A DNA stretch of 64,000 nucleotides from contig JADYYS010000039.1 of the NCBI GenBank assembly GCA_020853525.1, forward strand, positions 140,587-204,586. Reading direction: 5' to 3'. Below are positions 1 through 64,000 of the stretch, in pieces. The stretch is from Ardenticatenales bacterium. Lineage in GTDB: Bacteria; Chloroflexota; Anaerolineae; Epilineales; Epilineaceae. Each line of letters opens with the position of its first letter. Positions within the stretch are counted from its first letter, which is position 1. Below the pieces are notes generated by a model. The model did no database searches, was not told the origin of the DNA, and worked only from the letters and a program-made list of their open reading frames with translations. The position numbers and the translations under genes are program-made.

Positions 1-855
1 TGGTGCGCTGAGACCGGGCTGACGGGTCAGGAACTCTTTCGCGCGGATCCCTGGTTGGTCGGAGCTGCGCGTAGTGGAATCTTCGTGGCCCGCACCGACC
101 ACGACGGCCTCGACATCGTCTCCCATCTGCGCGTGGACCTTACGCGGGAGCGGTTCGTGGATGTTGTTCCGTCGGGTGGAGGGCTACTGGCCGTGATGGA
201 CACGAACGCACCGCGCGCTCCGAAGACAAGCTATCGGATCGACGAGATCGCGATCCGATCGGACGGCTCGATCGCAATCGTTCGGGCCACCGACGTCATG
301 ACGCCGCCATGCGGTCGAAGTGACGTGCGAATTGCCGTCGCTGGGACGTGGCTGGGCCTGGCGTGCGAGCGACAAGTGCTCGAATTTGCGCTCGGGGCGG
401 GCGGCCGCGTGCGCTCGGGCCACATCGACTTGCCAAGCCCCGCGCAGACGATCGATGTGGACGACGCGAACACGGTGGCGGTCGGTACGACCACGGGGCT
501 CGTCGCGTTCAACGTCGCCACGAGGGAGCGCGTCGGTCCTGCGCCGACCGATTTAGGGGCGGACATGGCAGTTGAGAGCATTCGATGGCACGGCGGCTGC
601 ATCGTGACGATCCAGGTCCCAAGTCGTGAAGCGCGTACCGTCTGGCGACACTGCCGGGCAAGCGGCGGTGGCTACGTCGGTCTCCAGGTGTACGGCTACC
701 GGCACCAGCGCATGCACATCGAGCCTGCACGATTGGAGGGCCTCCCGGACGGCGTACTCTTCGTTACCGGGGTCGGAACGGTCGTGCAACTCGGCATTGG
801 TACCGAGGCGGGCTCGGCCTATCTGCCGCTGACGTCCCGACTCGCCCAGCGCTGA
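1..855 (+). CDS. 5'-truncated protein of unknown function, probably a beta-propeller
   Basis: The reading frame is open from the first base and ends at TGA 853-855, so the true start lies before the window. A TTG at 55 is in frame but has no convincing ribosome binding site. The protein alternates short beta-strand-like segments with Gly/Asp turns (for example GGLLAVMDT and NTVAVGTTTGLVAFNV), as expected of propeller blades. It has a few isolated Cys residues and no enzyme motif. Style and neighbourhood resemble the other exported propellers in the window. It is convergent with the aminotransferase at 1252. Function is not recognised; the propeller reading is inference. Confidence 0.6.
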   Translation, partial: WCAETGLTGQELFRADPWLVGAARSGIFVARTDHDGLDIVSHLRVDLTRERFVDVVPSGGGLLAVMDTNAPRAPKTSYRIDEIAIRSDGSIAIVRATDVMTPPCGRSDVRIAVAGTWLGLACERQVLEFALGAGGRVRSGHIDLPSPAQTIDVDDANTVAVGTTTGLVAFNVATRERVGPAPTDLGADMAVESIRWHGGCIVTIQVPSREARTVWRHCRASGGGYVGLQVYGYRHQRMHIEPARLEGLPDGVLFVTGVGTVVQLGIGTEAGSAYLPLTSRLAQR

Positions 856-935
856 CCCAAAGGCCAATCCGGCCGAGCGACACTGCGCGGCATCGCGGCG
901 CCGTCGAGTCGCTCGATGGAATCGCTTCGCGATGC

Positions 936-1057
936 CATATGGATTCCCGTCACGACTCCATATGGATCGAGATCGCGATGCCATATGGATCGTGGTCGCG
1001 ATGCCATATGGATCGTGGTCGCGATGCCATATGGAATCCCGCCGCGATCCCATATGG
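936..1057. repeat. 23-bp-period tandem array of palindromic CCATATGG
   Basis: CATATGG occurs at 936, 959, 982, 1005, 1028 and 1051, exactly 23 bp apart each time. In all six it is preceded by C, giving the 8-bp palindrome CCATATGG. Spacers are mostly variants of ATCGTGGTCGCGATG and often contain a second palindrome, TCGCGA. Degenerate units flank the array near 913 (TCGATGG) and 1074. The array lies between two convergent gene ends. It could be a plain minisatellite, a protein-binding array (23 bp is about 2.2 helical turns) or part of a 3' end structure. Confidence 0.9.
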
Positions 1058-1132
1058 CTCGTTCAGGCGATGCATTGCATCGATCCGCCGAACTCGCGTC
1101 CGCGCTGCCCCGACTGTCCTCCGGCCCAGTTG

Positions 1133-1180
1133 CCCCCCCCCCCCCCCGCATGGGGGGAGGGGGTCGGGGGGTGAGGGCCG
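1133..1180. repeat. C15 homopolymer followed by G-rich tract
   Basis: Fifteen consecutive C (1133-1147), then GCAT, then runs of six, five and six G. The two halves can pair as a hairpin, and the G strand could form a quadruplex. The length of such a tract is unreliable in assemblies. A second G-rich tract next to a similar palindrome occurs at 44322-44527. Confidence 0.8.
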
Positions 1181-1231
1181 CACGCCGCGGGCCGCGCGTT
1201 CTTGGCCGCGTGCCCTGGCCGACCCAACGAA

Positions 1232-1251
1232 GGGCACGGCATGCCGTGCCC
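1232..1251 (-). terminator. 20-bp perfect palindrome directly after the aminotransferase stop
   Basis: A perfect palindrome centred on GGCATGCC abuts the TAG stop (1254-1252) of the aminotransferase. It is followed on the plus strand by CTAC. A related hairpin (GGGGCAGGC with its complement, then CTAC) lies at 44504-44527, so this is probably one member of a dispersed family of intergenic hairpins. No U-tract follows, so termination is inferred from position and stem strength. Confidence 0.55.
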
Positions 1252-2481
1252 CTACACCGCGAACTTGGCGAAGCCGGTCGACAACCGTTGACGCACGGAC
1301 TCCAGCGTCTCCGCCTTTTTCGCAAACGCGAATCGCACCTCGTCCCGCCCCAGCCCCGGCGTGACGTACAGGCTGCTGGCGGCCACGACGGCCACGCCGA
1401 CGTGCTCGGTCAGCCAGCGGGCGAAGGCGTCGCTGTCGCCGCTGCCGCTGGCAACGTGGACGCCGTCGCGGTCGCGGATGCGGTCGAACCGCCAGGCGTC
1501 GAAGCGGCAGAGCAGGTAGTACGCGCCTTCCGGGGCGGTGCACGTGAAGCCGCTGGCGCGGACGATGTCGAGCATCGCGCTGCGGCGGACGGCGTAGGCG
1601 GCGCGCTGATCGGCGAAAAACGATTCGGGCAGGGCCAGCGCGGCGGCAGCGGCGTGCTGGAGGGGCGTCGGGGCGCAGATCGTCGTGAAGTCGTGGACGG
1701 TGCGCAGCGCGTGGGACCACGGCTCGGGCGCGACGGCGTAGCCCAGTCGCCAGCCCATGACGGCGAACGTCTTCGAGCAGCCGGAGAGCGTGATCGTCCG
1801 CTCGCGCATGCCCGGCAGCGTCGCCAGCGGCACGTGGACGTGCGGTTCGTAGACGATCCGGTCGTAGATCTCGTCCGTGATCGCCACGAGGTCGCGCGCG
1901 ATGCACAGCGCGGCAACGGCATCGAGCTCGGCGCGTGTGAAGACACGGCCGGTCGGGTTGTGGGGGGCATTCAGGATCAGCGCCTTCGTCCGCGGCCCGA
2001 CGGCGGCGGCCAGCCGGTCGACGTCGAGCGCGAAGTCGGGCGCGAGGAGCGGTACGCCGACCGCGCGCCCGCCCGCAAATCGGGCCGCCGGGGCGTAGTT
2101 CTCGTGCGCCGGCTCGAGGACGATCACCTCGTCGCCCGGCTCGAGGAGTGCCATCAGCGCCACCGTCACGGCCTCGGTCACACCGCACGTCACGGTCACG
2201 TGCCGCTCGGGATCGACCCAGTCGAAGTGCGGCGCGAAGCGGGCGCGGTAGCTCGCCGCGATCGCTTCGCGCAGCGCCGGCACGCCCCACGTGATGGCGT
2301 ACTGGTTGTGGTCCGCCATGATCGCCTCGACCGCGGCGCGGCGGACGGGCTCGGGCGTCCCGAAGTCCGGGAAGCCCTGGGCGCAGTTCACCGCGTCGTG
2401 GGCGATCGCCAGGCGGGTCATCTCGCGGATCTGACTCTCGATCAGACCGTCCAGGCGGCCGGCGGGGCGGCGAAGGGTCAT
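1252..2481 (-). CDS. PLP-dependent aminotransferase, class I/II
   Basis: A 409-residue fold-type I aminotransferase that transfers an amino group between an amino acid and a 2-oxo acid in the cytoplasm. The substrate cannot be read from sequence; closest in style are the methionine/kynurenine/aspartate aminotransferases. Visible landmarks are GFPDFGTPEPV near 36-46, NAPHNPTG at 171-178, the DEIY pyridoxal-binding region at 203-206, and SGCSKTFAVMGWRLGY with the Schiff-base lysine at about 237. Length is normal. The ATG at 2481 overlaps the stop of the upstream PBP gene by 4 bp (ATGA), so the two are probably cotranscribed and coupled. A 20-bp palindrome follows the stop. Confidence 0.93.
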   Translation of the reverse strand: MTLRRPAGRLDGLIESQIREMTRLAIAHDAVNCAQGFPDFGTPEPVRRAAVEAIMADHNQYAITWGVPALREAIAASYRARFAPHFDWVDPERHVTVTCGVTEAVTVALMALLEPGDEVIVLEPAHENYAPAARFAGGRAVGVPLLAPDFALDVDRLAAAVGPRTKALILNAPHNPTGRVFTRAELDAVAALCIARDLVAITDEIYDRIVYEPHVHVPLATLPGMRERTITLSGCSKTFAVMGWRLGYAVAPEPWSHALRTVHDFTTICAPTPLQHAAAAALALPESFFADQRAAYAVRRSAMLDIVRASGFTCTAPEGAYYLLCRFDAWRFDRIRDRDGVHVASGSGDSDAFARWLTEHVGVAVVAASSLYVTPGLGRDEVRFAFAKKAETLESVRQRLSTGFAKFAV

Positions 2482-5447
2482 CGTCGTCCCGCGCGCTGTC
2501 GTCGGGCCGAAGGCGGATGCGGCGCACCCGCCGACCCGCCCCGGTAGGCCGGACGCTGTTCCGGCACGGCGCCCGCGGTCGGCTCGGCTGTGGGCTCGTT
2601 CGGCGGCGTGGCCGTCGGCGCGAACGGCGTCGGGATACCGTCGCCGGCCGTCGGGATGGGCGTCGCGGCGGGCGGCACGGGCGTCGACGACGGCGGCGGC
2701 GCGACGGTCGGCCGTACGGCCAGCGTCGGCGTCGCGCCCGGCGCGGTGGCCTTGGGCGTGAGGGGTGTCGGCGTGACGCGGGCGACGGTACTGGCGGTGG
2801 CGCTCGGCGTCGGGCCGAGCGTCGGGATGCCGGTGGGGGACGCCGTCGGCGTCGGGAGGTCGAGTACGATCCGGACGTCGTCCGAACGCTCCGTGCCGCA
2901 GCGGTCGCGGGCGGTCACGCGCAGCACATACGTGCCGCTCGAGAGGCCTCCGAGGTCGAGCTCGGCCAGGACACCGTCCGTGACGGGGTCGTCGAACGGG
3001 CCGGCGACGCGGTCGAAGTCGCCCGGGTTGCGGCCGGCGCCGATCTCGACCACGTACTCCTCGAAGCCGGGCAGGAAGGCGGTGCCGGCCAGGACGACCT
3101 CCCCCGTCACCGTATCACCGTCGTCGGGCGCGCCGATCTCGACGTCCGCCTCGCCGCTGTCCACCGGGCTCGTCTCGGCGGGCGGCTGCGGGATGCCGTT
3201 CGCCTCGGCCCAGGCGCGGAACGCCTCGGGGTAGATCTTGAACGGCTTGCGCTCGACGAGGCAGTCGGGTGCGGCGTCGGCGGCCTTCAGGCCGGTGGCC
3301 GGGTCGAGGCGGACGAGCTGCCAGAGATCGCGTTCCGGCGGAAGGGGCGGGTGATCGACGGCATAGAAGTGGTTCGTGCGCTCGGGGCAGGCCTCGCTGG
3401 GAAGCGTACCGGTGTCCCGACAGACTTCGAACGCGGCGACTCCGCTCGGGACCGGGAAGTCATGCACCTCGATCTGCTGGTGGTAGGTGCTCATGAATCG
3501 GCTCCAGATCGGCGCCGCGCCGATCGAGCCCGCCGTGTTGGCCATCGGCCGACGGTCGGCGTTGCCGACCCAGACGCCCGTCACGAGGTCGGGCGTGTAG
3601 CCGATCGTCAGCGAGTCGCGGTAGTCGTCCGTCGTGCCGGTCTTCACGGCCGCCGGCCGCCCGTCGGCCAGACTGAGGTTGTGCAGCACGCCCTCGAACG
3701 CCGGGCGACGGTTGTTCGGATCGCGCAGGATGTCCGTGACGAGAAACGCATCGGCGGCCCCGACGACCTGTTTGCCCTGGACGCTGCCCTCGACGACGCA
3801 CGGCGTGCCCGTGGCGGCCTCGCAACGCACCACCTTGGCGCTGTCGACGACCTTGCGGATCGCCACGACCGGCCGGCGGACGCCGCCCGCGGCCAGGACG
3901 CCGAACGCACCCGTCATCTCCAAGAGCGGCACCTCGCCGCTGCCGAGGACGAGGCTGAGGCCGTAGTCCCCCTCCCGGTCGAGCGTCGTGATCCCGAGCC
4001 GCTCGGCCATGTCGATCAGCGCCGGCAGGCCGATGTGGGCCAGCGTCCGCACGGCCGGGATGTTGTAGCTGTTGCCGAGCGCGACGCGCGCGGTGACGAT
4101 GCCGTGCTCGCGCCGGTCGTAGTTCACCGGCACGTAATCGCTGCCCGCGCCGCCGGGGTAGCGGACCTCGATATCCGCGATCTGCGTGCCGGGCGACCAG
4201 CGATCGTCCGTCCCCCGCCCCTTGCCCTCGAACGCCGTCAGGTAAGCGATCGGCTTCATCGTGCTGCCCGGCTGGCGCGGCGCGAGGGCCATGTTCACCT
4301 GGCCCTCGATCTCGACGTTCTCGAAGTCCGCGCTGCCGACGAACGCGACGACCTCGCCGCTGGCCGGTTCGAGGGCGACGAGCGCGCCGTTCGAGGCGCC
4401 CTGCGCCGCCAGCGCCGCCACGTGCTCCGCCACCGTCCGCTCCGCGACGAGCTGCGAGCGCGGTTCGAGCGTCGTCGTGACCTCGAGGCCGTACTTCTGG
4501 AGTGCTTCGGCGCCGTACATCGTCTCGAGCTGCTGGCGGACGTACTGGACGAAGTGCGGCGCCCGCATCTCGAACGTCGGCGGTGGCTGAAGCTCCACCG
4601 GCGCCGCCTTGGCCTCTTCGGCGGCTGCGGCGTCGATCAGCCGCGCTTCGGCCATCAGGCCGAGGACGACGTCGCGGCGGTTCCTGGCGTCCTCGGGGTT
4701 CGTGTACGGATCGTGGAGCGAGGGCGCCTGCGGCAGGCCAGCCAGCAGCGCGGCCTGGGGCAGCGAGAGGTCCTTGGGCGGAACGCCGAAGTACGTGAGC
4801 GCGGCGGCGTGGATGCCGTAGGCATGGTTGCCGTAGTAGAGCTCGTTCAGGTAGATCTCGAGGATGCGGTCCTTGGGGTAGCGCCGGCTGATCTCGGTCG
4901 CCAGGATCGCTTCCTTCACCTTGCGCCGGACGGTCCGCTCGGGCGTGAGGTAGAGCCCCTTCACAAGCTGCTGTGGGATCGTCGAGGCGCCCGAGACGAC
5001 GCGCCGCTCGCGGACGGCGTACCAGACGGCGCGGACGACGGCCAGCGGGTCGACGCCACGGTGCCGATAGAAGTTCGCGTCCTCGGTCGCCACCGTCGCG
5101 TCGACCATCACCTTGGCGACGTCGGCGATCGCCACGGCCGTGCGCCGACCGGCGTTCGGATCGATCGACTCGTACAGCAGGCCGCCGTCGCGATCGTAGA
5201 TCCGCGTGCTCTGGAACTGGCTGGCGCGCTGCGCAAGCTCGTCCGCCGAGGGCAGCTGGCGCGCCACGTAGGCGTACAGCGCCACGAACAGGAGCACGCC
5301 CGCACCGAACAGCGCTGCGCCGTAGCCGACGTACGCGCCGACGCTGCGCGGCCGACGAGGCGGGGCGGCGCGGCGGGCGGGCGACGGGGCGGGCGATGGG
5401 CGGAGCGGCTCGGTCGGGCGGTCGGCGGAAGTGGGTGGACCGATCAT
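2478..5447 (-). CDS. Class A penicillin-binding protein (PBP1A type) with Ig-like and Pro/Thr-rich tail
   Basis: A 989-residue bifunctional peptidoglycan synthase. A cytoplasmic Pro/Arg-rich start is followed by one membrane anchor (about 38-62). The GT51 glycosyltransferase has its catalytic Glu in ATEDANFYRHRG (E122) and the GASTIPQQL motif (about 153-161). The transpeptidase has STMK (S395), SYN (460-462) and KTGT (602-605). After the enzyme come an Ig-like beta domain (about 760-860) and about 120 residues of TPTP-type low complexity, an extension most PBP1A proteins lack. The ATG at 5447 has GAGGAG nine bases upstream. It is divergent from engB (119 bp) and coupled to the aminotransferase downstream. 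The tail may span or bind the cell wall; that is inference. Confidence 0.95.
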   Translation of the reverse strand: MIGPPTSADRPTEPLRPSPAPSPARRAAPPRRPRSVGAYVGYGAALFGAGVLLFVALYAYVARQLPSADELAQRASQFQSTRIYDRDGGLLYESIDPNAGRRTAVAIADVAKVMVDATVATEDANFYRHRGVDPLAVVRAVWYAVRERRVVSGASTIPQQLVKGLYLTPERTVRRKVKEAILATEISRRYPKDRILEIYLNELYYGNHAYGIHAAALTYFGVPPKDLSLPQAALLAGLPQAPSLHDPYTNPEDARNRRDVVLGLMAEARLIDAAAAEEAKAAPVELQPPPTFEMRAPHFVQYVRQQLETMYGAEALQKYGLEVTTTLEPRSQLVAERTVAEHVAALAAQGASNGALVALEPASGEVVAFVGSADFENVEIEGQVNMALAPRQPGSTMKPIAYLTAFEGKGRGTDDRWSPGTQIADIEVRYPGGAGSDYVPVNYDRREHGIVTARVALGNSYNIPAVRTLAHIGLPALIDMAERLGITTLDREGDYGLSLVLGSGEVPLLEMTGAFGVLAAGGVRRPVVAIRKVVDSAKVVRCEAATGTPCVVEGSVQGKQVVGAADAFLVTDILRDPNNRRPAFEGVLHNLSLADGRPAAVKTGTTDDYRDSLTIGYTPDLVTGVWVGNADRRPMANTAGSIGAAPIWSRFMSTYHQQIEVHDFPVPSGVAAFEVCRDTGTLPSEACPERTNHFYAVDHPPLPPERDLWQLVRLDPATGLKAADAAPDCLVERKPFKIYPEAFRAWAEANGIPQPPAETSPVDSGEADVEIGAPDDGDTVTGEVVLAGTAFLPGFEEYVVEIGAGRNPGDFDRVAGPFDDPVTDGVLAELDLGGLSSGTYVLRVTARDRCGTERSDDVRIVLDLPTPTASPTGIPTLGPTPSATASTVARVTPTPLTPKATAPGATPTLAVRPTVAPPPSSTPVPPAATPIPTAGDGIPTPFAPTATPPNEPTAEPTAGAVPEQRPAYRGGSAGAPHPPSARRQRAGRR

Positions 5448-5566
5448 CGCTTGAGGCTCCTCGGGGCACGACGCGGCCGACCAAGGATGTCGGCAGCGGG
5501 GGCGGCGGTCAACGATGCACGGTGCGGGGCTTGGCGGCCGGGGACGATGGCACTACGCTCTGCTGC

Positions 5567-6280
5567 ATGAAGATCAACGAAATCGAGTTCGTCAAGGGCG
5601 TCGTCTCGCCTGCCGGCTATCCGCGCGACGGCCTGCCGGAGATCGCGTTCCTCGGGCGGTCCAACGTCGGCAAGAGCTCGCTGTTGAACTTGGTGACCGG
5701 TCGGCGCAGCATCGCCCGCACCAGCCGGACGCCGGGCAAGACGCGCGAGATCAACTACTTTCTGATCAACGGGAAGGCGTACCTCGTCGACCTGCCGGGC
5801 TACGGCTACGCCAAGGTGTCGCGCACGCAGCGCGAAGCGTGGGCCAAGCTCATGGCCCCGTATCTCCAGCAGCGGCCGACCGTGAAGCTCATCTTCCATC
5901 TCATCGACAGCCGCCACCCCCCGACCGACCTCGACCGTGTGGCGATCGGACTGTGCGCCGGATCCAAGGCCCGTTATGTCATGGTCCTGACGAAGACGGA
6001 CAAGCCGAACCAGCGCGAGCGCGCCGCCAGCACGAAGGCTCTCGCCGCCGCGCTGACCGAACTCGGCATCGACCCGCCGATCGTGCAGACGAGCGCCGCG
6101 GCGCGCCGCGGCGCGGATGCGCTGCTGGCCCACATCGCCGCCGCGATCTCCGGTGGGCCGCCGCCGACGAACGCCTACTCGGGCACGTCGACGACGGCAT
6201 CGGCCGTGATCCAGCCGCCGCCGCCGGCCTCGCCGCCCTCGTCCGCCAGCCGCAGCCAGCGCCCGCGCCGCTCCACATAG
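5567..6280 (+). CDS. engB: Ribosome biogenesis GTPase EngB (YsxC/YihA)
   Basis: A 237-residue TrmE-Era-EngA-EngB family GTPase that assists late large-subunit assembly. G1 is GRSNVGKSS (30-38), the G2 region is TSRTPGKT, G3 is DLPGYGYAKV, G4 is TKTDK, and a C-terminal SA(A) lies in TSAAARRG. ATG 5567 was chosen because family homology begins with KINEIEFVKG; the long upstream open frame is shadow. The family usually ends near residue 200-205, whereas here about 30 low-complexity residues (Pro, Ser, Thr) follow. Those residues are encoded opposite the 3' end of the convergent BatE-like gene (106-bp overlap). The GTPase call is certain; the biological reality of the tail is less so. Confidence 0.95.
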   Translation: MKINEIEFVKGVVSPAGYPRDGLPEIAFLGRSNVGKSSLLNLVTGRRSIARTSRTPGKTREINYFLINGKAYLVDLPGYGYAKVSRTQREAWAKLMAPYLQQRPTVKLIFHLIDSRHPPTDLDRVAIGLCAGSKARYVMVLTKTDKPNQRERAASTKALAAALTELGIDPPIVQTSAAARRGADALLAHIAAAISGGPPPTNAYSGTSTTASAVIQPPPPASPPSSASRSQRPRRST

Positions 6281-7158
6281 CGCACCTCCGCGCCCTCGGG
6301 CAGCGACCGCACGGCGGAGAACGGCAGCCCGGGACCCTGACGGACCGCCGCCGAGCGCGGTTCGACGATGATCGCGGGCACCGCGGCTGCACGCCGCACG
6401 ATCCGCGCGCCGAGCAACGCACCCGCCAGCAGCGCCGCCCCGAGCGCCCCTCCGGCGACCACGCGCACCCAGCGCCGGGTTTCGACCCGCCCCGCCCAGA
6501 GCGCCAGTACCGCCACCCACCACGCGGCGAGCACGAGCGCCGCGAGCCCGTCGAGCGACCACCACGCGCGGCTCGCCGTCGCCCACCACGCGATCGACCC
6601 GCCTTGTCGCCGGGCCGGTGCGAAGGCCGTGGCGTGATCCACCTCCGGCAGGTCGCCGTTGCCGGCGGTCACCGCACGTGCATCTGCGTCCGCCACACCC
6701 CCTTCGGCGACCGTGGCCGACGCAGCGCCGCTTGCCAGCTGCATCCGCAGCCATGCGATGTTCGCCCGCAGCGCCGGCTCGCGCGGTGCCATCGCCTCGG
6801 CCAGCCGGTAGGCCGCCATCGCCCGCCCCGGCCGGCCGCTCCGGACGTACGCGTTGCCCAGGCGGACGGCGTGCGCCGCATCGAGCCCGCCGAGCGCCTG
6901 GGCGTCCGCATACGCGTCGGCGGCCGCGGCGGGGTCACCGGCGGCGTACAGTGCGTCGCCGGCGGCGACGAGATCGGCGGCCGACGGAGCTCCGGGTGTG
7001 GGCATCACCGGCGTCATTGCCGCCACCCGGCCGCCGCTCCCCGGCGACCACCCGACGAGCACGGCCGCTGCGAACGCGGCAAGACCGGCCGACATCCCCG
7101 TGCGCACGCGGCTGCCGAGCGTCGCACCCGCGGGCACGGCCCGTCGGTTCGCGCGCAT
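6175..7158 (-). CDS. BatE-like TPR and SH3b domain membrane protein
   Basis: About 327 residues. An N-terminal hydrophobic segment (about 17-35) is followed by TPR-like repeats (ADLVAAGDALYAAGD, AAHAVRLGNAYVRSGRPGRA). Two further membrane segments lie around LAALVLAAWWVAVLALWAG and VVAGGALGAALLAGALLGA, and a bacterial SH3 domain ends the protein (VRQGPGLPFSAVRSLPEGAEVRYVERRGRWLRL is its core region). TPR plus SH3 is typical of BatE in aerotolerance operons. The start was chosen as ATG 7158 because it forms TGATG with the BatD stop; a longer upstream frame is Arg-rich shadow. It is the last gene of the moxR operon. Its 3' end overlaps engB by 106 bp. Confidence 0.8.
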   Translation of the reverse strand: MRANRRAVPAGATLGSRVRTGMSAGLAAFAAAVLVGWSPGSGGRVAAMTPVMPTPGAPSAADLVAAGDALYAAGDPAAAADAYADAQALGGLDAAHAVRLGNAYVRSGRPGRAMAAYRLAEAMAPREPALRANIAWLRMQLASGAASATVAEGGVADADARAVTAGNGDLPEVDHATAFAPARRQGGSIAWWATASRAWWSLDGLAALVLAAWWVAVLALWAGRVETRRWVRVVAGGALGAALLAGALLGARIVRRAAAVPAIIVEPRSAAVRQGPGLPFSAVRSLPEGAEVRYVERRGRWLRLADEGGEAGGGGWITADAVVDVPE

Positions 7159-9065
7159 CACCCGCCCTCCCCCCGCCCCAACGCCGCGGCAAGTGCAGCG
7201 ACGAGCGCCTCGGCATCGGCGGCTTCCGTGCGGCCCGGGCGCCCGCTCACGTGCGAGTCGTGACCGTCGGCTGCCTCGTAGCCGGCGGGCCGCCACGCCG
7301 CGGCGTCGCCGAGCGCGAGCGCTTCCACCGCCCGGCGGGCGAGCTCCGTGCCGAGACCGCGCGCTTCCAGCAGCGGCAACAGCGCATCGTGCGCGACGCC
7401 GGCCACGCGCGGACCGATGGCCGCCGACAGCACGGCTCGCACCGCGTCAGCGAGCGCGACGGCCGGTACGGCGCCGGCGGAGGATGCCGCGACCATCTCA
7501 CGCCGCGCCGCGTCGGCGGCGGCACGTACCCGCGCGCCGTATGCGTTGCGCTGTGCGGCACGCCGGCGCGCTCGCCGCAGGCGGCCGATGTCGAGCGCGA
7601 CGACGGCAAACGGGCCGAACCAGAGCAGCCAGTAGCCGAGTCGTGTAACCCGGGCAGCCGCTGCGCGGCCGCGGCCGAGGACGCCGGAGCCCGTCTGTGC
7701 GCCGGGAAGAGGGATTTCGGGTTCCAGGAGCGGGGCATCCGTGCGCCAGCGGGACGTGTCGGGGACGGGCACGACGCCGTCCACCATCGGCACCGCGCGG
7801 TCCGCGGGATCCGTCGCGGCGGGCGCGGCGGCGCCGGCGTTCGAGGCCGGACGGACACGCACATCGATGGGGGCCGTCTCGGCCACGGCGTAGCTGCCGC
7901 GCTGCGGGTCGAAATAGGCATAGCGAACGGCCGGCAGTTGGGCCGCACCGGGCCGCGACGGGACGTACAGCCGCCGCCACGTCCGCTGGCCGACGATCCG
8001 GCCATCGCGCGCCTCGACGGCCTGCGTCTGGCCATCGTCGTAGGACTGCCAGCCGGCGATCTCCGGCCAGGCGGGGTCCGGTGCGGTCTCGACGTTCCCC
8101 TCACCGCTGAGCGTCAGCGTCAGGCGGACGGGCTCGTCGACCGCCACGTCGGTCGGGGCGGCGGATGCGGCGAGGCTGTAGCGGCCGACGGCGCCGCCGA
8201 ACGCGGGCGGCGCGTCGTCGGGCAGCGGACGGATACGGACGGAGAGCGGCTCCGTCGCAAGGCGGTTGCGGGCATCGTTCAGGTCGCCGACGAGCGAGAG
8301 ACGGGCGGGTGGGATCTCGATGTCGCCGCTGCGGGTCGGAAAGAGATACGTGTCGAGGTCCGTCACCAGGTAGAGGCGGTCGCCGACGAGGACGCGGTCC
8401 GAGCGCTGGCTGGACTCGCGGCGCTGCCAGAAGCCGGTGAACGGCGGCGCGCCGTACGACGGCTGCTGGCCAAGGTTGGCGGCTTGAAAGAGGCGGAAGG
8501 TGTAGACGATCTGCTCGCCGAGCCAGGCTTCCGGCTTGTCGACGCCGGCGGTGATGAAGAACCGCTCGCCGGGCGCCACCGCACCGGGCGCGGCCTGCGC
8601 GGGCGACACCGTCGGCTGGGTGCCGACCGTGACGGAGATCGGAATCGGCTCGGTGCGATACGTCCGGCCGTTGATGTCGATGGTGAACGACGGGACGACG
8701 AGGTCGCCGGAGCGCATCGGCTGGAGCGCGTAGTCGTAGCCGAGCTGAAACGAGGGCACGCCGTTGATCATCGCGAGATTCGAGCTGCTGGTGCTGCCGA
8801 CGATCGCGAAGCCATCGAACACGGGCTGCTGCAGCTGGGACAGCTGCATGGTGTCGGCGTTCACCTCGACGCGCAGACGGAGCGTATCGTCCGTCGAGAG
8901 CGTCGTCCGGTCGACGGTGGCCGAGATCGGGCTCGGCGCAGGCGGCGTCGGGGCGGCGGCTGACGGGTCGCTGGGGGGCTGGGCGTTCGCGGGCGGCGCG
9001 AGGGCGAGGACGACCAGCGCCCAACCGCAGGCCGCGAGCGGACGCCACATGCGGCGCGCCGTCAC
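7158..9065 (-). CDS. batD: BatD-like protein (oxygen tolerance family)
   Basis: A 635-residue exported, membrane-anchored protein. The signal peptide ends around PPANAQP (about residue 29). Ig-like beta repeats follow (ISATVDRTTLSTDDTLRLRVEV, then DGFAIVGSTSSSNLAMING and VPSFTIDINGRTY), as in the BatD family. A membrane segment near residue 445 (YWLLWFGPFAVVALDIG) leads into a basic cytoplasmic C-terminal part. The GTG start (9065) overlaps the BatB/C stop as GTGA; ATG 9050 is an alternative. In other bacteria Bat proteins form an envelope complex linked to stress tolerance, and the exact activity is unknown. Homology is inferred from motifs plus operon order. Confidence 0.85.
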   Translation of the reverse strand: MTARRMWRPLAACGWALVVLALAPPANAQPPSDPSAAAPTPPAPSPISATVDRTTLSTDDTLRLRVEVNADTMQLSQLQQPVFDGFAIVGSTSSSNLAMINGVPSFQLGYDYALQPMRSGDLVVPSFTIDINGRTYRTEPIPISVTVGTQPTVSPAQAAPGAVAPGERFFITAGVDKPEAWLGEQIVYTFRLFQAANLGQQPSYGAPPFTGFWQRRESSQRSDRVLVGDRLYLVTDLDTYLFPTRSGDIEIPPARLSLVGDLNDARNRLATEPLSVRIRPLPDDAPPAFGGAVGRYSLAASAAPTDVAVDEPVRLTLTLSGEGNVETAPDPAWPEIAGWQSYDDGQTQAVEARDGRIVGQRTWRRLYVPSRPGAAQLPAVRYAYFDPQRGSYAVAETAPIDVRVRPASNAGAAAPAATDPADRAVPMVDGVVPVPDTSRWRTDAPLLEPEIPLPGAQTGSGVLGRGRAAAARVTRLGYWLLWFGPFAVVALDIGRLRRARRRAAQRNAYGARVRAAADAARREMVAASSAGAVPAVALADAVRAVLSAAIGPRVAGVAHDALLPLLEARGLGTELARRAVEALALGDAAAWRPAGYEAADGHDSHVSGRPGRTEAADAEALVAALAAALGRGEGG

Positions 9066-11023
9066 CAGTCCTGCTCCGGCGGGTTCCCCGGCGCCATCAG
9101 CCGCATCCGCAGCACCTCGCCCAACGTCCGTGCCCGCCCGCCGATCGCCTCGAGCAACCGCCGCGCCTCTTCCTGCGACATCTGAGCCGACGCGCCCCCG
9201 CTCCGACTGCCGGCCTGGCCGGCGGCCGGCGTGCCGCTCGTCCGTTCGCTGCCCGCGCCGGGCGTGCGGCGCGCCTGCGCCATCGCGGTGCTCGTCCCGC
9301 CCGCACCGGTGCTCGCCTGCCCGTCGGACGCCGCCGGCGTGCCCGTCGCGCCCGGCGTGCCGGTGCCTGGACCGCTCGCGGACGATTCGGCCCCCTCTTC
9401 CTCGCCGCTGCCTGGCTCTTGACCCTCCCCTTGCTCCTCACCGGGACGGCTCTGCCCATCGGACGATTGCTGGCCCTCCTGGCCCTCGGCCCTCCGGTCG
9501 TCCTCCGCCTCGGACTGCGACTGGGCCGCGTTCCGTGCCGCCAGCGCGAGCTCGAGGTTGTGCTTGGCGTCGCCGTCGGCGGGCGTCGAGCGCAGCACCT
9601 CGGAGAGGGCGTCGATCGCGACGTCGAGCTCGCCGGCCATGAGCGCGGCGGTGCCGAGGTTGTACCACGCCATGGCCGCCAGATCGCCCGTCGCTCCGAC
9701 GAGCGCGCGCTCGAAGTCCCGCCGAGCGCTGCCGAAGTCGCCGTCGACCAGGCGCGCCACGCCGAGGTCGTATGCCGGCTCGGAGCGTTCGGGTGCGGCG
9801 TCGGCGGCGGCGGCGTAGTGGGCGGCGGCCGCCTTCGTGTCGCCGGCGGCCAGCGCCTCGTTGCCGGCGCGCACGTCGGCCGCGACGTTCGGGGCGCAGC
9901 CGGCGGCGAGCGGCCCGAGCATGAGCATGACGGCGATGGCCGGCACCGCGGGGCGGACACGGCGGCCGACGGCGTCGGCGGGTTCCGCCGTGCCGCGGTC
10001 CGCAGCCTGCGCAGCTGCCTTGGCGCCGCGACCGACGAACGACGACGCTTCGACGACGACCATAAGGAGCACGGCGACGAGCAGGAACAGCTGGAAGCGC
10101 TCGACGCGTGACGTCTCGATCCGACCCTCGCTCGTGCCGCGCTGCATGCCGTCAAGGGCGGCCAGCAGGCCGTCGATCGCACCGCCCGCGACGCCGGCAC
10201 GCCAGTACGAGCCGCCCGTCGTGGCCGCGAGGCGCTCCAGCGGGCGTTCCGCCAGGCGCGAGATCACGGGCTGGCCGGCGGCGTCGACCTTCCAGCCGAT
10301 GACATTGCCGGCCGCGTCCAGCTGCGGCACGCGCTCACCGACCGGCGAGCCGTAGCCGACGGCGAAGATCTTCACGCCTGCGTCGCGCGCCTCGTCGGCC
10401 GCGACTTGCGGGTCGGCGGCGTGGTCCTCGCCATCCGTGATGAGGAAGACGGCCTTGCCGCCCTCGCGGCGCATGTCGAACGCGGCCAGCGCCGTGCGGA
10501 GCGCGTCGGCGATCTCGGTGCCGGGACGGGAGATGACGGCCGGCTGGGCGGAATCGAGGAAGCCGCGGGCGGTGGCGTAGTCGCTCGTAAGCGGAAGCTG
10601 GACGAAGCTCGCGCCGGCAAAGAGCACGAGGCCGACCTCGTCGCCCTGGAGCAGCTCGAACAGTCGGCCGATCTCGGCCTTGGCGCGCGACAGCCGATCC
10701 GGCTTGATGTCCTGCGCCAGCATGCTCGTCGAGACGTCGAGCACGACGATGACCTGGTTGCCCTGCTGTTGGACGACCTGCACCGCCCGCCCCCACTGCG
10801 GCCGCGCCAACGCGACGACGGCGAGCGCCAGCGCCACCGGCCAGAGCGCGTCGCGCACCCGCCGCGCGCTCGCATCGGCCGCGGGGCTGAGGCGGGCGAT
10901 CAGCGCCGGATCGCCGAGGCGGTGGAGCGCGCGGGCGCGGCTGCGGGCAGAAGCCAACAGCAGCAGCACGGCCAGCGGGACGAGCGCGAGCAGCCACAGG
11001 AGCATCGGACGGGCAAACGTCAT
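9062..11023 (-). CDS. BatB-BatC fusion: vWA membrane protein with TPR domain
   Basis: A 653-residue protein. Residues 1-335 are BatB: two membrane helices (about 7-24 and 60-74), a vWA domain with MIDAS DVSTS (96-100) and TDGED, then a third helix (about 317-335). A second hydrophobic stretch ending LAAGC follows at about 375. This looks like a lipoprotein signal peptide buried inside the chain. Then come BatC-type TPRs (AGNEALAAGDTKAAAAHYA and so on) and an acidic Gln/Glu/Ser/Gly-rich tail. ATG 11023 lies 14 bp after the BatA stop with GAAGG upstream. The buried lipobox suggests two genes fused by loss of a stop codon. Confidence 0.88.
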   Translation of the reverse strand: MTFARPMLLWLLALVPLAVLLLLASARSRARALHRLGDPALIARLSPAADASARRVRDALWPVALALAVVALARPQWGRAVQVVQQQGNQVIVVLDVSTSMLAQDIKPDRLSRAKAEIGRLFELLQGDEVGLVLFAGASFVQLPLTSDYATARGFLDSAQPAVISRPGTEIADALRTALAAFDMRREGGKAVFLITDGEDHAADPQVAADEARDAGVKIFAVGYGSPVGERVPQLDAAGNVIGWKVDAAGQPVISRLAERPLERLAATTGGSYWRAGVAGGAIDGLLAALDGMQRGTSEGRIETSRVERFQLFLLVAVLLMVVVEASSFVGRGAKAAAQAADRGTAEPADAVGRRVRPAVPAIAVMLMLGPLAAGCAPNVAADVRAGNEALAAGDTKAAAAHYAAAADAAPERSEPAYDLGVARLVDGDFGSARRDFERALVGATGDLAAMAWYNLGTAALMAGELDVAIDALSEVLRSTPADGDAKHNLELALAARNAAQSQSEAEDDRRAEGQEGQQSSDGQSRPGEEQGEGQEPGSGEEEGAESSASGPGTGTPGATGTPAASDGQASTGAGGTSTAMAQARRTPGAGSERTSGTPAAGQAGSRSGGASAQMSQEEARRLLEAIGGRARTLGEVLRMRLMAPGNPPEQDW

Positions 11024-11037
11024 CGCTTCAACCTTCG

Positions 11038-12066
11038 TCAGGGCAGCGTGCGCAGCGCCGTGCGGCGCAGCACGAGCTCGAGGCACCACAGCGCCAGCGC
11101 CGGGCCGAGCCACCACGCGAACAGCTCGCGATAGCGCGTCCATTGTCGCAGCTCGACCGTCGACTTCTCGAGCTTGTCGATCTGCGCGTAGATCTCCCGC
11201 AGCGCGGCCGTGTCCTGCGCCCGAAAGAACGCGCCGCCGGTGGCGTCCGCGATCGCGCGCAGCGTCTCCTCGTCGATCTGGCTCTCCTGATAGGCCACGC
11301 GCGGCCCGAAGAAACCGTCGACCGGCACCGGCACCTGGCCGCTCCGGGCGGCGGCGATCGTGTAGACCTTGATGCCCAGCGCCCGCGCCGCCTCGGCCGC
11401 CGTGAGCGGGTCGATCTGGCCGACGTTGTTCACGCCGTCCGTCAGGAGGACGATGATCTTGCTCTTCGCCTTCTGGTCCTTGAGCATCGCCGCCGCGTTC
11501 GCCAGCCCAAGGCCGATCGCCGTGCCGTCCTCGATCCCGAGCTCGGTCGACAGCTTCACCTGATCGAGCTGGCGCAGGAGGACGCCGTGGTCGACGGTGA
11601 TCGGACACTGATCGAACGCTTCGCGCGCGAACACGACCAGTCCGAGCCGATCGTACTGCCGGCTCTCCACGAACTCCTTGATGACGGCCTTGGCCGCCGC
11701 CAGCCGGTTGTCCGGCTCGAAATCCAGTGCCGCCATGCTGCCGCTGATGTCGAGCGCCAGCGCGATGTCGATGCCCTCACCCTGGATCGTCTCGCGCGCC
11801 TGCCCGCTCTGGGGCCGCGCCAGGGCGACGACGGCCAGCCCGAGCGCGACGAGCCGCACCGGTCCGAGCAGCGCGTGCAGCCGCTGGCGCAGCGAGTGCC
11901 CGGCCGCCGCACTGGCCCGCCCGACCGCCGCCGTGCTCGCGACGCGAAGCGAGGCCGCGGCCTCGACGCCCGTGCGGCGCCGGCGCCAGCGCGGGGCGAG
12001 CGCCAGCAACGGCACGGCCAGCAGCAGCACGAGCGCCTCGGGCGAGGCGAACCGGAACGCCGTCAT
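11038..12066 (-). CDS. batA: BatA-like vWA domain membrane protein
   Basis: A 342-residue protein with helices at about 9-25 and 68-84. An intact vWA domain has MIDAS DISGS (106-110) and TDGVNN, and a helix (about 318-336) precedes the basic C-terminus. This is the classic Aerotolerance/BatA layout. The QSQIDEETLRAIADATGGAFFRA segment near residue 245 is the usual C-terminal vWA signature of the family. The vWA faces the periplasmic side in the accepted model. The ATG at 12066 overlaps the stop of the upstream gene by 4 bp. It is paired with the BatB/C fusion downstream, as in most Bat operons. Confidence 0.9.
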   Translation of the reverse strand: MTAFRFASPEALVLLLAVPLLALAPRWRRRRTGVEAAASLRVASTAAVGRASAAAGHSLRQRLHALLGPVRLVALGLAVVALARPQSGQARETIQGEGIDIALALDISGSMAALDFEPDNRLAAAKAVIKEFVESRQYDRLGLVVFAREAFDQCPITVDHGVLLRQLDQVKLSTELGIEDGTAIGLGLANAAAMLKDQKAKSKIIVLLTDGVNNVGQIDPLTAAEAARALGIKVYTIAAARSGQVPVPVDGFFGPRVAYQESQIDEETLRAIADATGGAFFRAQDTAALREIYAQIDKLEKSTVELRQWTRYRELFAWWLGPALALWCLELVLRRTALRTLP

Positions 12067-13322
12067 GCCGCCGCCCCGTCGCCGGGCGAAGGGAAGGGGT
12101 CGCGGCCGGGCGGCGAATCGTGGTCGTCGTCGGGTGACGGCCGGTGGTCGTCCTCGGGCGCTGCGTCGGGCGCTGCGTCGGACGATGCGTCGGACGGTGG
12201 GCGTCCATCATCCGGCGAAACGGAGACGCCGTACGGCAGGGCCGCCCGCGCGGCCGCCGCCTCGGCGGCGATCCGCCGCCGCTCGGCCGCACCCCACAGC
12301 CCGCCGAGCAGCGCGCGCGCGTCGGCCAACGAGTCCCGCGCGGTGGCGGCGTCGGGGATGATCCGGGCGAACTTCACGAGGTCGGCGTCGCTGAGCACGG
12401 CCAGGAGCGGCTCGACCTCGACGTCCCGCATGCCCGGCGGGCCGAACGCCGCGGCAAGCTCGGGCGTCGTGCGCTCCAGAGCCGGCACGTGGTAGGCACG
12501 CTCGACGAACAGCCGGAGCGTGTCGGCGAGGCGGGTGTAGTGCTCGATGACCCGGCCGCGTACCGGCAGGTCGGCGGCGGCGAGGTCGTCCAACGCGGCG
12601 TTCGCCAGGTCGAGGGGCGAGCGGAAGTCGTGGACCGGCACGGGCTCAACAGCGGCGGCCGCGTGCCGCCGGAACAGGCGCCGCAGCGCCCAGACGAGCA
12701 GCGTGATCAGCGCGCCGACGACGCTGAGCGCGCCGAGGATGAGCGGCCAGCGGCCGGACGTCGGCAGATCGACCGGGCCGCGCGGGCCGCGCGGCGCCGT
12801 GTCGTTCGGATCGAGGACGGAGCGGATCACGACGTCGATCGGTGCGGCGACGACGGTCCGGGTCGCGCCGCCCACATCGACGGCCGTCAGGCGGAGGGGG
12901 GGCGTTTGAAGGGTGCCCGTCGTGAACGCCGTGGCCGTGATGACCCGGTGCTCGACGAAGACCATGGCACCCGGGACCGCCGTACCATCCAGCACGCGCC
13001 GCGGCCCGACGGCGAGAACCTCGAACGGGCCCCATCGCCCCATCACGTCGGGCCAGACGATCGTCGTGCCGGCCGGATGGGTCACCCGCACATCGAACGC
13101 GATCCGGTCGCCGACCGTCGGCGCCGCGGTCTCGAGCTCGATGGAAGCGGCAGGTTCGCCGTCCTGGGCCGGCACGCGGCCGGCGGCCGGCGCGGCGCCC
13201 AGCGCGCACGCGGTCCCGAGCGCGACCGCGACGCCCGCCGCGACGCGCGCCGTCGCTCGGACGCACGTTCGCGCAGCGCCGCCGGTGGACGGCGCCGTAC
13301 GATGCACGCGTGGGTCGATCAT
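12063..13322 (-). CDS. Exported membrane protein of the moxR/Bat operon
   Basis: About 419 residues. A signal sequence (about 12-40) is followed by an extracellular beta domain (SIELETAAPTVGDRIAFDVRV), one membrane helix (WPLILGALSVVGALITLLVWALRRLF) and a helical cytoplasmic part. It ends in a highly acidic tail made of 12-bp DNA repeats (DASSDAAPDAAPEDD). Proteins of this shape commonly sit between DUF58 and BatA genes; no enzymatic motif is visible. The start could be ATG 13322, or GTG 13334, which would overlap the DUF58 stop as GTGA like most junctions of this operon. Neither has a clear ribosome binding site. Confidence 0.8.
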   Translation of the reverse strand: MIDPRVHRTAPSTGGAARTCVRATARVAAGVAVALGTACALGAAPAAGRVPAQDGEPAASIELETAAPTVGDRIAFDVRVTHPAGTTIVWPDVMGRWGPFEVLAVGPRRVLDGTAVPGAMVFVEHRVITATAFTTGTLQTPPLRLTAVDVGGATRTVVAAPIDVVIRSVLDPNDTAPRGPRGPVDLPTSGRWPLILGALSVVGALITLLVWALRRLFRRHAAAAVEPVPVHDFRSPLDLANAALDDLAAADLPVRGRVIEHYTRLADTLRLFVERAYHVPALERTTPELAAAFGPPGMRDVEVEPLLAVLSDADLVKFARIIPDAATARDSLADARALLGGLWGAAERRRIAAEAAAARAALPYGVSVSPDDGRPPSDASSDAAPDAAPEDDHRPSPDDDHDSPPGRDPFPSPGDGAAA

Positions 13323-13330
13323 CGGGCCGA

Positions 13331-14299
13331 TCACGCGGCCGACCGGCGGCGGCCGGCGCGGCGGCGGGTGCGCGCACGGCGTTGGAAGAACGAAGCGAGC
13401 GCCGGTGCGTAGTCGACGCCCGTCGTGACGGCGATCCGGTCGACGCCTCCGTCGCGCAGCGCCGCGGTGAGGTCGGCGGCGTGGGCGGCGCGGGCGGCGG
13501 CGTGGGCGGCACGCCAGCGAGGGCTGCTGGTGTCGACGAGCGCGTGGGCGCCGTGCTCGGCATCGGCGAGGCGCAGGAGCCCGACGGCCGGGATCTCGGC
13601 CTCGAGCGGATCCGTCAACTCCACGGCCACGACGTCGTGGCGGCGGCGCGTGGCGGCGAGGGTCGTGCGGAACCGGCCGATGTCCGTCTGGAAGTCGGAG
13701 ATCAGGAAGAGGATGCCGCGCCGGGCGAGGACCCGGTTGGCGGTGTCGAGGGCGAGGCGCACGTTGGTGCCGCGGCCGGTCGGGCGTGTCGTGAGCAGCT
13801 CGCGCACGAGGCGCAGCACGTGGCGCCGGCCCTTGCGCGGCGGGACGAGCAGCTCCACCTTGTCGGAGAACAGCACCAGTCCGACGCGGTCGTGATTCGT
13901 CGTCGCGGCGAACGCGAGGACGGCGCCGAGCTCGGCTGCCAGATCGCGCTTGAACCGGCCGCGCGTTCCGACATCGAACGAGGCGCTGACGTCGACGACG
14001 AGGAGGACGGTCAGCTCGCGCTCCTCGACGAAGCGCTTGACATGCGGCTCGCCGGTCCGGGCGGTGACGTTCCAGTCGATCGTGCGGACCTCGTCGCCCG
14101 GCTGGTACGGTCGCACCTCGTCGAAAGCCATGCCGCGGCCTTTGAAGACGGAGTGGTATTCCCCGCCGAAGCTCTGGTCGACGAGGTGGCGCGTCCGAAT
14201 CTCGATGCGCCGGATCTGGCGCATGAGCTCGGGCGTCAGCACGGACTGCGGCGCCTCCTCGGGAGCAGGCGCGGCGGGACGGCGGCGGAAGAGCGGCAC
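13331..14299 (-). CDS. DUF58 family protein
   Basis: A 322-residue DUF58 protein. The family hallmark GRGMAFDEVRPYQPGDEVRTIDWNVTAR core (about 53-80) is present. A vWA-like part follows with a degenerate MIDAS (DVSASFD), LFSDKVE and SDFQTD. DUF58 proteins partner MoxR ATPases and Bat vWA proteins, and the biochemical role is unknown. It starts 9 bp after the moxR stop and overlaps or abuts the next gene. The C-terminus is unusually Arg-rich (RRARTRRRAGRRR), suggesting an interaction with nucleic acid or membrane lipid; that is inference. Confidence 0.92.
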   Translation of the reverse strand: MPLFRRRPAAPAPEEAPQSVLTPELMRQIRRIEIRTRHLVDQSFGGEYHSVFKGRGMAFDEVRPYQPGDEVRTIDWNVTARTGEPHVKRFVEERELTVLLVVDVSASFDVGTRGRFKRDLAAELGAVLAFAATTNHDRVGLVLFSDKVELLVPPRKGRRHVLRLVRELLTTRPTGRGTNVRLALDTANRVLARRGILFLISDFQTDIGRFRTTLAATRRRHDVVAVELTDPLEAEIPAVGLLRLADAEHGAHALVDTSSPRWRAAHAAARAAHAADLTAALRDGGVDRIAVTTGVDYAPALASFFQRRARTRRRAGRRRSAA

Positions 14300-14308
14300 C
14301 GGCCTGCC

Positions 14309-15466
14309 CTACGGAACGTCGATGCGCTCGAGGATGCGCTGGACGATCGCGCTGCCGCTCACGCCTTCCGCTTCGGCCTCGTAGCTCGGGATCACGCGGT
14401 GGCGCAGCACGTCCGGCGCAAGCGCCTTGACATCGTCCGGGGTGACGTACGGCCGGTGGCGGAGGAAGGCATGGGCGCGCGCCGCCGCAACGAGGTAGAT
14501 GCCGGCCCGCGGCGAGGCGCCGAAGTCGATGAGCGGCGCGAGATCCTTCAGGCCGGCCGACGCCGGATCGCGGGTCGCCCAGACGAGATCGAGGACATAC
14601 TCCTTGATCTTGTCGTCGACATAGATCCGGCGCGCCACTGCGCGCGCCGCGAGGACGTCGGCCGGCTGGACGACGGGCATGGGCGGCGGGAGCGCTGCAC
14701 CGGTCATCACGTCGAGGACACGCCGCTCCTCGGAGCGGTGCGGATACGTCACCTCGACCTTCAACATGAACCGATCGACCTGCGCCTCGGGCAACGGGTA
14801 CGTGCCTTCCTGCTCGATCGGGTTCTGTGTCGCGAGCACGAGGAACAGCTCGGGCAACGGAAACGTCTCGTCGCCGATCGTCACCTGGCGCTCCTGCATC
14901 GCTTCGAGGAGCGCCGACTGGACTTTGGCCGGCGCGCGGTTGATCTCGTCCGCCAGGACGATGTTGGCGAACAGCGGGCCCTTGTGGACGCTGAACTCGG
15001 CCGTCCGCGGGCTGTAGACCTGGGTGCCGACGAGATCGGCCGGAAGGAGGTCGGGGGTGAACTGGACCCGGCTGAACTCGGCGTGCAGGCAGCCGGCGAC
15101 GGTCTTGACGAGGAGCGTCTTGGCCAGGCCGGGCACGCCCTCCAGCAGGAGATGGCCGTCCGCCAGCAGGGCGATGAGCACGCGCTCGACCATCACGTCC
15201 TGTCCGACGACGTAGCGCCGTATTGCGGCCTCGAGCGGCTCGACGAACGCGCCGGAGCGCTGGACGGCGGCCGCGAGATCGCGCAGCTCCGACGTCCGGT
15301 CGCGGTCGGCGGGCGGGACGGGGCCGTGGTCGTCCGTCGGCTCCGGGCTCGGGGTGCCGGCGAGCCCGCCGCCGTCCGTTGCCGGCGACGACGGCCACGA
15401 CCGGGCGGTCGTCGCACCGGCGACGTCGTGTGCGTCGTCGTTGGGCACGGTGGTTGGATCGGCCAT
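14309..15466 (-). CDS. moxR: MoxR family AAA+ ATPase
   Basis: A 385-residue chaperone-like AAA+ ATPase. A disordered acidic/Pro-rich N-terminus (about 70 residues) precedes the core, which has Walker A GVPGLAKT (110-117), Walker B and sensor region VLADEINRAPAKVQ, LATQNPIEQEGTYPLPEAQVDRF, and a C-terminal lid with GASPRAGIYL. MoxR proteins insert cofactors into, or remodel, vWA-domain partners, which fits the vWA genes downstream. ATG 15466 is strongly supported by GAGGAG six bases upstream; a longer frame is not needed. It is the first gene of the operon reading to 6175. Confidence 0.95.
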   Translation of the reverse strand: MADPTTVPNDDAHDVAGATTARSWPSSPATDGGGLAGTPSPEPTDDHGPVPPADRDRTSELRDLAAAVQRSGAFVEPLEAAIRRYVVGQDVMVERVLIALLADGHLLLEGVPGLAKTLLVKTVAGCLHAEFSRVQFTPDLLPADLVGTQVYSPRTAEFSVHKGPLFANIVLADEINRAPAKVQSALLEAMQERQVTIGDETFPLPELFLVLATQNPIEQEGTYPLPEAQVDRFMLKVEVTYPHRSEERRVLDVMTGAALPPPMPVVQPADVLAARAVARRIYVDDKIKEYVLDLVWATRDPASAGLKDLAPLIDFGASPRAGIYLVAAARAHAFLRHRPYVTPDDVKALAPDVLRHRVIPSYEAEAEGVSGSAIVQRILERIDVP

Positions 15467-15481
15467 CGAGATCTCCTCAGC
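15467..15481 (-). promoter_or_regulatory. Shine-Dalgarno of moxR deciding the start
   Basis: On the minus strand the bases TGAGGAG followed by ATCTCG precede ATG 15466. The match to the anti-SD is near-perfect with six-base spacing. It sets the start of the first gene of the operon. Confidence 0.75.
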
Positions 15482-15676
15482 AGCACTGCGCCCGGCACAG
15501 GTTGTCACGGGGTCGGGCGCAGATTATGGCATCGCCGACCACCTGCCGGCGCCGTTCATGGGCGCCGCGCGCCCCTTTCTCACGAACTCTTCATGGTGGC
15601 CGGTCGGGCGCATCTGCGCGACACCCAGCCCCGCCGCACCGCCGCTCACGCCGCGCTCATGCGCCCGACGACGCGG

Positions 15677-17503
15677 TCAGCCGGTGGGCTCCGGCAGCGT
15701 GGCGGTCAACGCGGCCACGCGGTCGACCATCTCCGCGAGCACGGCGAACGCGGCGTCGACCGGATCGCGGGAGCGCATGTCCACGCCGGCGCGCTCGAGG
15801 AGAGCGAGCGGGAAGTCGGAGCCGCCCGCGCCGAGGAACGTGCGATAGGCCCCGACCGCGCCGGGCGCACCGCCGAGGACGCGCTCGGCCAGCGCGTTGG
15901 CGGCGCTGATGCCGGTGGCGTACTGATAGACGTAGAAGTTGGAGTAGAGGTGGGTGTGGAACTGCGCCCACGTGATCCCGTCGCGATCCCGGTCGACGAC
16001 GACCTCGTCGCCGTACCCCTCCTCGAACAGGTCGGCCAGCAGGCCGTTCATGACGTCGGCGTTCAGCGGCTGGCCGCGCTCGGCGCGCTCGTGCAGCGCC
16101 AGCTCGAAGCGGGCGAGGGTGGGCATAAGGAAGAAGTAGCGGTGGAAGTTGCTGAACGCCTCCTCGAGCAGTGCCAGCTGGAACGCGGGCGCCTGCTGGT
16201 GCTCGAGCAGCCAAGCGCGCACGAGCGCCTGGTTGAAGTTCGATGCCACCTCGGCGGCGAACAGGCCGTAGCGCGCCGTGGCGTACGGCTGCGTGCGGCG
16301 GGAATAGTACGAGTGCATGGAGTGCCCGATCTCGTGGGCCAGCGTGCTCAGGCTGAAGATGTCGTCGTTGTAGCTCATGAAGATGAACGGATGGGTGTCG
16401 TAGCTACCCGTCGAGAAGGCACCGGAACGCTTGCCGACGTTCGGGTAGATGTCCACCCAGCGGCCGGTCGTCAGCCCTTCGGCCATCACGGACACGTAGT
16501 CGTCCCCGAGCGGCCGCATGCCTTCGATGATCCATTCCACGGCCTGCGCGTACGGCACGACGGGCGGGGCGGCCGTCAACGGCGCCTTGAGATCGTACGG
16601 ATGGAGCGTGTCCAAGCCGAGGGCGCCGCGCCGCCAGCGAAAGTAGCGATGCCACGTGGGCAGGTTCGCCCGGAAGGCGGCCAGGAGGTTGTCGTAGACG
16701 TCGCGCGGCACGAAGGTCTGGGCGAGCGCCGCGTCGACGCTGGAAGGGTAGCGGCGCGCCGCGGCGAAGAACGCGTCCTGCTTGATCCCGGCCGCCAGCG
16801 CCGTGGCCATTGTCTGCTTGCACGCAAGGTGCGCATCGGCGTAGCTCTCGTACGCCGTCCGCCGCACGCCACGATCCGGGTGGGTGACGAGCGCGCCGAT
16901 CGTCCCCTGGGCCACGGCGTGCGCGGTGCCGTCGGCGCCCACGGCCGGCGCGAACGCCAGCTCGGCGTTGGCCAGGACGGAGTGGACGGAAGACGCGGTG
17001 CGAAACGGGTCGCTGATCTGACCGAACACCGCTTCGACCTCGGCCGACCGGACATGCGGCCGACGGCGCTCCAGGCGATCGAAGCCGTGCGCGTAGGGAC
17101 CGAGGGCGGGCTCATGCGCCACCCAGTCGCGCAGCGTCGCCGCCTCGATCGCGAGAACCTCGGGCTCGTAGAAGGCGGTCGCACCGGCCACGCGCGATCC
17201 GAGCGAGCGCATTCGGTCGACCATCGCCAGCGCTTCGGCGTCGGCGGCATCGACCGCCGCGAACATGCTGGCGAACAGCCAGACCCGCTCGAACGGCCGG
17301 GCGAGCGCCTCCATCGCCGTCAGGCACGTCAGCAGCTGCGCCGGACCTTGCGCCAGCGTACCGGCGAACGCCGCGACGGCCGGCAGCGCCGCCTCGACGC
17401 CGGCGACCGCCAGCTCCCATGCAGCGCGGTCCGGAAACACGCTCTCGACGTCCCAGGTGGATGCGGGGTCGACGTCCCGGCGGATGGGCAAGGCGGCGGT
17501 CAT
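15677..17503 (-). CDS. pepF: Oligoendopeptidase F (M3 family metallopeptidase)
   Basis: A 608-residue zinc peptidase. The HEIGHSMHS motif (HExxH) near residue 387 supplies the two zinc His and the catalytic Glu, with the downstream Glu ligand in LFAAEVASNFNQ. The PepF signature region FNQALVRAWLLEH is present. The family cleaves 7-17 residue peptides in the cytoplasm, and no signal peptide is seen. ATG 17503 follows AGGAG with suitable spacing, so the longer upstream frame was rejected. A second M3 peptidase of a different subgroup lies at 58589. Gene order gives no further clue. Confidence 0.94.
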   Translation of the reverse strand: MTAALPIRRDVDPASTWDVESVFPDRAAWELAVAGVEAALPAVAAFAGTLAQGPAQLLTCLTAMEALARPFERVWLFASMFAAVDAADAEALAMVDRMRSLGSRVAGATAFYEPEVLAIEAATLRDWVAHEPALGPYAHGFDRLERRRPHVRSAEVEAVFGQISDPFRTASSVHSVLANAELAFAPAVGADGTAHAVAQGTIGALVTHPDRGVRRTAYESYADAHLACKQTMATALAAGIKQDAFFAAARRYPSSVDAALAQTFVPRDVYDNLLAAFRANLPTWHRYFRWRRGALGLDTLHPYDLKAPLTAAPPVVPYAQAVEWIIEGMRPLGDDYVSVMAEGLTTGRWVDIYPNVGKRSGAFSTGSYDTHPFIFMSYNDDIFSLSTLAHEIGHSMHSYYSRRTQPYATARYGLFAAEVASNFNQALVRAWLLEHQQAPAFQLALLEEAFSNFHRYFFLMPTLARFELALHERAERGQPLNADVMNGLLADLFEEGYGDEVVVDRDRDGITWAQFHTHLYSNFYVYQYATGISAANALAERVLGGAPGAVGAYRTFLGAGGSDFPLALLERAGVDMRSRDPVDAAFAVLAEMVDRVAALTATLPEPTG

Positions 17504-17622
17504 GGGCGGTCTCCTGATCGGGCGGCATTGCGGGGACGGTCGGCGGGAGATGCGGTGCCGTTGGCCACCGCGGCGCGTCATTGTATCCACGTTCCTGTTC
17601 CGCCACCGTCCCGCCGACACGG

Positions 17623-17652
17623 CGACCGCCCGGCAGATCTGCCGGGCGGTCG
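17623..17652. terminator. 30-bp perfect palindrome downstream of the cysteine-repeat gene
   Basis: A perfect 30-bp inverted repeat centred on AGATCT lies 48 bp beyond the stop of the minus-strand cysteine-repeat gene and 120 bp before the pepF start. No U-run follows on either strand. It could be a terminator hairpin or a protein-binding palindrome. Confidence 0.6.
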
Positions 17653-17699
17653 TGAAGATCCTGTGTCGGCGGGCGATTCGCCCGCACGATGGAGGGGCG

Positions 17700-19736
17700 C
17701 TAGCGGGCCGGAATCAGCGCCGCAACGGGCCTGAGGCACTCCGTCAGGCAGCGCTGGATTTCCTGCGCCATCACCTCGGTGCAGCTCTCGACCGTGCCGC
17801 CGCCCGCCACGCAGCGCTGGAACACCGCCGCGCCGGCCCGCGCGCACTTCGTGCTGCAATCCGGAATCGGCGCCGGCGGCACCTGCTTGTCGCAGTGCTT
17901 GATGCAAACGTCGTACGACTCCTTGGCCCGTCCTTCGCACGCCTGCTGCTCGCCGCCCTCGGCCAGGCACTTCGCCAGCACCTCGCGCGCCGCCTTGGCG
18001 CACCGGTCCTGGCAGTCGATCGGCTGCGGCCGGGGGCAGCCCTTCAAGCAGACTTCGAGTGCGGCGCGCATCCGCTCGCGGCAGACCGCTTCCTCGCCGC
18101 CGTCGGCCCGGCAGGCCTTGAAGACGGCCTCCGCCCGCTGCTTGCAGCCCGCCTCGCACGACTCCGTCGGCCGCTCGCACGCGGCGATGCAGGCATTCAG
18201 GGCGTGGCTCTTCTCGCCCAGGCAGTCTTCCTCGCCCGCTCCGCGTTCGCGACACGCGTTGTAGACCGCCTCGGCCTTCGCGTTGCACTGAGCGCGGCAG
18301 CTCTCCGGCTTTGGCGTCGGCCTCGGGCAGCGGGCCAAGCAGTCCAGGAGGACTTTGTTCGACCGTTCGTGGCAGGCCTTCTCGTCGCCGCCGCCCTGGA
18401 TGCAGGCCTTGAGCTCGGCCGCCGCGTGCTCCTTGCACCGGCCCTCGCACGACAGCGACTGCGGGGTCTTGGAGGCTTCGGGGCGCGGACACGCCAAGAG
18501 GCACGCCTCCTTGGCCTTGTGCGCCTCGGCCTCGCAGTCATCCGGCCCGCGGCCCGACGCGATACAAGCGTTGTAGACCTCGTCGAAGCGCTTCTTGCAC
18601 TTCTCCTCACAGTTCCCGATCCGTGTCGGTTCCGGCTTCGGACACATGCTTGCGCACTTCTCGCGTGCCGTCTTCGCCTCGCGCTCGCAGACGTCCGGCC
18701 CGTGTCCGCCGGCGATGCAGGCCTTGTAGACCGCCTCGGCCTCCGCCGCGCAGCGCTGCTCGCACGTCTTTTCCGGAGGACCCGGCGTCTTCGTCGCATC
18801 GCGCGGGCAATCCTTGAAGCACGCCTCCTTGGCCTGGCGCGCCTCGTTCTCGCATGCGTCCGGCCCGCGGCCCGAGGCAATGCAGGCGTTGTAGACCTCG
18901 TCGAAGCGCTTCTTGCACTTCTCCTCACAGTTCCCGATCCGCGTCGGTTCCGGCTTCGGGCACGCGGCAGCACACTTCTCGCGCGCCGCCTTCGCCTCGC
19001 GCTCGCAGACGTCCGGCCCGTGTCCGCCGGCGATGCAGGCCTTGTAGACCGCCTCGGCTTCCGCCGCGCAGCGCTGCTCGCACGTCTTTTCCGGAGGACC
19101 CGGCGTCTTCGTCGCATCGCGCGGGCAATCCTTGAGACATGCCTCCTTGGCCTGACGCGACTCGTTCTGGCAGGCATCCGCGCCCCGGCCCGCCGCGATG
19201 CAGGCCTTGTAGATCTCCTCGGCATGCGCACCGCACCGCTGCGTGCAGCTGCGCTCGCTCGGCACGGGGGTGGCCGTGGCGTCCGGCCGCGGGCACTCCT
19301 TCAGGCACGCCAGCTTCGCGTCGGCCGACTCCTTGTGACAGGCTTCCTCGCCGCGGCCGGCTTCGATGCACGCCTTGAACACCGCCTCTGCGCGCTGCCG
19401 GCACTTGTCCTCGCAGGTCGGCACGGCCGTCGACCGCGAGCACTCCCGCATGCAGGCCTCGCGCGCCGCACTCGACTCCTTTTCGCATGCGTCCGGGCCG
19501 CGGCCCATCGCGATGCACGCCTCGTACACCTCGTGCGCCCGGGCGTTGCAGCGCTGCTCGCACGTCGGGGTGGGCGATGGGACGGGCGTCGCCTCCTGGT
19601 GGGGCGCGGCGGCGCTCGTCGACGACGGGATCCGGAACGTGAAGCCCAGACAGAACAGGGCAAGGCACAGCGACGCCCATCGTCCGAGGTGCGGGCGACG
19701 TGCGGCCGGGCCGATCGTCCGTTGCAGTGTGGTCAC
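17700..19736 (-). CDS. Secreted protein with twelve six-cysteine twin-CX3C repeats
   Basis: A 678-residue protein. An N-terminal hydrophobic export segment (about 18-45) is followed by twelve modules of 45-56 residues. Each has exactly C-x3-C-x10-C-x9-C-x10-C-x3-C, giving 72 cysteines. Between the outer CxxxC pairs, both halves look like amphipathic helices (for example CEQRCAAEAEAVYKAC). The arrangement suggests a disulfide-stapled helical hairpin similar in spacing logic to CHCH or small-Tim folds, joined by Pro-rich linkers (DATKTPGPPEK, PKPEPTRIG). GTG 19736 was chosen because AGGAGG lies seven bases before it. Modules 4-5 and 6-7 are near copies. No family is recognised; a structural, adhesive or metal-binding secreted role is inference only. 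Confidence 0.85.
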   Translation of the reverse strand: MTTLQRTIGPAARRPHLGRWASLCLALFCLGFTFRIPSSTSAAAPHQEATPVPSPTPTCEQRCNARAHEVYEACIAMGRGPDACEKESSAAREACMRECSRSTAVPTCEDKCRQRAEAVFKACIEAGRGEEACHKESADAKLACLKECPRPDATATPVPSERSCTQRCGAHAEEIYKACIAAGRGADACQNESRQAKEACLKDCPRDATKTPGPPEKTCEQRCAAEAEAVYKACIAGGHGPDVCEREAKAAREKCAAACPKPEPTRIGNCEEKCKKRFDEVYNACIASGRGPDACENEARQAKEACFKDCPRDATKTPGPPEKTCEQRCAAEAEAVYKACIAGGHGPDVCEREAKTAREKCASMCPKPEPTRIGNCEEKCKKRFDEVYNACIASGRGPDDCEAEAHKAKEACLLACPRPEASKTPQSLSCEGRCKEHAAAELKACIQGGGDEKACHERSNKVLLDCLARCPRPTPKPESCRAQCNAKAEAVYNACRERGAGEEDCLGEKSHALNACIAACERPTESCEAGCKQRAEAVFKACRADGGEEAVCRERMRAALEVCLKGCPRPQPIDCQDRCAKAAREVLAKCLAEGGEQQACEGRAKESYDVCIKHCDKQVPPAPIPDCSTKCARAGAAVFQRCVAGGGTVESCTEVMAQEIQRCLTECLRPVAALIPAR
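18551..19186 (-). repeat. 318-bp tandem duplication inside the cysteine-repeat gene
   Basis: Two adjacent segments of 318 bp (106 codons, two modules) are nearly identical. For instance, the TTGTAGACCTCGTCGAAGCG segment recurs at 18571 and 18889, and CGCACGTCTTTTCC at 18761 and 19079. The other modules are clearly diverged, so this is the most recent expansion of the array. Confidence 0.85.
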
Positions 19737-19969
19737 GGGTGGTCCTCCTGATCGAAAGCCAAATGCGTGGGGTTGCGGGGCACGGCGCGGGCAAGATGCC
19801 CAACGATCCTTGCTCCGGACGATGAAGACGCGCCCGGCGGGCGCAACGGTACGCGTGCCGCCGTTCGAACGGTCTAACGCCGTGCCGCGACGGGAGGTCA
19901 CAACACGCCTCGAAGTTCGTATGGGCATCCCATCGCCTGGACTCCAACCCCGCAACGGCGGGACCGCGC

Positions 19970-19990
19970 GCGCGGGCGCGACGCCCGCGC
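19970..19990 (-). terminator. 9-bp GC hairpin after the Asp-box propeller gene
   Basis: GCGCGGGCG and its complement surround a CGA loop, 10 bp past the stop at 20000 of the minus-strand gene. There is no U-tract. The rest of 19737-19999 holds the AGGAGG ribosome binding site of the cysteine-repeat gene and nothing else recognised. Confidence 0.45.
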
Positions 19991-19999
19991 CGCAACCGG

Positions 20000-21382
20000 T
20001 CATCGCACCGACGGAAGGTCGCTCGAGGCCCCGACGTAGAGGACGTCGCTGCCCTTCGGACCCCACGCCAGCGCGAAGGCCTCGTAGAATCCCGTGAAGT
20101 GGGCGGCGTTCAGCGTGGCCAGGCCGTCGGATGAGCGGAAGAGGTCGGTGCCGTAGCCGCCGAACGCCAGGCCGAACGTGAAGTAGGCCGCGTCGGGGTC
20201 GTGTGGGCTGACGAATACGCGTGTGGCACCGGTCATCGCCGCCGGCAGCGTGCCGCCCGCGTCGGCGGGGACCGGCTGGCCGTCGACGACGCGCCGGTCC
20301 CACGTGAGGCCGCCGTCCCCGGAGCGCCAGATGCTTCGCTCCGCCGGGCCGCGGCTGACCTGGTTGACGGCCGCGTAGGCCACGTCGGCATCGCCCGGCG
20401 CGTGCGTCAACCAGACGCCGACGACGACGGTGATCGGCTCCGGCGGCGTACCGACCGAACCGACGCGCAGCGTGGCATCGACCTTGTGCCAACTCAGGCC
20501 ATCATCCGTGGTCCGGATGATGCCGTCCAAGCCGCCGACGAGCCACGTCCCCCAGCGCCCCGGCGCGGGCGAAGCGGTGTGGATCACGCCGCCGAGCGAC
20601 GCGTCGTCGCCGCCGACTTGGCGCGGTTCCCACTTGCCGTCGCGCGCGGTGCGCAGGTAGATCCCTTCGCGGCCGACGAACGTCCAGCGCACCGCGTCGT
20701 CCGGCGCGATCGCCAGCGCGACGACGTCGTCCGGAAGCGTTTCGACGGCCCAGGTCCGGCCGCCGTCATCCGTGACGGCGATGTTGTGGCTGAAGATGGA
20801 GTGGAGGACGATCGTGTCCGGGGCCGCCGCGGCGCGCGTGAGGCCGGTGGCGTCGCCGCCGAGGGCGGGCAGCGGGACGGGCCGCGTGAACGTGCAGCCG
20901 GCGTCGTGGGAGTGGAAGAGCTGGCCGGCGTGCAGCTCGACGATGTGGTCGGGATCGCGCGGGTCGATGTCGATCGCCCAGGTGTACGCGACGGGCGCGA
21001 GCCGCTGCGCGCCCGGTGAGAGCGACCGTCCGCCGTCCAGCGAGAACCGGAAGCCGCCGGCGTCCCCCTTGGGCGCGACGCAATCCGGCACGCCCGGCTG
21101 CGTGGGCCGCGTCTCGGTCGGCGACGGGGTCGCGAAGTCCGTCGGCACGGCGGAAGCCGTCGGCGTGCCGGTCGGTGCCGCCGATGTCGGGCGCGCGGTC
21201 GGCGGCGAGGTGTACGGCGGCTCGGCGCGCACGACGCGGGGAAGGTGGACGCGGTGGGGCAGCGGGGCGGGCTGGCCGGCGGCCGGGCGTGCGGGCAGGG
21301 CGAGAGCGCCGGCGGCGAGGGCGAGCGCGGCGGCGAGGAGGGCGACGGGCAGGGCAAAGGCAACGGATCGAGGCTGGTACAT
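20000..21382 (-). CDS. Exported Asp-box (sortilin/BNR-type) beta-propeller protein
   Basis: A 460-residue protein. A signal peptide (about 5-38, ending PARPAAGQ) is followed at once by HRVHLPRVVR, a variant of the Tyr-Leu-Pro motif found across this window. A Pro/Thr linker (TARPTSAAPTGTPT) then leads to the propeller. At least three Asp-boxes are visible (TDDGGRTW, TTDDGLSW, SGDGGLTW), the hallmark of BNR, sialidase-like or photosynthesis HCF136-like propellers. No sialidase Arg triad or catalytic Tyr can be assigned, so it is more likely a binding propeller than an enzyme. ATG 21382 has GGGAG upstream. It is divergent from the L,D-transpeptidase. Confidence 0.82.
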   Translation of the reverse strand: MYQPRSVAFALPVALLAAALALAAGALALPARPAAGQPAPLPHRVHLPRVVRAEPPYTSPPTARPTSAAPTGTPTASAVPTDFATPSPTETRPTQPGVPDCVAPKGDAGGFRFSLDGGRSLSPGAQRLAPVAYTWAIDIDPRDPDHIVELHAGQLFHSHDAGCTFTRPVPLPALGGDATGLTRAAAAPDTIVLHSIFSHNIAVTDDGGRTWAVETLPDDVVALAIAPDDAVRWTFVGREGIYLRTARDGKWEPRQVGGDDASLGGVIHTASPAPGRWGTWLVGGLDGIIRTTDDGLSWHKVDATLRVGSVGTPPEPITVVVGVWLTHAPGDADVAYAAVNQVSRGPAERSIWRSGDGGLTWDRRVVDGQPVPADAGGTLPAAMTGATRVFVSPHDPDAAYFTFGLAFGGYGTDLFRSSDGLATLNAAHFTGFYEAFALAWGPKGSDVLYVGASSDLPSVR

Positions 21383-21608
21383 GTCGAGGCTCCCGACGGG
21401 ATGCGCGGGCGACGGCGCGTTGCGCAGGCCGGTCGACGGCAGGCGGCCGGCGACCGGCGGCTGGCGCTGGGGGGCGCGTCGTCGGACGGTTCGCAAGGGG
21501 GCAGTGGTGGACGCGACGAAGGAGGGTCACGGCGAAAGATGGTCGCGGCGATAGGATACGCTCCGCGCGGCCGGGGCGTGACCTCACCCTCCCGGACCTG
21601 CGCCGCGG

Positions 21609-21614
21609 TATACT
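21609..21614 (+). promoter_or_regulatory. Candidate -10 element for the LysM/L,D-transpeptidase gene
   Basis: TATACT lies 44 bp before the ATG at 21659 in the 276-bp divergent interval. The -35 region is weak. The interval otherwise holds only the two ribosome binding sites (GGGAG for the minus gene, AGGAGA for the plus gene). Confidence 0.4.
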
Positions 21615-21658
21615 GGCAGCGGTCAACCGCCCCGGACCATGGGGTGCAGGAGAAGCAT

Positions 21659-22789
21659 ATGGGTGCTTCGCACATCCGCATCCATGGCTCGCCCACGCCG
21701 CGCCGCCTCGTCCGACGTGCCGCGACGGCCGCGGCCGTCGCCTGCACGCTGGTGCTCGGCCGAACGTTCGTCGCCCACGCCGACGCCCTCGTCGTCGTCG
21801 GCCCCGGCGACACGCTGTCCGCCATCGCCGCCGCGCACGACACGACCGTGGAGCGCATCGTGGCGCGCAACGGCTTGGCCTCGGCCGATGTGATCTTCAG
21901 CGGGCAACGACTGCTCGTGCCCGACGGCACATCCGACGCCGGCAAATCCGACGACGACATGTCCGACGAGGGCAGGTCCGACGACGACCGCGCATTCGAG
22001 CGGATCGTCGACGGCGATGCGGATGCCGAGCCCGGGTCGGACGCGGCGGCGGTGCCGGGGCCGACCGACCCGAGCGGCGCCGGACCGGTCGAGCCGTCGG
22101 TTCCGCAGGTCGGGACGGCCGATGCGCAGGTCGACGCGGTCTGGCACGTGGCGGCGCCGGGCGACACGCTGTTCACCATCGCGATGGCCCACGGCACCAC
22201 GGTGCAGGCGATCGCACGGGCGAACGGGATCGGGCCGGCGGGCTTCATCCGGATCGGCCGGCGCCTGGTGGTGCCGGGGGCGACACGCCGCATCGGCGCG
22301 GGCGCGAAGGGCGGCGACGACGCGGCGGGCGGCGGGGACACGGCGGGCGACGGCGACGCGGCGGGCGGCGACGAGCCGGCAAGCGGCGAGCAAGGGGAAA
22401 CCGAGTCCTCCGCCGACATCGCGGCGTCGCTCGACGGCGAGCGCCGGATCGTCATCGACCTGTCCGATCAGACGGTCAGCGCGCTGGCCGGCGGGCGGCT
22501 CGTGAACCGCTTCATCGCCTCGACCGGATCGGCCTGGACGCCGACGCCGGTCGGCGCGTTCGCGGTGTATGCGCGCCTGGACCGCCAGCGGATGACGGGA
22601 CCCGGCTACGACCTGCCGAACGTGCCGTTCGTGCAATACTTCACCGGCAGCTATGCGATCCACGGCGCGTACTGGCACCAGAGCTTCGGCGTGCCGGTCA
22701 GCCACGGCTGCGTGAACCTTCAGCCGGGCGACGCGGCGTGGCTGTACGACTGGGCGGACTACGGCACACCGGTCATCGTTCAGCGGTAA
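21659..22789 (+). CDS. LysM-containing L,D-transpeptidase (YkuD)
   Basis: A 376-residue exported enzyme. A signal peptide (about 18-42, ending VAHADA) is followed by LysM 1 (VVGPGDTLSAIAAAHDTTVERIVARN core), a Ser/Asp/Lys-rich spacer, LysM 2 (VAAPGDTLFTIAMAHGTTVQAIARAN core), a Gly/Asp-rich spacer and a C-terminal YkuD domain. The catalytic region is HGAYWH then SHGCVNL, with the nucleophilic Cys. It would bind peptidoglycan through LysM and form 3-3 cross-links. ATG 21659 has AGGAG six bases upstream, and the longer frame from 21245 is shadow. It complements the class A PBP at 2478. Confidence 0.94.
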   Translation: MGASHIRIHGSPTPRRLVRRAATAAAVACTLVLGRTFVAHADALVVVGPGDTLSAIAAAHDTTVERIVARNGLASADVIFSGQRLLVPDGTSDAGKSDDDMSDEGRSDDDRAFERIVDGDADAEPGSDAAAVPGPTDPSGAGPVEPSVPQVGTADAQVDAVWHVAAPGDTLFTIAMAHGTTVQAIARANGIGPAGFIRIGRRLVVPGATRRIGAGAKGGDDAAGGGDTAGDGDAAGGDEPASGEQGETESSADIAASLDGERRIVIDLSDQTVSALAGGRLVNRFIASTGSAWTPTPVGAFAVYARLDRQRMTGPGYDLPNVPFVQYFTGSYAIHGAYWHQSFGVPVSHGCVNLQPGDAAWLYDWADYGTPVIVQR

Positions 22790-22862
22790 GGCGTCGCCGG
22801 CGCGTCGATCGCCCCGTCCGTTGCCCATCGATTCGCCGCCCCAACCTTAGGAGCTCATCGCG

Positions 22863-23834
22863 ATGGACCATCTCCACCTCGGCCGGACCGGCCTGAAGGT
22901 CAGCCGTTTCTGCCTCGGTACGATGAACTTCGGCCAGCACGCCGACGAGCCGACGAGCTGGGCGATCATGGACCGGGCGCTCGAGCTCGGGCTGAACTTC
23001 TTCGACACGGCCAACGTGTACGGCGGCGTGCGGGGCGAAGGGATCACCGAGCAGATCATCGGGCGGTGGCTGGCGCAGGGGGGCGGGCGGCGGGAGCGGA
23101 TCGTCCTGGCCACCAAGGTATACGGGATCATGGGCGACGGCCCGAACGACCGCCGGCTGTCGGCCCATCACATCATGCGCGCGTGCGAGGGCAGCCTGAA
23201 GCGGCTCGGCGTCGAGACGATCGACCTCTACCAGATGCACCACGTGGACCGCTTGACGCCGTGGGCGGAGATCTGGCAGGCGATGGACATCCTCGTCCAG
23301 CAGGGCAAGGTGCGCTATGTGGGCAGCAGCAACTTCGCCGGGTGGCACATCGTGCAGGGGCAGGAGGCGGCCGTGCGGCGCGGCTCGCTCGGCCTCGTCA
23401 GCGAGCAGAGCAAGTACCACCTGGCCTGCCGCCACGTCGAGCTCGAGGTGCTGCCGGCGTGCGGGGCGTACGGCCTCGGCGTGATCCCGTGGAGCCCGCT
23501 GGCCGGCGGAATGCTCGGCGGGGCGCTGGCGAAGGCGGCCGAAGGGCGGCGGGCGACGGAAGGGCAGCAGAACGAGATCGCCCGCCATCACCCTCAGCTC
23601 GAGCGTTGGGAGGCGCTGTGCACCCGGCTCGGCCAGCCGCCGGCCAACGTGGCGCTGTCGTGGCTCCTTCACCAGCCGGCGGTGACGGCGCCGATCATCG
23701 GCCCGCGGACGGTCCGGCAGCTCGACGATTGCCAGCGGGCACTCGAGATCGCGCTGGACGCCGAGACGCTGGGCGAGATCGACGCGATCTGGCCGGGGCC
23801 GGGCGGGCAGGCGCCGGAGGCGTATGCGTGGTAG
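22863..23834 (+). CDS. Aldo/keto reductase
   Basis: A 323-residue NADP-dependent oxidoreductase of the aldo/keto reductase superfamily (TIM barrel). The catalytic tetrad is readable: Asp and Tyr in FFDTANVYGG, Lys in VLATKVYG, His in YQMHHVDRL. The cofactor-binding end includes IIGPRTVRQLDD. It resembles the L-glyceraldehyde 3-phosphate reductase/YhdN group, and the substrate is not determined. ATG 22863 follows GGAGCTC with suitable spacing, 73 bp after the L,D-transpeptidase gene, so cotranscription is possible. It is cytoplasmic with no unusual features. Confidence 0.94.
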   Translation: MDHLHLGRTGLKVSRFCLGTMNFGQHADEPTSWAIMDRALELGLNFFDTANVYGGVRGEGITEQIIGRWLAQGGGRRERIVLATKVYGIMGDGPNDRRLSAHHIMRACEGSLKRLGVETIDLYQMHHVDRLTPWAEIWQAMDILVQQGKVRYVGSSNFAGWHIVQGQEAAVRRGSLGLVSEQSKYHLACRHVELEVLPACGAYGLGVIPWSPLAGGMLGGALAKAAEGRRATEGQQNEIARHHPQLERWEALCTRLGQPPANVALSWLLHQPAVTAPIIGPRTVRQLDDCQRALEIALDAETLGEIDAIWPGPGGQAPEAYAW

Positions 23835-23946
23835 GAGCAGGGCGCCCGCCGAACGAGCGGTCGGCCCGACGCGCAGTACGCAGTACCGCCCGATCGCGCG
23901 CTACGTCATAACCCGTACGTCCCGTCGACGATCCACGGAGTGCCGC

Positions 23947-26430
23947 ATGCCGCCCTCGACCTCTCCCCATCACGCCCCGCTCCGCGCCGCCATCGCGATC
24001 GCCGTCGCCGCCGCGCTCCTCCTCGCGCTGCCGGGCGGGCGGGCGGCCGACGCGCACCCGGCCGCGGACGCCCTGGCGGCGCCGGCCACGCCGGTCTGGC
24101 CCGCGCCCGACCTCGTGAACGGGGTGCGGGCCATGCTGGTGCAGTACTACGGGCAGCGGGCGCCGGCGGTCACGCCGTACTACCTGCGCGCCCCGGAGTG
24201 GGACATCGACAAGAAGCAGGCGCACAAGGATCCCGACACGCTGTTCGAGTACCACGGCGGGCCGGGGACGAAGTGCCATCCGGCCGTCACCGGCGCCGAC
24301 TTCGCCGCCTGCACCGGCAAGCGCCTCGCGCGGACCTTCGGCCTCGCGTTCGCGCCGGGACAATCGCTGTTCAGCATGCCGCGCGGCTATTACGCGAACG
24401 AGGGCGTGGCGCAGATGGCGGGCTACTACGCGCTCTACCACGCCTTTGCGCTGGCGTTCGACGCGCCGCAAGCGGGCGCCTACGTCCCGGCGGACGATCC
24501 GGCGATCCGCGACCGCAAGGCGTACCACGTGCGGATGCTGGCGGCCTACGAGGCCCATCAGCGCGACATCATCGTCCGGATGTTCCGCGACACGCGGACG
24601 GACGGGCAGTTCCAGGCCGACCTGACCCGCTCGGCAGGCGCGCTGGCCGTCGGCTACGTCCGGACGGTGCAGGCGCTGGAGGAGGCGAACGGCTGGCCGG
24701 ACGCGGCGGCGCGCAAGAACGCGATCAACATCGTCGCGGCGTTTGCACAGCGAACGTGGTGGGAGTGGCAGGCGACGCAGCTGGACGGGCCACGGACGGC
24801 GGGCTTCGCCGATCTGGGCAGCGACAAGACGTACCAGGACGCGCTCCTGTTCGACGGCTCGTGGAACGGGACGAACCGCTTCGTATACGACGGCGTGCCA
24901 ATCAACAGCCTGCGGCCGGCGGCGCTGGACACGGGCGCCGTGAGCGGCCTGTGGTTCGACGCCGACTATGCGATGCCGGGCGACTGGTGGTGCTACAGCC
25001 GCTTCAAGGACGGCACGACCGAACGCGCGGCGTGCCTGGAGCACGCGAAGCGCGAGGCCAAGGGCGGGACGCGCTCGCCGATCGGCAGCTACTACGGCGC
25101 AGGCGACTGCAATACGCGCAGCGCGACGGCGACGGCGATCGGCTGCGGCGACACGAACCTCGGCTCGATCGCCGAGGAGTGGGTCTGGACGCACACCGGC
25201 GGGCGGATGGCGGCGGCGCTGCTGCGCGAGCTCGAGGCGTCCGGCGATCCGGACACGCCGCCGGGGCAGCTGGGCGGCAAGACGTACGAGGCGTTCGGCT
25301 ACCGCCTGGGCTACGGCGTGAGCGGCTGGTACGGCGCCGACCCGTACGACGACGACATGGAGTGGAAGCTGAACCAGGGCGGCGGGGACCGGCCGGTGCG
25401 GACGCTGTCCGCCGGGCGCCACGACGACATGCCGCAGAACGGCCGCTACAGCTACGGCGAGCAGGACACGACCGGCTACTCGGCGGCCGTGAACGGCGAC
25501 ACGTGGGCCGAGGACAAGCAGGAGTATCCGGCCGGGATGGAGAACCACCTGCCCGGCCCGAACTCCCTCTACGGGACGCTGCTCTTCGGCTATGCGCTGT
25601 CCGACAAGGTGGCCGACGGCCTCGCGCCGAGCCTGTTCGACGCCTGGCACCGGAACAACGTCGACGAGTTCTCGATGTGGGTCTGGCTGGCGCAATCGTC
25701 CTACTTCCGATGCGTCGACGTGGCGGACCCGGCCGACCCGCGCTGTCTGGCGATGGAAGCGGGCAAGTGGCCCTATCCCGTGCCGGCCGAGATCAAGCGC
25801 CTGCCGCTGTTCGCCGACGCGGACGACCTGTCGACGCCGCTCGCGTTCCGCTACCTCTGGCGCGAGCCGCGCCCCGGCCCCGACCCGGCGCTGCCGGCGG
25901 CGTTCGTCGCCAGCCCGTCCAACGCCACCGGCTGCCGCGACACCCCGGGCGCTCCCTGGCGCTGGGCGTTCGACAAGGACAACCCTTCGGCGCGCGACTA
26001 CCTGATCGACGAGGGCGGGTTCGGGGCGTACAACGAGCTCCTGCAAGGGTACGGCGGCCTGATGCGCCTCCTGGCCGCGCGCTACCCGCTCGATCCGCTC
26101 GTCCCGAGCGAGCAGCCGAACTACGTCACGCAGCGCAACGAGGTGCTCAAGCCGTGGTACGACGCGGCCTACACCCAGGTGGCCGACATCCTGGCCCTCT
26201 ACACCGGCACGTCCGCCACGGACTACGGATACGTCCCCGATATCGAGAACTCCACCTGCCTGGGCGAAGACCCCGGTCCGGCCGGCCGCAGCGTCCTGAC
26301 GTGGCAGTACGGAACGGGTGACAGCGTGAGCGCGGTGACGATCCGACGGGCGATGTGGTACAGCGTGGCGGCGAGCTGGTATTGGTGGTATGACAGCGGG
26401 TGGGTGGATGTGGGTGGGGCGGCGTGGTAG
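23947..26430 (+). CDS. Large exported protein of unknown function, Trp/Tyr-rich
   Basis: An 827-residue protein with a clear signal peptide (about 12-36, ending RAADAHP). The mature part is rich in Trp, Tyr, Asp and Gly (SWYWWYDSGW near the end, WWEWQ, PGDWWCYSRF) and has scattered Cys that could pair (CHP, CTG, CYS, CLEH, DCN, GCGD). Conspicuous segments are GSIAEEWVWTHTGGRM, NHLPGPNSLYGTLLFGYAL and VDEFSMWVWLAQSSYF. No domain is recognised. The predominantly helical, aromatic-rich pattern could suit a carbohydrate-active or toroid enzyme, but that is speculation. ATG 23947 was chosen as the first in-frame ATG before the signal peptide. Confidence 0.85.
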   Translation: MPPSTSPHHAPLRAAIAIAVAAALLLALPGGRAADAHPAADALAAPATPVWPAPDLVNGVRAMLVQYYGQRAPAVTPYYLRAPEWDIDKKQAHKDPDTLFEYHGGPGTKCHPAVTGADFAACTGKRLARTFGLAFAPGQSLFSMPRGYYANEGVAQMAGYYALYHAFALAFDAPQAGAYVPADDPAIRDRKAYHVRMLAAYEAHQRDIIVRMFRDTRTDGQFQADLTRSAGALAVGYVRTVQALEEANGWPDAAARKNAINIVAAFAQRTWWEWQATQLDGPRTAGFADLGSDKTYQDALLFDGSWNGTNRFVYDGVPINSLRPAALDTGAVSGLWFDADYAMPGDWWCYSRFKDGTTERAACLEHAKREAKGGTRSPIGSYYGAGDCNTRSATATAIGCGDTNLGSIAEEWVWTHTGGRMAAALLRELEASGDPDTPPGQLGGKTYEAFGYRLGYGVSGWYGADPYDDDMEWKLNQGGGDRPVRTLSAGRHDDMPQNGRYSYGEQDTTGYSAAVNGDTWAEDKQEYPAGMENHLPGPNSLYGTLLFGYALSDKVADGLAPSLFDAWHRNNVDEFSMWVWLAQSSYFRCVDVADPADPRCLAMEAGKWPYPVPAEIKRLPLFADADDLSTPLAFRYLWREPRPGPDPALPAAFVASPSNATGCRDTPGAPWRWAFDKDNPSARDYLIDEGGFGAYNELLQGYGGLMRLLAARYPLDPLVPSEQPNYVTQRNEVLKPWYDAAYTQVADILALYTGTSATDYGYVPDIENSTCLGEDPGPAGRSVLTWQYGTGDSVSAVTIRRAMWYSVAASWYWWYDSGWVDVGGAAW

Positions 26431-26543
26431 GGCGCTGCCAGGTCGACGGCGCTGCCGTCGGCTTTCCGGGCAGCCACAGCCGCAGCCGCAGCCGCAGCCT
26501 TGAGTGCCGGTCAAGTATTTCACGGGGCCACTGCGCCTCCGCG

Positions 26544-26711
26544 AAACCCCTCCCGGCGCGCTGTCGCGCACCTGTCCTCCCCAGCTGACGCTGGAGAGGA
26601 CCTACGAATTGCTGCCGAGGTCCCATCTTGGCCACGGATGAGGTCGCATCCTTTCTCCAGCACCAGCTGGGGAAAGGTGGCAGCGCCGCAGGCGCTGACG
26701 GATAGGGGTTT
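26544..26711. repeat. Intergenic hairpin repeat, copy 1
   Basis: It begins AAACCCCTCCCGGCG and ends TAGGGGTTT, so the termini are inverted. It contains three hairpins: 26574-26601 (GTCCTC.CCAGC stem), the CCTTTCTCCAGC...GCTGGGGAAAGG stem around 26650-26678, and 26681-26697 (CAGCGCC-GCA-GGCGCTG). Copy 2 lies at 55499-55737 with paired changes in the second hairpin. Both copies sit between convergent gene ends, so a bidirectional terminator or a REP/MITE-like element is likely. The remainder of the 26431-26742 gap holds a short run of GCCGCA hexamers near 26479-26500 and no gene. Confidence 0.85.
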
Positions 26712-26742
26712 GGGGTTCGCCGGCGATTACTTGACCGGTTCT

Positions 26743-27519
26743 CTAGGGTAGCGGCGTTTCCGGCGTCCCATCGGCCACGGTGACCGTCGGCATGTAGAAC
26801 TCGGGGCCGTGTGTTGCCGTCGGGATCCGCTCGAATGGGAGCGGCAAGGACGCCATGTCCAGCAACGTGGCGAGCGTCGGGCAATTGCGATACGGATCCG
26901 TGGAGCCGTCCTTGAAGATCGCGCTCCGCGTGACTTCGTAAGCGGCGTTCGCATCCCATGCGAAGTAGATGCCGGCCAAGGGCAGGTCGGTGGCCGTTGG
27001 AGCAGGGGTGGGCGACGGGCGGGGGTCCGGCGTTTCGAAGAAGTTCAAGATCGGCGGCCCATGCCACCGGCTTGCGACGTCGCGCCAGTACAGGAGATTG
27101 TCCGCCGCCAGTCCAACGATCCACACCGGGTTCGTTTCCGGCATCCGCATCCCGCCGCCGGGATCGCACATCGTACCGAGGATGCCGTCGTTGGCCAGCC
27201 GCACAACGGCCTCCGTCGGCAGGTTGCCGTCGGGCAATCGCGGAATCGTAAGAGCCAGCGCCTGCATCGGCGTCCGAATCGTGCCGTCGCTCGTCACCTC
27301 ACCGGGCGTGGGCCACGGATTGGATGCGCCGGCGACCCAGTGAAGGCCGCTCGCGGATTCGACCGCCCGCTCGTCGATGTACGGCTCGTTCGCGGGCTGC
27401 GATGACCGCATGGCCGGCACGCCGGGCCGCCGGCTCAGCGTGACCCAGCCGACGACGACGACGACGACGACGAGCACCAACGCGACCGCGGCGAGGGCGG
27501 CACGACCTCGACGGTTCAT
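26743..27519 (-). CDS. Membrane-anchored exported protein of unknown function
   Basis: A 258-residue protein. An N-terminal anchor (about 7-26) has a core of seven consecutive Val encoded by a GAC/GTC trinucleotide run. The exported remainder has no recognised domain; a short Pro/Thr stretch (DPRPSPTPAPTATD) divides it at about residue 170. Two Cys (MCDPGG, RNCPT) might pair. ATG 27519 was preferred over the upstream in-frame start because GGAAAGG lies at the right distance. It is oriented like the large DNRLRE-type protein upstream (129 bp), and the intervening gap has a CGGATTCGGCATG direct repeat at 27546 and 27591. Confidence 0.75.
   Translation of the reverse strand: MNRRGRAALAAVALVLVVVVVVVGWVTLSRRPGVPAMRSSQPANEPYIDERAVESASGLHWVAGASNPWPTPGEVTSDGTIRTPMQALALTIPRLPDGNLPTEAVVRLANDGILGTMCDPGGGMRMPETNPVWIVGLAADNLLYWRDVASRWHGPPILNFFETPDPRPSPTPAPTATDLPLAGIYFAWDANAAYEVTRSAIFKDGSTDPYRNCPTLATLLDMASLPLPFERIPTATHGPEFYMPTVTVADGTPETPLP
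27451..27474. repeat. GAC trinucleotide microsatellite in the signal-anchor codons
   Basis: Seven GAC units plus GAG encode the poly-Val core of the membrane anchor of the gene at 26743-27519. Slippage would change anchor length without shifting frame. Confidence 0.85.
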
Positions 27520-27648
27520 CGTCGACCTTTCCCGTGTGGCGTTCACGGATTCGGCATGTGGACTTGGTCCGAGGATACCAGGGATCTTGGCGGATTCGGC
27601 ATGCGTACCCGGGGCAAGTCCTGATGAGGACGCGGCGCGCGTCCTCCC

Positions 27649-30600
27649 CTACTTCTTCTCCGCCCGCGGCAGATAGATCGTCGGCGTCTCCACCAGCCCG
27701 CTCCCGCCATACGTCAGCATCCCGCTCGCCTGCGCGATCCACAGCGTGCCGTCCGCCGCCACCGTCAGCACCTGGATGGGCTCGCCGGCGATCAGCGGGC
27801 TGTTCGCGGCCGTGAAGTGGTGCGTCCACACGCCCTCCTTCAACGACGCCACCTGCGCGTCGCTCGTCCCGAGCCAGAGCGTGCCGTCCGGCGCGAACGC
27901 TGCGGCTGAGATGCGCAGGAACTCGGCCGAGCCGGCGATCAGGAGCGGGCTGCCGGGCGTGAGATCCAGCGGCGTGTCCCAGCCCGTGCCGAGCCACGTG
28001 TTCGCGACGATCTGATAGGACAACGTCCGGCCCTCGTGCCGTTCGACCCAGGTGAAGGCGACGAGCCGCCCCGAAAGATCCATGGCCGAAGTCGTCGCGT
28101 AACCCGCGTTCCTCGTCTCGCCGCCCGCATCCTCGATGCCGGGCAGGAACGGGTAGCGGATTGCGGTAATCGTGTCCGGCAGGACGTAAAGCGCGGACGG
28201 GCTCACGACGTAGACGTCGTCGGCGGCGAGCATGGACGCCGCGGACGACGTCGATGCCGTGGACGAAGGGCGGGCGACGCGTGGCCGCACGAGGCCGAGC
28301 CATCGCCCCAGCCGGCCGAGCACGTCGTTCCGCGCCGCGGCGGCCGTCACGCTCGACGAGAGCGTCGGCGGCCCCGCTCCTGCCTGCCCCTTGACGAAGT
28401 GCAGATCCTCGAGCCCGTACTCCGCCATCTCCGGCACGACGTCGACGTCGACGCTCGCGCCCGCGCCGCTGTCCGCGTCGAACGCCCGCACCCCGGCGGC
28501 GGCGCAGCCCACCGGGTTGGCGCACTCCGTCGTGCCGCCGAACGGTACCCAGGCGCGGCCGGCGCGATCGAGGAGCGTTCGCTGGTCGTGGCGCAGCGTA
28601 CCGCCGGGGTGGACCTGATCCGTCGCCAGACGGCGCCAGGCGCGGCCGTCGTACAGGTTCGGACCGGCCCAGATCCGGCCGCGCGCGTCGGCGGCGAAGA
28701 AGTCCGGCACGCCGCCCTTCCCGACGAGCGCCGCGAAGCGCTGCTCGATCACCTGTTCCACCGTCCCCCACCGCCGCCACTGCCCGGCGACGCGCGTCAG
28801 GACGATGTCCGACCCGCCGTTCGGATCCGGCACGCGCGCCCAGAGCTCGCCGTCGGGTCCGAAGCGCAGCCGGCGGATCTTGCGCAGGGGCAGCGGCGCC
28901 CCCGCGTCCGGTCGACGGAAGCCCCCGCCCGCCGGCTTGGCCGTCGGCACCGCGCTCGGACGGGCGGTCGGGACCGCGGTCGGCAGCGCGGTGCGTGTCG
29001 GGCCGCGCGTGGCGTCGACGGTCGGCCGGGGCGTCACCGTCGGCAGCTCGCCCTCGCCGGTCGGGCTCGGGCCGGTCGTCGCGCTCGGTTCCGTCGACGG
29101 TGTGGTCGACGGGGCGGGCGTGCGGGACGGGACGGGCGTCGGCGTGTCGGCCGGCGTCGGTGTCTGCGAGGCCGGGACGGTGGCGGTCTCGGTCGGCGCC
29201 GGCGTCTGCGTCACGTCGCGCGTCCAGCCGATGCACAGCCGGGGCGGCGCGGTGCGCGTGTTCTCGCGGCTGCCGAAACGGCTCTCGATCGGCGACGTGG
29301 CGGTGTTCTCGCTCCACAGCACCAGGCCGTGGTTCGGGCGGGCGCCCGTGTGCCAGGCGCGGGCGAGCGTCGCGACGTCGAACGCCTTGCGGCCGGCCTT
29401 GGCGTCGATGCTCGGCGACGCGTAGCGGCCCGAGTGGGCCGGCCGGTTGAGGAACGTGATCGTCGCCTCGTCCCATGCGGCGTCCGAGGCGTCGACGACG
29501 GACTGCAGGATCGGCGTGGCGCCTCCCTGCTGCTGGATGAGCTCCGCCTCGAGCGATGCCGTGATGACTTCCGCGTCGGCCGGCACGAAGCCGAGCTTGA
29601 AGCGTATGTAGGACAGCGCCTGGTCCTGACCGCCGGCGGAGACGAAGAGATCCGGTTCGCTGCCGTGGTTCACCCCCCGCGTGTTCACGCTCACCCAGGC
29701 GTCCGCTTCGGCGTCCACGCACGCCTGCCCCGGCTCGCGGATGACCGCGGTGGGCGTGGCCTGCTCGCGCTCGCGCGGGTCGACGACGAGGCCGCGCACG
29801 TCGGCGTCCGCCAGGGCGACGGCGCTGCCGAGCACCTGCGCCTTGTCCGGTGCGGCGTCCGGCACGGCCACCGTCGAAAGTCCGTTCGACGTGCCGACGA
29901 ACAAGAGCTCGCCCGCACCGAGCGGGCCGTCGTCCGCCAGCGCCTCGCCGTCGCTGGCAAGGCTGCGCACGGGCGCGCTGAAGCGGAAGAGGTCGATGGA
30001 CGCGGGCGCGGTGGGCTTGGCGATATCGAACGTGAAGACCCCGCCGACGTCCACCCCGTTCAGGCCGCCGCCGACGAACGCCCAGGTGCGCCCCTTGCCC
30101 AGCGCGAGATGGATGCGCGGGCCCGTCAGCTTGGCGCCCTGCGGATAGGGCTCGCTGGCGACCACCGTCGGCTCCGCCGGGCGCCGCACGTTCACGATGC
30201 CGAGCTCCCCTTCGTCCGACACATACGCCAGCCCGGCGCGCAGCACGACGTCCGTGCCGCCGCGCGCGATCTCGCCGAGCGCCTTGCCGAAGCCGGGGTC
30301 GCTCACTTCGACCGTCAGCAGCCGCTTGGCACCGAGAAGAACCATGTACTGGCCCGAGGCCGCGACGCCCGTCCAGGTCTGCCCGGATTCGTGGAAGGCG
30401 CCCTTCAGGCCCGGATCGTACGGGTCCGTGACGTCGAAGATCCGCACGCCGGCCGCCGGGTCGAGCGCATACAGCCGCCGGCCGTCCACCACGAGGCGCG
30501 TAGCGGCGAAGCGCGGCGTCTGGATCGTCTGGTAGAGGAACGGCACCTTGGGGTCCCGCATGTCGAAGATCCCGATCCCCTTCGCGCCGGCCGCCACGTA

Positions 30601-30876
30601 GACCACGTTCCCGCTGGCCGCCGCGTCCTCGCTCGGCACGGCGCGCTGCGAGTCGCCGACGGACGCCGGCGCGGCCGGTGCGCCGTAGTCCACGACGTGC
30701 ACCCCGCGGTCCATCGCCGCCGCGTAGAGCTGCGGCTGCGGTGCCAGCACGCCGCCTGGGCCGGCCGACAACGCGCCGACGGCCGCCGCGACGAGCAACG
30801 TGGCGGCGGCGGCGACGGCGAGCGTGCCGGCGGCGAACGGGGCGGAACGGGGGATCGAGCGGCGGGGGGAGGGCAT
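27649..30876 (-). CDS. Exported LVIVD-propeller / DNRLRE-like / C-terminal propeller protein
   Basis: A 1075-residue protein. The signal anchor is at about 14-38. An N-terminal propeller has LVIVD-type repeats (GIGIFDMRDP, GVRIFDVTDP, LGIVNVRRP). A DNRLRE-like beta-sandwich follows at about residues 390-540 (DAWVSVNTRGVNHG, LSYIRFKLGF, WHTGARPNHGLVLWSE), then a 130-residue Pro/Thr linker, then a second propeller with blade motifs such as FGPDGELWARV and FAPDGTLWLGT. The last residues TIYLPRAEKK carry the Tyr-Leu-Pro motif. ATG 30876 follows GAGGA, and a TTG two codons earlier is less likely. It is probably a cell-surface binding protein. Confidence 0.85.
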   Translation of the reverse strand: MPSPRRSIPRSAPFAAGTLAVAAAATLLVAAAVGALSAGPGGVLAPQPQLYAAAMDRGVHVVDYGAPAAPASVGDSQRAVPSEDAAASGNVVYVAAGAKGIGIFDMRDPKVPFLYQTIQTPRFAATRLVVDGRRLYALDPAAGVRIFDVTDPYDPGLKGAFHESGQTWTGVAASGQYMVLLGAKRLLTVEVSDPGFGKALGEIARGGTDVVLRAGLAYVSDEGELGIVNVRRPAEPTVVASEPYPQGAKLTGPRIHLALGKGRTWAFVGGGLNGVDVGGVFTFDIAKPTAPASIDLFRFSAPVRSLASDGEALADDGPLGAGELLFVGTSNGLSTVAVPDAAPDKAQVLGSAVALADADVRGLVVDPREREQATPTAVIREPGQACVDAEADAWVSVNTRGVNHGSEPDLFVSAGGQDQALSYIRFKLGFVPADAEVITASLEAELIQQQGGATPILQSVVDASDAAWDEATITFLNRPAHSGRYASPSIDAKAGRKAFDVATLARAWHTGARPNHGLVLWSENTATSPIESRFGSRENTRTAPPRLCIGWTRDVTQTPAPTETATVPASQTPTPADTPTPVPSRTPAPSTTPSTEPSATTGPSPTGEGELPTVTPRPTVDATRGPTRTALPTAVPTARPSAVPTAKPAGGGFRRPDAGAPLPLRKIRRLRFGPDGELWARVPDPNGGSDIVLTRVAGQWRRWGTVEQVIEQRFAALVGKGGVPDFFAADARGRIWAGPNLYDGRAWRRLATDQVHPGGTLRHDQRTLLDRAGRAWVPFGGTTECANPVGCAAAGVRAFDADSGAGASVDVDVVPEMAEYGLEDLHFVKGQAGAGPPTLSSSVTAAAARNDVLGRLGRWLGLVRPRVARPSSTASTSSAASMLAADDVYVVSPSALYVLPDTITAIRYPFLPGIEDAGGETRNAGYATTSAMDLSGRLVAFTWVERHEGRTLSYQIVANTWLGTGWDTPLDLTPGSPLLIAGSAEFLRISAAAFAPDGTLWLGTSDAQVASLKEGVWTHHFTAANSPLIAGEPIQVLTVAADGTLWIAQASGMLTYGGSGLVETPTIYLPRAEKK

Positions 30877-30948
30877 CGGCAATCCTCGCGAGGGGGCGGG
30901 GCAGGGTCGGCGGCCAACCCGGTCTGTAAAATGAGACGCACCCGATCT

Positions 30949-30996
30949 GCCGGCGATACGGGCGGCGATCCGGGCGGCGATCCGGGCGGCGATCCG
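30949..30996. repeat. 12-bp tandem repeat in a divergent promoter region
   Basis: Three exact copies of GGCGGCGATCCG (30961, 30973, 30985) are preceded by one degenerate copy. They lie in the 285-bp interval between the large exported protein (minus) and the SLC13 transporter (plus). A 10-bp direct repeat GCCGACATGT follows at 31036 and 31046, and a TATGAT (31055-31060) may be a -10 for the transporter. Confidence 0.8.
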
Positions 30997-31161
30997 GACG
31001 ACGACGTTGGCCGCGGAGCGTCGAACAGCCGCCGGCCGACATGTGCCGACATGTTATGATCCGCCGCGCCGCGCGGCCAGTGGGGCGCATCCGCCGGATG
31101 CGGCCGCATCGCCCGCGGCGGACCGTCCGGCCGGTCCGCCGCCACGCCCGGGGGTGTTGCG

Positions 31162-32733
31162 ATGGGACGTCTCGACCGCGCGCTGGCCCTCGCGGCGCTG
31201 CGCTGGGCGGCTGCGCCGGCGGCCTTCGCGGCGGCGTGGCTGCTGGCGGACGGCCTGCCGGGTCCGCAGCGCGCCGTGGCCGCCGTGTTCGCGTTCGCCG
31301 TGGCGGGCTGGGTGGCCGAGGCGCAGCCGCTGCCCGTCACCGCCCTCGTGTCGGCCGCGCTGCTCGTCGTCGTCGCGGGTCGGGACGAGAAAACCGTCTT
31401 CGCGGCGTTCGGGGACCCCGTCATCCCGTTGTTCGTCGGCAGCTTCCTCCTGGCGCGCGCCATCGAGGCGACGCGGCTCGGCGAGCGGGTGGCGTGGGGC
31501 GTGCTCGCATGGCGGGCGGTCGGGCGCTCGCCGTCGCGCGCCGTCCTGGCGCTCGGCGCCGTCGCGTGCGGGGTCTCGCTCGTTGCCTCGAACACGGCGA
31601 CCACGGCGATGCTCCTGCCGATCGGGCTCGGCATCGCCGGCGCCCTCGGGCGGGCCGAGCGGGGCAGCCCGTTGGCGGTGGCGACACTGCTCATGCTGAC
31701 GTGGGGCTCGAGCGTCGCGGTCGGTGTGCCGGTCGGAACGCCGCCCAACCTCATCGGCCTGGCGGCGATCGAAGAGTCCACCGGCATCCGGATCTCGTTC
31801 GCCCAGTGGGCGGCCTTCGGGCTGCCGATCACGGCGGTCATGCTCGGCGCGTGCTGGCTCGTGCTGCGCCGGCTCTACCGCCTGCCCGGCGCAGCGACGG
31901 GTGAAACGTCGGACGGTCCGTCGGCCGCGGCGCCGGGTGCGGCGTACGATGCGCCGCCGCGTGCCGTTCGCGGGGATCCGGCGGCGGGCGCGCGGCCCTC
32001 CGCCCTCGACCCCGCGCTGGCCGCGCGCCGCCTGTCCGATCTCGGCCCGCTCACGCTGGCCGAGCGGAGCACGCTCGCCGCCTTCGTCGTGGCGCTGGCC
32101 GCGTGGCTCGCGCCCGACGTGGCAGCCGCGGTGCTCGGGCGCGGCCACCCGGCGGCGGAATGGCTCCTGGCGCGCCTGCCCCTGTCCGTCGGGGCGATCG
32201 GCGCGGCGGCGGCGCTGTTCGTGCTGCCGGCCGAGCGACGGCCTTATCGCGCGGTCCTGCAGTGGACGGACGCCGCGCACATCGACTGGGGGACGATCCT
32301 GCTCTTCGGCGGCGGTATCGCCCTCGGCCGCGCGATGGACGAGAGCGGCCTCGCGGCGACGATCGGCGGCGTCGCGGCCGGGACGTTCGGGGCCGACAGC
32401 TTGTGGACGATCACGGCGCTCGTGACGACGGCAGCCGTCATCCTCAGCGAGATCGCCAGCAACACGGCCTCGGCCAGCATCCTGGCGCCGGTGGCGATCG
32501 GCCTGGCGGAGGCGGCCGGGGTGAGCCCGATCGCACCCGTGCTCGGCGTGGCGCTCGGGGCGAGCCTTGGGTTCATGATGCCGGTCAGCACGCCGCCGAA
32601 CGCCATCGTGTACGGCTCCGGGCTCGTGCCGCAGCGGGAGATGATGCGGGCCGGACTCGTCATCGACGTCATCGGCCTCGCCGTGACGCTCGTCGGACTC
32701 CGGCTCATCCTGCCGCTGCTCGGGCTCGCCTGA
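31162..32733 (+). CDS. SLC13/DASS family anion transporter
   Basis: A 523-residue, about 11-helix membrane protein of the divalent anion:sodium symporter family (SLC13/CitT/SdcS). Both family hairpin signatures are present as inverted repeats: ASNTATT with VPVGTPPNLIG in the first half, and IASNTASA with PVSTPPNAIVYGSG in the second. These Ser-Asn-Thr motifs form the sodium and carboxylate site. The substrate (di/tricarboxylate, sulfate or similar) is not determinable. A Pro/Ala-rich cytoplasmic loop at about 245-285 separates the halves. ATG 31162 follows a GGGGGTG stretch. It stands alone on the plus strand, 203 bp before fhs. Confidence 0.93.
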   Translation: MGRLDRALALAALRWAAAPAAFAAAWLLADGLPGPQRAVAAVFAFAVAGWVAEAQPLPVTALVSAALLVVVAGRDEKTVFAAFGDPVIPLFVGSFLLARAIEATRLGERVAWGVLAWRAVGRSPSRAVLALGAVACGVSLVASNTATTAMLLPIGLGIAGALGRAERGSPLAVATLLMLTWGSSVAVGVPVGTPPNLIGLAAIEESTGIRISFAQWAAFGLPITAVMLGACWLVLRRLYRLPGAATGETSDGPSAAAPGAAYDAPPRAVRGDPAAGARPSALDPALAARRLSDLGPLTLAERSTLAAFVVALAAWLAPDVAAAVLGRGHPAAEWLLARLPLSVGAIGAAAALFVLPAERRPYRAVLQWTDAAHIDWGTILLFGGGIALGRAMDESGLAATIGGVAAGTFGADSLWTITALVTTAAVILSEIASNTASASILAPVAIGLAEAAGVSPIAPVLGVALGASLGFMMPVSTPPNAIVYGSGLVPQREMMRAGLVIDVIGLAVTLVGLRLILPLLGLA

Positions 32734-32803
32734 CAGGACGTGCCCGACACCACGCGGCCGAGGATCGCCCCCTCTCGCCTGAGGGCTCGGCGCAGCGGCG
32801 TGG

Positions 32804-32809
32804 TATATT
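32804..32809 (+). promoter_or_regulatory. Candidate -10 element for fhs
   Basis: TATATT stands out in the GC-rich gap 127 bp before the fhs start; no good -35 is visible. A GCGCCGCCCGTTT-type direct repeat lies between it and the gene (about 32888-32912). Confidence 0.35.
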
Positions 32810-32936
32810 CGCCTGCCGTCGCCGCGGCCGCGGTGCCGCAGTGCGGTCCCGTCGGCGCGCGCGGCCGACCTCCGACGTGCGCCGCCCGTTTGCGCCGCCC
32901 GTTTGCGCCACCCGCAGTCCCGGCAGGAGCCCCGCC

Positions 32937-34637
32937 ATGCCCTTCCCTTCCGACCTCGAGATCGCCCAGGCCGCCACGCTGCGGCCGATCGATGCCATCG
33001 CCACCGGGATGGGCCTCGAGCTCGACGAGATCGAGCACTACGGTCGCGGCATGGCCAAGATCCGGCTGGAAGCGATCGACCGGCTGGCGGCCCGTCCGCC
33101 GGCCAAGGTGGTCCTCGTGACCGCCGTCACCCCCACGCCGCTTGGCGAGGGCAAGACGACGACGACGGTCGGTCTGGCGCAGGCGCTGAACCGGCTTGGC
33201 CGTCCGACGACGCTGGCCATCCGGCAGCCGTCGCAGGGGCCGACGTTCGGGATCAAGGGCGGCGCGGCGGGCGGCGGCTACAGCCAGGTCGTGCCGATGG
33301 AGCAGATCAACCTTCACCTGACGGGCGACATCCACGCCGTCGTGGCCGCGAACAACCTGCTGGCTGCGATGATCGACAACCACCTCTTCCACGGCAACGC
33401 GCTCGGGATCGACCCGTATTCCGTCACGTGGCGTCGCGTGCTCGACGTCAGCGACCGGACGCTGCGCAACGTCACGACCGGCCTCGGCTCCAAGGGCGAC
33501 GGGCCGATGCGGCAGACCGGCTTCGACATCGCCGTCGCCAGCGAGGTGATGGCGATCCTGGCCCTCACGACCGGCCTGAAGGACATGCGGGCGCGGATGG
33601 CGCGGATCGTCGTCGCCCAAACCACGGACGGCAGGCCCGTGACGGCCGAGGATCTCGGCGCGGCGGGGGCGATGACGGCGCTGATGAAGGAGGCGATCAA
33701 GCCCAACCTCGTCCAAACGCTCGAGAATGGTCCGGCGCTCGTCCACGCCGGCCCGTTCGCGAACATCGCGCACGGCAACAGCTCCGTCCTGGCCGACCTG
33801 ATCGGCACGCGCACCGGCGAGTTCTTCGTCACCGAGGCCGGGTTCGGCGCGGACATCGGCGCCGAGAAGTTCTTCAACATCAAGTGCCGCGCCAGCGGCC
33901 TTCGACCGGACGCGGCGGTCATCGTCACGACGGTGCGGGCGATGAAGCTGCACTCCGGCAAGTTCCGTGTCGTGCCCGGCAAGCCGCTGCCGGACGGGAT
34001 GCTGGCCGAGAGTGCGGACGACGTCCTGGCGGGGGCGCCGAACCTGGCCAAGCAGATCGAGAACGTCCAGCTCCACGGCGTGACGCCGGTGGTCTGCATC
34101 AACCGCTTCGACACGGACCACGACAGCGAGGTGGCCGCCATCGTCGACGTCGCCGGCGCCGCCGGCTGCCGCGCCGCGGTGAGCACGCACTTCGCCGACG
34201 GCGGCGCGGGCGGCGAGGCCCTCGCGCGGGCCGTCATCGAAGCGGCCGAGGAGCCGAGCCAGTTCCGCTTCCTGTACGAGCTCGACCAGCCGATCAAGGC
34301 CAAGATCGAGGCGATCGCCACCAAGGTGTACGGCGCCGCCGGCGTGACCTACGAGTCGGCCGCCGAGGGCCAGATCAGGCGCTTCGAGGCCGCCGGCTTC
34401 GGCAACCTCCCGATCTGCATGGCCAAGACCCACTTGAGCCTGTCCGACGATCCCAAGAAGCTCGGCGCGCCGACCGGCTTCACCGTCCGCGTACGCGAGG
34501 TCCGCGCCTCGATCGGCGCCGGCTTCATCTACCCCCTGCTGGGCGAGATGCGGACGATGCCGGGGCTGCCGAGCCATCCGGCGGCGGAGAACGTGGATGT
34601 CGACTTCGAGACCGGAGAGGTCGTCGGATTGTTCTGA
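32937..34637 (+). CDS. fhs: Formate-tetrahydrofolate ligase
   Basis: A 566-residue cytoplasmic enzyme that makes 10-formyl-tetrahydrofolate from formate, THF and ATP. The P-loop TPTPLGEGKTTTT is at about 64-76, followed by the family signatures QPSQGPTFGIKGGAAGGGY and DIHAVVAANNLLAAMIDNH, and AGFGADIGAEKF later. Length matches the usual 555-570. ATG 32937 has AGGAG upstream, and the long frame from 32103 is shadow of the transporter. It indicates one-carbon metabolism, possibly but not necessarily the methyl branch of the Wood-Ljungdahl route; no partner genes are nearby. Confidence 0.97.
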   Translation: MPFPSDLEIAQAATLRPIDAIATGMGLELDEIEHYGRGMAKIRLEAIDRLAARPPAKVVLVTAVTPTPLGEGKTTTTVGLAQALNRLGRPTTLAIRQPSQGPTFGIKGGAAGGGYSQVVPMEQINLHLTGDIHAVVAANNLLAAMIDNHLFHGNALGIDPYSVTWRRVLDVSDRTLRNVTTGLGSKGDGPMRQTGFDIAVASEVMAILALTTGLKDMRARMARIVVAQTTDGRPVTAEDLGAAGAMTALMKEAIKPNLVQTLENGPALVHAGPFANIAHGNSSVLADLIGTRTGEFFVTEAGFGADIGAEKFFNIKCRASGLRPDAAVIVTTVRAMKLHSGKFRVVPGKPLPDGMLAESADDVLAGAPNLAKQIENVQLHGVTPVVCINRFDTDHDSEVAAIVDVAGAAGCRAAVSTHFADGGAGGEALARAVIEAAEEPSQFRFLYELDQPIKAKIEAIATKVYGAAGVTYESAAEGQIRRFEAAGFGNLPICMAKTHLSLSDDPKKLGAPTGFTVRVREVRASIGAGFIYPLLGEMRTMPGLPSHPAAENVDVDFETGEVVGLF

Positions 34638-34723
34638 GTCCGGCACGTGCAACAGAGCCGGCACATGCGGCGGAGGTTGTGCGGAGCACGCCATGCGCCG
34701 CTCGTTAACGGATGAGGTGCCGC

Positions 34724-34752
34724 TTGCGCCGACGCGGCCGCCGGCCTACCGT
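34724..34752 (+). promoter_or_regulatory. Candidate promoter immediately before the WAVG-propeller gene
   Basis: TTGCGC (34724-34729), 17 bases, then TACCGT (34747-34752). The -10 ends eight bases before ATG 34761, and no ribosome binding site is visible, so the transcript could be leaderless. Confidence 0.4.
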
Positions 34753-34760
34753 TCGTGCCG

Positions 34761-36884
34761 ATGATCCGATCCGTCGTCGTCCGATCGAGCGCTCATGGCC
34801 GCCGCGCGGCCACGCCGTGGCGTGCGCGTAATCGGCAGAGGGCCGTCGCGGCCCTTCGCGCCTGTGCCGGCGCGGCGATCATCGCCGCCTTCGCCCTCCA
34901 TCCCACGCGCCGCTCGGAGACGGCCAACGCCCAAGCGTCGGCGAACGACGTCGTGACCGTCGAGCGCGGCGGCTTCCAGCACGTGCTCGACGTCGCCGCG
35001 GCCGGCCCGGACGACGTCTGGGCCGTCGGCTGGGACGGGATCGTGCACTTCGACGGCGCGTCGTGGCGGCTCGTGCACGGGCGGGACGGGGACGGGTACG
35101 GCTACGCCGCGGTCGACGTGGCCGCGGACGGGCACGGCTGGGCGGTCGGCGCCGGCGCGGACTGCCGCGTCGCCGAGCTGCGGACCGAGGGCGTCACGTC
35201 CCAGCCGCTGGCGTTCGCCTGCACGCTGAGCGACGTCTCGATCACGCCGGGCAGGACGGTCTGGATCGCCGGCCACGAACCGACGGCGGACGGTGAAACG
35301 CGGTCGCTCGTCGCGGTGCGGGACGGCGACGGCTGGCGGCGGGTGGACCACCCGACGGGGTACTTCGTCACCGCGCTCTGGCTGCGGACGGAGGCGGACG
35401 GCTGGGCAGCCGTGACCGGCAGCGACGGCGCCCGGCTGCTGCGCTGGGACGGCGCGGCGTGGCGGGCGGTGCCGGCGCCCGGCTTCAACGGCGGCATCCG
35501 GGACTTTCACGGCATCGCCGCCGACGACGTTTGGGCGGTCGGCGGCGCGCTCGGCTGGATGGACGTGCCCAGCGTGCGGACGATCCTGCACTTCGACGGA
35601 ACGGCCTGGCGGGTGGCCGTCGACGACAGCCAGGGCGAACTGCGCGCCGTCGAGGTACGCGCCGCGGACGACGTCTTCGCCTCGGGCCAGCTCGGCGTCG
35701 CGCACTTCGACGGGCGCGGTTGGCAGTGGACGCAACCCGACGTCTACGTATCGGTCGACAACCCGTTCGGCCTGGGCGCGCTCGCCCTGACCTCCGAAGG
35801 CGCGCTCTGGGCCGTCGGGCCGGACAACGTCCTGCGCCAGGACGGCAGCGGATGGTATCGCTGGGGCGGCACGCGTTCGGGCGACTATACGCCGCTGCGG
35901 GCCGCCGTCGCCCCGAACGGCCGCGGGTTGGCCGTCGGCGTCGGCGGGCCGGTCGTCGCGCGGGACGACGACGGGCGCTGGCGCGAGATCGAAGGCCCGG
36001 CCGAAGCCGACCGCCTCGACGGCGTGACGGCGGTGGGCGGCGATGTTTGGTGGGCCACCTTGACGGAGCGCGACAGCGGCGGACAGGGCCGCGTCGGCCG
36101 GTACCGAACGACGACGGCACTGCGCTACGCGGCCGGCACCTGGACGGCCTTCGACCTCCCGACGGAACGGCGGATCGCCGCCATCGCCGGCATGGCGCCG
36201 GAGAGCGTGTTCGCGCTGGCGACGGAACGAACGGAGGAACGCGCCGGCGATCCGCCCGCCACGGACGTGTTGCGGTTCGACGGCGAACGCTGGCAGCCGA
36301 TGACCACGCTGCCCGACGCCGCGCGGCTCCTGTCGGCGGTCGACGCGCACACGGCGTGGGCCGTCGGCAGCGACGCCTGGCGGCTCGAAGCGGGCACGTG
36401 GCGATCGGCCGGCCTGCCGGCGGGCTTGCGCGGCCAGATCAGCGACATCGCGTTCGACGGCCGCGACCACGGCTGGCTCGTCGGCCAGGGCATCGTCTTC
36501 GAGCGCAGCGACGGGCGATGGATCGATCGAACGGCAGGACTGGCCGGCTTGCCGCACCAGACCGACCTCTGGGACGTGGCGATCGCCCCGGACGGGTCGC
36601 CGTGGGCGATCGGCTGGCAGCTGCGGTACGCGGACAGCGGCGCGCTGTTCCACCTGAGCGCCGGCCGCTGGCGGCGCGTGGGCCTCGGCCCCGTGGCGGA
36701 CGTCGTCGGCAGCGGCGGGTTCGGCCTGCGGATCGAGGGCCGTCCCGACCGCTACGACGTCTGGCTCAGCGGCCCGAGCGAGACGATCGCGCGCGTGACG
36801 CACAGGCGCGATGCCGGGCCGCCGGCGAACGACGGCCGCCTCTTCCTGCCGTACCTGCCGCATTCGCCGATCTCCGCCCGCTGA
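34761..36884 (+). CDS. Exported beta-propeller protein with repeated WAVG motifs
   Basis: About 708 residues. A basic N-terminus and hydrophobic export segment (about 30-55) are followed by a chain of propeller blades marked by DDVWAVG-type strands (GPDDVWAVGWDG, ADDVWAVGGALG, GALWAVGPDN, TAWAVGSDA, HGWLVGQG, SPWAIGWQ). Between them are paired 'HFDG.xW' strands. No catalytic motif is visible. The C-terminus reads NDGRLFLPYLPHSPISAR, a variant of the Tyr-Leu-Pro motif at the very end. GTG 34755 is an alternative start. The ATL gene begins 13 bp after its stop and is probably cotranscribed. Confidence 0.85.
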   Translation: MIRSVVVRSSAHGRRAATPWRARNRQRAVAALRACAGAAIIAAFALHPTRRSETANAQASANDVVTVERGGFQHVLDVAAAGPDDVWAVGWDGIVHFDGASWRLVHGRDGDGYGYAAVDVAADGHGWAVGAGADCRVAELRTEGVTSQPLAFACTLSDVSITPGRTVWIAGHEPTADGETRSLVAVRDGDGWRRVDHPTGYFVTALWLRTEADGWAAVTGSDGARLLRWDGAAWRAVPAPGFNGGIRDFHGIAADDVWAVGGALGWMDVPSVRTILHFDGTAWRVAVDDSQGELRAVEVRAADDVFASGQLGVAHFDGRGWQWTQPDVYVSVDNPFGLGALALTSEGALWAVGPDNVLRQDGSGWYRWGGTRSGDYTPLRAAVAPNGRGLAVGVGGPVVARDDDGRWREIEGPAEADRLDGVTAVGGDVWWATLTERDSGGQGRVGRYRTTTALRYAAGTWTAFDLPTERRIAAIAGMAPESVFALATERTEERAGDPPATDVLRFDGERWQPMTTLPDAARLLSAVDAHTAWAVGSDAWRLEAGTWRSAGLPAGLRGQISDIAFDGRDHGWLVGQGIVFERSDGRWIDRTAGLAGLPHQTDLWDVAIAPDGSPWAIGWQLRYADSGALFHLSAGRWRRVGLGPVADVVGSGGFGLRIEGRPDRYDVWLSGPSETIARVTHRRDAGPPANDGRLFLPYLPHSPISAR

Positions 36885-36897
36885 GGTCCGGGTGACC

Positions 36898-37284
36898 ATG
36901 GCTGCGGCCCCCCCGCCCTCCGCCACGTTCTTCGACCACGTCTACGCCGTCGTCCGCCGCGTCCCCCGGGGCCGCGTGACGACGTACGGCGCCGTGGCAC
37001 AGATGCTCGGCCGACCGCGCGGGGCGCGCGCCGTCGGATATGCGTTGAACGCGCTGAAGGACCACGGCGATGATTCGGCGTACGGCGACGTTCCGTGGCA
37101 GCGCGTGATCAACGCCCAGGGCCGGATCAGCATCGTGAACCGCGCGTTCGACGCGGCCGAGCAGGCGGCGCGGCTGCGAGCCGAGGGGGTCGCCGTGGAT
37201 GACACGCTGCGGATCGACCTCGACCGCTTCGGCTGGGACGGGCTGGACTGGGCGGAGGTCGCGGCGATCATCGGACGGCGTTAG
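36898..37284 (+). CDS. Alkyltransferase-like protein (ATL), MGMT-related DNA repair factor
   Basis: A 128-residue protein with the O6-alkylguanine-DNA methyltransferase C-terminal fold (FFDHVYAVVRRVPRGRVTTYGAVAQMLG, RAVGYALNAL). The active-site PCHRV is replaced by PWQRV. Trp in place of the acceptor Cys is the hallmark of ATL proteins, which bind alkylated guanine and hand it to nucleotide excision repair rather than repairing it themselves. GTG 36892, in frame, has better spacing (five bases) from GAGG than ATG 36898 and could be the true start. Its stop shares TTAG with the convergent membrane-protein gene. Confidence 0.93.
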   Translation: MAAAPPPSATFFDHVYAVVRRVPRGRVTTYGAVAQMLGRPRGARAVGYALNALKDHGDDSAYGDVPWQRVINAQGRISIVNRAFDAAEQAARLRAEGVAVDDTLRIDLDRFGWDGLDWAEVAAIIGRR

Positions 37285-37784
37285 TCGCGTCCGGCTCGAT
37301 CGTCGTCCGTGCCTGCGTCGAGACGGGTGGCGGCGACGTCGACCACCCGCCCCGGCCACGGCCCGTCCCGACGCACGTGGTTCGCCCAGTACCAGCCGAG
37401 CGTCATCGTCGGCAGGAGCTGCGTGCCGGGCACGAGGCCTTCCCAGAGCGACGCTCCGCGCAGCGGCTTCAGCGGCGTCTGGTTGGCGATGAACCACGCG
37501 AGCGGCGATCCGAAGAAGTCCAGCCCCAGGTCCACGGCGTCGATGGCCAGCGGTACGGCGATCGTGACGGAGCGCAGCGCGTAGAGACCGGTGTCATCCA
37601 GGCCGACCGTCATCCGGCGGATGATCCGGAAGATGATGAACGCCCACAGCGCCACCAGGCCGAGGACGAGCGCGAAGTACGTCGTCAGCAGGCCGATGAG
37701 CGTCCGTACGAAGTCGTCGGCCACTTCGGGCACCTGGGCGACGTGGGCCAGCAGGGCGGCGGCGACCGGGGCGATCACGCGCAC
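37281..37784 (-). CDS. Small membrane protein of unknown function
   Basis: A 167-residue protein. A short N-terminal hydrophobic stretch is followed by one strong helix (GLLTTYFALVLGLVALWAFIIF, about 31-52) and weaker hydrophobic segments around SVTIAVPLAIDAVDLGLDFF and LVPGTQLLPTMTLGWYWANH. The C-terminus is Asp/Arg-rich. No family is recognised. GTG 37784 overlaps the sirtuin stop by 10 bp; GTG 37778 is an equally possible start. It is probably coexpressed with the sirtuin gene, and its stop overlaps that of the ATL gene as TTAG. Confidence 0.7.
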   Translation of the reverse strand: MRVIAPVAAALLAHVAQVPEVADDFVRTLIGLLTTYFALVLGLVALWAFIIFRIIRRMTVGLDDTGLYALRSVTIAVPLAIDAVDLGLDFFGSPLAWFIANQTPLKPLRGASLWEGLVPGTQLLPTMTLGWYWANHVRRDGPWPGRVVDVAATRLDAGTDDDRAGRD

Positions 37785-38566
37785 GCCTCGACGAGCGCCG
37801 GAAGCGCCGTGGCCGCTCCGGCGCGCACGACGTGGTCGGCATGCGCCGACAGCGGCGTCGGCGCCGGGTTGATCTCGATCAGGACGGCGCGGTGCTCCAG
37901 CGCGCGCAGCGGGAAGCTGGCCACCGGCTCGACCTCGCCGGACGTCCCGACGCTCACGAGGACGTCACACGCGCGGATGGCCCGCAGCGCCCGTCCGACG
38001 GCCGCCATCGGCAGCGCCTCGCCGAACCACACGACGTCCGGCCGCAGCCGCCCGCCGCATGCGGGGCAGCGCGGGGGCACGACGGTCGAGGCGTCATGGG
38101 CACCGGCCTCGCCCCCGTCGGCGCGGCAGTCGAAGCACCGCGTGCGGTGGATGTCGCCGTGGACCGCGACGACGTTCCGGCTGCCGGCGGCGCGGTGCAG
38201 ACCGTCGATGTTCTGCGTCACGACGGTCACCGATCCGCCCCGCGCCGCGAACCGTGCCTCGAGCGCCGCCAGCGCCACGTGGCCCGCGTTCGGCCGGGCG
38301 CCAGCCATCGACCGGCGCCGCTCGGCGTACCAACGCCATACCTTGCCCGCGTCGCGCTCGAACGCGCGCGGCGTGGCGAACTCGTCGGGGTCGAACATCG
38401 ACCAGATCCCGCCCGCGTCGCGGAACGTCGGGATCCCGCTCTCGGCGGACATGCCGGCACCGGTCAGGACGACGACGCGGCGGGCAAGGACCAGCGCGCC
38501 GGCGGCCGCCGTGATCTGGACATTCTCGGTCGCGACGGCGGAGCGCAGCGACGGGTTTGGTAGCAT
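37775..38566 (-). CDS. cobB: Sir2-family NAD-dependent protein deacylase
   Basis: A 263-residue sirtuin. The NAD site is GAGMSAESGIPTFRD, with TQNIDGLH (the Asn/Asp of catalysis) and the catalytic His in VAVHGDI. The zinc ribbon has CFDC and CPACGG. SVGTSGEVEP and LIEINPAPTPLSAHADH complete the Rossmann half. Residues typical of class III (SIRT5-like) desuccinylases, Tyr and Arg about 30 residues after the GAG motif, appear in WRWYAERRR. This suggests deacylation of acidic acyl groups as well as acetyl-lysine. ATG 38566 follows GGGAGG. Gene symbol by family. Confidence 0.94.
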   Translation of the reverse strand: MLPNPSLRSAVATENVQITAAAGALVLARRVVVLTGAGMSAESGIPTFRDAGGIWSMFDPDEFATPRAFERDAGKVWRWYAERRRSMAGARPNAGHVALAALEARFAARGGSVTVVTQNIDGLHRAAGSRNVVAVHGDIHRTRCFDCRADGGEAGAHDASTVVPPRCPACGGRLRPDVVWFGEALPMAAVGRALRAIRACDVLVSVGTSGEVEPVASFPLRALEHRAVLIEINPAPTPLSAHADHVVRAGAATALPALVEACA

Positions 38567-38652
38567 GGTGCCTCCCTGGGCCGAGTATAGCCCCGACCGA
38601 TCGGCTACACTCGTGCCTGCGACGATCCGACCTGCGCCGACCCGAGCCGCCG

Positions 38653-41600
38653 ATGATCCCTCCCGTCAATGCCCGCGCCCTGTCCGCCGCCCTCCGCACC
38701 GCCCTCATCGGTGCGGCCGTCGCCGTCCCGGCGGCCGTCGCCGCGCTCCGCCCCACCCCCCCCGCCGCCGCGCAGACCGTCGGCCGCTGGGGCCTCGCCG
38801 ACAGCATCCACCTGCCGCCCTTGCCTGCGGCGCCGATCGACATCGCGCTCGACCGAACCGGCGAGCTGCTGCTGGCCGATGGGGACAACCGGGCGGTGCA
38901 AGTGTACCGGGGCGGCGAGATCGAGCCTTCGGCCTGGTGGCAGGCACCCGAGGAGCTGAATGCCCTCACGCCGCGGCCGGACCTGCCCTCCGTGCGGCTG
39001 CCGTACGCCGTCGCCGCCGACCCGCGCCAGAGCAGCGGCCGCCGGTACGTGCTCTGGGCGGAGATCTTCCAAGGCTCGGACAGCCTGGGGGACGGCGTCA
39101 CGGTCTACTATCTCGAGTGCCGCCTGCCCGACGGCCAGCGCGAGTCCGTCGTGCGCGTCGACACGTTCGAGCTGGCGCGCGGCGACCTCGGCGTCGCGGT
39201 CGATCTGGCGGTCCACCCGCGGACGGGCGACGTCATCGCCGTCCTCGGCGGCACCGCGCTGCGCGTCGATCGCGCTTCCGGCGAGACCCAGCGCCTGACC
39301 AGGATCGGGCGCGACGGCGAGCTCGTCCGGTTCGCCGTCGCGCCCGGTGGCGACATGGTGGCGGCATCGCCCTGGATCGGCCTCGTCGTACGGTTCGACC
39401 TGCGGGGCGACGTCGTGCGGTCCTTCGATCTCGGCGCCAGCGGCTATGTCCCGCTCGCCGTCGCCGTCGACGCCGCCGACGCCGTGTACGCCCTCGTCCG
39501 GCCCGAGTCCGCGGCGACGACCGACCCGGCGCTGCTCGTGACGTTCGACGCCGCCGGCCGCCCGGTCGTCGTCTGGACGGCCCGCGCGCTCGGCGCGCCG
39601 TCGCCCGAGGGCGACTGGCCGTTCGCGCTGGCGATGGCCGACGACGGCCCGGCCGGCGGCTGGGCGGTGACGACGACGGGCCCGGCGCCGGGCGGCCGGC
39701 TGCGCGTGCAGGGCCGCCTGGCCGGCGGCGGCGCGCGGGCGGCGATCGTCGGGACGACGGCCAAGCCGGCGTGGGCGCCGCGGCTGGGGGGCGAGGCTTG
39801 GGGCAGCGGGATCGCGCTGGCGGCACCCTCCGCCGGCGAGCGCGACGGGGCGAGCGTGGCCGCCCTCGACCTGCGCGGCGAGCGCGTCGTGGCATATGCC
39901 GACGGCGGCGCGATGATCGGCAGCCGGATCGTGCCGAGCAACACGCTCGACATCGCCATGGGGGCGGAGGCCGAGGTCTACCTGACGACCGCCGACGGGG
40001 CCGTCGAGCGGCGCGGGTACATCGGCCAGACCGGGTGGAGCGATCTGCCGGCCGTCTGGAGGGTGCCCGTGGCGCTGGCGCTCGGCGGGCGGATCAGCGC
40101 CGGCACGCACCTCGCCGTGACGCAGCCCCGCGGCCGCGAGGCGGTGCTGCTCGACCTCGATTCGGGCGGCGAGACCGGCCGGATCCGCTGGCCGGCCGGC
40201 CAGGGCCTCTGGCCCACCGATGTCGCCGCCCTGGCGCCCGACGCGGCGTTCCCGACCGGCATCGTCCTGACCGCCGACCTCGTCGCCGCCCGCGTGCAGG
40301 GCTGGAATCCGATCGCGCCCGGTCCGCTGCGCGGCGACTGGCCGATGGGCCTGCTGGCCGGACCGCGCCGTCTGGCGGTCGCGACGGTGCCGGACGCCGT
40401 GGCGGCCCAGGCGGGGGCGCGCTCGACCACGTGGGTCGCCGGGCTCCTGGCGGACGGCACCGTCGAGGTGCATGCGCTGACCGAGCGCGACGAGTCGCTC
40501 GTCGGACGCTTCTCGCCTCGCCGCGGCGACGGCACGCTGATCAGCGCCGACGACATCGCCCTCGACCGCTTCGGCGCCGTCTGGCTCTCCGACCGCCGCC
40601 GCGCCTCCCTCCACGTCTTCGTGTCGGGCGGCGGCACGCCGATGCCCCCGTCCTGGACACCCGGCCCGTCGCCCACGCCGGCGGCCACACCGACGTTCTC
40701 GCCCGGCGCGTGCATGGTCACGGGCGACAAGGTGGCCGGCCCGCCGCGGATCGTCCTCGGCGCGACGGCGAACGTCACGCTCACGCTGGCCGCCCGCTGC
40801 CCCGCCACGACGCGCCTCGCCGGCGCCGACGTCCTGCTGGCGATCGACCGCTCGGGCTCGATGGCCGGCGCCAAGCTGGCCGCGGCGCAGGCGGCGGCAC
40901 GGACGTTCACCGAGCTGCTCGACGTCCGCCACCATCGCGTCGGCCTCGTCGCGTTCGAGACGACGGCATCGATCGTCTCGCCGCTGTCCACCGACCTCGT
41001 CCGGACGATCGACGCCCTCGACGGCCTCGCCGCAACGGGCTCGACGAACCTGGCGGCGGCGATCGACACCGCCGTGGCCCACTTGGTGGCCGCCGGGCGG
41101 CCGGACGCGCTGCCGGTCGTCGTGCTCCTGACGGACGGCCGGCAGAACGGGCCCGGCGATCCGCTCCTGGCCGCCGATGCCGCCCGCCGGTCCGGCACCC
41201 AGCTCTACACGATCGGCCTCGGCGCGGACGTGAACCGCCCGGCGCTCGTCGCGATCGCCGGGCGGCAGGACCGGTTCTTCGACGCGCCGATGCCCGAGGA
41301 CCTGTTTCCGGTGTACGGCGAGATCCTGCGCTCCGTGACGACGAGCCTGGCGGGCAACCTCGTCATCGACGACGCGATGGGCGGCGAGGTCGAGCTCGTG
41401 GCCGGCTCGGCGCGGCCTGCGGCGTTCGAGGACGGGACGCGGGCGCTGCAATGGGGCCGGACGCTGTTGCCGGAGAGCGGGATCACGCTGACCTACCAGA
41501 TCCGACCGCTCCGGACCGGCCGCCTGCGGACGAACCTTGGCGCCGTGGCGGAGTACTCCGACGGCGACGGCGCGCGCCGGACGTTCACGTTTCCGGTCCC

Positions 41601-42246
41601 CGAGATCGAGGTCGTCGCCCCGACGCCCACGCCGACCGCCACCCCGACACCGCTGCCGCGCCCGGTCTACCTGCCGGCCGCCTACCGTCTCGCCTGCCTG
41701 CCCGGCGCGCGGCGCAACGACGTCGTCGTCGTGATCGACACGTCGGGCAGCATGGTCGGCGCCAAGCTGGAGGCGGCCAAGGCCGCGGCGCGGACGTTCG
41801 TCGGCCTGCTCGGCGAGAGCGGCGACCTGGCGGCCGTCATCGGCTTCAGCGAGCAGCCGACGCTGGCCGCCGGCCTGACGGGCGACGACGCCGTGCTGAT
41901 GGCGGCCATCGACGGCCTCGCCTCGAGCCCCGGCACCCGGATCGACCGCGCGCTGCGGGCCGCTGCCGGCGAGCTCGCCGGCAGCCCGAACCGCCGGCCC
42001 GGCAGCCGCGGGGTGGTCGTTCTCCTGTCCGACGGCACACAGAACGGCCCCGTCGAGCCGGTGCGCGAGGTGGCGACCGCCTTGAAGGCCTCGGGCACGC
42101 TCGTCTTCGCGATCGGACTGGGCGCGGACGTCGATGCCGCGCTGCTCGTGGACGTCGCCAGCCCGGACGGGTACCGCGCGGCGGCGGACGAACGGGTGCT
42201 GGAGGAGATCTATCGCGGGCTGGCGGCCGTCGTCGCCTGTCGCTGA
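38653..42246 (+). CDS. Surface protein: NHL-type propeller, vWA, Tyr-Leu-Pro motif, second vWA
   Basis: A 1197-residue protein. Signal peptide (about 10-42). Propeller of about 600 residues (IDIALDRTGELLLADGDNR is an NHL-like blade). Pro/Thr linker. A two-Cys strand module (CMVTGDKVAGPPRIVLG...RCP). vWA1 with intact MIDAS DRSGS and TDGRQNG. A post-vWA beta domain ending FPVPEIEVVAP. Pro/Thr linker. PVYLPAAYRLAC. vWA2 with DTSGS and SDGTQNG, ending in Cys-Arg. The layout is shared with the 46056 protein. ATG 38653 has no clear ribosome binding site; TACACT (38606-38611) is a possible -10. An adhesion or complex-assembly role at the surface is inference. Confidence 0.88.
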   Translation: MIPPVNARALSAALRTALIGAAVAVPAAVAALRPTPPAAAQTVGRWGLADSIHLPPLPAAPIDIALDRTGELLLADGDNRAVQVYRGGEIEPSAWWQAPEELNALTPRPDLPSVRLPYAVAADPRQSSGRRYVLWAEIFQGSDSLGDGVTVYYLECRLPDGQRESVVRVDTFELARGDLGVAVDLAVHPRTGDVIAVLGGTALRVDRASGETQRLTRIGRDGELVRFAVAPGGDMVAASPWIGLVVRFDLRGDVVRSFDLGASGYVPLAVAVDAADAVYALVRPESAATTDPALLVTFDAAGRPVVVWTARALGAPSPEGDWPFALAMADDGPAGGWAVTTTGPAPGGRLRVQGRLAGGGARAAIVGTTAKPAWAPRLGGEAWGSGIALAAPSAGERDGASVAALDLRGERVVAYADGGAMIGSRIVPSNTLDIAMGAEAEVYLTTADGAVERRGYIGQTGWSDLPAVWRVPVALALGGRISAGTHLAVTQPRGREAVLLDLDSGGETGRIRWPAGQGLWPTDVAALAPDAAFPTGIVLTADLVAARVQGWNPIAPGPLRGDWPMGLLAGPRRLAVATVPDAVAAQAGARSTTWVAGLLADGTVEVHALTERDESLVGRFSPRRGDGTLISADDIALDRFGAVWLSDRRRASLHVFVSGGGTPMPPSWTPGPSPTPAATPTFSPGACMVTGDKVAGPPRIVLGATANVTLTLAARCPATTRLAGADVLLAIDRSGSMAGAKLAAAQAAARTFTELLDVRHHRVGLVAFETTASIVSPLSTDLVRTIDALDGLAATGSTNLAAAIDTAVAHLVAAGRPDALPVVVLLTDGRQNGPGDPLLAADAARRSGTQLYTIGLGADVNRPALVAIAGRQDRFFDAPMPEDLFPVYGEILRSVTTSLAGNLVIDDAMGGEVELVAGSARPAAFEDGTRALQWGRTLLPESGITLTYQIRPLRTGRLRTNLGAVAEYSDGDGARRTFTFPVPEIEVVAPTPTPTATPTPLPRPVYLPAAYRLACLPGARRNDVVVVIDTSGSMVGAKLEAAKAAARTFVGLLGESGDLAAVIGFSEQPTLAAGLTGDDAVLMAAIDGLASSPGTRIDRALRAAAGELAGSPNRRPGSRGVVVLLSDGTQNGPVEPVREVATALKASGTLVFAIGLGADVDAALLVDVASPDGYRAAADERVLEEIYRGLAAVVACR

Positions 42247-42398
42247 CGGACCGTGCGGCGCGCGGCCGATGTTGCCCTCGGGCGAGCGGCGCGGCAGTAT
42301 AGCGGTGCCGCGCGCTGCGACCCGAGCGGGTCGAAACGGTGTCTGACGTCCAGCGGCGCCCGGTTGGGCGCCGTCGCGTTCGAACATGGGGGATCGCG

Positions 42399-43364
42399 AT
42401 GAGTCGCTTGTGGAACGTTTGCCGCTGGGCCGCCGGGATCGGGGCCGCGGGTGTTGCCGTCGGGGCGATGGGGACCGCCGGCCGGATCGAACGGCCGACG
42501 CTCGCCCAGAACGGGACGAAGGTGTTCACCTATCTGCCGCTCGTCCTGCGCGGCGCCGGCCGCAACGACTTCCCGGCCGCCGCGACCGCGCGCCCGGCCA
42601 CGGCGGCGCCGACCGCGACGGCCACGACGGTGCCCCCCACCGCCCCCCCAACGGAACCGCCGCCGTCCGCCACGCCGACGCTCGACGTGACCGTCACCGC
42701 GACGCCCAGCATCTTCTCGACGGACGCGCCGACGCACACACCGCCGCCGACGGCCACGATGACGCCCGTGCCGACCTCGGACGGCCGCGTCTGCCGCGAG
42801 CTGACGACGAACGGGGACTTCGAGAAGGGTCCGAACGAGTGGGACCTCGTGTCCGGCTTCCGGGCGCGAACGCTGTCGCAGATCATCCGCAAGGCGGAAC
42901 CGAACACGATCCCGCGGCCCACGTGGGGCGAATATTTCGCCGCCCTCGGCGGCGGCAGCCAGGGCGTCGTCGAGACGATCACCCATCCCGGGCGACCGTT
43001 GCGCCTCTGGACGACGATTCAGTCGTCCCGTTTGATCTCCGCCTCTCTCAGCTTCGACTTCACGATGGCGACCGAGGAGACGCTCAATCGCCGCGACGAC
43101 GACACGCTGCAGCCCGTCTTCCTCAGCCAGGACGGCATGGAGGACGCGGTCAAGGACGCCATCGTGAGCGAGGAGAGCGTCCCGCTCAACCCGCCCTTCA
43201 CGTGGAAGCGCTTCAGCTACGACGTCACGCGCCACGTCGTCGTCCGCCCGGGATGGGAGCGTTTCCAGCTGCAGATCAAGAGCCGAATGAGCGAGAACGT
43301 GCCCACTTGGCACTATATCGACGAGATCTCGCTGATCGTGTGCGAGAAGGGACCGATGCCTTAG
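42399..43364 (+). CDS. Exported protein with Tyr-Leu-Pro motif, Pro/Thr linker and C-terminal beta-sandwich
   Basis: A 321-residue protein. Signal peptide (about 8-36), then KVFTYLPLVLRG at about residue 46, a 75-residue Pro/Thr linker, and a C-terminal domain of about 190 residues starting CRELTTNGDFEKGPNEWDLVSG. That opening (NGDFE...W) is typical of carbohydrate-binding jelly-roll modules. The strand-rich remainder and final Cys (LIVCEKG) fit, with the first and last Cys possibly paired. No catalytic residues are visible. ATG 42399 follows GGGGGA. Its stop shares TTAG with the convergent oxidoreductase gene. Confidence 0.82.
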   Translation: MSRLWNVCRWAAGIGAAGVAVGAMGTAGRIERPTLAQNGTKVFTYLPLVLRGAGRNDFPAAATARPATAAPTATATTVPPTAPPTEPPPSATPTLDVTVTATPSIFSTDAPTHTPPPTATMTPVPTSDGRVCRELTTNGDFEKGPNEWDLVSGFRARTLSQIIRKAEPNTIPRPTWGEYFAALGGGSQGVVETITHPGRPLRLWTTIQSSRLISASLSFDFTMATEETLNRRDDDTLQPVFLSQDGMEDAVKDAIVSEESVPLNPPFTWKRFSYDVTRHVVVRPGWERFQLQIKSRMSENVPTWHYIDEISLIVCEKGPMP

Positions 43365-44389
43365 GCGATGGGAGGCCGGGGCCTGTTCGAGACCCCGCTC
43401 AGAAGTGCCGCGACATCCTCCGCGCATCCCCACGACAACGTCACGCCTGCCCCGCCGTGCCCGTAACAGTGGACGATCACACCCGCGCCGACGTCCTCGC
43501 GCTCCAGCCGCACCTCGTCGCGGCCCGGACGGAGGCCGACGGCGTGGCCGAGGATCGCGGCGTCGGCCAGCGCGGGCATGAGCGCGATGCACCGGGCGCG
43601 GATCGCTGCCGCCTCGGCCGGATCGACCGCGAGGTCCTCGCGCCCGACGTCGGTCGAGCCGCCGAGAACGGTGCAGTCGGCGCGCGGGATGACATACGTC
43701 ACGGGCTGCGGCGGCCGCGTGGCCTGCACGAAGTGCGTCGCGTGGCCGGGCGCGACGCGCACGATCTGGCCGCGGATCGCATACAGCGTCCCGTCGCCCA
43801 CGAGCTCGCGTGCGCCGAGGCCGGTGCAGTTGACGACCGCCGCGCCGGCGGCCAGCAGACCGGCAAGCGCATCCGCATCGACCTCGTGCATGCGGAAGGC
43901 GACGCCCAGCGCGGCGGCGCGCTCGCGCAGCCAGCCGAGGTAGCGCGGCATCTGGACGACGGGCGCGCGGAAGGCGATGCCGTGCCGGAACGGCGGGGGA
44001 ACATCGCCGGGCGGGAGCAGCCGGAATCCGTTCACGTGGTCGTGCCACGGCTCGCCGGGGACCGGATCGTGCGCGTACTCGCGGCCTTCGACGATCGCGA
44101 CGCCGGTCGCGGGGTCGGCGGCGAGCGCGCCGAGGACGGCGTACGAGCGGAGCGCCCAACGGGCCACCGCAGCCGCCGGACCGGCCCGGAACGGATACCA
44201 CACGGCCGCCGCGACGTCGGACGTGGTATGCGGGGAGAAGGCGCGGGCGACGATCTCGACGCGGCGGCCCGACTCGGCCAGGCGGATGGCGGTGGTCAGG
44301 CCGATCACGCCGGCGCCGAGGACGATGACGGGGGGGGTGGGAGAGGGGGCGCTGGGGAAGGAGGGGGTGTCGGCGGGCGTGTGGTGCAC
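43361..44389 (-). CDS. FAD-dependent D-amino-acid oxidase family protein
   Basis: About 342 residues. The Rossmann FAD site VIVLGAGVIGLTTAIRLAESGRRVEIVAR and TTSDVAAAVWYP (flavin-proximal, as in D-amino acid oxidase) are followed by the substrate half with YVIPRADCTVLGGSTDVG. HCYGHGGAGVTLSWG binds the FAD tail. This matches the DAO/DASPO group that oxidises D-amino acids to 2-oxo acids. The start is uncertain because the 5' end runs through a G-rich tract: GTG 44389, GTG 44416 or TTG 44452 are all in frame and give Pro/His-rich N-termini. The minimal one was chosen. Confidence 0.88.
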   Translation of the reverse strand: MHHTPADTPSFPSAPSPTPPVIVLGAGVIGLTTAIRLAESGRRVEIVARAFSPHTTSDVAAAVWYPFRAGPAAAVARWALRSYAVLGALAADPATGVAIVEGREYAHDPVPGEPWHDHVNGFRLLPPGDVPPPFRHGIAFRAPVVQMPRYLGWLRERAAALGVAFRMHEVDADALAGLLAAGAAVVNCTGLGARELVGDGTLYAIRGQIVRVAPGHATHFVQATRPPQPVTYVIPRADCTVLGGSTDVGREDLAVDPAEAAAIRARCIALMPALADAAILGHAVGLRPGRDEVRLEREDVGAGVIVHCYGHGGAGVTLSWGCAEDVAALLSGVSNRPRPPIA

Positions 44390-44527
44390 GGGAGGGGGGA
44401 CTTGGGGGTGATGCACGGGGGGGATGCTGCCATCGGGTGGGGGGGACGGCAAGGTGGGGGGGGTGGGGGGTGGGGTGAGTGGGTGGGGGGGGTGGGTGGG
44501 AGGGGGGCAGGCACGGGGGCCTGCCCC
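44322..44527. repeat. Long G-rich tract with quadruplex-forming potential
   Basis: Over about 200 bases the plus strand carries many runs of three to nine G, separated by one to eight bases. It covers the 5' codons of the oxidoreductase gene and the divergent interval before sufE. Tract length may be unreliable in an assembly. Confidence 0.8.
44504..44527. other. 9-bp hairpin related to the 1232-1251 palindrome
   Basis: GGGGCAGGC and GCCTGCCCC around an ACGGGG loop, followed by TAC. It resembles the palindrome after the aminotransferase (GC-rich arms ending GCCC, then CTAC), and both adjoin a homopolymeric C/G tract. It is probably a dispersed intergenic element. Confidence 0.6.
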
Positions 44528-44614
44528 TACTTGGCGGGGGGGGGTTGCGTGCTATCCTTCGGCCCCGTCACCGGTGTTCGCACGCCGGAACGGCCTGCAC
44601 CGAAGGAGGACGGG

Positions 44615-45118
44615 TTGAGCGAGATCGTGCCGCGCGGAGACGCGCATGCCGACAGGCTGGGTGGCACGGTGCCGCCGCGGCTCGCCGAGGCGATCGACGC
44701 GCTCGACATGTCCGAGGACCGCTCGGCGCGCGTGCAGATGCTCATCGACATCGCCCGCCGGTTCCGCGAGGTTCCGCCGAGCATCGCGACGCGGCCTTTC
44801 GATCGGGCGAACCGGGTGAAGGACTGCGAGTCCGATGCGTACGTGTGGGCCTCGCCGCGGCCGGACGGAACGCTGGACTACCATTTCGCCGTCGAGAACC
44901 CGCAGGGCGTCTCGGCCCGCGCATTGGCCGTCCTGCTCGGCGACGCGCTAAACGGCCGCCCGGTCGACGAAGCGACGGCGCTCTCGGACGACGTCGTGTA
45001 CGAGATCTTCGGGCGTGAGCTGTCGATGGGCAAGGCGATGGGTCTGATGGGCATCGCGGCGCGGGTGCGGCACTTTGCCCAGCACGCGCCGGCGCCCGTC
45101 GGGAGCGGCGCGCGGTGA
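44615..45118 (+). CDS. sufE: SufE-like iron-sulfur cluster assembly protein
   Basis: A 167-residue SufE/CsdE-type sulfur acceptor. RVKDCESDAYVWA holds the conserved persulfide-accepting Cys (family pattern V-x-G-C-x-S). MLIDIARRFREVPP and the C-terminal FGRELSMGKAMGLMGIAARVR complete the fold. It would take sulfur from a SufS-type cysteine desulfurase, which is not in this window. The start is TTG 44615, decided by a perfect AGGAGG five bases upstream. It overlaps the following zinc-ribbon gene by 4 bp (GTGA), so the two are translationally coupled. Confidence 0.88.
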   Translation: MSEIVPRGDAHADRLGGTVPPRLAEAIDALDMSEDRSARVQMLIDIARRFREVPPSIATRPFDRANRVKDCESDAYVWASPRPDGTLDYHFAVENPQGVSARALAVLLGDALNGRPVDEATALSDDVVYEIFGRELSMGKAMGLMGIAARVRHFAQHAPAPVGSGAR

Positions 45119-46059
45119 GCGCCGCCAAGCGGCTGCGCGGCGGCGAGATCGTCTACCACGAGACGCTCTCCGGTCGGCACCAGGCCGGTGTTCGCTGCGT
45201 CCGATGCGGCCGCGTGATCAACGTCGAGTGGACCGCGGACGACCTGGCGGACGTCGAGTGCCGGGGCCACGGCCTTCGGCTCGGGCGCTGCGCCACGTGC
45301 TATGTGGACGAGGTGGACGGGGTGGATGCCGACGATGCCGTCGCCGACGACGGCATCGGTTTGCCTGCCGCCTCGAACGCGCCCGGCGAAGGCTACGTCT
45401 ACGTCACGCTCGAGCCCGGCGGCCGGCTCTTGGCCGGGCCATCGGATTACGACCGCTGCGCCGACCTCGAGGTCCTCCTGACCGGCGTGGCCAGCTGCGG
45501 CTGCTGCCACGTGACGGTCGTCCACTGCGGCTGGTGCGCCGCGCCGGTGGCGACGCGCCACCCTGCCCTCGAGGACGTCGACGAGGCCGTCGACTGCGGC
45601 TACTGCAACCACTGCGACCGGATCATCACCGTCGTGCCCAACAAGGGCGTGCCCGGCAAGAGCGGCGGCCGAGCGAGCGGCATGCGCAAGGACGGCAATC
45701 GCCCCGACGGCAGTCGCCCTGACGGCAGTCGCCCCGACAGCGTGCGACCGGACGCCAGCCGACCGACCGGTGCCCGCCGCTCGCACCTCTTCATCGACCG
45801 CGTCGCCTCGCCCGACGAGGTGGCCGACGAGCGCTGGGCGATCTGGCGCCAGCACACGCTCGACGAGGTCGACGACGTCGCGACGTGGCTGTCCATGCTC
45901 GACGAGATCCCGCAGAGCGACCTCGAGCTGCTCGAGATCTCGGCCGATCAGATCGAGTTCCCGCGCCGCCAGGCCCGCCTGACGATGGAGGGCTGGCTGG
46001 CGACCTTCGGCGGCCGCGGCGGCGTCGCGCCGAGCGAGCCGCGGGACGCTTCGGAGTGA
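45115..46059 (+). CDS. Cys-rich zinc-ribbon-type protein of unknown function
   Basis: A 314-residue protein. It has five close cysteine pairs: RCVRCGR and CATC form one likely zinc ribbon, and SCGCCH, HCGWC and DCGYCNHC further metal or redox sites. Five 5-residue repeats (DGSRP type, about 193-217, encoded by a 15-bp DNA repeat at 45691-45765) then lead into an acidic helical C-terminal region. No signal peptide is seen, so it is probably cytoplasmic. It is coupled by GTGA overlaps to sufE upstream and to the large vWA gene downstream. No family is recognised; handling of metal or sulfur is inferred only from Cys content and the SufE partner. Confidence 0.8.
   Translation: MSAAKRLRGGEIVYHETLSGRHQAGVRCVRCGRVINVEWTADDLADVECRGHGLRLGRCATCYVDEVDGVDADDAVADDGIGLPAASNAPGEGYVYVTLEPGGRLLAGPSDYDRCADLEVLLTGVASCGCCHVTVVHCGWCAAPVATRHPALEDVDEAVDCGYCNHCDRIITVVPNKGVPGKSGGRASGMRKDGNRPDGSRPDGSRPDSVRPDASRPTGARRSHLFIDRVASPDEVADERWAIWRQHTLDEVDDVATWLSMLDEIPQSDLELLEISADQIEFPRRQARLTMEGWLATFGGRGGVAPSEPRDASE
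45691..45765 (+). repeat. 15-bp coding tandem repeat, five units
   Basis: Units of GACGGCAGTCGCCCC type start at 45691, 45706, 45721, 45736 and 45751, the last two degenerate. They encode a DGSRP linker in the zinc-ribbon protein. Confidence 0.85.
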
Positions 46060-49000
46060 GCGCCGGCGCGAGGCGCGCGACGCTGCGGATCGTGACGCGG
46101 CTGTTCGTCGCGACGCTCGTCGCCGTGCTCCGTGCGCCGCTCGAGCCGGCCAGCGGCCAGACCGTCGTCCCGAGCGGTCACCACCGGCTCATCGCCACCC
46201 GCACGGCCGCCCCGTGGCACCTCACGGCGGGCCGCTACGGCAACGCCACCGACATCGCCGCCGGGCCGGACGGCACGTTGTACGTGCTGGACGCGGTGAA
46301 CGCCGCCGTCCACGTCGTCGCGGGCGGCACGCCACAGGCAGTGTGGCGCGTGCCGGACGCGGCCGATCGCAGCCTGCTGGCCGTCGACTTCGCCCCGGAC
46401 GGTACGCTCGTCGTCCTGTCCTCGTGCCCGAACTGCCGCCCGCTGGCGCGCATCGACCGCCTGACGGTGGACGGCACGGTCCGCGCCCAGCTGCCGCTCG
46501 ACGAGCGCTACCGCGACATCGCCGCCCATCCGGACGGCCGGCAGTTCCTGACGCGCCCGACCGAGGCTTTCCGACTGAACGAGCCGGAGCCGGCGGTCGA
46601 CATCTACACGGCGGACGGCGGCTATGTCAGCAGCCTGCGCGATCCGATGATGGTCCTGCCGCAGCGCGTCGACATCGCGCCGGACGGCACGGTCCACGTG
46701 CTCCACACGATCCCGCCGCCGCCCCGCAGCGGCGGCGGTGGCGGTGGGCGGCCGCTGCCGCCCGGTCCGAGCGGTCCGAGCGGTGTCGACCAGGCGCCGA
46801 CCGAGCCCGTCAGCGGCGTCATCGTCTTCGCACCCGATCTGAGCCGGCAACGGGTCATCCCGTTCGACGGCGGCATCGACGTCGGGGCGGGCGACGGGCT
46901 GGCCGTGATTTCGGGCTACGGCCGGGTGCACATCGAGGGTGAGGACACGCCGCTGACGCGCGTCGTCGGACCCGGCTGGACGGGCGAGCCGCACGTGGCG
47001 GTGCTCGGTCCTGACGCCGTCGCCGCCGCGCTGGACCACTGCACGTGGCAGGGCGTCCTTTGGATCGACACGCTGCGCCGGCGGCCGGAAGCCCCGTGGC
47101 GCCTCGCGGGGGCGCTCGACGAGCCGGCTCTCGCCGGCCCGGTCGCACCGCGGCGCGTGGCGGCCGGCACGGACGTCGCCGTCCTGCAGGATCTGTTCGC
47201 CCCGCTCACGGACCGCACGGAAGGCTACACGGACGTCCCGTCCATGGCGGTCCCGCCGGCGGGCGCGCGGGCGATCCAGTCCATCCAGCGCTGGACGGCC
47301 GCCGGCGCGCTGGCGGACCAGCTGGGCCACTGCGCCGGCGGGCGTCAGGCCGACTGGGGCCGCGACGTCGCCGTCGGTCGCGACGCCCCGCCGCCGCCGG
47401 ACGGCCCGCCGGTGTACGTGATCGACGATGCATGCATCATCCAGCGCCCGAACGACGCCTTCCCGGGCTGGCGCTACTGCCCGCGCGGCCTGTGGGGCGC
47501 GTCCGTCGGGACCTCGCTTCTGGCTGTCGGCGCCGACGCGAACCACGTCGCCGTGCTCGACGCGGCAGCGGCGGGCGTCGCCGTCGTGGACCCGGCCGGC
47601 GCGCACGTCGCGCACTGGCAGCTCGGCGGCGCATCGACCGGGGATCCGACGGCGGACCCGGCTGTCACCGGTACCGTCGCGAGCGCGGTCGACATCGACG
47701 TGCGGGGCGGTGTCATCGCCCTGGCGCTGCGCGGCGCGCGCCTTGTCGAACGGCGGACGGTGGACGGCACGCTGCTCGGCCGGTTCAAGTCCTACGATAC
47801 GCCCGACGCGCTGGCGCTCGGGCCGGACGGCTCGGTCTACGTCCTCGGCCACGGCGGCTGGGTCACGCGCTTCGCATCGGACGGTACCGTCCTGGACACG
47901 TGGTCCCTGCCCGGCGAGGGCGCCGTGCCCTATGACCTGACGGTGGACGACGTCGGCCGGGTGCACGTGGCGTGGCAGCGGCTGGCCGCCAACGGGCGGA
48001 ACGACACGCACCAGGGCGGCGGCATTTGGGTGTACGCGCCCGACGCCGACGTGCCGCCCATGGTTCGACCGAACACCGCCTGCACGCTGACGCGCGACAA
48101 GACGGCACAGCCGGCCCGCGTGCCCCTGGGCGGCGAGGTCACCGTCACGCTGACGATGGCCGGCAGCTGCCCGGCCGCGCGCGGCCCGCTCCAGCTGGCC
48201 ATCGTATTCGACCGCTCGCGCTCGATGGGCTGGGGCTACACGATCGCCCGCGCCCAAGCGGCCGTCTGGGCAACGCTCGGCGCGCTCGACCCTGCCACGA
48301 CCGAGGTGAGCCTCGTGGCGTTCAGCGAAGTGCCGGCCGTCCTGTCGCCGCTCACGCGCGACCTGCCGAGCGTGGCGCGCGCCGTTGGGACGCTGCAGGC
48401 GGCGGGCGACACCCGCCCGGGCGATGCGCTCGCCGCCACGCTCGACGTGCTGGCGGCTGCCCGCCGGCCCGGCGTCCCGCAGGCGATTCTCCTCGTCACG
48501 GACGGCGTGCCGTACGATCAGTCGTCGGCGGCGCTGGCGCGGTTGGCGGCGGAGGGTGTGACGCTGACGGCGTTCCTCTTCGACAACGGCGAGGACGCGC
48601 CGGACGGGACGTTCGTCGACGAGCTGCGCCGCAGCAGTACGCAGTTCGCGTTCGAGCCGTCGCCGGACGCGGCAGCGGCGCTCATCGGCGCCGTCGCCGA
48701 GGCCGCGAGCCCGCCGATCGTGCCGCCGCTCCTGCTTGCTCAGGCGACGATCGTCGACCGGCTGCCGCTGGACATGCGCTACGTGGCCGGGTCCGCGGTT
48801 CCGCCGGCGACGTACGACGGCGCGGCGCGAACGTTGACGTGGCGGATCGCCGACATCGTCGCCGGCGGGCGGCCGGTCCTCACGTTCCGCGTCACGGCCC
48901 AGCAGGTGGGCGTGCGCCCGACGAACGTGGATGCGACGGCCGACGTCGTGGACGGCGTCGGCGCCGCGGGACGGATCGTCTTCCCGGTGCCCGAGGTCAC

Positions 49001-49634
49001 GGTCTTCGCGCCGCGGGCCATCTACCTGCCGTTCGCCGTCCGCGAGGCCTGCACGCGCCGCGCCCGACCGCTGGACGTCGTGCTGGCGATCGACACGTCC
49101 CAGAGCATGACGGAGCCGGCCGGCGCCGGCGCGTCCGTCACCAAGCTGGCCGCCGCCGTCGCCGCCGCGCGCGCGTTCGTGGACCAGCTCTGGCTGACCG
49201 GCGACGCCGCGACGACGGACCGCGCCGCGATTGTGGCGTTCGACGATGCCGCCCGCGTGATCGTCCCGCTCACGGACGACGCGAACGCGCTGCGCGTGGC
49301 CCTCGCCGGCGCCGAAACCGACCCCGGCACGCGCCTGGACCGCGGCCTCGACGCCGCGCTCGTCGCGCTGGGCGCCGCCCGAACGGACGCCCGCACGGCG
49401 GTGGTGCTCCTGACGGACGGCCGCCAGAACGGCGAACTGGCGCCGGTCGTCGTCGCCGCCGAGCGCGTCCGGGCCACCGGCGCCCAGCTCCACGTCGTCG
49501 GCCTCGGCGCGGACGTGGACGCGCCGTTCCTGCGGACGCTGGTGGCGACGGCGGAAGCGTACCACGCGGCGGCGGGGGCGGCGGAGCTTATCGCACTGTA
49601 CGAGAGCTTGTCGGAGGGGCTGGTCTGCCGGTAG
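46056..49634 (+). CDS. Surface protein: propeller, vWA, Tyr-Leu-Pro motif, second vWA (paralogue of 38653-42246)
   Basis: A 1192-residue protein. Export segment (about 10-32, ending PASGQT). Propeller to about residue 665 (GPDGTLYVLD, GPDGSVYVLGHGG). Two-Cys strand module CTLTRDKTAQPARVPLG...SCP. vWA1 whose MIDAS is DRSRS, so Gly is replaced. Post-vWA beta domain with RLPLDMRYVAGSA and ending FPVPEVTVFAP. AIYLPFAVREAC. vWA2 with DTSQS and TDGRQNG, ending VCR. GTG 46056 overlaps the zinc-ribbon stop (GTGA), so it is the third gene of a sufE operon. It matches the 38653 protein module by module. Surface location is inferred from the signal and linkers. Confidence 0.87.
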   Translation: MSAGARRATLRIVTRLFVATLVAVLRAPLEPASGQTVVPSGHHRLIATRTAAPWHLTAGRYGNATDIAAGPDGTLYVLDAVNAAVHVVAGGTPQAVWRVPDAADRSLLAVDFAPDGTLVVLSSCPNCRPLARIDRLTVDGTVRAQLPLDERYRDIAAHPDGRQFLTRPTEAFRLNEPEPAVDIYTADGGYVSSLRDPMMVLPQRVDIAPDGTVHVLHTIPPPPRSGGGGGGRPLPPGPSGPSGVDQAPTEPVSGVIVFAPDLSRQRVIPFDGGIDVGAGDGLAVISGYGRVHIEGEDTPLTRVVGPGWTGEPHVAVLGPDAVAAALDHCTWQGVLWIDTLRRRPEAPWRLAGALDEPALAGPVAPRRVAAGTDVAVLQDLFAPLTDRTEGYTDVPSMAVPPAGARAIQSIQRWTAAGALADQLGHCAGGRQADWGRDVAVGRDAPPPPDGPPVYVIDDACIIQRPNDAFPGWRYCPRGLWGASVGTSLLAVGADANHVAVLDAAAAGVAVVDPAGAHVAHWQLGGASTGDPTADPAVTGTVASAVDIDVRGGVIALALRGARLVERRTVDGTLLGRFKSYDTPDALALGPDGSVYVLGHGGWVTRFASDGTVLDTWSLPGEGAVPYDLTVDDVGRVHVAWQRLAANGRNDTHQGGGIWVYAPDADVPPMVRPNTACTLTRDKTAQPARVPLGGEVTVTLTMAGSCPAARGPLQLAIVFDRSRSMGWGYTIARAQAAVWATLGALDPATTEVSLVAFSEVPAVLSPLTRDLPSVARAVGTLQAAGDTRPGDALAATLDVLAAARRPGVPQAILLVTDGVPYDQSSAALARLAAEGVTLTAFLFDNGEDAPDGTFVDELRRSSTQFAFEPSPDAAAALIGAVAEAASPPIVPPLLLAQATIVDRLPLDMRYVAGSAVPPATYDGAARTLTWRIADIVAGGRPVLTFRVTAQQVGVRPTNVDATADVVDGVGAAGRIVFPVPEVTVFAPRAIYLPFAVREACTRRARPLDVVLAIDTSQSMTEPAGAGASVTKLAAAVAAARAFVDQLWLTGDAATTDRAAIVAFDDAARVIVPLTDDANALRVALAGAETDPGTRLDRGLDAALVALGAARTDARTAVVLLTDGRQNGELAPVVVAAERVRATGAQLHVVGLGADVDAPFLRTLVATAEAYHAAAGAAELIALYESLSEGLVCR

Positions 49635-49878
49635 GCGGGCCGATAGCGTTCGTCTGCCATCCGCACGGTGTGGAACAAGCAACTTGGGTGAAATGGGCCC
49701 TAACGCGCACATACGTGCGTCGCTTCGCGCACTGACGTTGGACGCGCAGAACACGGGTGTGTGACGCGGCGTACACTGCTGTCTGACACGACGTGCAGTG
49801 GCGTGTGTCGGGGCGTGCACGGGCGTGGAGCACGAGGTGCACGGCGCTTGTCACCGCAGACCACGGCATGCGGCCCGG

Positions 49879-50026
49879 ACGACCTGGACGTGGACGCGCT
49901 GCGGGCGATCGCGAGCCGGCCGGCGGACGCGTTCCTGGCGCGGGATGCGGAGGCGCTGGGGGGGGATTTGCAGTTCGATCGCGGTGCGGTTGCGTTGTCA
50001 GGCGGGGGCGTCTTGGGGACGGCGGC
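49879..50026 (+). pseudogene. Fragment of a vWA gene 3' end with a +1 frameshift
   Basis: About 148 bp matches the last 147 bp of the vWA gene at 53293-53439 with roughly eleven mismatches and one extra G in a G run near 49958-49966. It reads DLDVDALRAIASRPADAF, then loses frame. No start, domain or other coding sequence accompanies it. The surrounding 49635-50402 has no gene. It forms a direct repeat with the functional copy 3.4 kb away. Confidence 0.85.
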
Positions 50027-50258
50027 AGGAGACGTACGGTGGAACTGCGCTGCACTCGATGTGCGACAGATTGCACGCGAATGTTACAGGCACGTGAACT
50101 TCAGCTTGGGCTGAGTTGAAGAGCTTAGTCAGTCAGATGTCCTTTCTCTCCAGAAACTCGTGCACTCCGTGAAGTTCAAACCGTCGTCAACTATGCAGAT
50201 GTCGAGAAGGAATTGTAAACTTTCACTGGATTCCACAGTTCAACAACGCAGACACCTG

Positions 50259-50287
50259 TTGACACCCGCGCCGATTGCCTGTAGGCT
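50259..50287 (+). promoter_or_regulatory. Sigma-70-type promoter candidate
   Basis: A perfect TTGACA (50259-50264), 17 bases, then TAGGCT (50282-50287). It would drive the secreted Cys-rich protein gene after an approximately 110-base leader that contains the AGGAGG at 50389-50394. Confidence 0.55.
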
Positions 50288-50494
50288 GGCCCGGTCCATC
50301 CCCGCGGGATCCCCCACCGCCGTGACGGCAAAGTACACGCCTCCGGCAACCCGCCGGGCGGTCTGCCCCCAATCAGGCCGCCGTATCAGGAGGTACTTGA
50401 TCATGTTGTTCACCGTTATATCCCCTCCCCCGCCCCTATCGGACGCACGTCGCGTCGGCTGATTCCCATCCCCGTTAGCGTTGGCCTTGCGGCG

Positions 50495-51151
50495 GTGGCC
50501 GCAGCTGTGATGGCGGCGCTGGCACCGAAGGCCGCGTACGATCAGGGTGGCTGTGGCCGCAATGACTGTTCAACCGCTGTAATCGAAGTGTCTGCCATCG
50601 ACGTCATCCACTACGACCAGATCGACGATACTGAGGTTGTACCCGTTGAGCCTAACACGGGCGAAAACTGGACGATAACGGCGTATTGGAACCAACTCGG
50701 CAGTGATCCGATTTGGTGTGACTGCGATGCTGTCAGCAACGCTGTCGTGTATGTAGCGGTGGACTGGTCAGATAGCACTGGCTGGTCGGCCACATGCACT
50801 GGCTGCAATGCGTTCGCTGGGCCAGTACGCGGAGTCGCCATCTGTAGTACGTACGGGTGCGGCAGCGGCATGAGCATTGACAACGGTTGGGGCTACGAAC
50901 TAGTCGTGAGCGTCGATGAAAACAATGGGTCCACTTGTGGCGGGGGCTCCAACCCGTCGTTCCTCAACCGCGTCGTGTACGTAACCACCAGCGTGGACGA
51001 CGGCAACCAGATCAACACTCTGTACTGTTCCGAGAGCACTGCCGTCAGTCCGGTCAGTCAAGCGTTCGGCACTACCGACTCCGGCCCGTTCGAGTGCACA
51101 TTCTCGTGCGGAGCGGCGAGCGGGCCACAAGTCGACATCGTGTATGACTGA
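50495..51151 (+). CDS. Secreted Cys-rich protein, start probably upstream and out of frame
   Basis: 218 residues from GTG 50495, but the frame stays open upstream and there encodes a typical signal peptide (RRLIPIPVSVGLAAVAAAVM). No ATG, GTG or TTG lies in that extended frame. Instead, AGGAGG (50389-50394) with an ATG at 50403 lies in another frame, which ends at TGA 50460-50462. A -1 shift in the C-rich tract 50422-50437 would join the two. The mature protein has about 14 Cys in close pairs (CGRNDC, WCDCD, TCTGC, CSTYGC, CTFSC), many Asn/Thr/Gly and an extracellular look. No family is recognised. It lies in the AT-richer island. Confidence 0.7.
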   Translation: MAAAVMAALAPKAAYDQGGCGRNDCSTAVIEVSAIDVIHYDQIDDTEVVPVEPNTGENWTITAYWNQLGSDPIWCDCDAVSNAVVYVAVDWSDSTGWSATCTGCNAFAGPVRGVAICSTYGCGSGMSIDNGWGYELVVSVDENNGSTCGGGSNPSFLNRVVYVTTSVDDGNQINTLYCSESTAVSPVSQAFGTTDSGPFECTFSCGAASGPQVDIVYD

Positions 51152-51200
51152 ATTGGGCACCGTACCGGCGTCTGGACGTGCCGATGTGAGTAGATGAGTG

Positions 51201-51248
51201 TGCGGCCGCGGGGGCAGGCTTGCTTGGCGTCCAGCCTCAGCGGCCGCA
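51201..51248. terminator. Two-tier hairpin after the Cys-rich gene
   Basis: Outer stem TGCGGCCGC/GCGGCCGCA (51201-51209, 51240-51248) with an inner AGGCT/AGCCT stem. It lies 50 bp past the stop at 51151 and 24 bp before the next GTG. It may terminate the upstream transcript or act as a leader structure; there is no U-run. Confidence 0.5.
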
Positions 51249-51272
51249 ATCTACTTGGGGAGAGTAACTAGC

Positions 51273-53441
51273 GTGCATGAGAGTCGACAGAGTACATCAG
51301 TCTTTGTTTCGTGGATGTTTACAATCTTGTGTATGGGTCAAGTTCTCCATCATCTTGTTGATCACGCAAGGGCTCAGTCGCCAGATAGCCCTGTTGATGT
51401 GAATCCTGTTGATACAGTGGTGCTCATCGACGTCACCATGCATCCCGAAGCGCGTGATGGTGAGGGCGAAGGAGCCATTACGATCCATGACATTCCAACG
51501 GGTGTGTCCACGTTTCGTGGAAGATCGTATGTTGGAATTGGGCGGGTGTCTGCAACTCAGGATCTTTCGATGATCGTGGCTGGGTCTGGAGAAGGTTGTG
51601 GCTGGCGCCCGCGCGAACTGCCTGTAATGGACATCACATGCTCTCCATTCGCCGTCGTTGCCGATGCCAGTCCCGGGTCCCATCCGCCATACTCCGACGC
51701 CCGCTTGTTCGACAGGGACCTCGCCGGGTTTGGTGGTAATGCCACATTGCCCGACGGATCGTTTGTGCTCGCCAGGGCCGCTTTCCGTCAAGTGGACGCC
51801 GGATTCATCGCACTGGTGCCTGAGTCGCCGTACGGTATCGACCGGGTCCGATTTCGACGGCCGATAGGGAATCGCCCTCAGAAGGTGTTGTTGAGCTCTA
51901 GCCCAAAGATGGACCACCTTGCGATTGAGATTCTACCCAAGGCACAAGGTGACCACGTTGTTATCATGACCGATGGCGGCATGATAGAATCAAGGGATGC
52001 GTCGAATTGGATCGAAATTGATCCCCCGATCCCTTTTCCGACTGCTGTCGCGCCTGACAATCATTACTATGGCCGCGGACGACCGCTTCCAGCACTTCAT
52101 GCCACGATGAATGGCAACGAACGACTCGTCGTGACCAATCGCCTCAATGCCGGTAACATCGCCATCATCGATTTGGAGAGTCGCACCGCACAGACGGCAA
52201 CGCTAGCGCCCGACATTCCGTTTACGGGCGGCGTCGCGTTCAACAATGGCTGGGTGAATCGCAATCTGCTCGCAGTACACGCTGACAGCTTCATAGCAGT
52301 GTATGAACTGTCCGCAGTACCGGCTGGCGATCCATTGTTTGAGCCCGCGCGTCCCTACGTTGCGCGTGAAGTGGCACGTCTGTCCATCGGACGGCCGTTC
52401 GACGCCGAGTGGTGGCGTTCACGAGCCTTGACTGAGGCCCCAATGGGCCCGTCGTACTCCATCGCGTGGAGCACAAGCGGCCAGTACATCATTGCCGCTT
52501 CGTCCGAAGAAGTCGGTGGCGGCGACTTCGCCGTCATCGAGGTGCTCGACAACGGCCACCGCCTCGAGCAGCGACGCATGCTCGCCGCATCGACCACGAG
52601 CAACAGTTTCCCCGGCGACATTTGGACCGCCAATGGCCGAATCGGCCCCTCGGCCACGCCCACCTCGTCCCCCACACCAACACGGACATCATCGCTGACG
52701 CCAACCGCGACCGATACACCAACACCGACTCCCGTTCCGGCAACTCTCACGCCGACCACCGTTCCATCATCGACCGCCACCGCCACCCCAACGCCCCTCC
52801 CCGCCCCGATCTACCTCCCCCTCGCCCTCACCGAATCCTGCACCCCCTCCCAACGCAACGTCGACATCGCCCTCGCCATCGACGCCTCGTCGTCCATGAC
52901 CGAGCCCACCGCCGCCGGCCGCACCAAGCTCGCCGCCGCCGTCGACGCCGCCCGCACGTTCCTCGGCACGCTCCGGCTGGCCGAGGGCGATCAGGCCGCG
53001 ATCGTCGCGTTCAACAGCGATGCCTGGCTCCTCCAGCCGCTGACCGACGACCGCACCGCCCTCGACGCCGCGCTTTCCGCCATCACCACCGCCTCCCTCA
53101 CCCGCCTCGACCGCGCCGTCGCCGTCGCCGCCGAAGCACTCGCCGACCCGGCACGGCGCAGGGCGGACAACGCCGCGGCGATGATCGTCCTCACGGACGG
53201 CCGCGCGAACCCGGTGCCGGCGGACGTGGCGGTGGCGGTGGCGGCGCGCGCCAAGGCGGCGGGCATGACGGTGTTCACCGTGGGCGTCGGGTACGACCTG
53301 GACGTGGACGCGCTGCGGGCGATCGCGAGCCGGCCGGCGGATGCGTTCGTGGCGCCGGATGCGGAGGCGTTGGCGGGGATTTACAGTGCGATCGCGGTGC
53401 GGTTGCCTTGTCCGGCGGGGGCGTTTTGGGGGCGGCGGTAG
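51273..53441 (+). CDS. Surface protein: N-terminal propeller-like domain, Pro/Thr linker, Tyr-Leu-Pro motif, vWA
   Basis: About 722 residues. Export segment (about 8-35, ending ARAQSP). Divergent propeller-like region to about 455. Linker TPTRTSSLTPTATDTPTPTP. PIYLPLALTESC. One vWA (MIDAS DASSS, TDGRANP) ending in PCPAGAFWGRR. It corresponds to the C-terminal linker-motif-vWA2 part of the 38653 and 46056 proteins joined to a different N-terminus. The N-terminal two-thirds have AT-rich codons and the vWA part GC-rich codons, so the gene looks chimeric. GTG 51273 was chosen for the signal peptide and GGGGAGA upstream; other starts are possible. Confidence 0.8.
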   Translation: MHESRQSTSVFVSWMFTILCMGQVLHHLVDHARAQSPDSPVDVNPVDTVVLIDVTMHPEARDGEGEGAITIHDIPTGVSTFRGRSYVGIGRVSATQDLSMIVAGSGEGCGWRPRELPVMDITCSPFAVVADASPGSHPPYSDARLFDRDLAGFGGNATLPDGSFVLARAAFRQVDAGFIALVPESPYGIDRVRFRRPIGNRPQKVLLSSSPKMDHLAIEILPKAQGDHVVIMTDGGMIESRDASNWIEIDPPIPFPTAVAPDNHYYGRGRPLPALHATMNGNERLVVTNRLNAGNIAIIDLESRTAQTATLAPDIPFTGGVAFNNGWVNRNLLAVHADSFIAVYELSAVPAGDPLFEPARPYVAREVARLSIGRPFDAEWWRSRALTEAPMGPSYSIAWSTSGQYIIAASSEEVGGGDFAVIEVLDNGHRLEQRRMLAASTTSNSFPGDIWTANGRIGPSATPTSSPTPTRTSSLTPTATDTPTPTPVPATLTPTTVPSSTATATPTPLPAPIYLPLALTESCTPSQRNVDIALAIDASSSMTEPTAAGRTKLAAAVDAARTFLGTLRLAEGDQAAIVAFNSDAWLLQPLTDDRTALDAALSAITTASLTRLDRAVAVAAEALADPARRRADNAAAMIVLTDGRANPVPADVAVAVAARAKAAGMTVFTVGVGYDLDVDALRAIASRPADAFVAPDAEALAGIYSAIAVRLPCPAGAFWGRR

Positions 53442-53570
53442 GGGCGCCTTGCCTTCGACCGCACGCTTCCTGCCCCCCGTTCTGTCAAGTGAGCATCCTT
53501 AACGTCCCTGCCGCCGCCCATTAACCACGCCGCGCCGCCCCATTAACCCGCCCGGCCTACGCTCGACGCC

Positions 53571-54281
53571 ATGAGCGTACGACCCCACTGGCCCTTCCCA
53601 GCCGTCTCGCTTCCACGTCCGCCGCACGGAATCGTCGGCGCCCCGCATGCCGGCGTCCCGCACCCCCACGCGCTCCGCGCCGCGTCCCGCCACACCGCCG
53701 TCTGGATCTCGCGGATCGCCTGCCCGACCGTCGTGGCCCTCGCGCTTCTCGTCCGCGTCGTCGACGGCTCGCCCGTGCCGCGGGCATGGGTGTGGGCGGT
53801 GATGTTCGCGCTGCCGGCCGTCGTCACGCCGGCGCTCGTCGTGGCCGCGCTCGTGCGCGCCGGCCGCGTCGTGGACCTCGACCTCTCGGACAGGCGGCAG
53901 CGACACCTACCGTTCGCCGTCGCCACGCTGTGCGCCGTCGCGTCCACCGCCGCCCTCGCAACCCTGGGCGGACCTGCCGCGCTTGTGACGTTCGGCATCG
54001 CGTGGAGCGCGCTGCTCGCGCTGCTCTGCGCGGTGACGCTGCGCTGGAAGATCAGCCTGCACGGCGCCGCGGCCGGCGCGGCCGCCGGAATGGCCCTCGC
54101 CGCCGGCGGGGCGATGGGCGGCACTGGCGGAACGTTCGGCGCCGACATCGCGCTCTGGCTCGCGTTGCCGCTCGCCGTCGGCTGGGCGCGCGTCGTGCTC
54201 CGGCGCCACACGCCGCGGCAGGTCGTCGCCGGGACGGCGGTCGGGGTGGCGGCGATCGTCCTGGCATCTCTGCCCTATTGA
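53571..54281 (+). CDS. PAP2-like integral membrane protein
   Basis: A 236-residue, about six-helix membrane protein. The last third (LRWKISLHGAAAGAAAGMALA, then GWARVVLRRHTPRQVVAG) resembles the C-terminal half of PAP2 phosphatases, where SGH and RxxxxxHxxxD supply catalysis. Here one His pair (LHG, RHTP) remains but the full catalytic set is not evident, so activity is doubtful. ATG 53571 has no ribosome binding site. TACGCT (53558-53563) ends seven bases before it, and CCGCCCATTAACC is duplicated just upstream. It precedes a GT4 glycosyltransferase by 57 bp and could act in the same lipid or glycan pathway. Confidence 0.72.
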   Translation: MSVRPHWPFPAVSLPRPPHGIVGAPHAGVPHPHALRAASRHTAVWISRIACPTVVALALLVRVVDGSPVPRAWVWAVMFALPAVVTPALVVAALVRAGRVVDLDLSDRRQRHLPFAVATLCAVASTAALATLGGPAALVTFGIAWSALLALLCAVTLRWKISLHGAAAGAAAGMALAAGGAMGGTGGTFGADIALWLALPLAVGWARVVLRRHTPRQVVAGTAVGVAAIVLASLPY

Positions 54282-54338
54282 CCGGTCGGCGCACCACTGG
54301 ACCGGGCAACGCACCACGGATCGGACGATTCCCACCCC

Positions 54339-55559
54339 ATGCGCATCGCGTTGTTCACCGAGGTCTTCCACCCCAAGATCGACGGCATCACCCACACGCT
54401 CGGCCACGTGCTCCGGCACCTCGAGGCCGTCGGCATTCCGGCGCTCGTCGTGACGCCGCGCATGCCCGGCCTGCCGGCGCGCTTCGCCGGCGCCGAGGTC
54501 GTCGGCCTGCCGGCGATGCCGTTCCCGCTCTACCCCGAGCTGCGCCTCTCCCCGCCTTGGCACAACATCGACACGGTCCTGGACGCGTTCGCGCCCGACG
54601 TGCTCCACATCGCCGGCCCCGTCGCCACCGGTCTGATCGGCATCCGCTACGGCCGACGGCGCGGCCTGCCGATGGTCATGAGCTACCACACCGACATCCC
54701 CGGCTTCGCCGCCCGCTGGGGCCACGGCTGGCTCGCGCCGACACTCTGGCGCCTCCTCAAGTGGGGCCACGGCCAGGCCGCGCTCAACCTCGCGCCCAGC
54801 CACACCACTGCCGCCGACCTCGTCGCCCACGGGTTCCCGAACGTCGCGATCTGGAGCCGCGGCGTCGACACCGACCTCTACGGCCCGCACCGCCGCCGCG
54901 CCGAGGTCCGCGCCGAGCTCTCCGGCGGCCACCCCGACGCCCCGCTCCTGGCCTACGTCGGCCGCCTGTCGGCCGAGAAGCGCATCGATTGGATCACCGC
55001 CGCCCTCGACGCCTGCCCCGAAGCGCGCCTGGCAATCGTCGGCGACGGCCCGGCGCGGCCGGTCCTCGAACGCGCCTTCGCCGGCCGCAACGTCGTCTTC
55101 ACCGGCTTCCGCTCCGGCATCCCGCTGGCCGAGGCCTACGCCGCCGCCGACGTCTTCGTGTTCCCCGGCGCCAACGAGACGCTCGGCAACGTCGTCCTGG
55201 AAGCGCTGGCCAGCGGCCTGCCCGTCGTCGTGCCGGACGCCGGCGGCGTGCTCGAGCACGTCCGGGACGGCATCACCGGCCGGCTGTTCCGCGCCGAGAG
55301 CCGCGCCAGCCTGGCCGCCGTCGTGCGCCAGCTGGTCGACGCGCCGAACGAACGCGCAAGACTGGCGGACGCGGCGAACGCGTACGCGCGGACGCGGGGG
55401 TGGGGGGCGGAGAACGCGCGGTTGGTGGGGTGGTACGAAGGGGTGGTGGCAGGGGGAGGTCAAGATTCGGAAGTCGGTGACGAGCGCCGGCGGCCTGCAA
55501 ACCCCTCCCGGCGCGCTGTCGCGCGCCTGTCCTCCCCAGCTGTCGCTGGAGAGGACTGA
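54339..55559 (+). CDS. GT4 family glycosyltransferase
   Basis: A 406-residue GT-B fold enzyme. The N-terminal acceptor half begins MRIALFTEVFHPKIDGITHT with a HTDIPG loop. The nucleotide-sugar half has YVGRLSAEKRID, GDGPARPVLE and the EX7E motif in NETLGNVVLEALASG. Closest in style are alpha-mannosyltransferases acting on diacylglycerol or phosphatidylinositol; the exact donor is not determined. The last 20 residues (from ANPSRRAVARLSSP) are encoded by the intergenic repeat at 55499, which also provides the TGA. The natural C-terminus was probably shorter or different before the repeat inserted. Confidence 0.92.
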   Translation: MRIALFTEVFHPKIDGITHTLGHVLRHLEAVGIPALVVTPRMPGLPARFAGAEVVGLPAMPFPLYPELRLSPPWHNIDTVLDAFAPDVLHIAGPVATGLIGIRYGRRRGLPMVMSYHTDIPGFAARWGHGWLAPTLWRLLKWGHGQAALNLAPSHTTAADLVAHGFPNVAIWSRGVDTDLYGPHRRRAEVRAELSGGHPDAPLLAYVGRLSAEKRIDWITAALDACPEARLAIVGDGPARPVLERAFAGRNVVFTGFRSGIPLAEAYAAADVFVFPGANETLGNVVLEALASGLPVVVPDAGGVLEHVRDGITGRLFRAESRASLAAVVRQLVDAPNERARLADAANAYARTRGWGAENARLVGWYEGVVAGGGQDSEVGDERRRPANPSRRAVARLSSPAVAGED

Positions 55560-55737
55560 CGTGTTGGGGTCGAAGGTGGATGCCGGCGCTGCCCAAGGAT
55601 CAAGGACACGACAGACCAGCGACCGGAACAGGCTGTGACACCTCGGCCCACACGCATTGCCTCAGCCCCTGAAGCATCCTTTCTCCACCTCCGGTGGGGA
55701 AAGGTGGCAGCGCCGAAGGCGCTGACGGATAGGGGTT
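55499..55737. repeat. Intergenic hairpin repeat, copy 2
   Basis: Ends match copy 1 (26544-26711): AAACCCCTCCCGGCG at the left and TAGGGGTT at the right. The same three hairpins are present: 55529-55556; the CCTTTCTCCACC...GGTGGGGAAAGG stem around 55678-55703; and CAGCGCC-GAA-GGCGCTG at 55708-55724. Between hairpins 1 and 2 the core differs in sequence and length (about 115 bp against 45 bp in copy 1). It gives stop codons to the GT4 gene (55557) and to the vWA gene on the other strand (55736-55738). Confidence 0.88.
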
Positions 55738-57130
55738 ACGGAGGCCCGATCAAACACCCCGCCCGCCAGATCACGTTGTTGAACAGCGGGTGGTATTGCA
55801 GTCCGCGGTTCTGCAGATCAAGACACGTCCGCGGCGGATTGTTCGGCAGCACCGGGCCCGGCACGTTCGGGTTCAGTGGGTACTGCCAGCCGTAGACCTT
55901 GGATGGGTCGGCGAGCGCGGCGTCGATGACGCTCTGCGGCACCTTGTTGCGCGTCACGCGGCACACGCATTGCGCGCCGGCAGGCGGTGGCGTAGCGGTC
56001 GGCGGGGGCGTCGGGGTGACCGGCGCGAGGACGAGGACGGACGGCACCGGGAAGAGCAGCGTCTGCCGCTTGCCGAAGCCGTCCGTGACGTCGGCGCGCG
56101 CCTCGACGTTCGTCGGGCGGGTGCCGGTTCGGGTGGGGCGGACGCGGTAGGTCAGCGTGAGCATCGGCGGCGGCATCGCCACGGACACCAGGCGCCACGT
56201 CAGCGTCCGGCCGTCCGGGCTGAGGGTCGGCTCGGCCGGCTGGCCGCTGCCCGGGATGAACGTCATGTCGGCCGGCAGCTCGTCGACGATGAACGCTTCC
56301 TTCATCAGCTCGGTGGCGCTGATCGTCCCGACGAGCTGCAGGTAGATCGCCTCGAGCTCGGCCGCCGTCGGCGAGCGGAAGTACTTGGTCGGGTCGCTGG
56401 CCATCTGGCGCAGGTTGGACTCGTCGATGTCGTTGCCCAGGCCGATCGTGTAGACCAGGATGCCGGCGGCGCGGACGTCGGCGACGACGCGGGGCAGGTC
56501 GGTGATCGGCGGCGAGCCGACGGAGTGACGGCCGTCCGTGAGGAAGATGATCACCGGCCGTGCGTCCGCCCGGCGCCCGGCGCTGGCGAGCATCTTTCGC
56601 CCTTCGTCCAGCCCGTCGACGAGGTTGGTGCCCGTGTCCGGCGAGATCCCGTCCACCGCCGCCTTGAGCGCGGCCTTGTCCGTGGACAGGAAGTGAACGG
56701 ACTCGGCCACGTCGTCGAACGCCACGATCCCGATCTGGATGAGGTTCGCGTCGGCCCGGTCGATGAAGTTCTTGGCCGCCGCGCGCGCCGCGACGAACTT
56801 GCCGGCGCTGAGCATCGAGCGCGAGCGGTCGATGACGAGGACGACGTCGGACTTGATCTCCCGCGCCGTGCAGCTGCCGGTGATGGACAGCGTGACCGTG
56901 ACCTCCTCGCCCAGCCAGATCCGCCCGGGCGCCGCCGTCTTGTCCACGGCCAAGCTGCACGAGTCCTGCTCCTGCCCTTTGACGGCGGCCGCATCGAACG
57001 CGGACAGCGTGGCGGTCAGCGCGCCGATAAGCGCGAGCGCACCGACGACGGCCAGCGCGCGGCGTCCCGGCCGATCGCCCGGCGTGTGACGCGGCGCGGC
57101 TCGGAACGGCGCACGGTCTGGAAAGTTCAT
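55736..57130 (-). CDS. Exported vWA domain protein, shorter relative of the propeller-vWA family
   Basis: A 464-residue protein. Signal anchor (about 24-46). Two-Cys strand module CSLAVDKTAAPGRIWLG...GSC. vWA with MIDAS DRSRS and TDGRHS. Post-vWA beta domain (VDELPADMTFIPGSG, GTRPTNVEARADVTDG, ending FPVPSVLVLAP). Pro/Thr linker. C-terminal 75 residues with CVC and CLD/GCL cysteines and no second vWA. Modules match the middle of the 38653 and 46056 proteins. ATG 57130 follows AGGA. The stop codon lies in the edge of the intergenic repeat. Confidence 0.87.
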   Translation of the reverse strand: MNFPDRAPFRAAPRHTPGDRPGRRALAVVGALALIGALTATLSAFDAAAVKGQEQDSCSLAVDKTAAPGRIWLGEEVTVTLSITGSCTAREIKSDVVLVIDRSRSMLSAGKFVAARAAAKNFIDRADANLIQIGIVAFDDVAESVHFLSTDKAALKAAVDGISPDTGTNLVDGLDEGRKMLASAGRRADARPVIIFLTDGRHSVGSPPITDLPRVVADVRAAGILVYTIGLGNDIDESNLRQMASDPTKYFRSPTAAELEAIYLQLVGTISATELMKEAFIVDELPADMTFIPGSGQPAEPTLSPDGRTLTWRLVSVAMPPPMLTLTYRVRPTRTGTRPTNVEARADVTDGFGKRQTLLFPVPSVLVLAPVTPTPPPTATPPPAGAQCVCRVTRNKVPQSVIDAALADPSKVYGWQYPLNPNVPGPVLPNNPPRTCLDLQNRGLQYHPLFNNVIWRAGCLIGPP

Positions 57131-57280
57131 GGCGGCATCCTGACGTTGCGATACGTTGAGATCGGAAGAGTCGATCGGACCCGGCCACCGAACGAACATC
57201 GGCCATCGAACGATCGGTGTCCAGCGGACCGTGCCGGCGCCACCGGCACGACGGGCTTAACGCCGCACGGGGCGTGAAGG

Positions 57281-57310
57281 TTGCCTCGGCCCCGACGCGT
57301 CCCTTAGGAT
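57281..57310 (+). promoter_or_regulatory. Candidate promoter abutting the start of the 57319 gene
   Basis: TTGCCT (57281-57286), 18 bases, then TAGGAT (57305-57310), ending eight bases before ATG 57319. This is the same geometry as the candidate at 34724-34752 and again suggests a leaderless transcript. Confidence 0.4.
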
Positions 57311-57318
57311 AGCGGGCG

Positions 57319-58458
57319 ATGGACCCTCGGTCGAAGCGCTCCGCGCCGGATGCACGCTCGATGCCCGCGCGGCTGCGCGCGCGCGTCCGCGCCGTCGGCG
57401 CCCGTCCACGCGGGCTGCGCCGGGCGTCGCGCTGGACCGCCTTGGCCGCCGCCGCCGCGTTCGCCTTCACGCCGGCCGCCGCGGCGCGCCTGCGCGACAT
57501 CCGCTTCGTCGTCGACGACTTCGAAGCCGCCGCCTGGCCCGACGCCGCCGTCTGGACGGTGCCCGCCGCCCCGGCGACGTGGCGCACCTCCGGCTGTCAG
57601 GCGCTCGGCGGGCGGCGCGCGCTCCGCGCGTTCGCTCCACCCGCAACATCGCCCGATGCGCCGTGCGATGCTGCCGTACCGCCCGGCGCATCGTCCACCG
57701 CCTTCCTGCACCTGGACCTCCAGGCCGCCGGCGCCGCCAACCGCCTCGAGCTTGGCTTCGACGTCTGGCTTCGCCTCGCTGCGGCGGAGGACGCCGGCCT
57801 CGTCGTCTGGCTCCACGTGCCCCGCCCCGGCGGCGGTGTCGACCGCGTGCCGATCTTCGGCGCCACCGGCGACACCGGCGCATGGGCGTCCCCGCAGCGC
57901 TACCTGGACCTGCGCAACCTCGTCGACGTCCGCAACCCGGCAGCCGTGTACGACCTGCGCGGCGCCGCCTGGACGATGGAATGGACGGCCGTCGCGCCGG
58001 CTGGCGCACCGTCCGGCGGCGGCGTTTTCCTGGACAACGTCGCCCTGACATGGGAGCCGGACCTGAGCTACCCGACGCCCACCGTCCGCCCGACGCTGCC
58101 CCCGACCGCCACCGTCCCCCGGCCGACGCCCATCCGCACCGCCACGCCCACCGATGAGCCCACGCCGACCGACGTCCCGCCGACGGACACGGCGACGCCG
58201 CCGGCCGGGCGCGCGTACCTGCCGCTGGTCCGTCACGATCCGCAGCCGACGGCGACGGCGACGGCCACCCAGACCGTGACCCCGACGGCGACATCGACCG
58301 CCGACCCGAACGGCACGCCGACGCCCCCCGCACCCGCGACGACTCCTGCCGACGAAACGCCACCGCCGTCGGCGACGCCCGGTCAATCGGCTATGCTATC
58401 ATCGCCAAAGCACGCCCCCGTAGCTCAGTGGACAGAGCAACTGGCTTCGAACCAGTAG
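57319..58458 (+). CDS. Exported beta-rich protein with Pro/Thr linkers; stop codon inside tRNA-Arg
   Basis: A 379-residue protein. A basic N-terminus and export segment (about 38-57) precede a domain of about 190 residues (DDFEAAAWPDAAVW, LHLDLQAAGAANRLELGFDVWLR, VFLDNVALTWE) that looks like a jelly-roll carbohydrate-binding fold. A Pro/Thr linker, GRAYLPLVRHDP (Tyr-Leu-Pro motif) and a second Pro/Thr linker follow. The last 15 residues (APVAQWTEQLASNQ) are tRNA-encoded, since the frame runs 45 bases into the tRNA-Arg gene before TAG. The genuine C-terminus may have been lost upstream of the tRNA. No enzymatic motif is visible. Confidence 0.8.
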   Translation: MDPRSKRSAPDARSMPARLRARVRAVGARPRGLRRASRWTALAAAAAFAFTPAAAARLRDIRFVVDDFEAAAWPDAAVWTVPAAPATWRTSGCQALGGRRALRAFAPPATSPDAPCDAAVPPGASSTAFLHLDLQAAGAANRLELGFDVWLRLAAAEDAGLVVWLHVPRPGGGVDRVPIFGATGDTGAWASPQRYLDLRNLVDVRNPAAVYDLRGAAWTMEWTAVAPAGAPSGGGVFLDNVALTWEPDLSYPTPTVRPTLPPTATVPRPTPIRTATPTDEPTPTDVPPTDTATPPAGRAYLPLVRHDPQPTATATATQTVTPTATSTADPNGTPTPPAPATTPADETPPPSATPGQSAMLSSPKHAPVAQWTEQLASNQ

Positions 58459-58486
58459 GTCGCACGTTCGAGCCGTGCCGGGGGTA
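58414..58486 (+). tRNA. tRNA-Arg (anticodon UCG)
   Basis: Full cloverleaf by eye. Acceptor GCCCCCG (58414-58420) pairs with CGGGGGT (58479-58485), with a G-U closing pair. D arm GCTC/GAGC, anticodon arm ACTGG/CCAGT around loop CTTCGAA (anticodon TCG at 58447-58449), five-base variable loop, T arm GCACG/CGTGC with TTCGAGC. CCA is not encoded. It reads CGN arginine codons. The 3' end of the upstream CDS overlaps its first 45 bases. Confidence 0.95.
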
Positions 58487-58494
58487 CACCATCA

Positions 58495-58525
58495 CGCGCC
58501 CGGACCGTCCAACGGTCCGGGCGCG
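58495..58525 (+). terminator. 14-bp perfect hairpin after tRNA-Arg
   Basis: CGCGCCCGGACCGT and its exact complement flank a CCA loop, beginning nine bases after the tRNA and followed by TCGTTAT. It is a strong candidate terminator, or a 3' processing structure, for the tRNA transcript. Confidence 0.8.
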
Positions 58526-58588
58526 TCGTTATCGTATGGTGGAGGTAAGGCCGGGTCCGATCGTTCGCCGAGCGGCGGAGCCGCGAAG

Positions 58589-60313
58589 CTACGCCACCGC
58601 CCCGAGCTCCGTCACCGTCCGCTCGATCAGCCCCACCGCCTCGCCCAGCGTCCCGGCGTCGAACGCGAAGCGCGCGCCGGCGGTGGCGAAGAGCTGCGGG
58701 AGCGTCGCCGTTCCACCCAGGCGCAGCGCCGAACGGTAGTCGGCCACGGCGCGCGGGTGGTCGGTGAGGCTGTTGCGCCAGACCTGGGCCGCGCCAAGCT
58801 GGGCGAGGCCGTACTCCACGTAGTAGAACGGCACGTTGAAGATGTGGAGCTTGCGGTGCCAGCCGGTGGCCATCACGTCATCCAAGCCGTCGAAGTCGAT
58901 CGCCGGGATGAAGCGCTGCACCAGGGCGCGCCACTGCGCGTCGCATGCGTCGGGCTCGGCGCCTTCGGGATGGGTGTAGGCCCATTGCTGGAACGCGTCG
59001 ACGACCGCCATGTACGGCCAGAACAGGATCGTGCTCTCGAGGTGCTCGATCCGCGCCCGGGCGGCGCCGCCGACATCGTAGAACCCGCCGTGGTCGGCGG
59101 TCAGGTACGGCGCCGCCAGCAGCTCCATCGCCATCGAGGCGACCTCGTTGAACTCCATCGGCGACTCGAGCTGCGGCGCGAACGGGAGATCGCTCGAGGC
59201 GAAGGCGTGGAACGCGTGGCCGGCCTCGTGGAGCATCGTCTGGACGTCGTCGTGCAGACCGACGGCGTTCATGAAGATGAACGGGCGCTTGGCCACCGGG
59301 AAGTACGTGCAATAGCCGCCGGGCGCCTTGCCTTTGCGGTTCTCGGCGTCCAGCAGGCCCTCGGCGATCATCGTTCGGTACTGGCCGCCGAGGCTCGGGT
59401 CCACCTTGTCCAGGATCGCGGCGCTCTTGTCCAAGAGCTCGCCGCCGTCCCGATAGGGCTTGAGGGGCTGCGTCCCCGGCATGTCGGCCGGTCGGCTGAA
59501 CTCGCCGTTCGTCAGGTCCCACGGGCGGAGCGCCGGAAGACCGAGCATCCGGGATCGGCGGTCGTAGATCCGCGTCGCGGCCGGGACGCAGACCGCCTCG
59601 ATGGCGTCGTGGAAGGTGGCGCAGTCCGCCGGGGTGTAATCGAACCGCTGCTTGGCCTGCCAGATATAGCTGCGGTAGTCCGGGTGGCCCGCGTTGGCGG
59701 CGATTCGCTGGCGCAGCGCGTGCAGCTCCCGCCAGAGGTCGTTCAGCGCGGACCGATCGGCCAACCGCCGCCGGCTCATCAGCTGCCACGCGGCTTCGCG
59801 CCGCGCGCGGTCCGTGCCGGCCAGCACCGGTCGGAGCTGCGGCAGCGGGATCTCCTTGCCTTCCCACTCGACGGTCTGCGCACCGATGATCTTGTCGTAG
59901 CGACTGCCGAGCTTCGACTCCTCGACGAGCAACGGCAGGTTCACGTCGCGAAAGAGGTCGGCCTCCGCCTTGAGGTTGCGCAGCGGCACGGCCAATCCCT
60001 CGAGCGACAGGCCCGACGCCAAGAGCTTGAGCTTGAGTTCCTGTTCGGCCGTGGCCGCCGGCGGGCGGATCTCGTCCAGATACCGGAAGAACGCCGCCTC
60101 GGCGACCGCGTCCGTCGTGTCCTGGGTGTGGGCCAGATGGCGCCGCGCACCCGTCTCATAGATGAGGAAGCTCAGCCGCGTCCAGTCCGCCAGCCAGGCC
60201 TCGAGGCTGCCGGCCGTGAGCGGACGTGCTGCCAGATCGGCATAGTACGGCGCAATCTGCGCCCAGGACCAGTCCTGAAACGCACGCACATCGGTGGGCA
60301 ATTGACTGAACAC
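58589..60313 (-). CDS. M3 family oligoendopeptidase
   Basis: A 574-residue zinc metallopeptidase. HEAGHAFHAF supplies HExxH, and the third ligand Glu lies in SPMEFNEVASMAMELL. Also present is FIFMNAVGLHDDVQTMLHEAGH, typical of the M3B oligoendopeptidase subgroup related to the uncharacterised 'M3 oligoendopeptidase' type rather than PepF. It is cytoplasmic with no signal peptide. GTG 60313 was chosen because GAGG lies seven bases before it; GTG 60319 is too close, and the longer frame to 60526 is Arg/Cys-rich shadow. It is clearly diverged from the pepF at 15677. Confidence 0.92.
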   Translation of the reverse strand: MFSQLPTDVRAFQDWSWAQIAPYYADLAARPLTAGSLEAWLADWTRLSFLIYETGARRHLAHTQDTTDAVAEAAFFRYLDEIRPPAATAEQELKLKLLASGLSLEGLAVPLRNLKAEADLFRDVNLPLLVEESKLGSRYDKIIGAQTVEWEGKEIPLPQLRPVLAGTDRARREAAWQLMSRRRLADRSALNDLWRELHALRQRIAANAGHPDYRSYIWQAKQRFDYTPADCATFHDAIEAVCVPAATRIYDRRSRMLGLPALRPWDLTNGEFSRPADMPGTQPLKPYRDGGELLDKSAAILDKVDPSLGGQYRTMIAEGLLDAENRKGKAPGGYCTYFPVAKRPFIFMNAVGLHDDVQTMLHEAGHAFHAFASSDLPFAPQLESPMEFNEVASMAMELLAAPYLTADHGGFYDVGGAARARIEHLESTILFWPYMAVVDAFQQWAYTHPEGAEPDACDAQWRALVQRFIPAIDFDGLDDVMATGWHRKLHIFNVPFYYVEYGLAQLGAAQVWRNSLTDHPRAVADYRSALRLGGTATLPQLFATAGARFAFDAGTLGEAVGLIERTVTELGAVA

Positions 60314-60517
60314 ACACACCCCTCTCGAGCGTCTCTCTCGGCACGCCTCGGCGAGCGGGCCCTGGGCGGTCCGTCCACCGCAGGCGAGGTGCCGACGCTG
60401 CCGTCGATCGCCCCCGCCGTACACGATCCGAGGCCGTGCACAACCCGGAAGGAACATTCTAGGGCAGGCGGACGGCCGGACAAAGTCGTTACGATCAAAT
60501 AGTAAACCAATCTTCTT

Positions 60518-60539
60518 CCGGCGCAAATCATAGCGCCGG
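60518..60539. terminator. 7-bp hairpin after the subtilisin gene
   Basis: CCGGCGC and GCGCCGG around AAATCATA, 14 bp past the stop at 60553 on the minus strand. The gap 60314-60552 has an AT-richer patch (60485-60530) and no gene. No U-run is present. Confidence 0.4.
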
Positions 60540-60552
60540 GCGCCTCAGTCCC

Positions 60553-62322
60553 TCAGCGGGACAGGACCGGCAGCCAGAGGCGCCCCGCCGGGAGATCGGG
60601 GGTCGGTCGCGTGGCGGTGGGCGGCGGCACGGACGGGCGCGGGGTCGGCGTCCACTCCGTGGTGGCCGTCGCCGCGGCGGGGGTCGTCGGACCGGGCGTC
60701 GTGGTGGCGCGCGCGGTCGCCGTGGGCACGCCGGTGGCGGTGGCCGTCGGGCGCGGTGCGTCGGTGGCCGTCGGGGTGGCGGTCGGCAGGTCGAGGGCGG
60801 CGGCGACGGCGGCTTCGACGTCGATCACGCCGTGGCCGGCGGCGTTGTTGAACGCGCGGCCGCCGGACGGGCCGCACTGGTCGGCGTTCAACGGGTCCGC
60901 CGTGTCTTCGAGGATCGCCCGGACTTCGGCCGGCCGGCCGCTCAGGTCCGGTCGGGCGCCGATCAGGAGCGCGGCCGCGCCCGAGACATGCGGCGCCGCC
61001 ATCGACGTGCCCTGCTTGATCCCGAAGCCGCTCGTGCCGATCGCCGAGTTGATGTTCACGCCGGGTGCGGCCACGTCCGGCTTGATCCGCTCGACGGCCC
61101 CCAGGACGAACGGGCCGCGGCTCGAGGTGTCGGCGATGCTCCGCCGCTCGTCGTCGTAGTTGCCGACGGCAAAGGCATCGATGAGCGAGGCCGGCGGACA
61201 GACGCTGCCGCAGCGCGGGCCGTCGTTGCCGCTGGCGGCGACGAACAGGATGCCGGCGGCGACGAGGTTGCGGATCGCGACCTCGCCGGGGAACGGGTTG
61301 TCGCAGAACAGCCGCCCGAAGATGCCCCACGACGCGTTGACGATGTCCGGCGCACGGTCCGGCTGCGGCGCGGAGCCGTCGCGCTTCGTCGGGGCGAGGG
61401 CCCATTGCAGGCACGACAGGATGGCCTGTGTCGTGCCGCGGTCCTGGGCGAAGATCCGGCACGCGATCCACTCGGCCTCGGGCGCCACCCCGACCTCGCG
61501 GCTGCCCTGCTTGCCGAGCACGATGCCGGCCACATGCGTCCCGTGGTCGTTCACGTCCACCGGCGCATCCTGGCCGGCGACGGCATCGAGCCAGTTGTAA
61601 TCGTCCCCCTCCGCCCGCCCCCGATACCGTTGTGCAAGCGCCGGGTGCCGTGCGTTCACGCCGGTGTCGATGATGGCGACCGTCGCGCCGGCGCCGAGAT
61701 AGCCCTGGCGCCAGACCTTGTCCGCGCCGATCGCCTTGATGTTGCGCTCGGCCACGGCCACGTCCACCGCGACGTCCGGTGCGGTTGTGTCGTGCGGCGC
61801 GGACGCATCGTAGGGCGCGAACGACGCTCGGGACACGGTCGGGTCGATGGCAAACGTCGGCAGCGGCAGGATGCGCTCGACCCCGTCCAGCGCCGCGACG
61901 GCCGCCACCGTCGCCTCGTCGGCCTCGAACGCGACGGCATTCACGATGAAATAGGACGTGAACGCGACGCCGCGCCGCGCGAGGAGCGCCCGCAGCGGTG
62001 TCTGCGTCGCCTCCGCCGTGCGGACGAGGCTTTCGTACACGGTGCGCCCCTTGGCCGCCTTGTCGGCGACGCCGTCGGCCGCACGGACGTCGGCCTGCTC
62101 GCGCAGCACGGCCAGCACCATCGCCGGTCGGCCCGCGGCGAGCACGGCCCGGACGGCCGGGTCGACGACCGCGCCCTCGTCGGGTGTCGCGACGACACCG
62201 CGTGGCCCGGCGACCTCCAAGACGCCGACGGACAACGCAACAACGACGGCGATGAGCGAAGCGCCGCGCAACCATTCGCGCCGCCGCATTTTCGACGGTA
62301 TCGTCGGAACTCGAAGAAACAT
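60553..62322 (-). CDS. Subtilisin-like serine protease (S8)
   Basis: A 589-residue exported protease. Signal anchor (about 18-40). Inhibitor-like propeptide region (TSYFIVNAVAFEADEATVAAVAALDGVERI). Catalytic Asp219 in AIIDTGV, His260 in NDHGTHVAG, oxyanion Asn in ASGNDG, Ser440 in GTSMAAPHVSG. Four Cys (FCDN, RCGSVCPP, QCGPSG) may form disulfides. A Pro/Thr-rich tail of about 70 residues ends exactly at GRLWLPVLSR, the Tyr-Leu-Pro-type motif at the C-terminus. ATG 62322 follows GAGG at suitable spacing. It is divergent from the thioredoxin-like gene with overlapping promoter elements. Confidence 0.96.
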   Translation of the reverse strand: MFLRVPTIPSKMRRREWLRGASLIAVVVALSVGVLEVAGPRGVVATPDEGAVVDPAVRAVLAAGRPAMVLAVLREQADVRAADGVADKAAKGRTVYESLVRTAEATQTPLRALLARRGVAFTSYFIVNAVAFEADEATVAAVAALDGVERILPLPTFAIDPTVSRASFAPYDASAPHDTTAPDVAVDVAVAERNIKAIGADKVWRQGYLGAGATVAIIDTGVNARHPALAQRYRGRAEGDDYNWLDAVAGQDAPVDVNDHGTHVAGIVLGKQGSREVGVAPEAEWIACRIFAQDRGTTQAILSCLQWALAPTKRDGSAPQPDRAPDIVNASWGIFGRLFCDNPFPGEVAIRNLVAAGILFVAASGNDGPRCGSVCPPASLIDAFAVGNYDDERRSIADTSSRGPFVLGAVERIKPDVAAPGVNINSAIGTSGFGIKQGTSMAAPHVSGAAALLIGARPDLSGRPAEVRAILEDTADPLNADQCGPSGGRAFNNAAGHGVIDVEAAVAAALDLPTATPTATDAPRPTATATGVPTATARATTTPGPTTPAAATATTEWTPTPRPSVPPPTATRPTPDLPAGRLWLPVLSR

Positions 62323-62363
62323 CTCTCACCTCGGAGCGATCGGGGACGGGTGTTGCGCCGACC

Positions 62364-62392
62364 ATTGTAGTGCGCCGGCGCGCAGCCGTTGA
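62364..62392 (-). promoter_or_regulatory. Candidate promoter of the subtilisin gene
   Basis: Minus-strand TACAAT (62369-62364) with a weak -35 TCAACG (62392-62387) at 17-base spacing, giving a leader of about 35 bases. Its -35 overlaps that of the plus-strand promoter. Confidence 0.45.
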
Positions 62393-62417
62393 CGCAGCCA
62401 GTGCCCCCCTCTACACT
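62389..62417 (+). promoter_or_regulatory. Sigma-70-type promoter of the thioredoxin-like lipoprotein gene
   Basis: TTGACG (62389-62394), 17 bases, TACACT (62412-62417). The leader to ATG 62487 is about 63 bases and contains AGAGGAG (62470-62477). This is one of the best -35/-10 pairs in the window. Confidence 0.6.
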
Positions 62418-62486
62418 CAGCCGGCCGCAGCGCCCGACGGAGCCGTTCGCCGGATCGACGCCCGCGGTGAAGAGGAGCGGACGACG

Positions 62487-64000
62487 ATGAAGTCCCGAAC
62501 GTGCAGCGAGAGCCCGGTGGGTGTAACGCGAGCCATGCACGGGGCGCTGGCGCTCGTGTTCGGCCTCAGCCTCGGCGCCTGCCAGCCGAAGGCCGACATT
62601 CCGGCCGAGGAGGCCGCAGCGCCGCCGATCGTGGCGACGGAGCCGGTCGCCGCGGCCCCGCACGAGGAGGTCGCCTGGTTCGAGGGTGATGTCCAGACGG
62701 CATTCGACGCCGCCAAGGCCGAGAACAAGCCCGTGTTCCTGTACTGGGGCGCCGTGTGGTGCCCGCCGTGCTATTACCTGAAGACCCGCGTCTTCCACCG
62801 ACCCGAGTTCGTGGCGGCCAGCAAGGAGTTCGTCGCGGTCGAGCTGGACGGCGACACGGAGCGCGCCCAGATCTGGGGCGAGCAGTTCGACGTCAAGGGC
62901 TATCCGACGGTGATCGTCTTCAACCCGGCGGGCGACGAGATCATGCGCCTGACGAGCGGCATCGACGCCGAGCAGTACGCCTCGGTGCTCGTATCCGCAA
63001 AGGCGAAGATGACGCCGATCGCCGACGTCCTGGCGGCCGTCGAGGCCACCGGTCCGGCCGCGGCGACAAAGGAGGACCTCGACCTCCTGGCGTTCTACGC
63101 CTGGGACCAGGACAGCGTCCTCGCGCTCGAGTCCGATCGCAAGCTCGCGCTCTTCAAGCGCCTGTGGCAGGAGACCCCCGACAGCCTGGCCGTCGCGAAG
63201 AACCGCTTCCTGTGCCTCTGGATCGAAGCGCTGCACTCCGCCCGCTCGGCCGCCGAGGACGCCGCCGAGGAAGGCGAGACGCCCGAGCTGCCCGCGCCGA
63301 CCGCCGACGAGATGCCGGCCGTCCTGGCGGGACTGACCCAGGTCTTCGCCGACCCGGCGCAGCGCTCGTCGAACACGAACACGATCTACTACTGGTCCGA
63401 GGAAACGGCGACGATGCTCTTCCCCGAACCCGGCCCGGAGCGCGACGCGTTCAGCGCGGCGTGGGTGGCCGCGGCCGAGGCGATCGAGGGCGACGAGGCG
63501 ATGACCGTCGACGATCGCCTGACGGCGTTCTACCCGCAGATCATCCTCGCCCGCCTCAAGGCATCGACCGCGCCCGCGGCGAGCGCCGTCGTGACATCCA
63601 CCGGCGAGCTGACCCCGACGGCCGCGGCGGTCGACGCCGCGTCCGAGGGCGACGCGGCCGCGGACGCCGAGCCGACGGCCATCCCGCTGCCCACCGACCT
63701 CGTGCAGCGCGTGGCGGACCGCGTGAAGTGGGCCAGCGAAACGGTGACGGATCCGGGCGAGATGCAGACCGTCATGGGCACGATGGTCTGGATGCTCCAG
63801 GAGACCGGCCAGGACGCCGCGGCCGAGCAGCTCCTGAACGACAAGCTCGACACGACGATCGAGCCCTACTACTACATGCTCGAGCTGGCCGACATGGCCG
63901 AGAAGAAGGACGACACGGCCGGCGCGCTCGCGTGGTACCGCAAGGGCTGGCAAACGGCCGAGGGATCGATGTCGCGCTTCCGCTGGGGCCACAGCTACCT
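62487..64000 (+). CDS. Thioredoxin-like lipoprotein, 3' end beyond the window
   Basis: 504 codons are visible with no stop before the window edge. Hydrophobic signal with lipobox LGAC (Cys32). An Ala/Pro-rich spacer leads to a thioredoxin fold (about 62-170). It has WCPPC (91-95), the active CxxC, and the cis-Pro loop GYPT, close to the Thioredoxin_7/DUF255-like family. A helical, TPR-like region with Ala/Glu-rich low complexity follows (ATMLFPEPG, MGTMVWMLQETGQDAAAEQLL, ALAWYRKGW). It is probably a membrane-attached disulfide or redox protein with a C-terminal interaction domain. ATG 62487 was chosen from AGGAG; ATG 62535, nearer the hydrophobic segment, is an alternative. Confidence 0.9.
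   Translation, partial: MKSRTCSESPVGVTRAMHGALALVFGLSLGACQPKADIPAEEAAAPPIVATEPVAAAPHEEVAWFEGDVQTAFDAAKAENKPVFLYWGAVWCPPCYYLKTRVFHRPEFVAASKEFVAVELDGDTERAQIWGEQFDVKGYPTVIVFNPAGDEIMRLTSGIDAEQYASVLVSAKAKMTPIADVLAAVEATGPAAATKEDLDLLAFYAWDQDSVLALESDRKLALFKRLWQETPDSLAVAKNRFLCLWIEALHSARSAAEDAAEEGETPELPAPTADEMPAVLAGLTQVFADPAQRSSNTNTIYYWSEETATMLFPEPGPERDAFSAAWVAAAEAIEGDEAMTVDDRLTAFYPQIILARLKASTAPAASAVVTSTGELTPTAAAVDAASEGDAAADAEPTAIPLPTDLVQRVADRVKWASETVTDPGEMQTVMGTMVWMLQETGQDAAAEQLLNDKLDTTIEPYYYMLELADMAEKKDDTAGALAWYRKGWQTAEGSMSRFRWGHSY

What the first reader, a model, noticed from the sequence alone, without database searches (positions are those of the whole stretch)
17700..19736. Secreted protein built of twelve six-cysteine modules with invariant spacing
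All twelve modules read C-x3-C-x10-C-x9-C-x10-C-x3-C without a single spacing change, although residues between the cysteines vary. 72 cysteines under such constraint imply a disulfide-stapled helical hairpin repeated twelve times on a secreted chain. The spacing logic recalls twin-CxxxC eukaryotic hairpins but with two extra central cysteines. I know no bacterial family of this description.
Basis: partly seen in the sequence, partly recalled or inferred. Interest (0 to 1): 0.88.

Follow-up and report, generated by a model that had tools for sequence, protein, structure and literature searches.

The report
Secreted array of stapled helical hairpins
An uncultured bacterium of the Chloroflexota exports a protein made of twelve small two-helix units, each very probably held together by three sulfur bridges; the same unit recurs in other exported proteins of its closest relatives, matches no catalogued family, and resembles in build the hairpin peptides of plants, venoms and mitochondria.

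Summary
The gene is on the minus strand, 17700-19736 (678 aa, Sec-type signal peptide), with twelve C-x3-C-x10-C-x9-C-x10-C-x3-C modules. All 72 cysteines of the mature chain lie in modules. No Pfam, NCBIfam, PHROG or PDB family matches credibly. I found 43 intact modules in eight genes of three genomes, all from one family of Anaerolineae: exported arrays of 3 to 12 modules, plus one single module at the end of a membrane protein encoded next to an ECF sigma factor. Across these the two CX10C helices never change length, while the turn varies (x7-x10). The spacing is therefore fixed in this gene but not in the family. AlphaFold2 gives a confident helical hairpin (pLDDT 95) joined by flexible Pro-rich linkers. 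Geometry and a palindromic core pattern support rungs C1-C6, C2-C5, C3-C4. The genomes encode DsbB and DsbA-like oxidases. The module works like plant alpha-hairpinins and CHCH domains but fails their spacing definitions, so I treat it as a new bacterial domain family. Function is inferred: most likely a protease-resistant extracellular scaffold or spacer. Near-neutral modules and no conserved turn residue argue against antimicrobial or fixed-specificity inhibitor roles. Metal-binding cysteines are not excluded.

The parts
17700..19736 (-). whole gene, GTG start, TAG stop, 678 aa
19605..19736 (-). N-terminal Sec-type signal peptide (cleavage about ...SAAA|PHQEA, residues 1-44)
   Evidence: read from sequence; no signal-peptide predictor was available
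19440..19562 (-). module 1
19293..19415 (-). module 2
19125..19247 (-). module 3
18960..19082 (-). module 4
18807..18929 (-). module 5
18642..18764 (-). module 6 (93% identical to module 4; recent duplication)
18489..18611 (-). module 7 (83% identical to module 5; recent duplication)
18327..18449 (-). module 8
18177..18299 (-). module 9
18036..18158 (-). module 10 (AlphaFold2 single-module model, pLDDT 95)
17892..18014 (-). module 11
17736..17858 (-). module 12
17624..17651 (.). perfect 28-bp palindrome with further matching outer arms just after the stop; terminator-like stem without a T run
   Evidence: read; the scan found no canonical terminator
15677..17503 (-). neighbour: M3 oligoendopeptidase F, downstream on the same strand; also next to the nine-module gene in G001

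Best explanation
The gene encodes an exported beads-on-a-string protein. Each 41-residue module is two antiparallel helices joined by a short Gly/Asp/Pro turn. Three cysteines on one face of each helix pair as C1-C6, C2-C5 and C3-C4, giving a ladder of three disulfides, with two small-residue (mostly Ala) layers between rungs C2-C5 and C3-C4. Pro-rich linkers of 6-15 residues separate the beads. After Sec export the DsbA/DsbB system oxidises each module on its own. The most likely role is a very stable, protease-resistant extracellular scaffold, spacer or adhesive chain whose length changes by module duplication. Shown here: the modules, recurrence in exported proteins, predicted hairpin fold, geometric fit, presence of oxidases. 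Inferred: the disulfides, their pairing, and the function. I put about 0.85 on the stapled-hairpin structure and about 0.4 on the scaffold role.
For: Twelve exact modules. 43 modules in eight genes of three genomes; C1-x3-C2, C2-x10-C3 and C4-x10-C5 never change while the turn varies 7-10, as expected of a hairpin. Every cysteine of the window's mature chain and of five further mature chains lies in a module, none free. AlphaFold2: module 10 pLDDT 95.2, helices 3-20 and 25-41; modules 3-5 give three hairpins with linkers below 50. Ideal-helix modelling satisfies all three rungs at inner spacing 10 but not 8, 11 or 12. Conserved small positions 9/33 and 12/30 are mirror-symmetric with the cysteines 1/41, 5/37, 16/26. 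Stapled hairpins appear among structural neighbours: acrorhagin I Z 5.1, rmsd 1.8 A over 41 residues; neurotoxin B-IV Z 4.5, rmsd 2.3 A over 43. DsbB in 3/3 module-bearing genomes and DsbA-like proteins in all. Near-neutral modules, Pro-rich linkers.
Against: No coordinates could be read, so S-S distances were not measured. Structural Z values are within the range of unrelated helical hairpins. The volume-covariation test of the core layers gave nothing. No expression, localisation or phenotype data. The modules of one protein are quite diverse, which a pure filler would not need. The scaffold role rests mainly on architecture and on weak evidence against rivals.
Confidence: 0.55

Rival explanations
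1. A polyprotein precursor: the linkers are cut and single hairpins act as free peptides, as in plant alpha-hairpinin precursors that carry up to twelve tandem modules.
For: The architecture is the same: signal peptide, 5-12 tandem hairpins, linkers (PMC7191063). Modules differ from one another. A secreted subtilase gene lies directly upstream of the three-module paralogue.
Against: Modules are neutral to slightly acidic (mean charge -0.7, 2 of 43 at +3 or more), unlike cationic antimicrobial peptides; only 3 of 34 linkers have a dibasic site. No protease of known matching specificity was identified.
Confidence: 0.12
2. A multi-headed protease inhibitor, each turn presenting a cleavage-site loop as in VhTI and BWI-2c.
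For: Plant alpha-hairpinins include canonical trypsin inhibitors with P1 Arg in the interhelical loop. Several module genes lie beside peptidase genes: M3 in two genomes, S8 in one.
Against: Only 22 of 43 turns contain any K/R; turns are Gly/Asp/Pro-rich and vary in length, with no conserved P1. Oligoendopeptidase F is normally cytosolic (own knowledge).
Confidence: 0.12
3. A thiol-rich metal store: cysteines stay reduced and bind Cu(I) or another soft metal, as in the Csp copper storage proteins, where CXXXC pairs on helices hold Cu(I).
For: CXXXC on helices with cysteines facing a helical core also describes Csps, and MtCsp1 is exported (PMC5171941). 72 thiols would be a high capacity.
Against: No copper-storage family among Pfam or NCBIfam matches. 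Cysteines fall into three rung pairs in a two-helix unit, His and Met are rare, and the organism has DsbB and DsbA-like oxidases.
Confidence: 0.1
4. A chance or frame artefact in high-GC DNA.
For: High-GC windows are full of spurious open frames.
Against: Homologues with diverged DNA keep the modules in frame; shuffles give essentially none and third-position GC is high.
Confidence: 0.01

Closest known systems
Plant alpha-hairpinins (4C and 6C classes, e.g. EcAMP1, VhTI, Nigellin-1.1 PDB 2NB2; Sm-AMP-X precursor with 12 modules)
   Same: Antiparallel helical hairpin, nested cysteine rungs, tandem modules with linkers behind a signal peptide.
   Different: 6C motif is CX3CX3C-x4-20-CX3CX3C; here the inner pair sits 10 residues further in, with a 39-42-residue module; bacterial; not cationic; no sequence match.
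Twin CX9C / CHCH mitochondrial proteins (COA6 CX9C-CX10C, COX17, MIA40)
   Same: Two helices stapled by disulfides with about three helical turns between cysteines.
   Different: CHCH has two disulfides and CX9C (or CX10C); this has a third outer pair through CX3C, is tandem, bacterial and secreted; no Pfam CHCH hit.
Venom helical hairpins: acrorhagin I (6UX5), neurotoxin B-IV (1VIB)
   Same: Short hairpins of similar length stapled by several disulfides; nearest stapled folds in the structure comparison (PMC11722136).
   Different: Four disulfides, single-domain animal peptides; weak Z, no sequence homology shown.
Csp copper storage proteins
   Same: CXXXC cysteines on helices pointing into a helical core.
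   Different: Four-helix bundle tetramers with reduced cysteines; no sequence match.

Membership tests
Plant alpha-hairpinins | Cys motif CX3C-x4-20-CX3C or CX3CX3C-x4-20-CX3CX3C | tested here: not met
   All 43 modules have C-x3-C-x10-C-x7-10-C-x10-C-x3/4-C; motif definitions from PMC11591084
Plant alpha-hairpinins | Two antiparallel helices joined by nested disulfides | tested here: inconclusive
   Hairpin predicted with high confidence; disulfides inferred only
Plant alpha-hairpinins | Tandem modules behind a signal peptide | tested here: met
   plant precursors
CHCH / twin CX9C | Twin CX9C (or CX9C-CX10C) with two disulfides | tested here: not met
   Twin CX10C plus a third outer cysteine pair; no CHCH family among Pfam matches
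CHCH / twin CX9C | Structural similarity | tested here: inconclusive
   Coa6 (6PCF) listed at Z 3.0, rmsd 5.1 A
Csp copper storage | Sequence match to a described copper-storage family | tested here: not met
   No such family among Pfam or NCBIfam matches
Csp copper storage | Reduced cysteines binding Cu(I) | not testable with these tools
   Needs protein
Plant thionins / viscotoxins | Thionin sequence family (PF00321) | tested here: not met
   Best E 0.033, below cut-off, covering only the middle of the module
Venom helical hairpins (acrorhagin I, neurotoxin B-IV) | Fold and disulfide scheme | tested here: inconclusive
   Z 5.1 and 4.5; Pfam Toxin_13 match only at E 0.099; disulfide scheme not compared

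The most novel reading that the evidence does not exclude
An independently evolved bacterial counterpart of the plant multi-module hairpin-peptide precursor: a secreted polyprotein whose twelve differing hairpins are released or displayed as binding or inhibitory heads, with the same domain reused as the outer tip of a sigma-factor-linked membrane protein.
Probability: 0.13. Interest if true: 0.82.

Novelty: new variant of a known kind. Interest (0 to 1): 0.62.

Why it matters
Three-disulfide helical hairpins are known to me only from eukaryotes. A bacterial domain family of this build, repeated up to twelve times and confined in these searches to one family of Anaerolineae, would be a clear case of convergent design. 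It would also be a ready source of very stable small helical scaffolds and a demanding natural substrate for a bacterial Dsb system. Its functions are directly testable with recombinant modules.

Tried and rejected
Pfam hits Tautomerase-like, Aldolase_II and DUF6818, and PHROG phrog_32541, are below cut-off or composition-driven and do not recur when the modules are scanned singly; the Pfam thionin hits are sub-cutoff. The phylum hit G393 is an SbcC-like coiled coil without the cysteines. PDB profile hits (viscotoxins, a designed binder) are marginal. Foldseek gave no match at E below 0.001. Pattern scans of GTDB contigs and IMG/VR, and tblastn of plasmids and phages, found only the known relative. 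A DsbB/VKOR switch peculiar to the module-bearing family looked attractive (DsbB 3/3 vs 0/4, VKOR 0/3 vs 4/4 within the order), but DsbB is present in 72 of 298 genomes of the class, so it is not a signature. Volume covariation across the two core layers gave no signal.

Full report
Observation. The minus-strand gene 19736-17700 encodes 678 residues: a Sec-type signal peptide, then twelve modules C-x3-C-x10-C-x9-C-x10-C-x3-C separated by Pro-rich linkers. The two cysteines outside modules lie in the signal peptide. Shuffled versions of the protein almost never contain one module. Modules 4-5 and 6-7, with their linkers, are a recent duplication with 28 nucleotide differences in 276, so the repeat count is not an assembly echo.

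Known families. NCBIfam has no match and Pfam gives only sub-cutoff matches to unrelated families. Scanning 42 modules singly gives scattered weak hits to small cysteine-rich toxin and thionin families, none near cut-off. PHROGs gives nothing consistent for the modules. The PDB sequence search is negative for the chain and marginal for profiles.

Relatives. The window's genome has two more genes: a three-module exported protein on contig C72, and a single module on contig C53 at the end of a Pro/Thr-rich stalk of a membrane protein whose gene overlaps an ECF sigma factor gene. Two genomes of the same GTDB family carry four-, nine-, three-, three- and at least eight-module proteins. One of these genomes is the MAG Anaerolineae bacterium OFTM155, JAJCYU01. 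No match was found in the other four genomes of the order, in the rest of a 396-genome sample of the class, or in a 400-genome sample of the phylum apart from the window's own genome. The single earlier phylum hit is spurious. Searches outside the phylum were pattern-based or limited to plasmids and phages, so wider occurrence is not excluded.

What varies. In 43 modules all six cysteines are present. Gaps C1-C2 (3), C2-C3 (10) and C4-C5 (10) never change; the central gap is 7, 8, 9 or 10 (4, 12, 26 and 1 cases) and the last 3 or 4. The 43 were collected with a pattern that fixes the first two gaps and C4-C5, but the same loci scanned with a looser pattern (x2-4, x8-12, x5-13) gave no module with other helix lengths except one truncated unit. 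That is what a hairpin with rigid helices and a free turn should show. Hydrophobic or small residues concentrate at helix-1 positions 9, 12, 13 and helix-2 positions 30, 33, 34. Pairs 1/41, 5/37, 9/33, 12/30 and 16/26 all sum to 42, a mirror-symmetric five-layer ladder of Cys, Cys, Ala, Ala, Cys. In the window's mature chain and five further mature chains no cysteine lies outside modules. One truncated module lacking C1 and C2 occurs in the frame-shifted G002 C383 gene.

Structure. AlphaFold2 with 17 window and OFTM155 rows gives three separate hairpins for modules 3-5, linkers disordered. Module 10 with 21 rows gives pLDDT 95.2 and helices 3-20 and 25-41. I could not read coordinates, so disulfide distances are inferred. 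An ideal-helix model satisfies C1-C6, C2-C5 and C3-C4 together at inner spacing 10, also at 6, 9 and 13, but not at 8, 11 or 12. Structural neighbours are ordinary helical hairpins; among them are the stapled hairpins acrorhagin I and neurotoxin B-IV, with middling Z.

Oxidation. The genome has a DsbB with the CVLCWYQR motif and a second cysteine pair, and three DsbA-like proteins. Disulfide formation outside the membrane is therefore plausible.

Neighbourhood. The twelve-module gene and the nine-module gene of OFTM155 both lie directly upstream of an M3 oligoendopeptidase F on the same strand. In three outgroup genomes that peptidase has no module gene beside it. This suggests the two long arrays are orthologues. 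A functional link to the peptidase is not shown. The three-module paralogue follows a secreted subtilase gene.

Mechanism. Best supported is a secreted chain of rigid, independently oxidised beads on flexible linkers, extended by duplication. Scaffold, spacer or adhesive use is the likeliest role. Antimicrobial action is disfavoured because modules are near neutral. Fixed-specificity protease inhibition is disfavoured because no turn residue is conserved. Metal storage stays possible until thiols are measured.

Comparison. It works like plant alpha-hairpinins, whose precursors also carry up to twelve tandem hairpins, and like CHCH domains. It fails the spacing definitions of both. I file it as a new bacterial domain family of the disulfide-stapled helical-hairpin kind.

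Noticed in passing
L035:5054-6650 (G000 contig C53): ECF sigma factor gene overlapping a gene for a single-pass membrane protein that ends in one six-cysteine module on a Pro/Thr-rich stalk; looks like a sigma/anti-sigma pair with the module as outer tip, not seen in the two related genomes.
   Followed up: partly
G000:C39:118791-119156 (L074); order-level comparison: Within the order, the module-bearing family has DsbB and no VKOR, while the other four genomes have VKOR and no DsbB; DsbB is nevertheless common in the class.
   Followed up: yes
window 15677-17503 and 17700-19736; L037:4480-7957: Conserved adjacency of the long module array and oligoendopeptidase F in two genera.
   Followed up: partly
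window 17624-17651: Perfect 28-bp palindrome with further matching outer arms just downstream of the stop codon, without a T run.
   Followed up: no
window 38557-42246 and 45885-49634: Two large secreted proteins (about 1240 aa) sharing a C-terminal region with von Willebrand A domains, 36% identical over about 500 residues.
   Followed up: partly
L040:2107-3719 (G002 contig C383): Module array split by a frame break with a truncated module lacking the first two cysteines; may be assembly error or decay.
   Followed up: no
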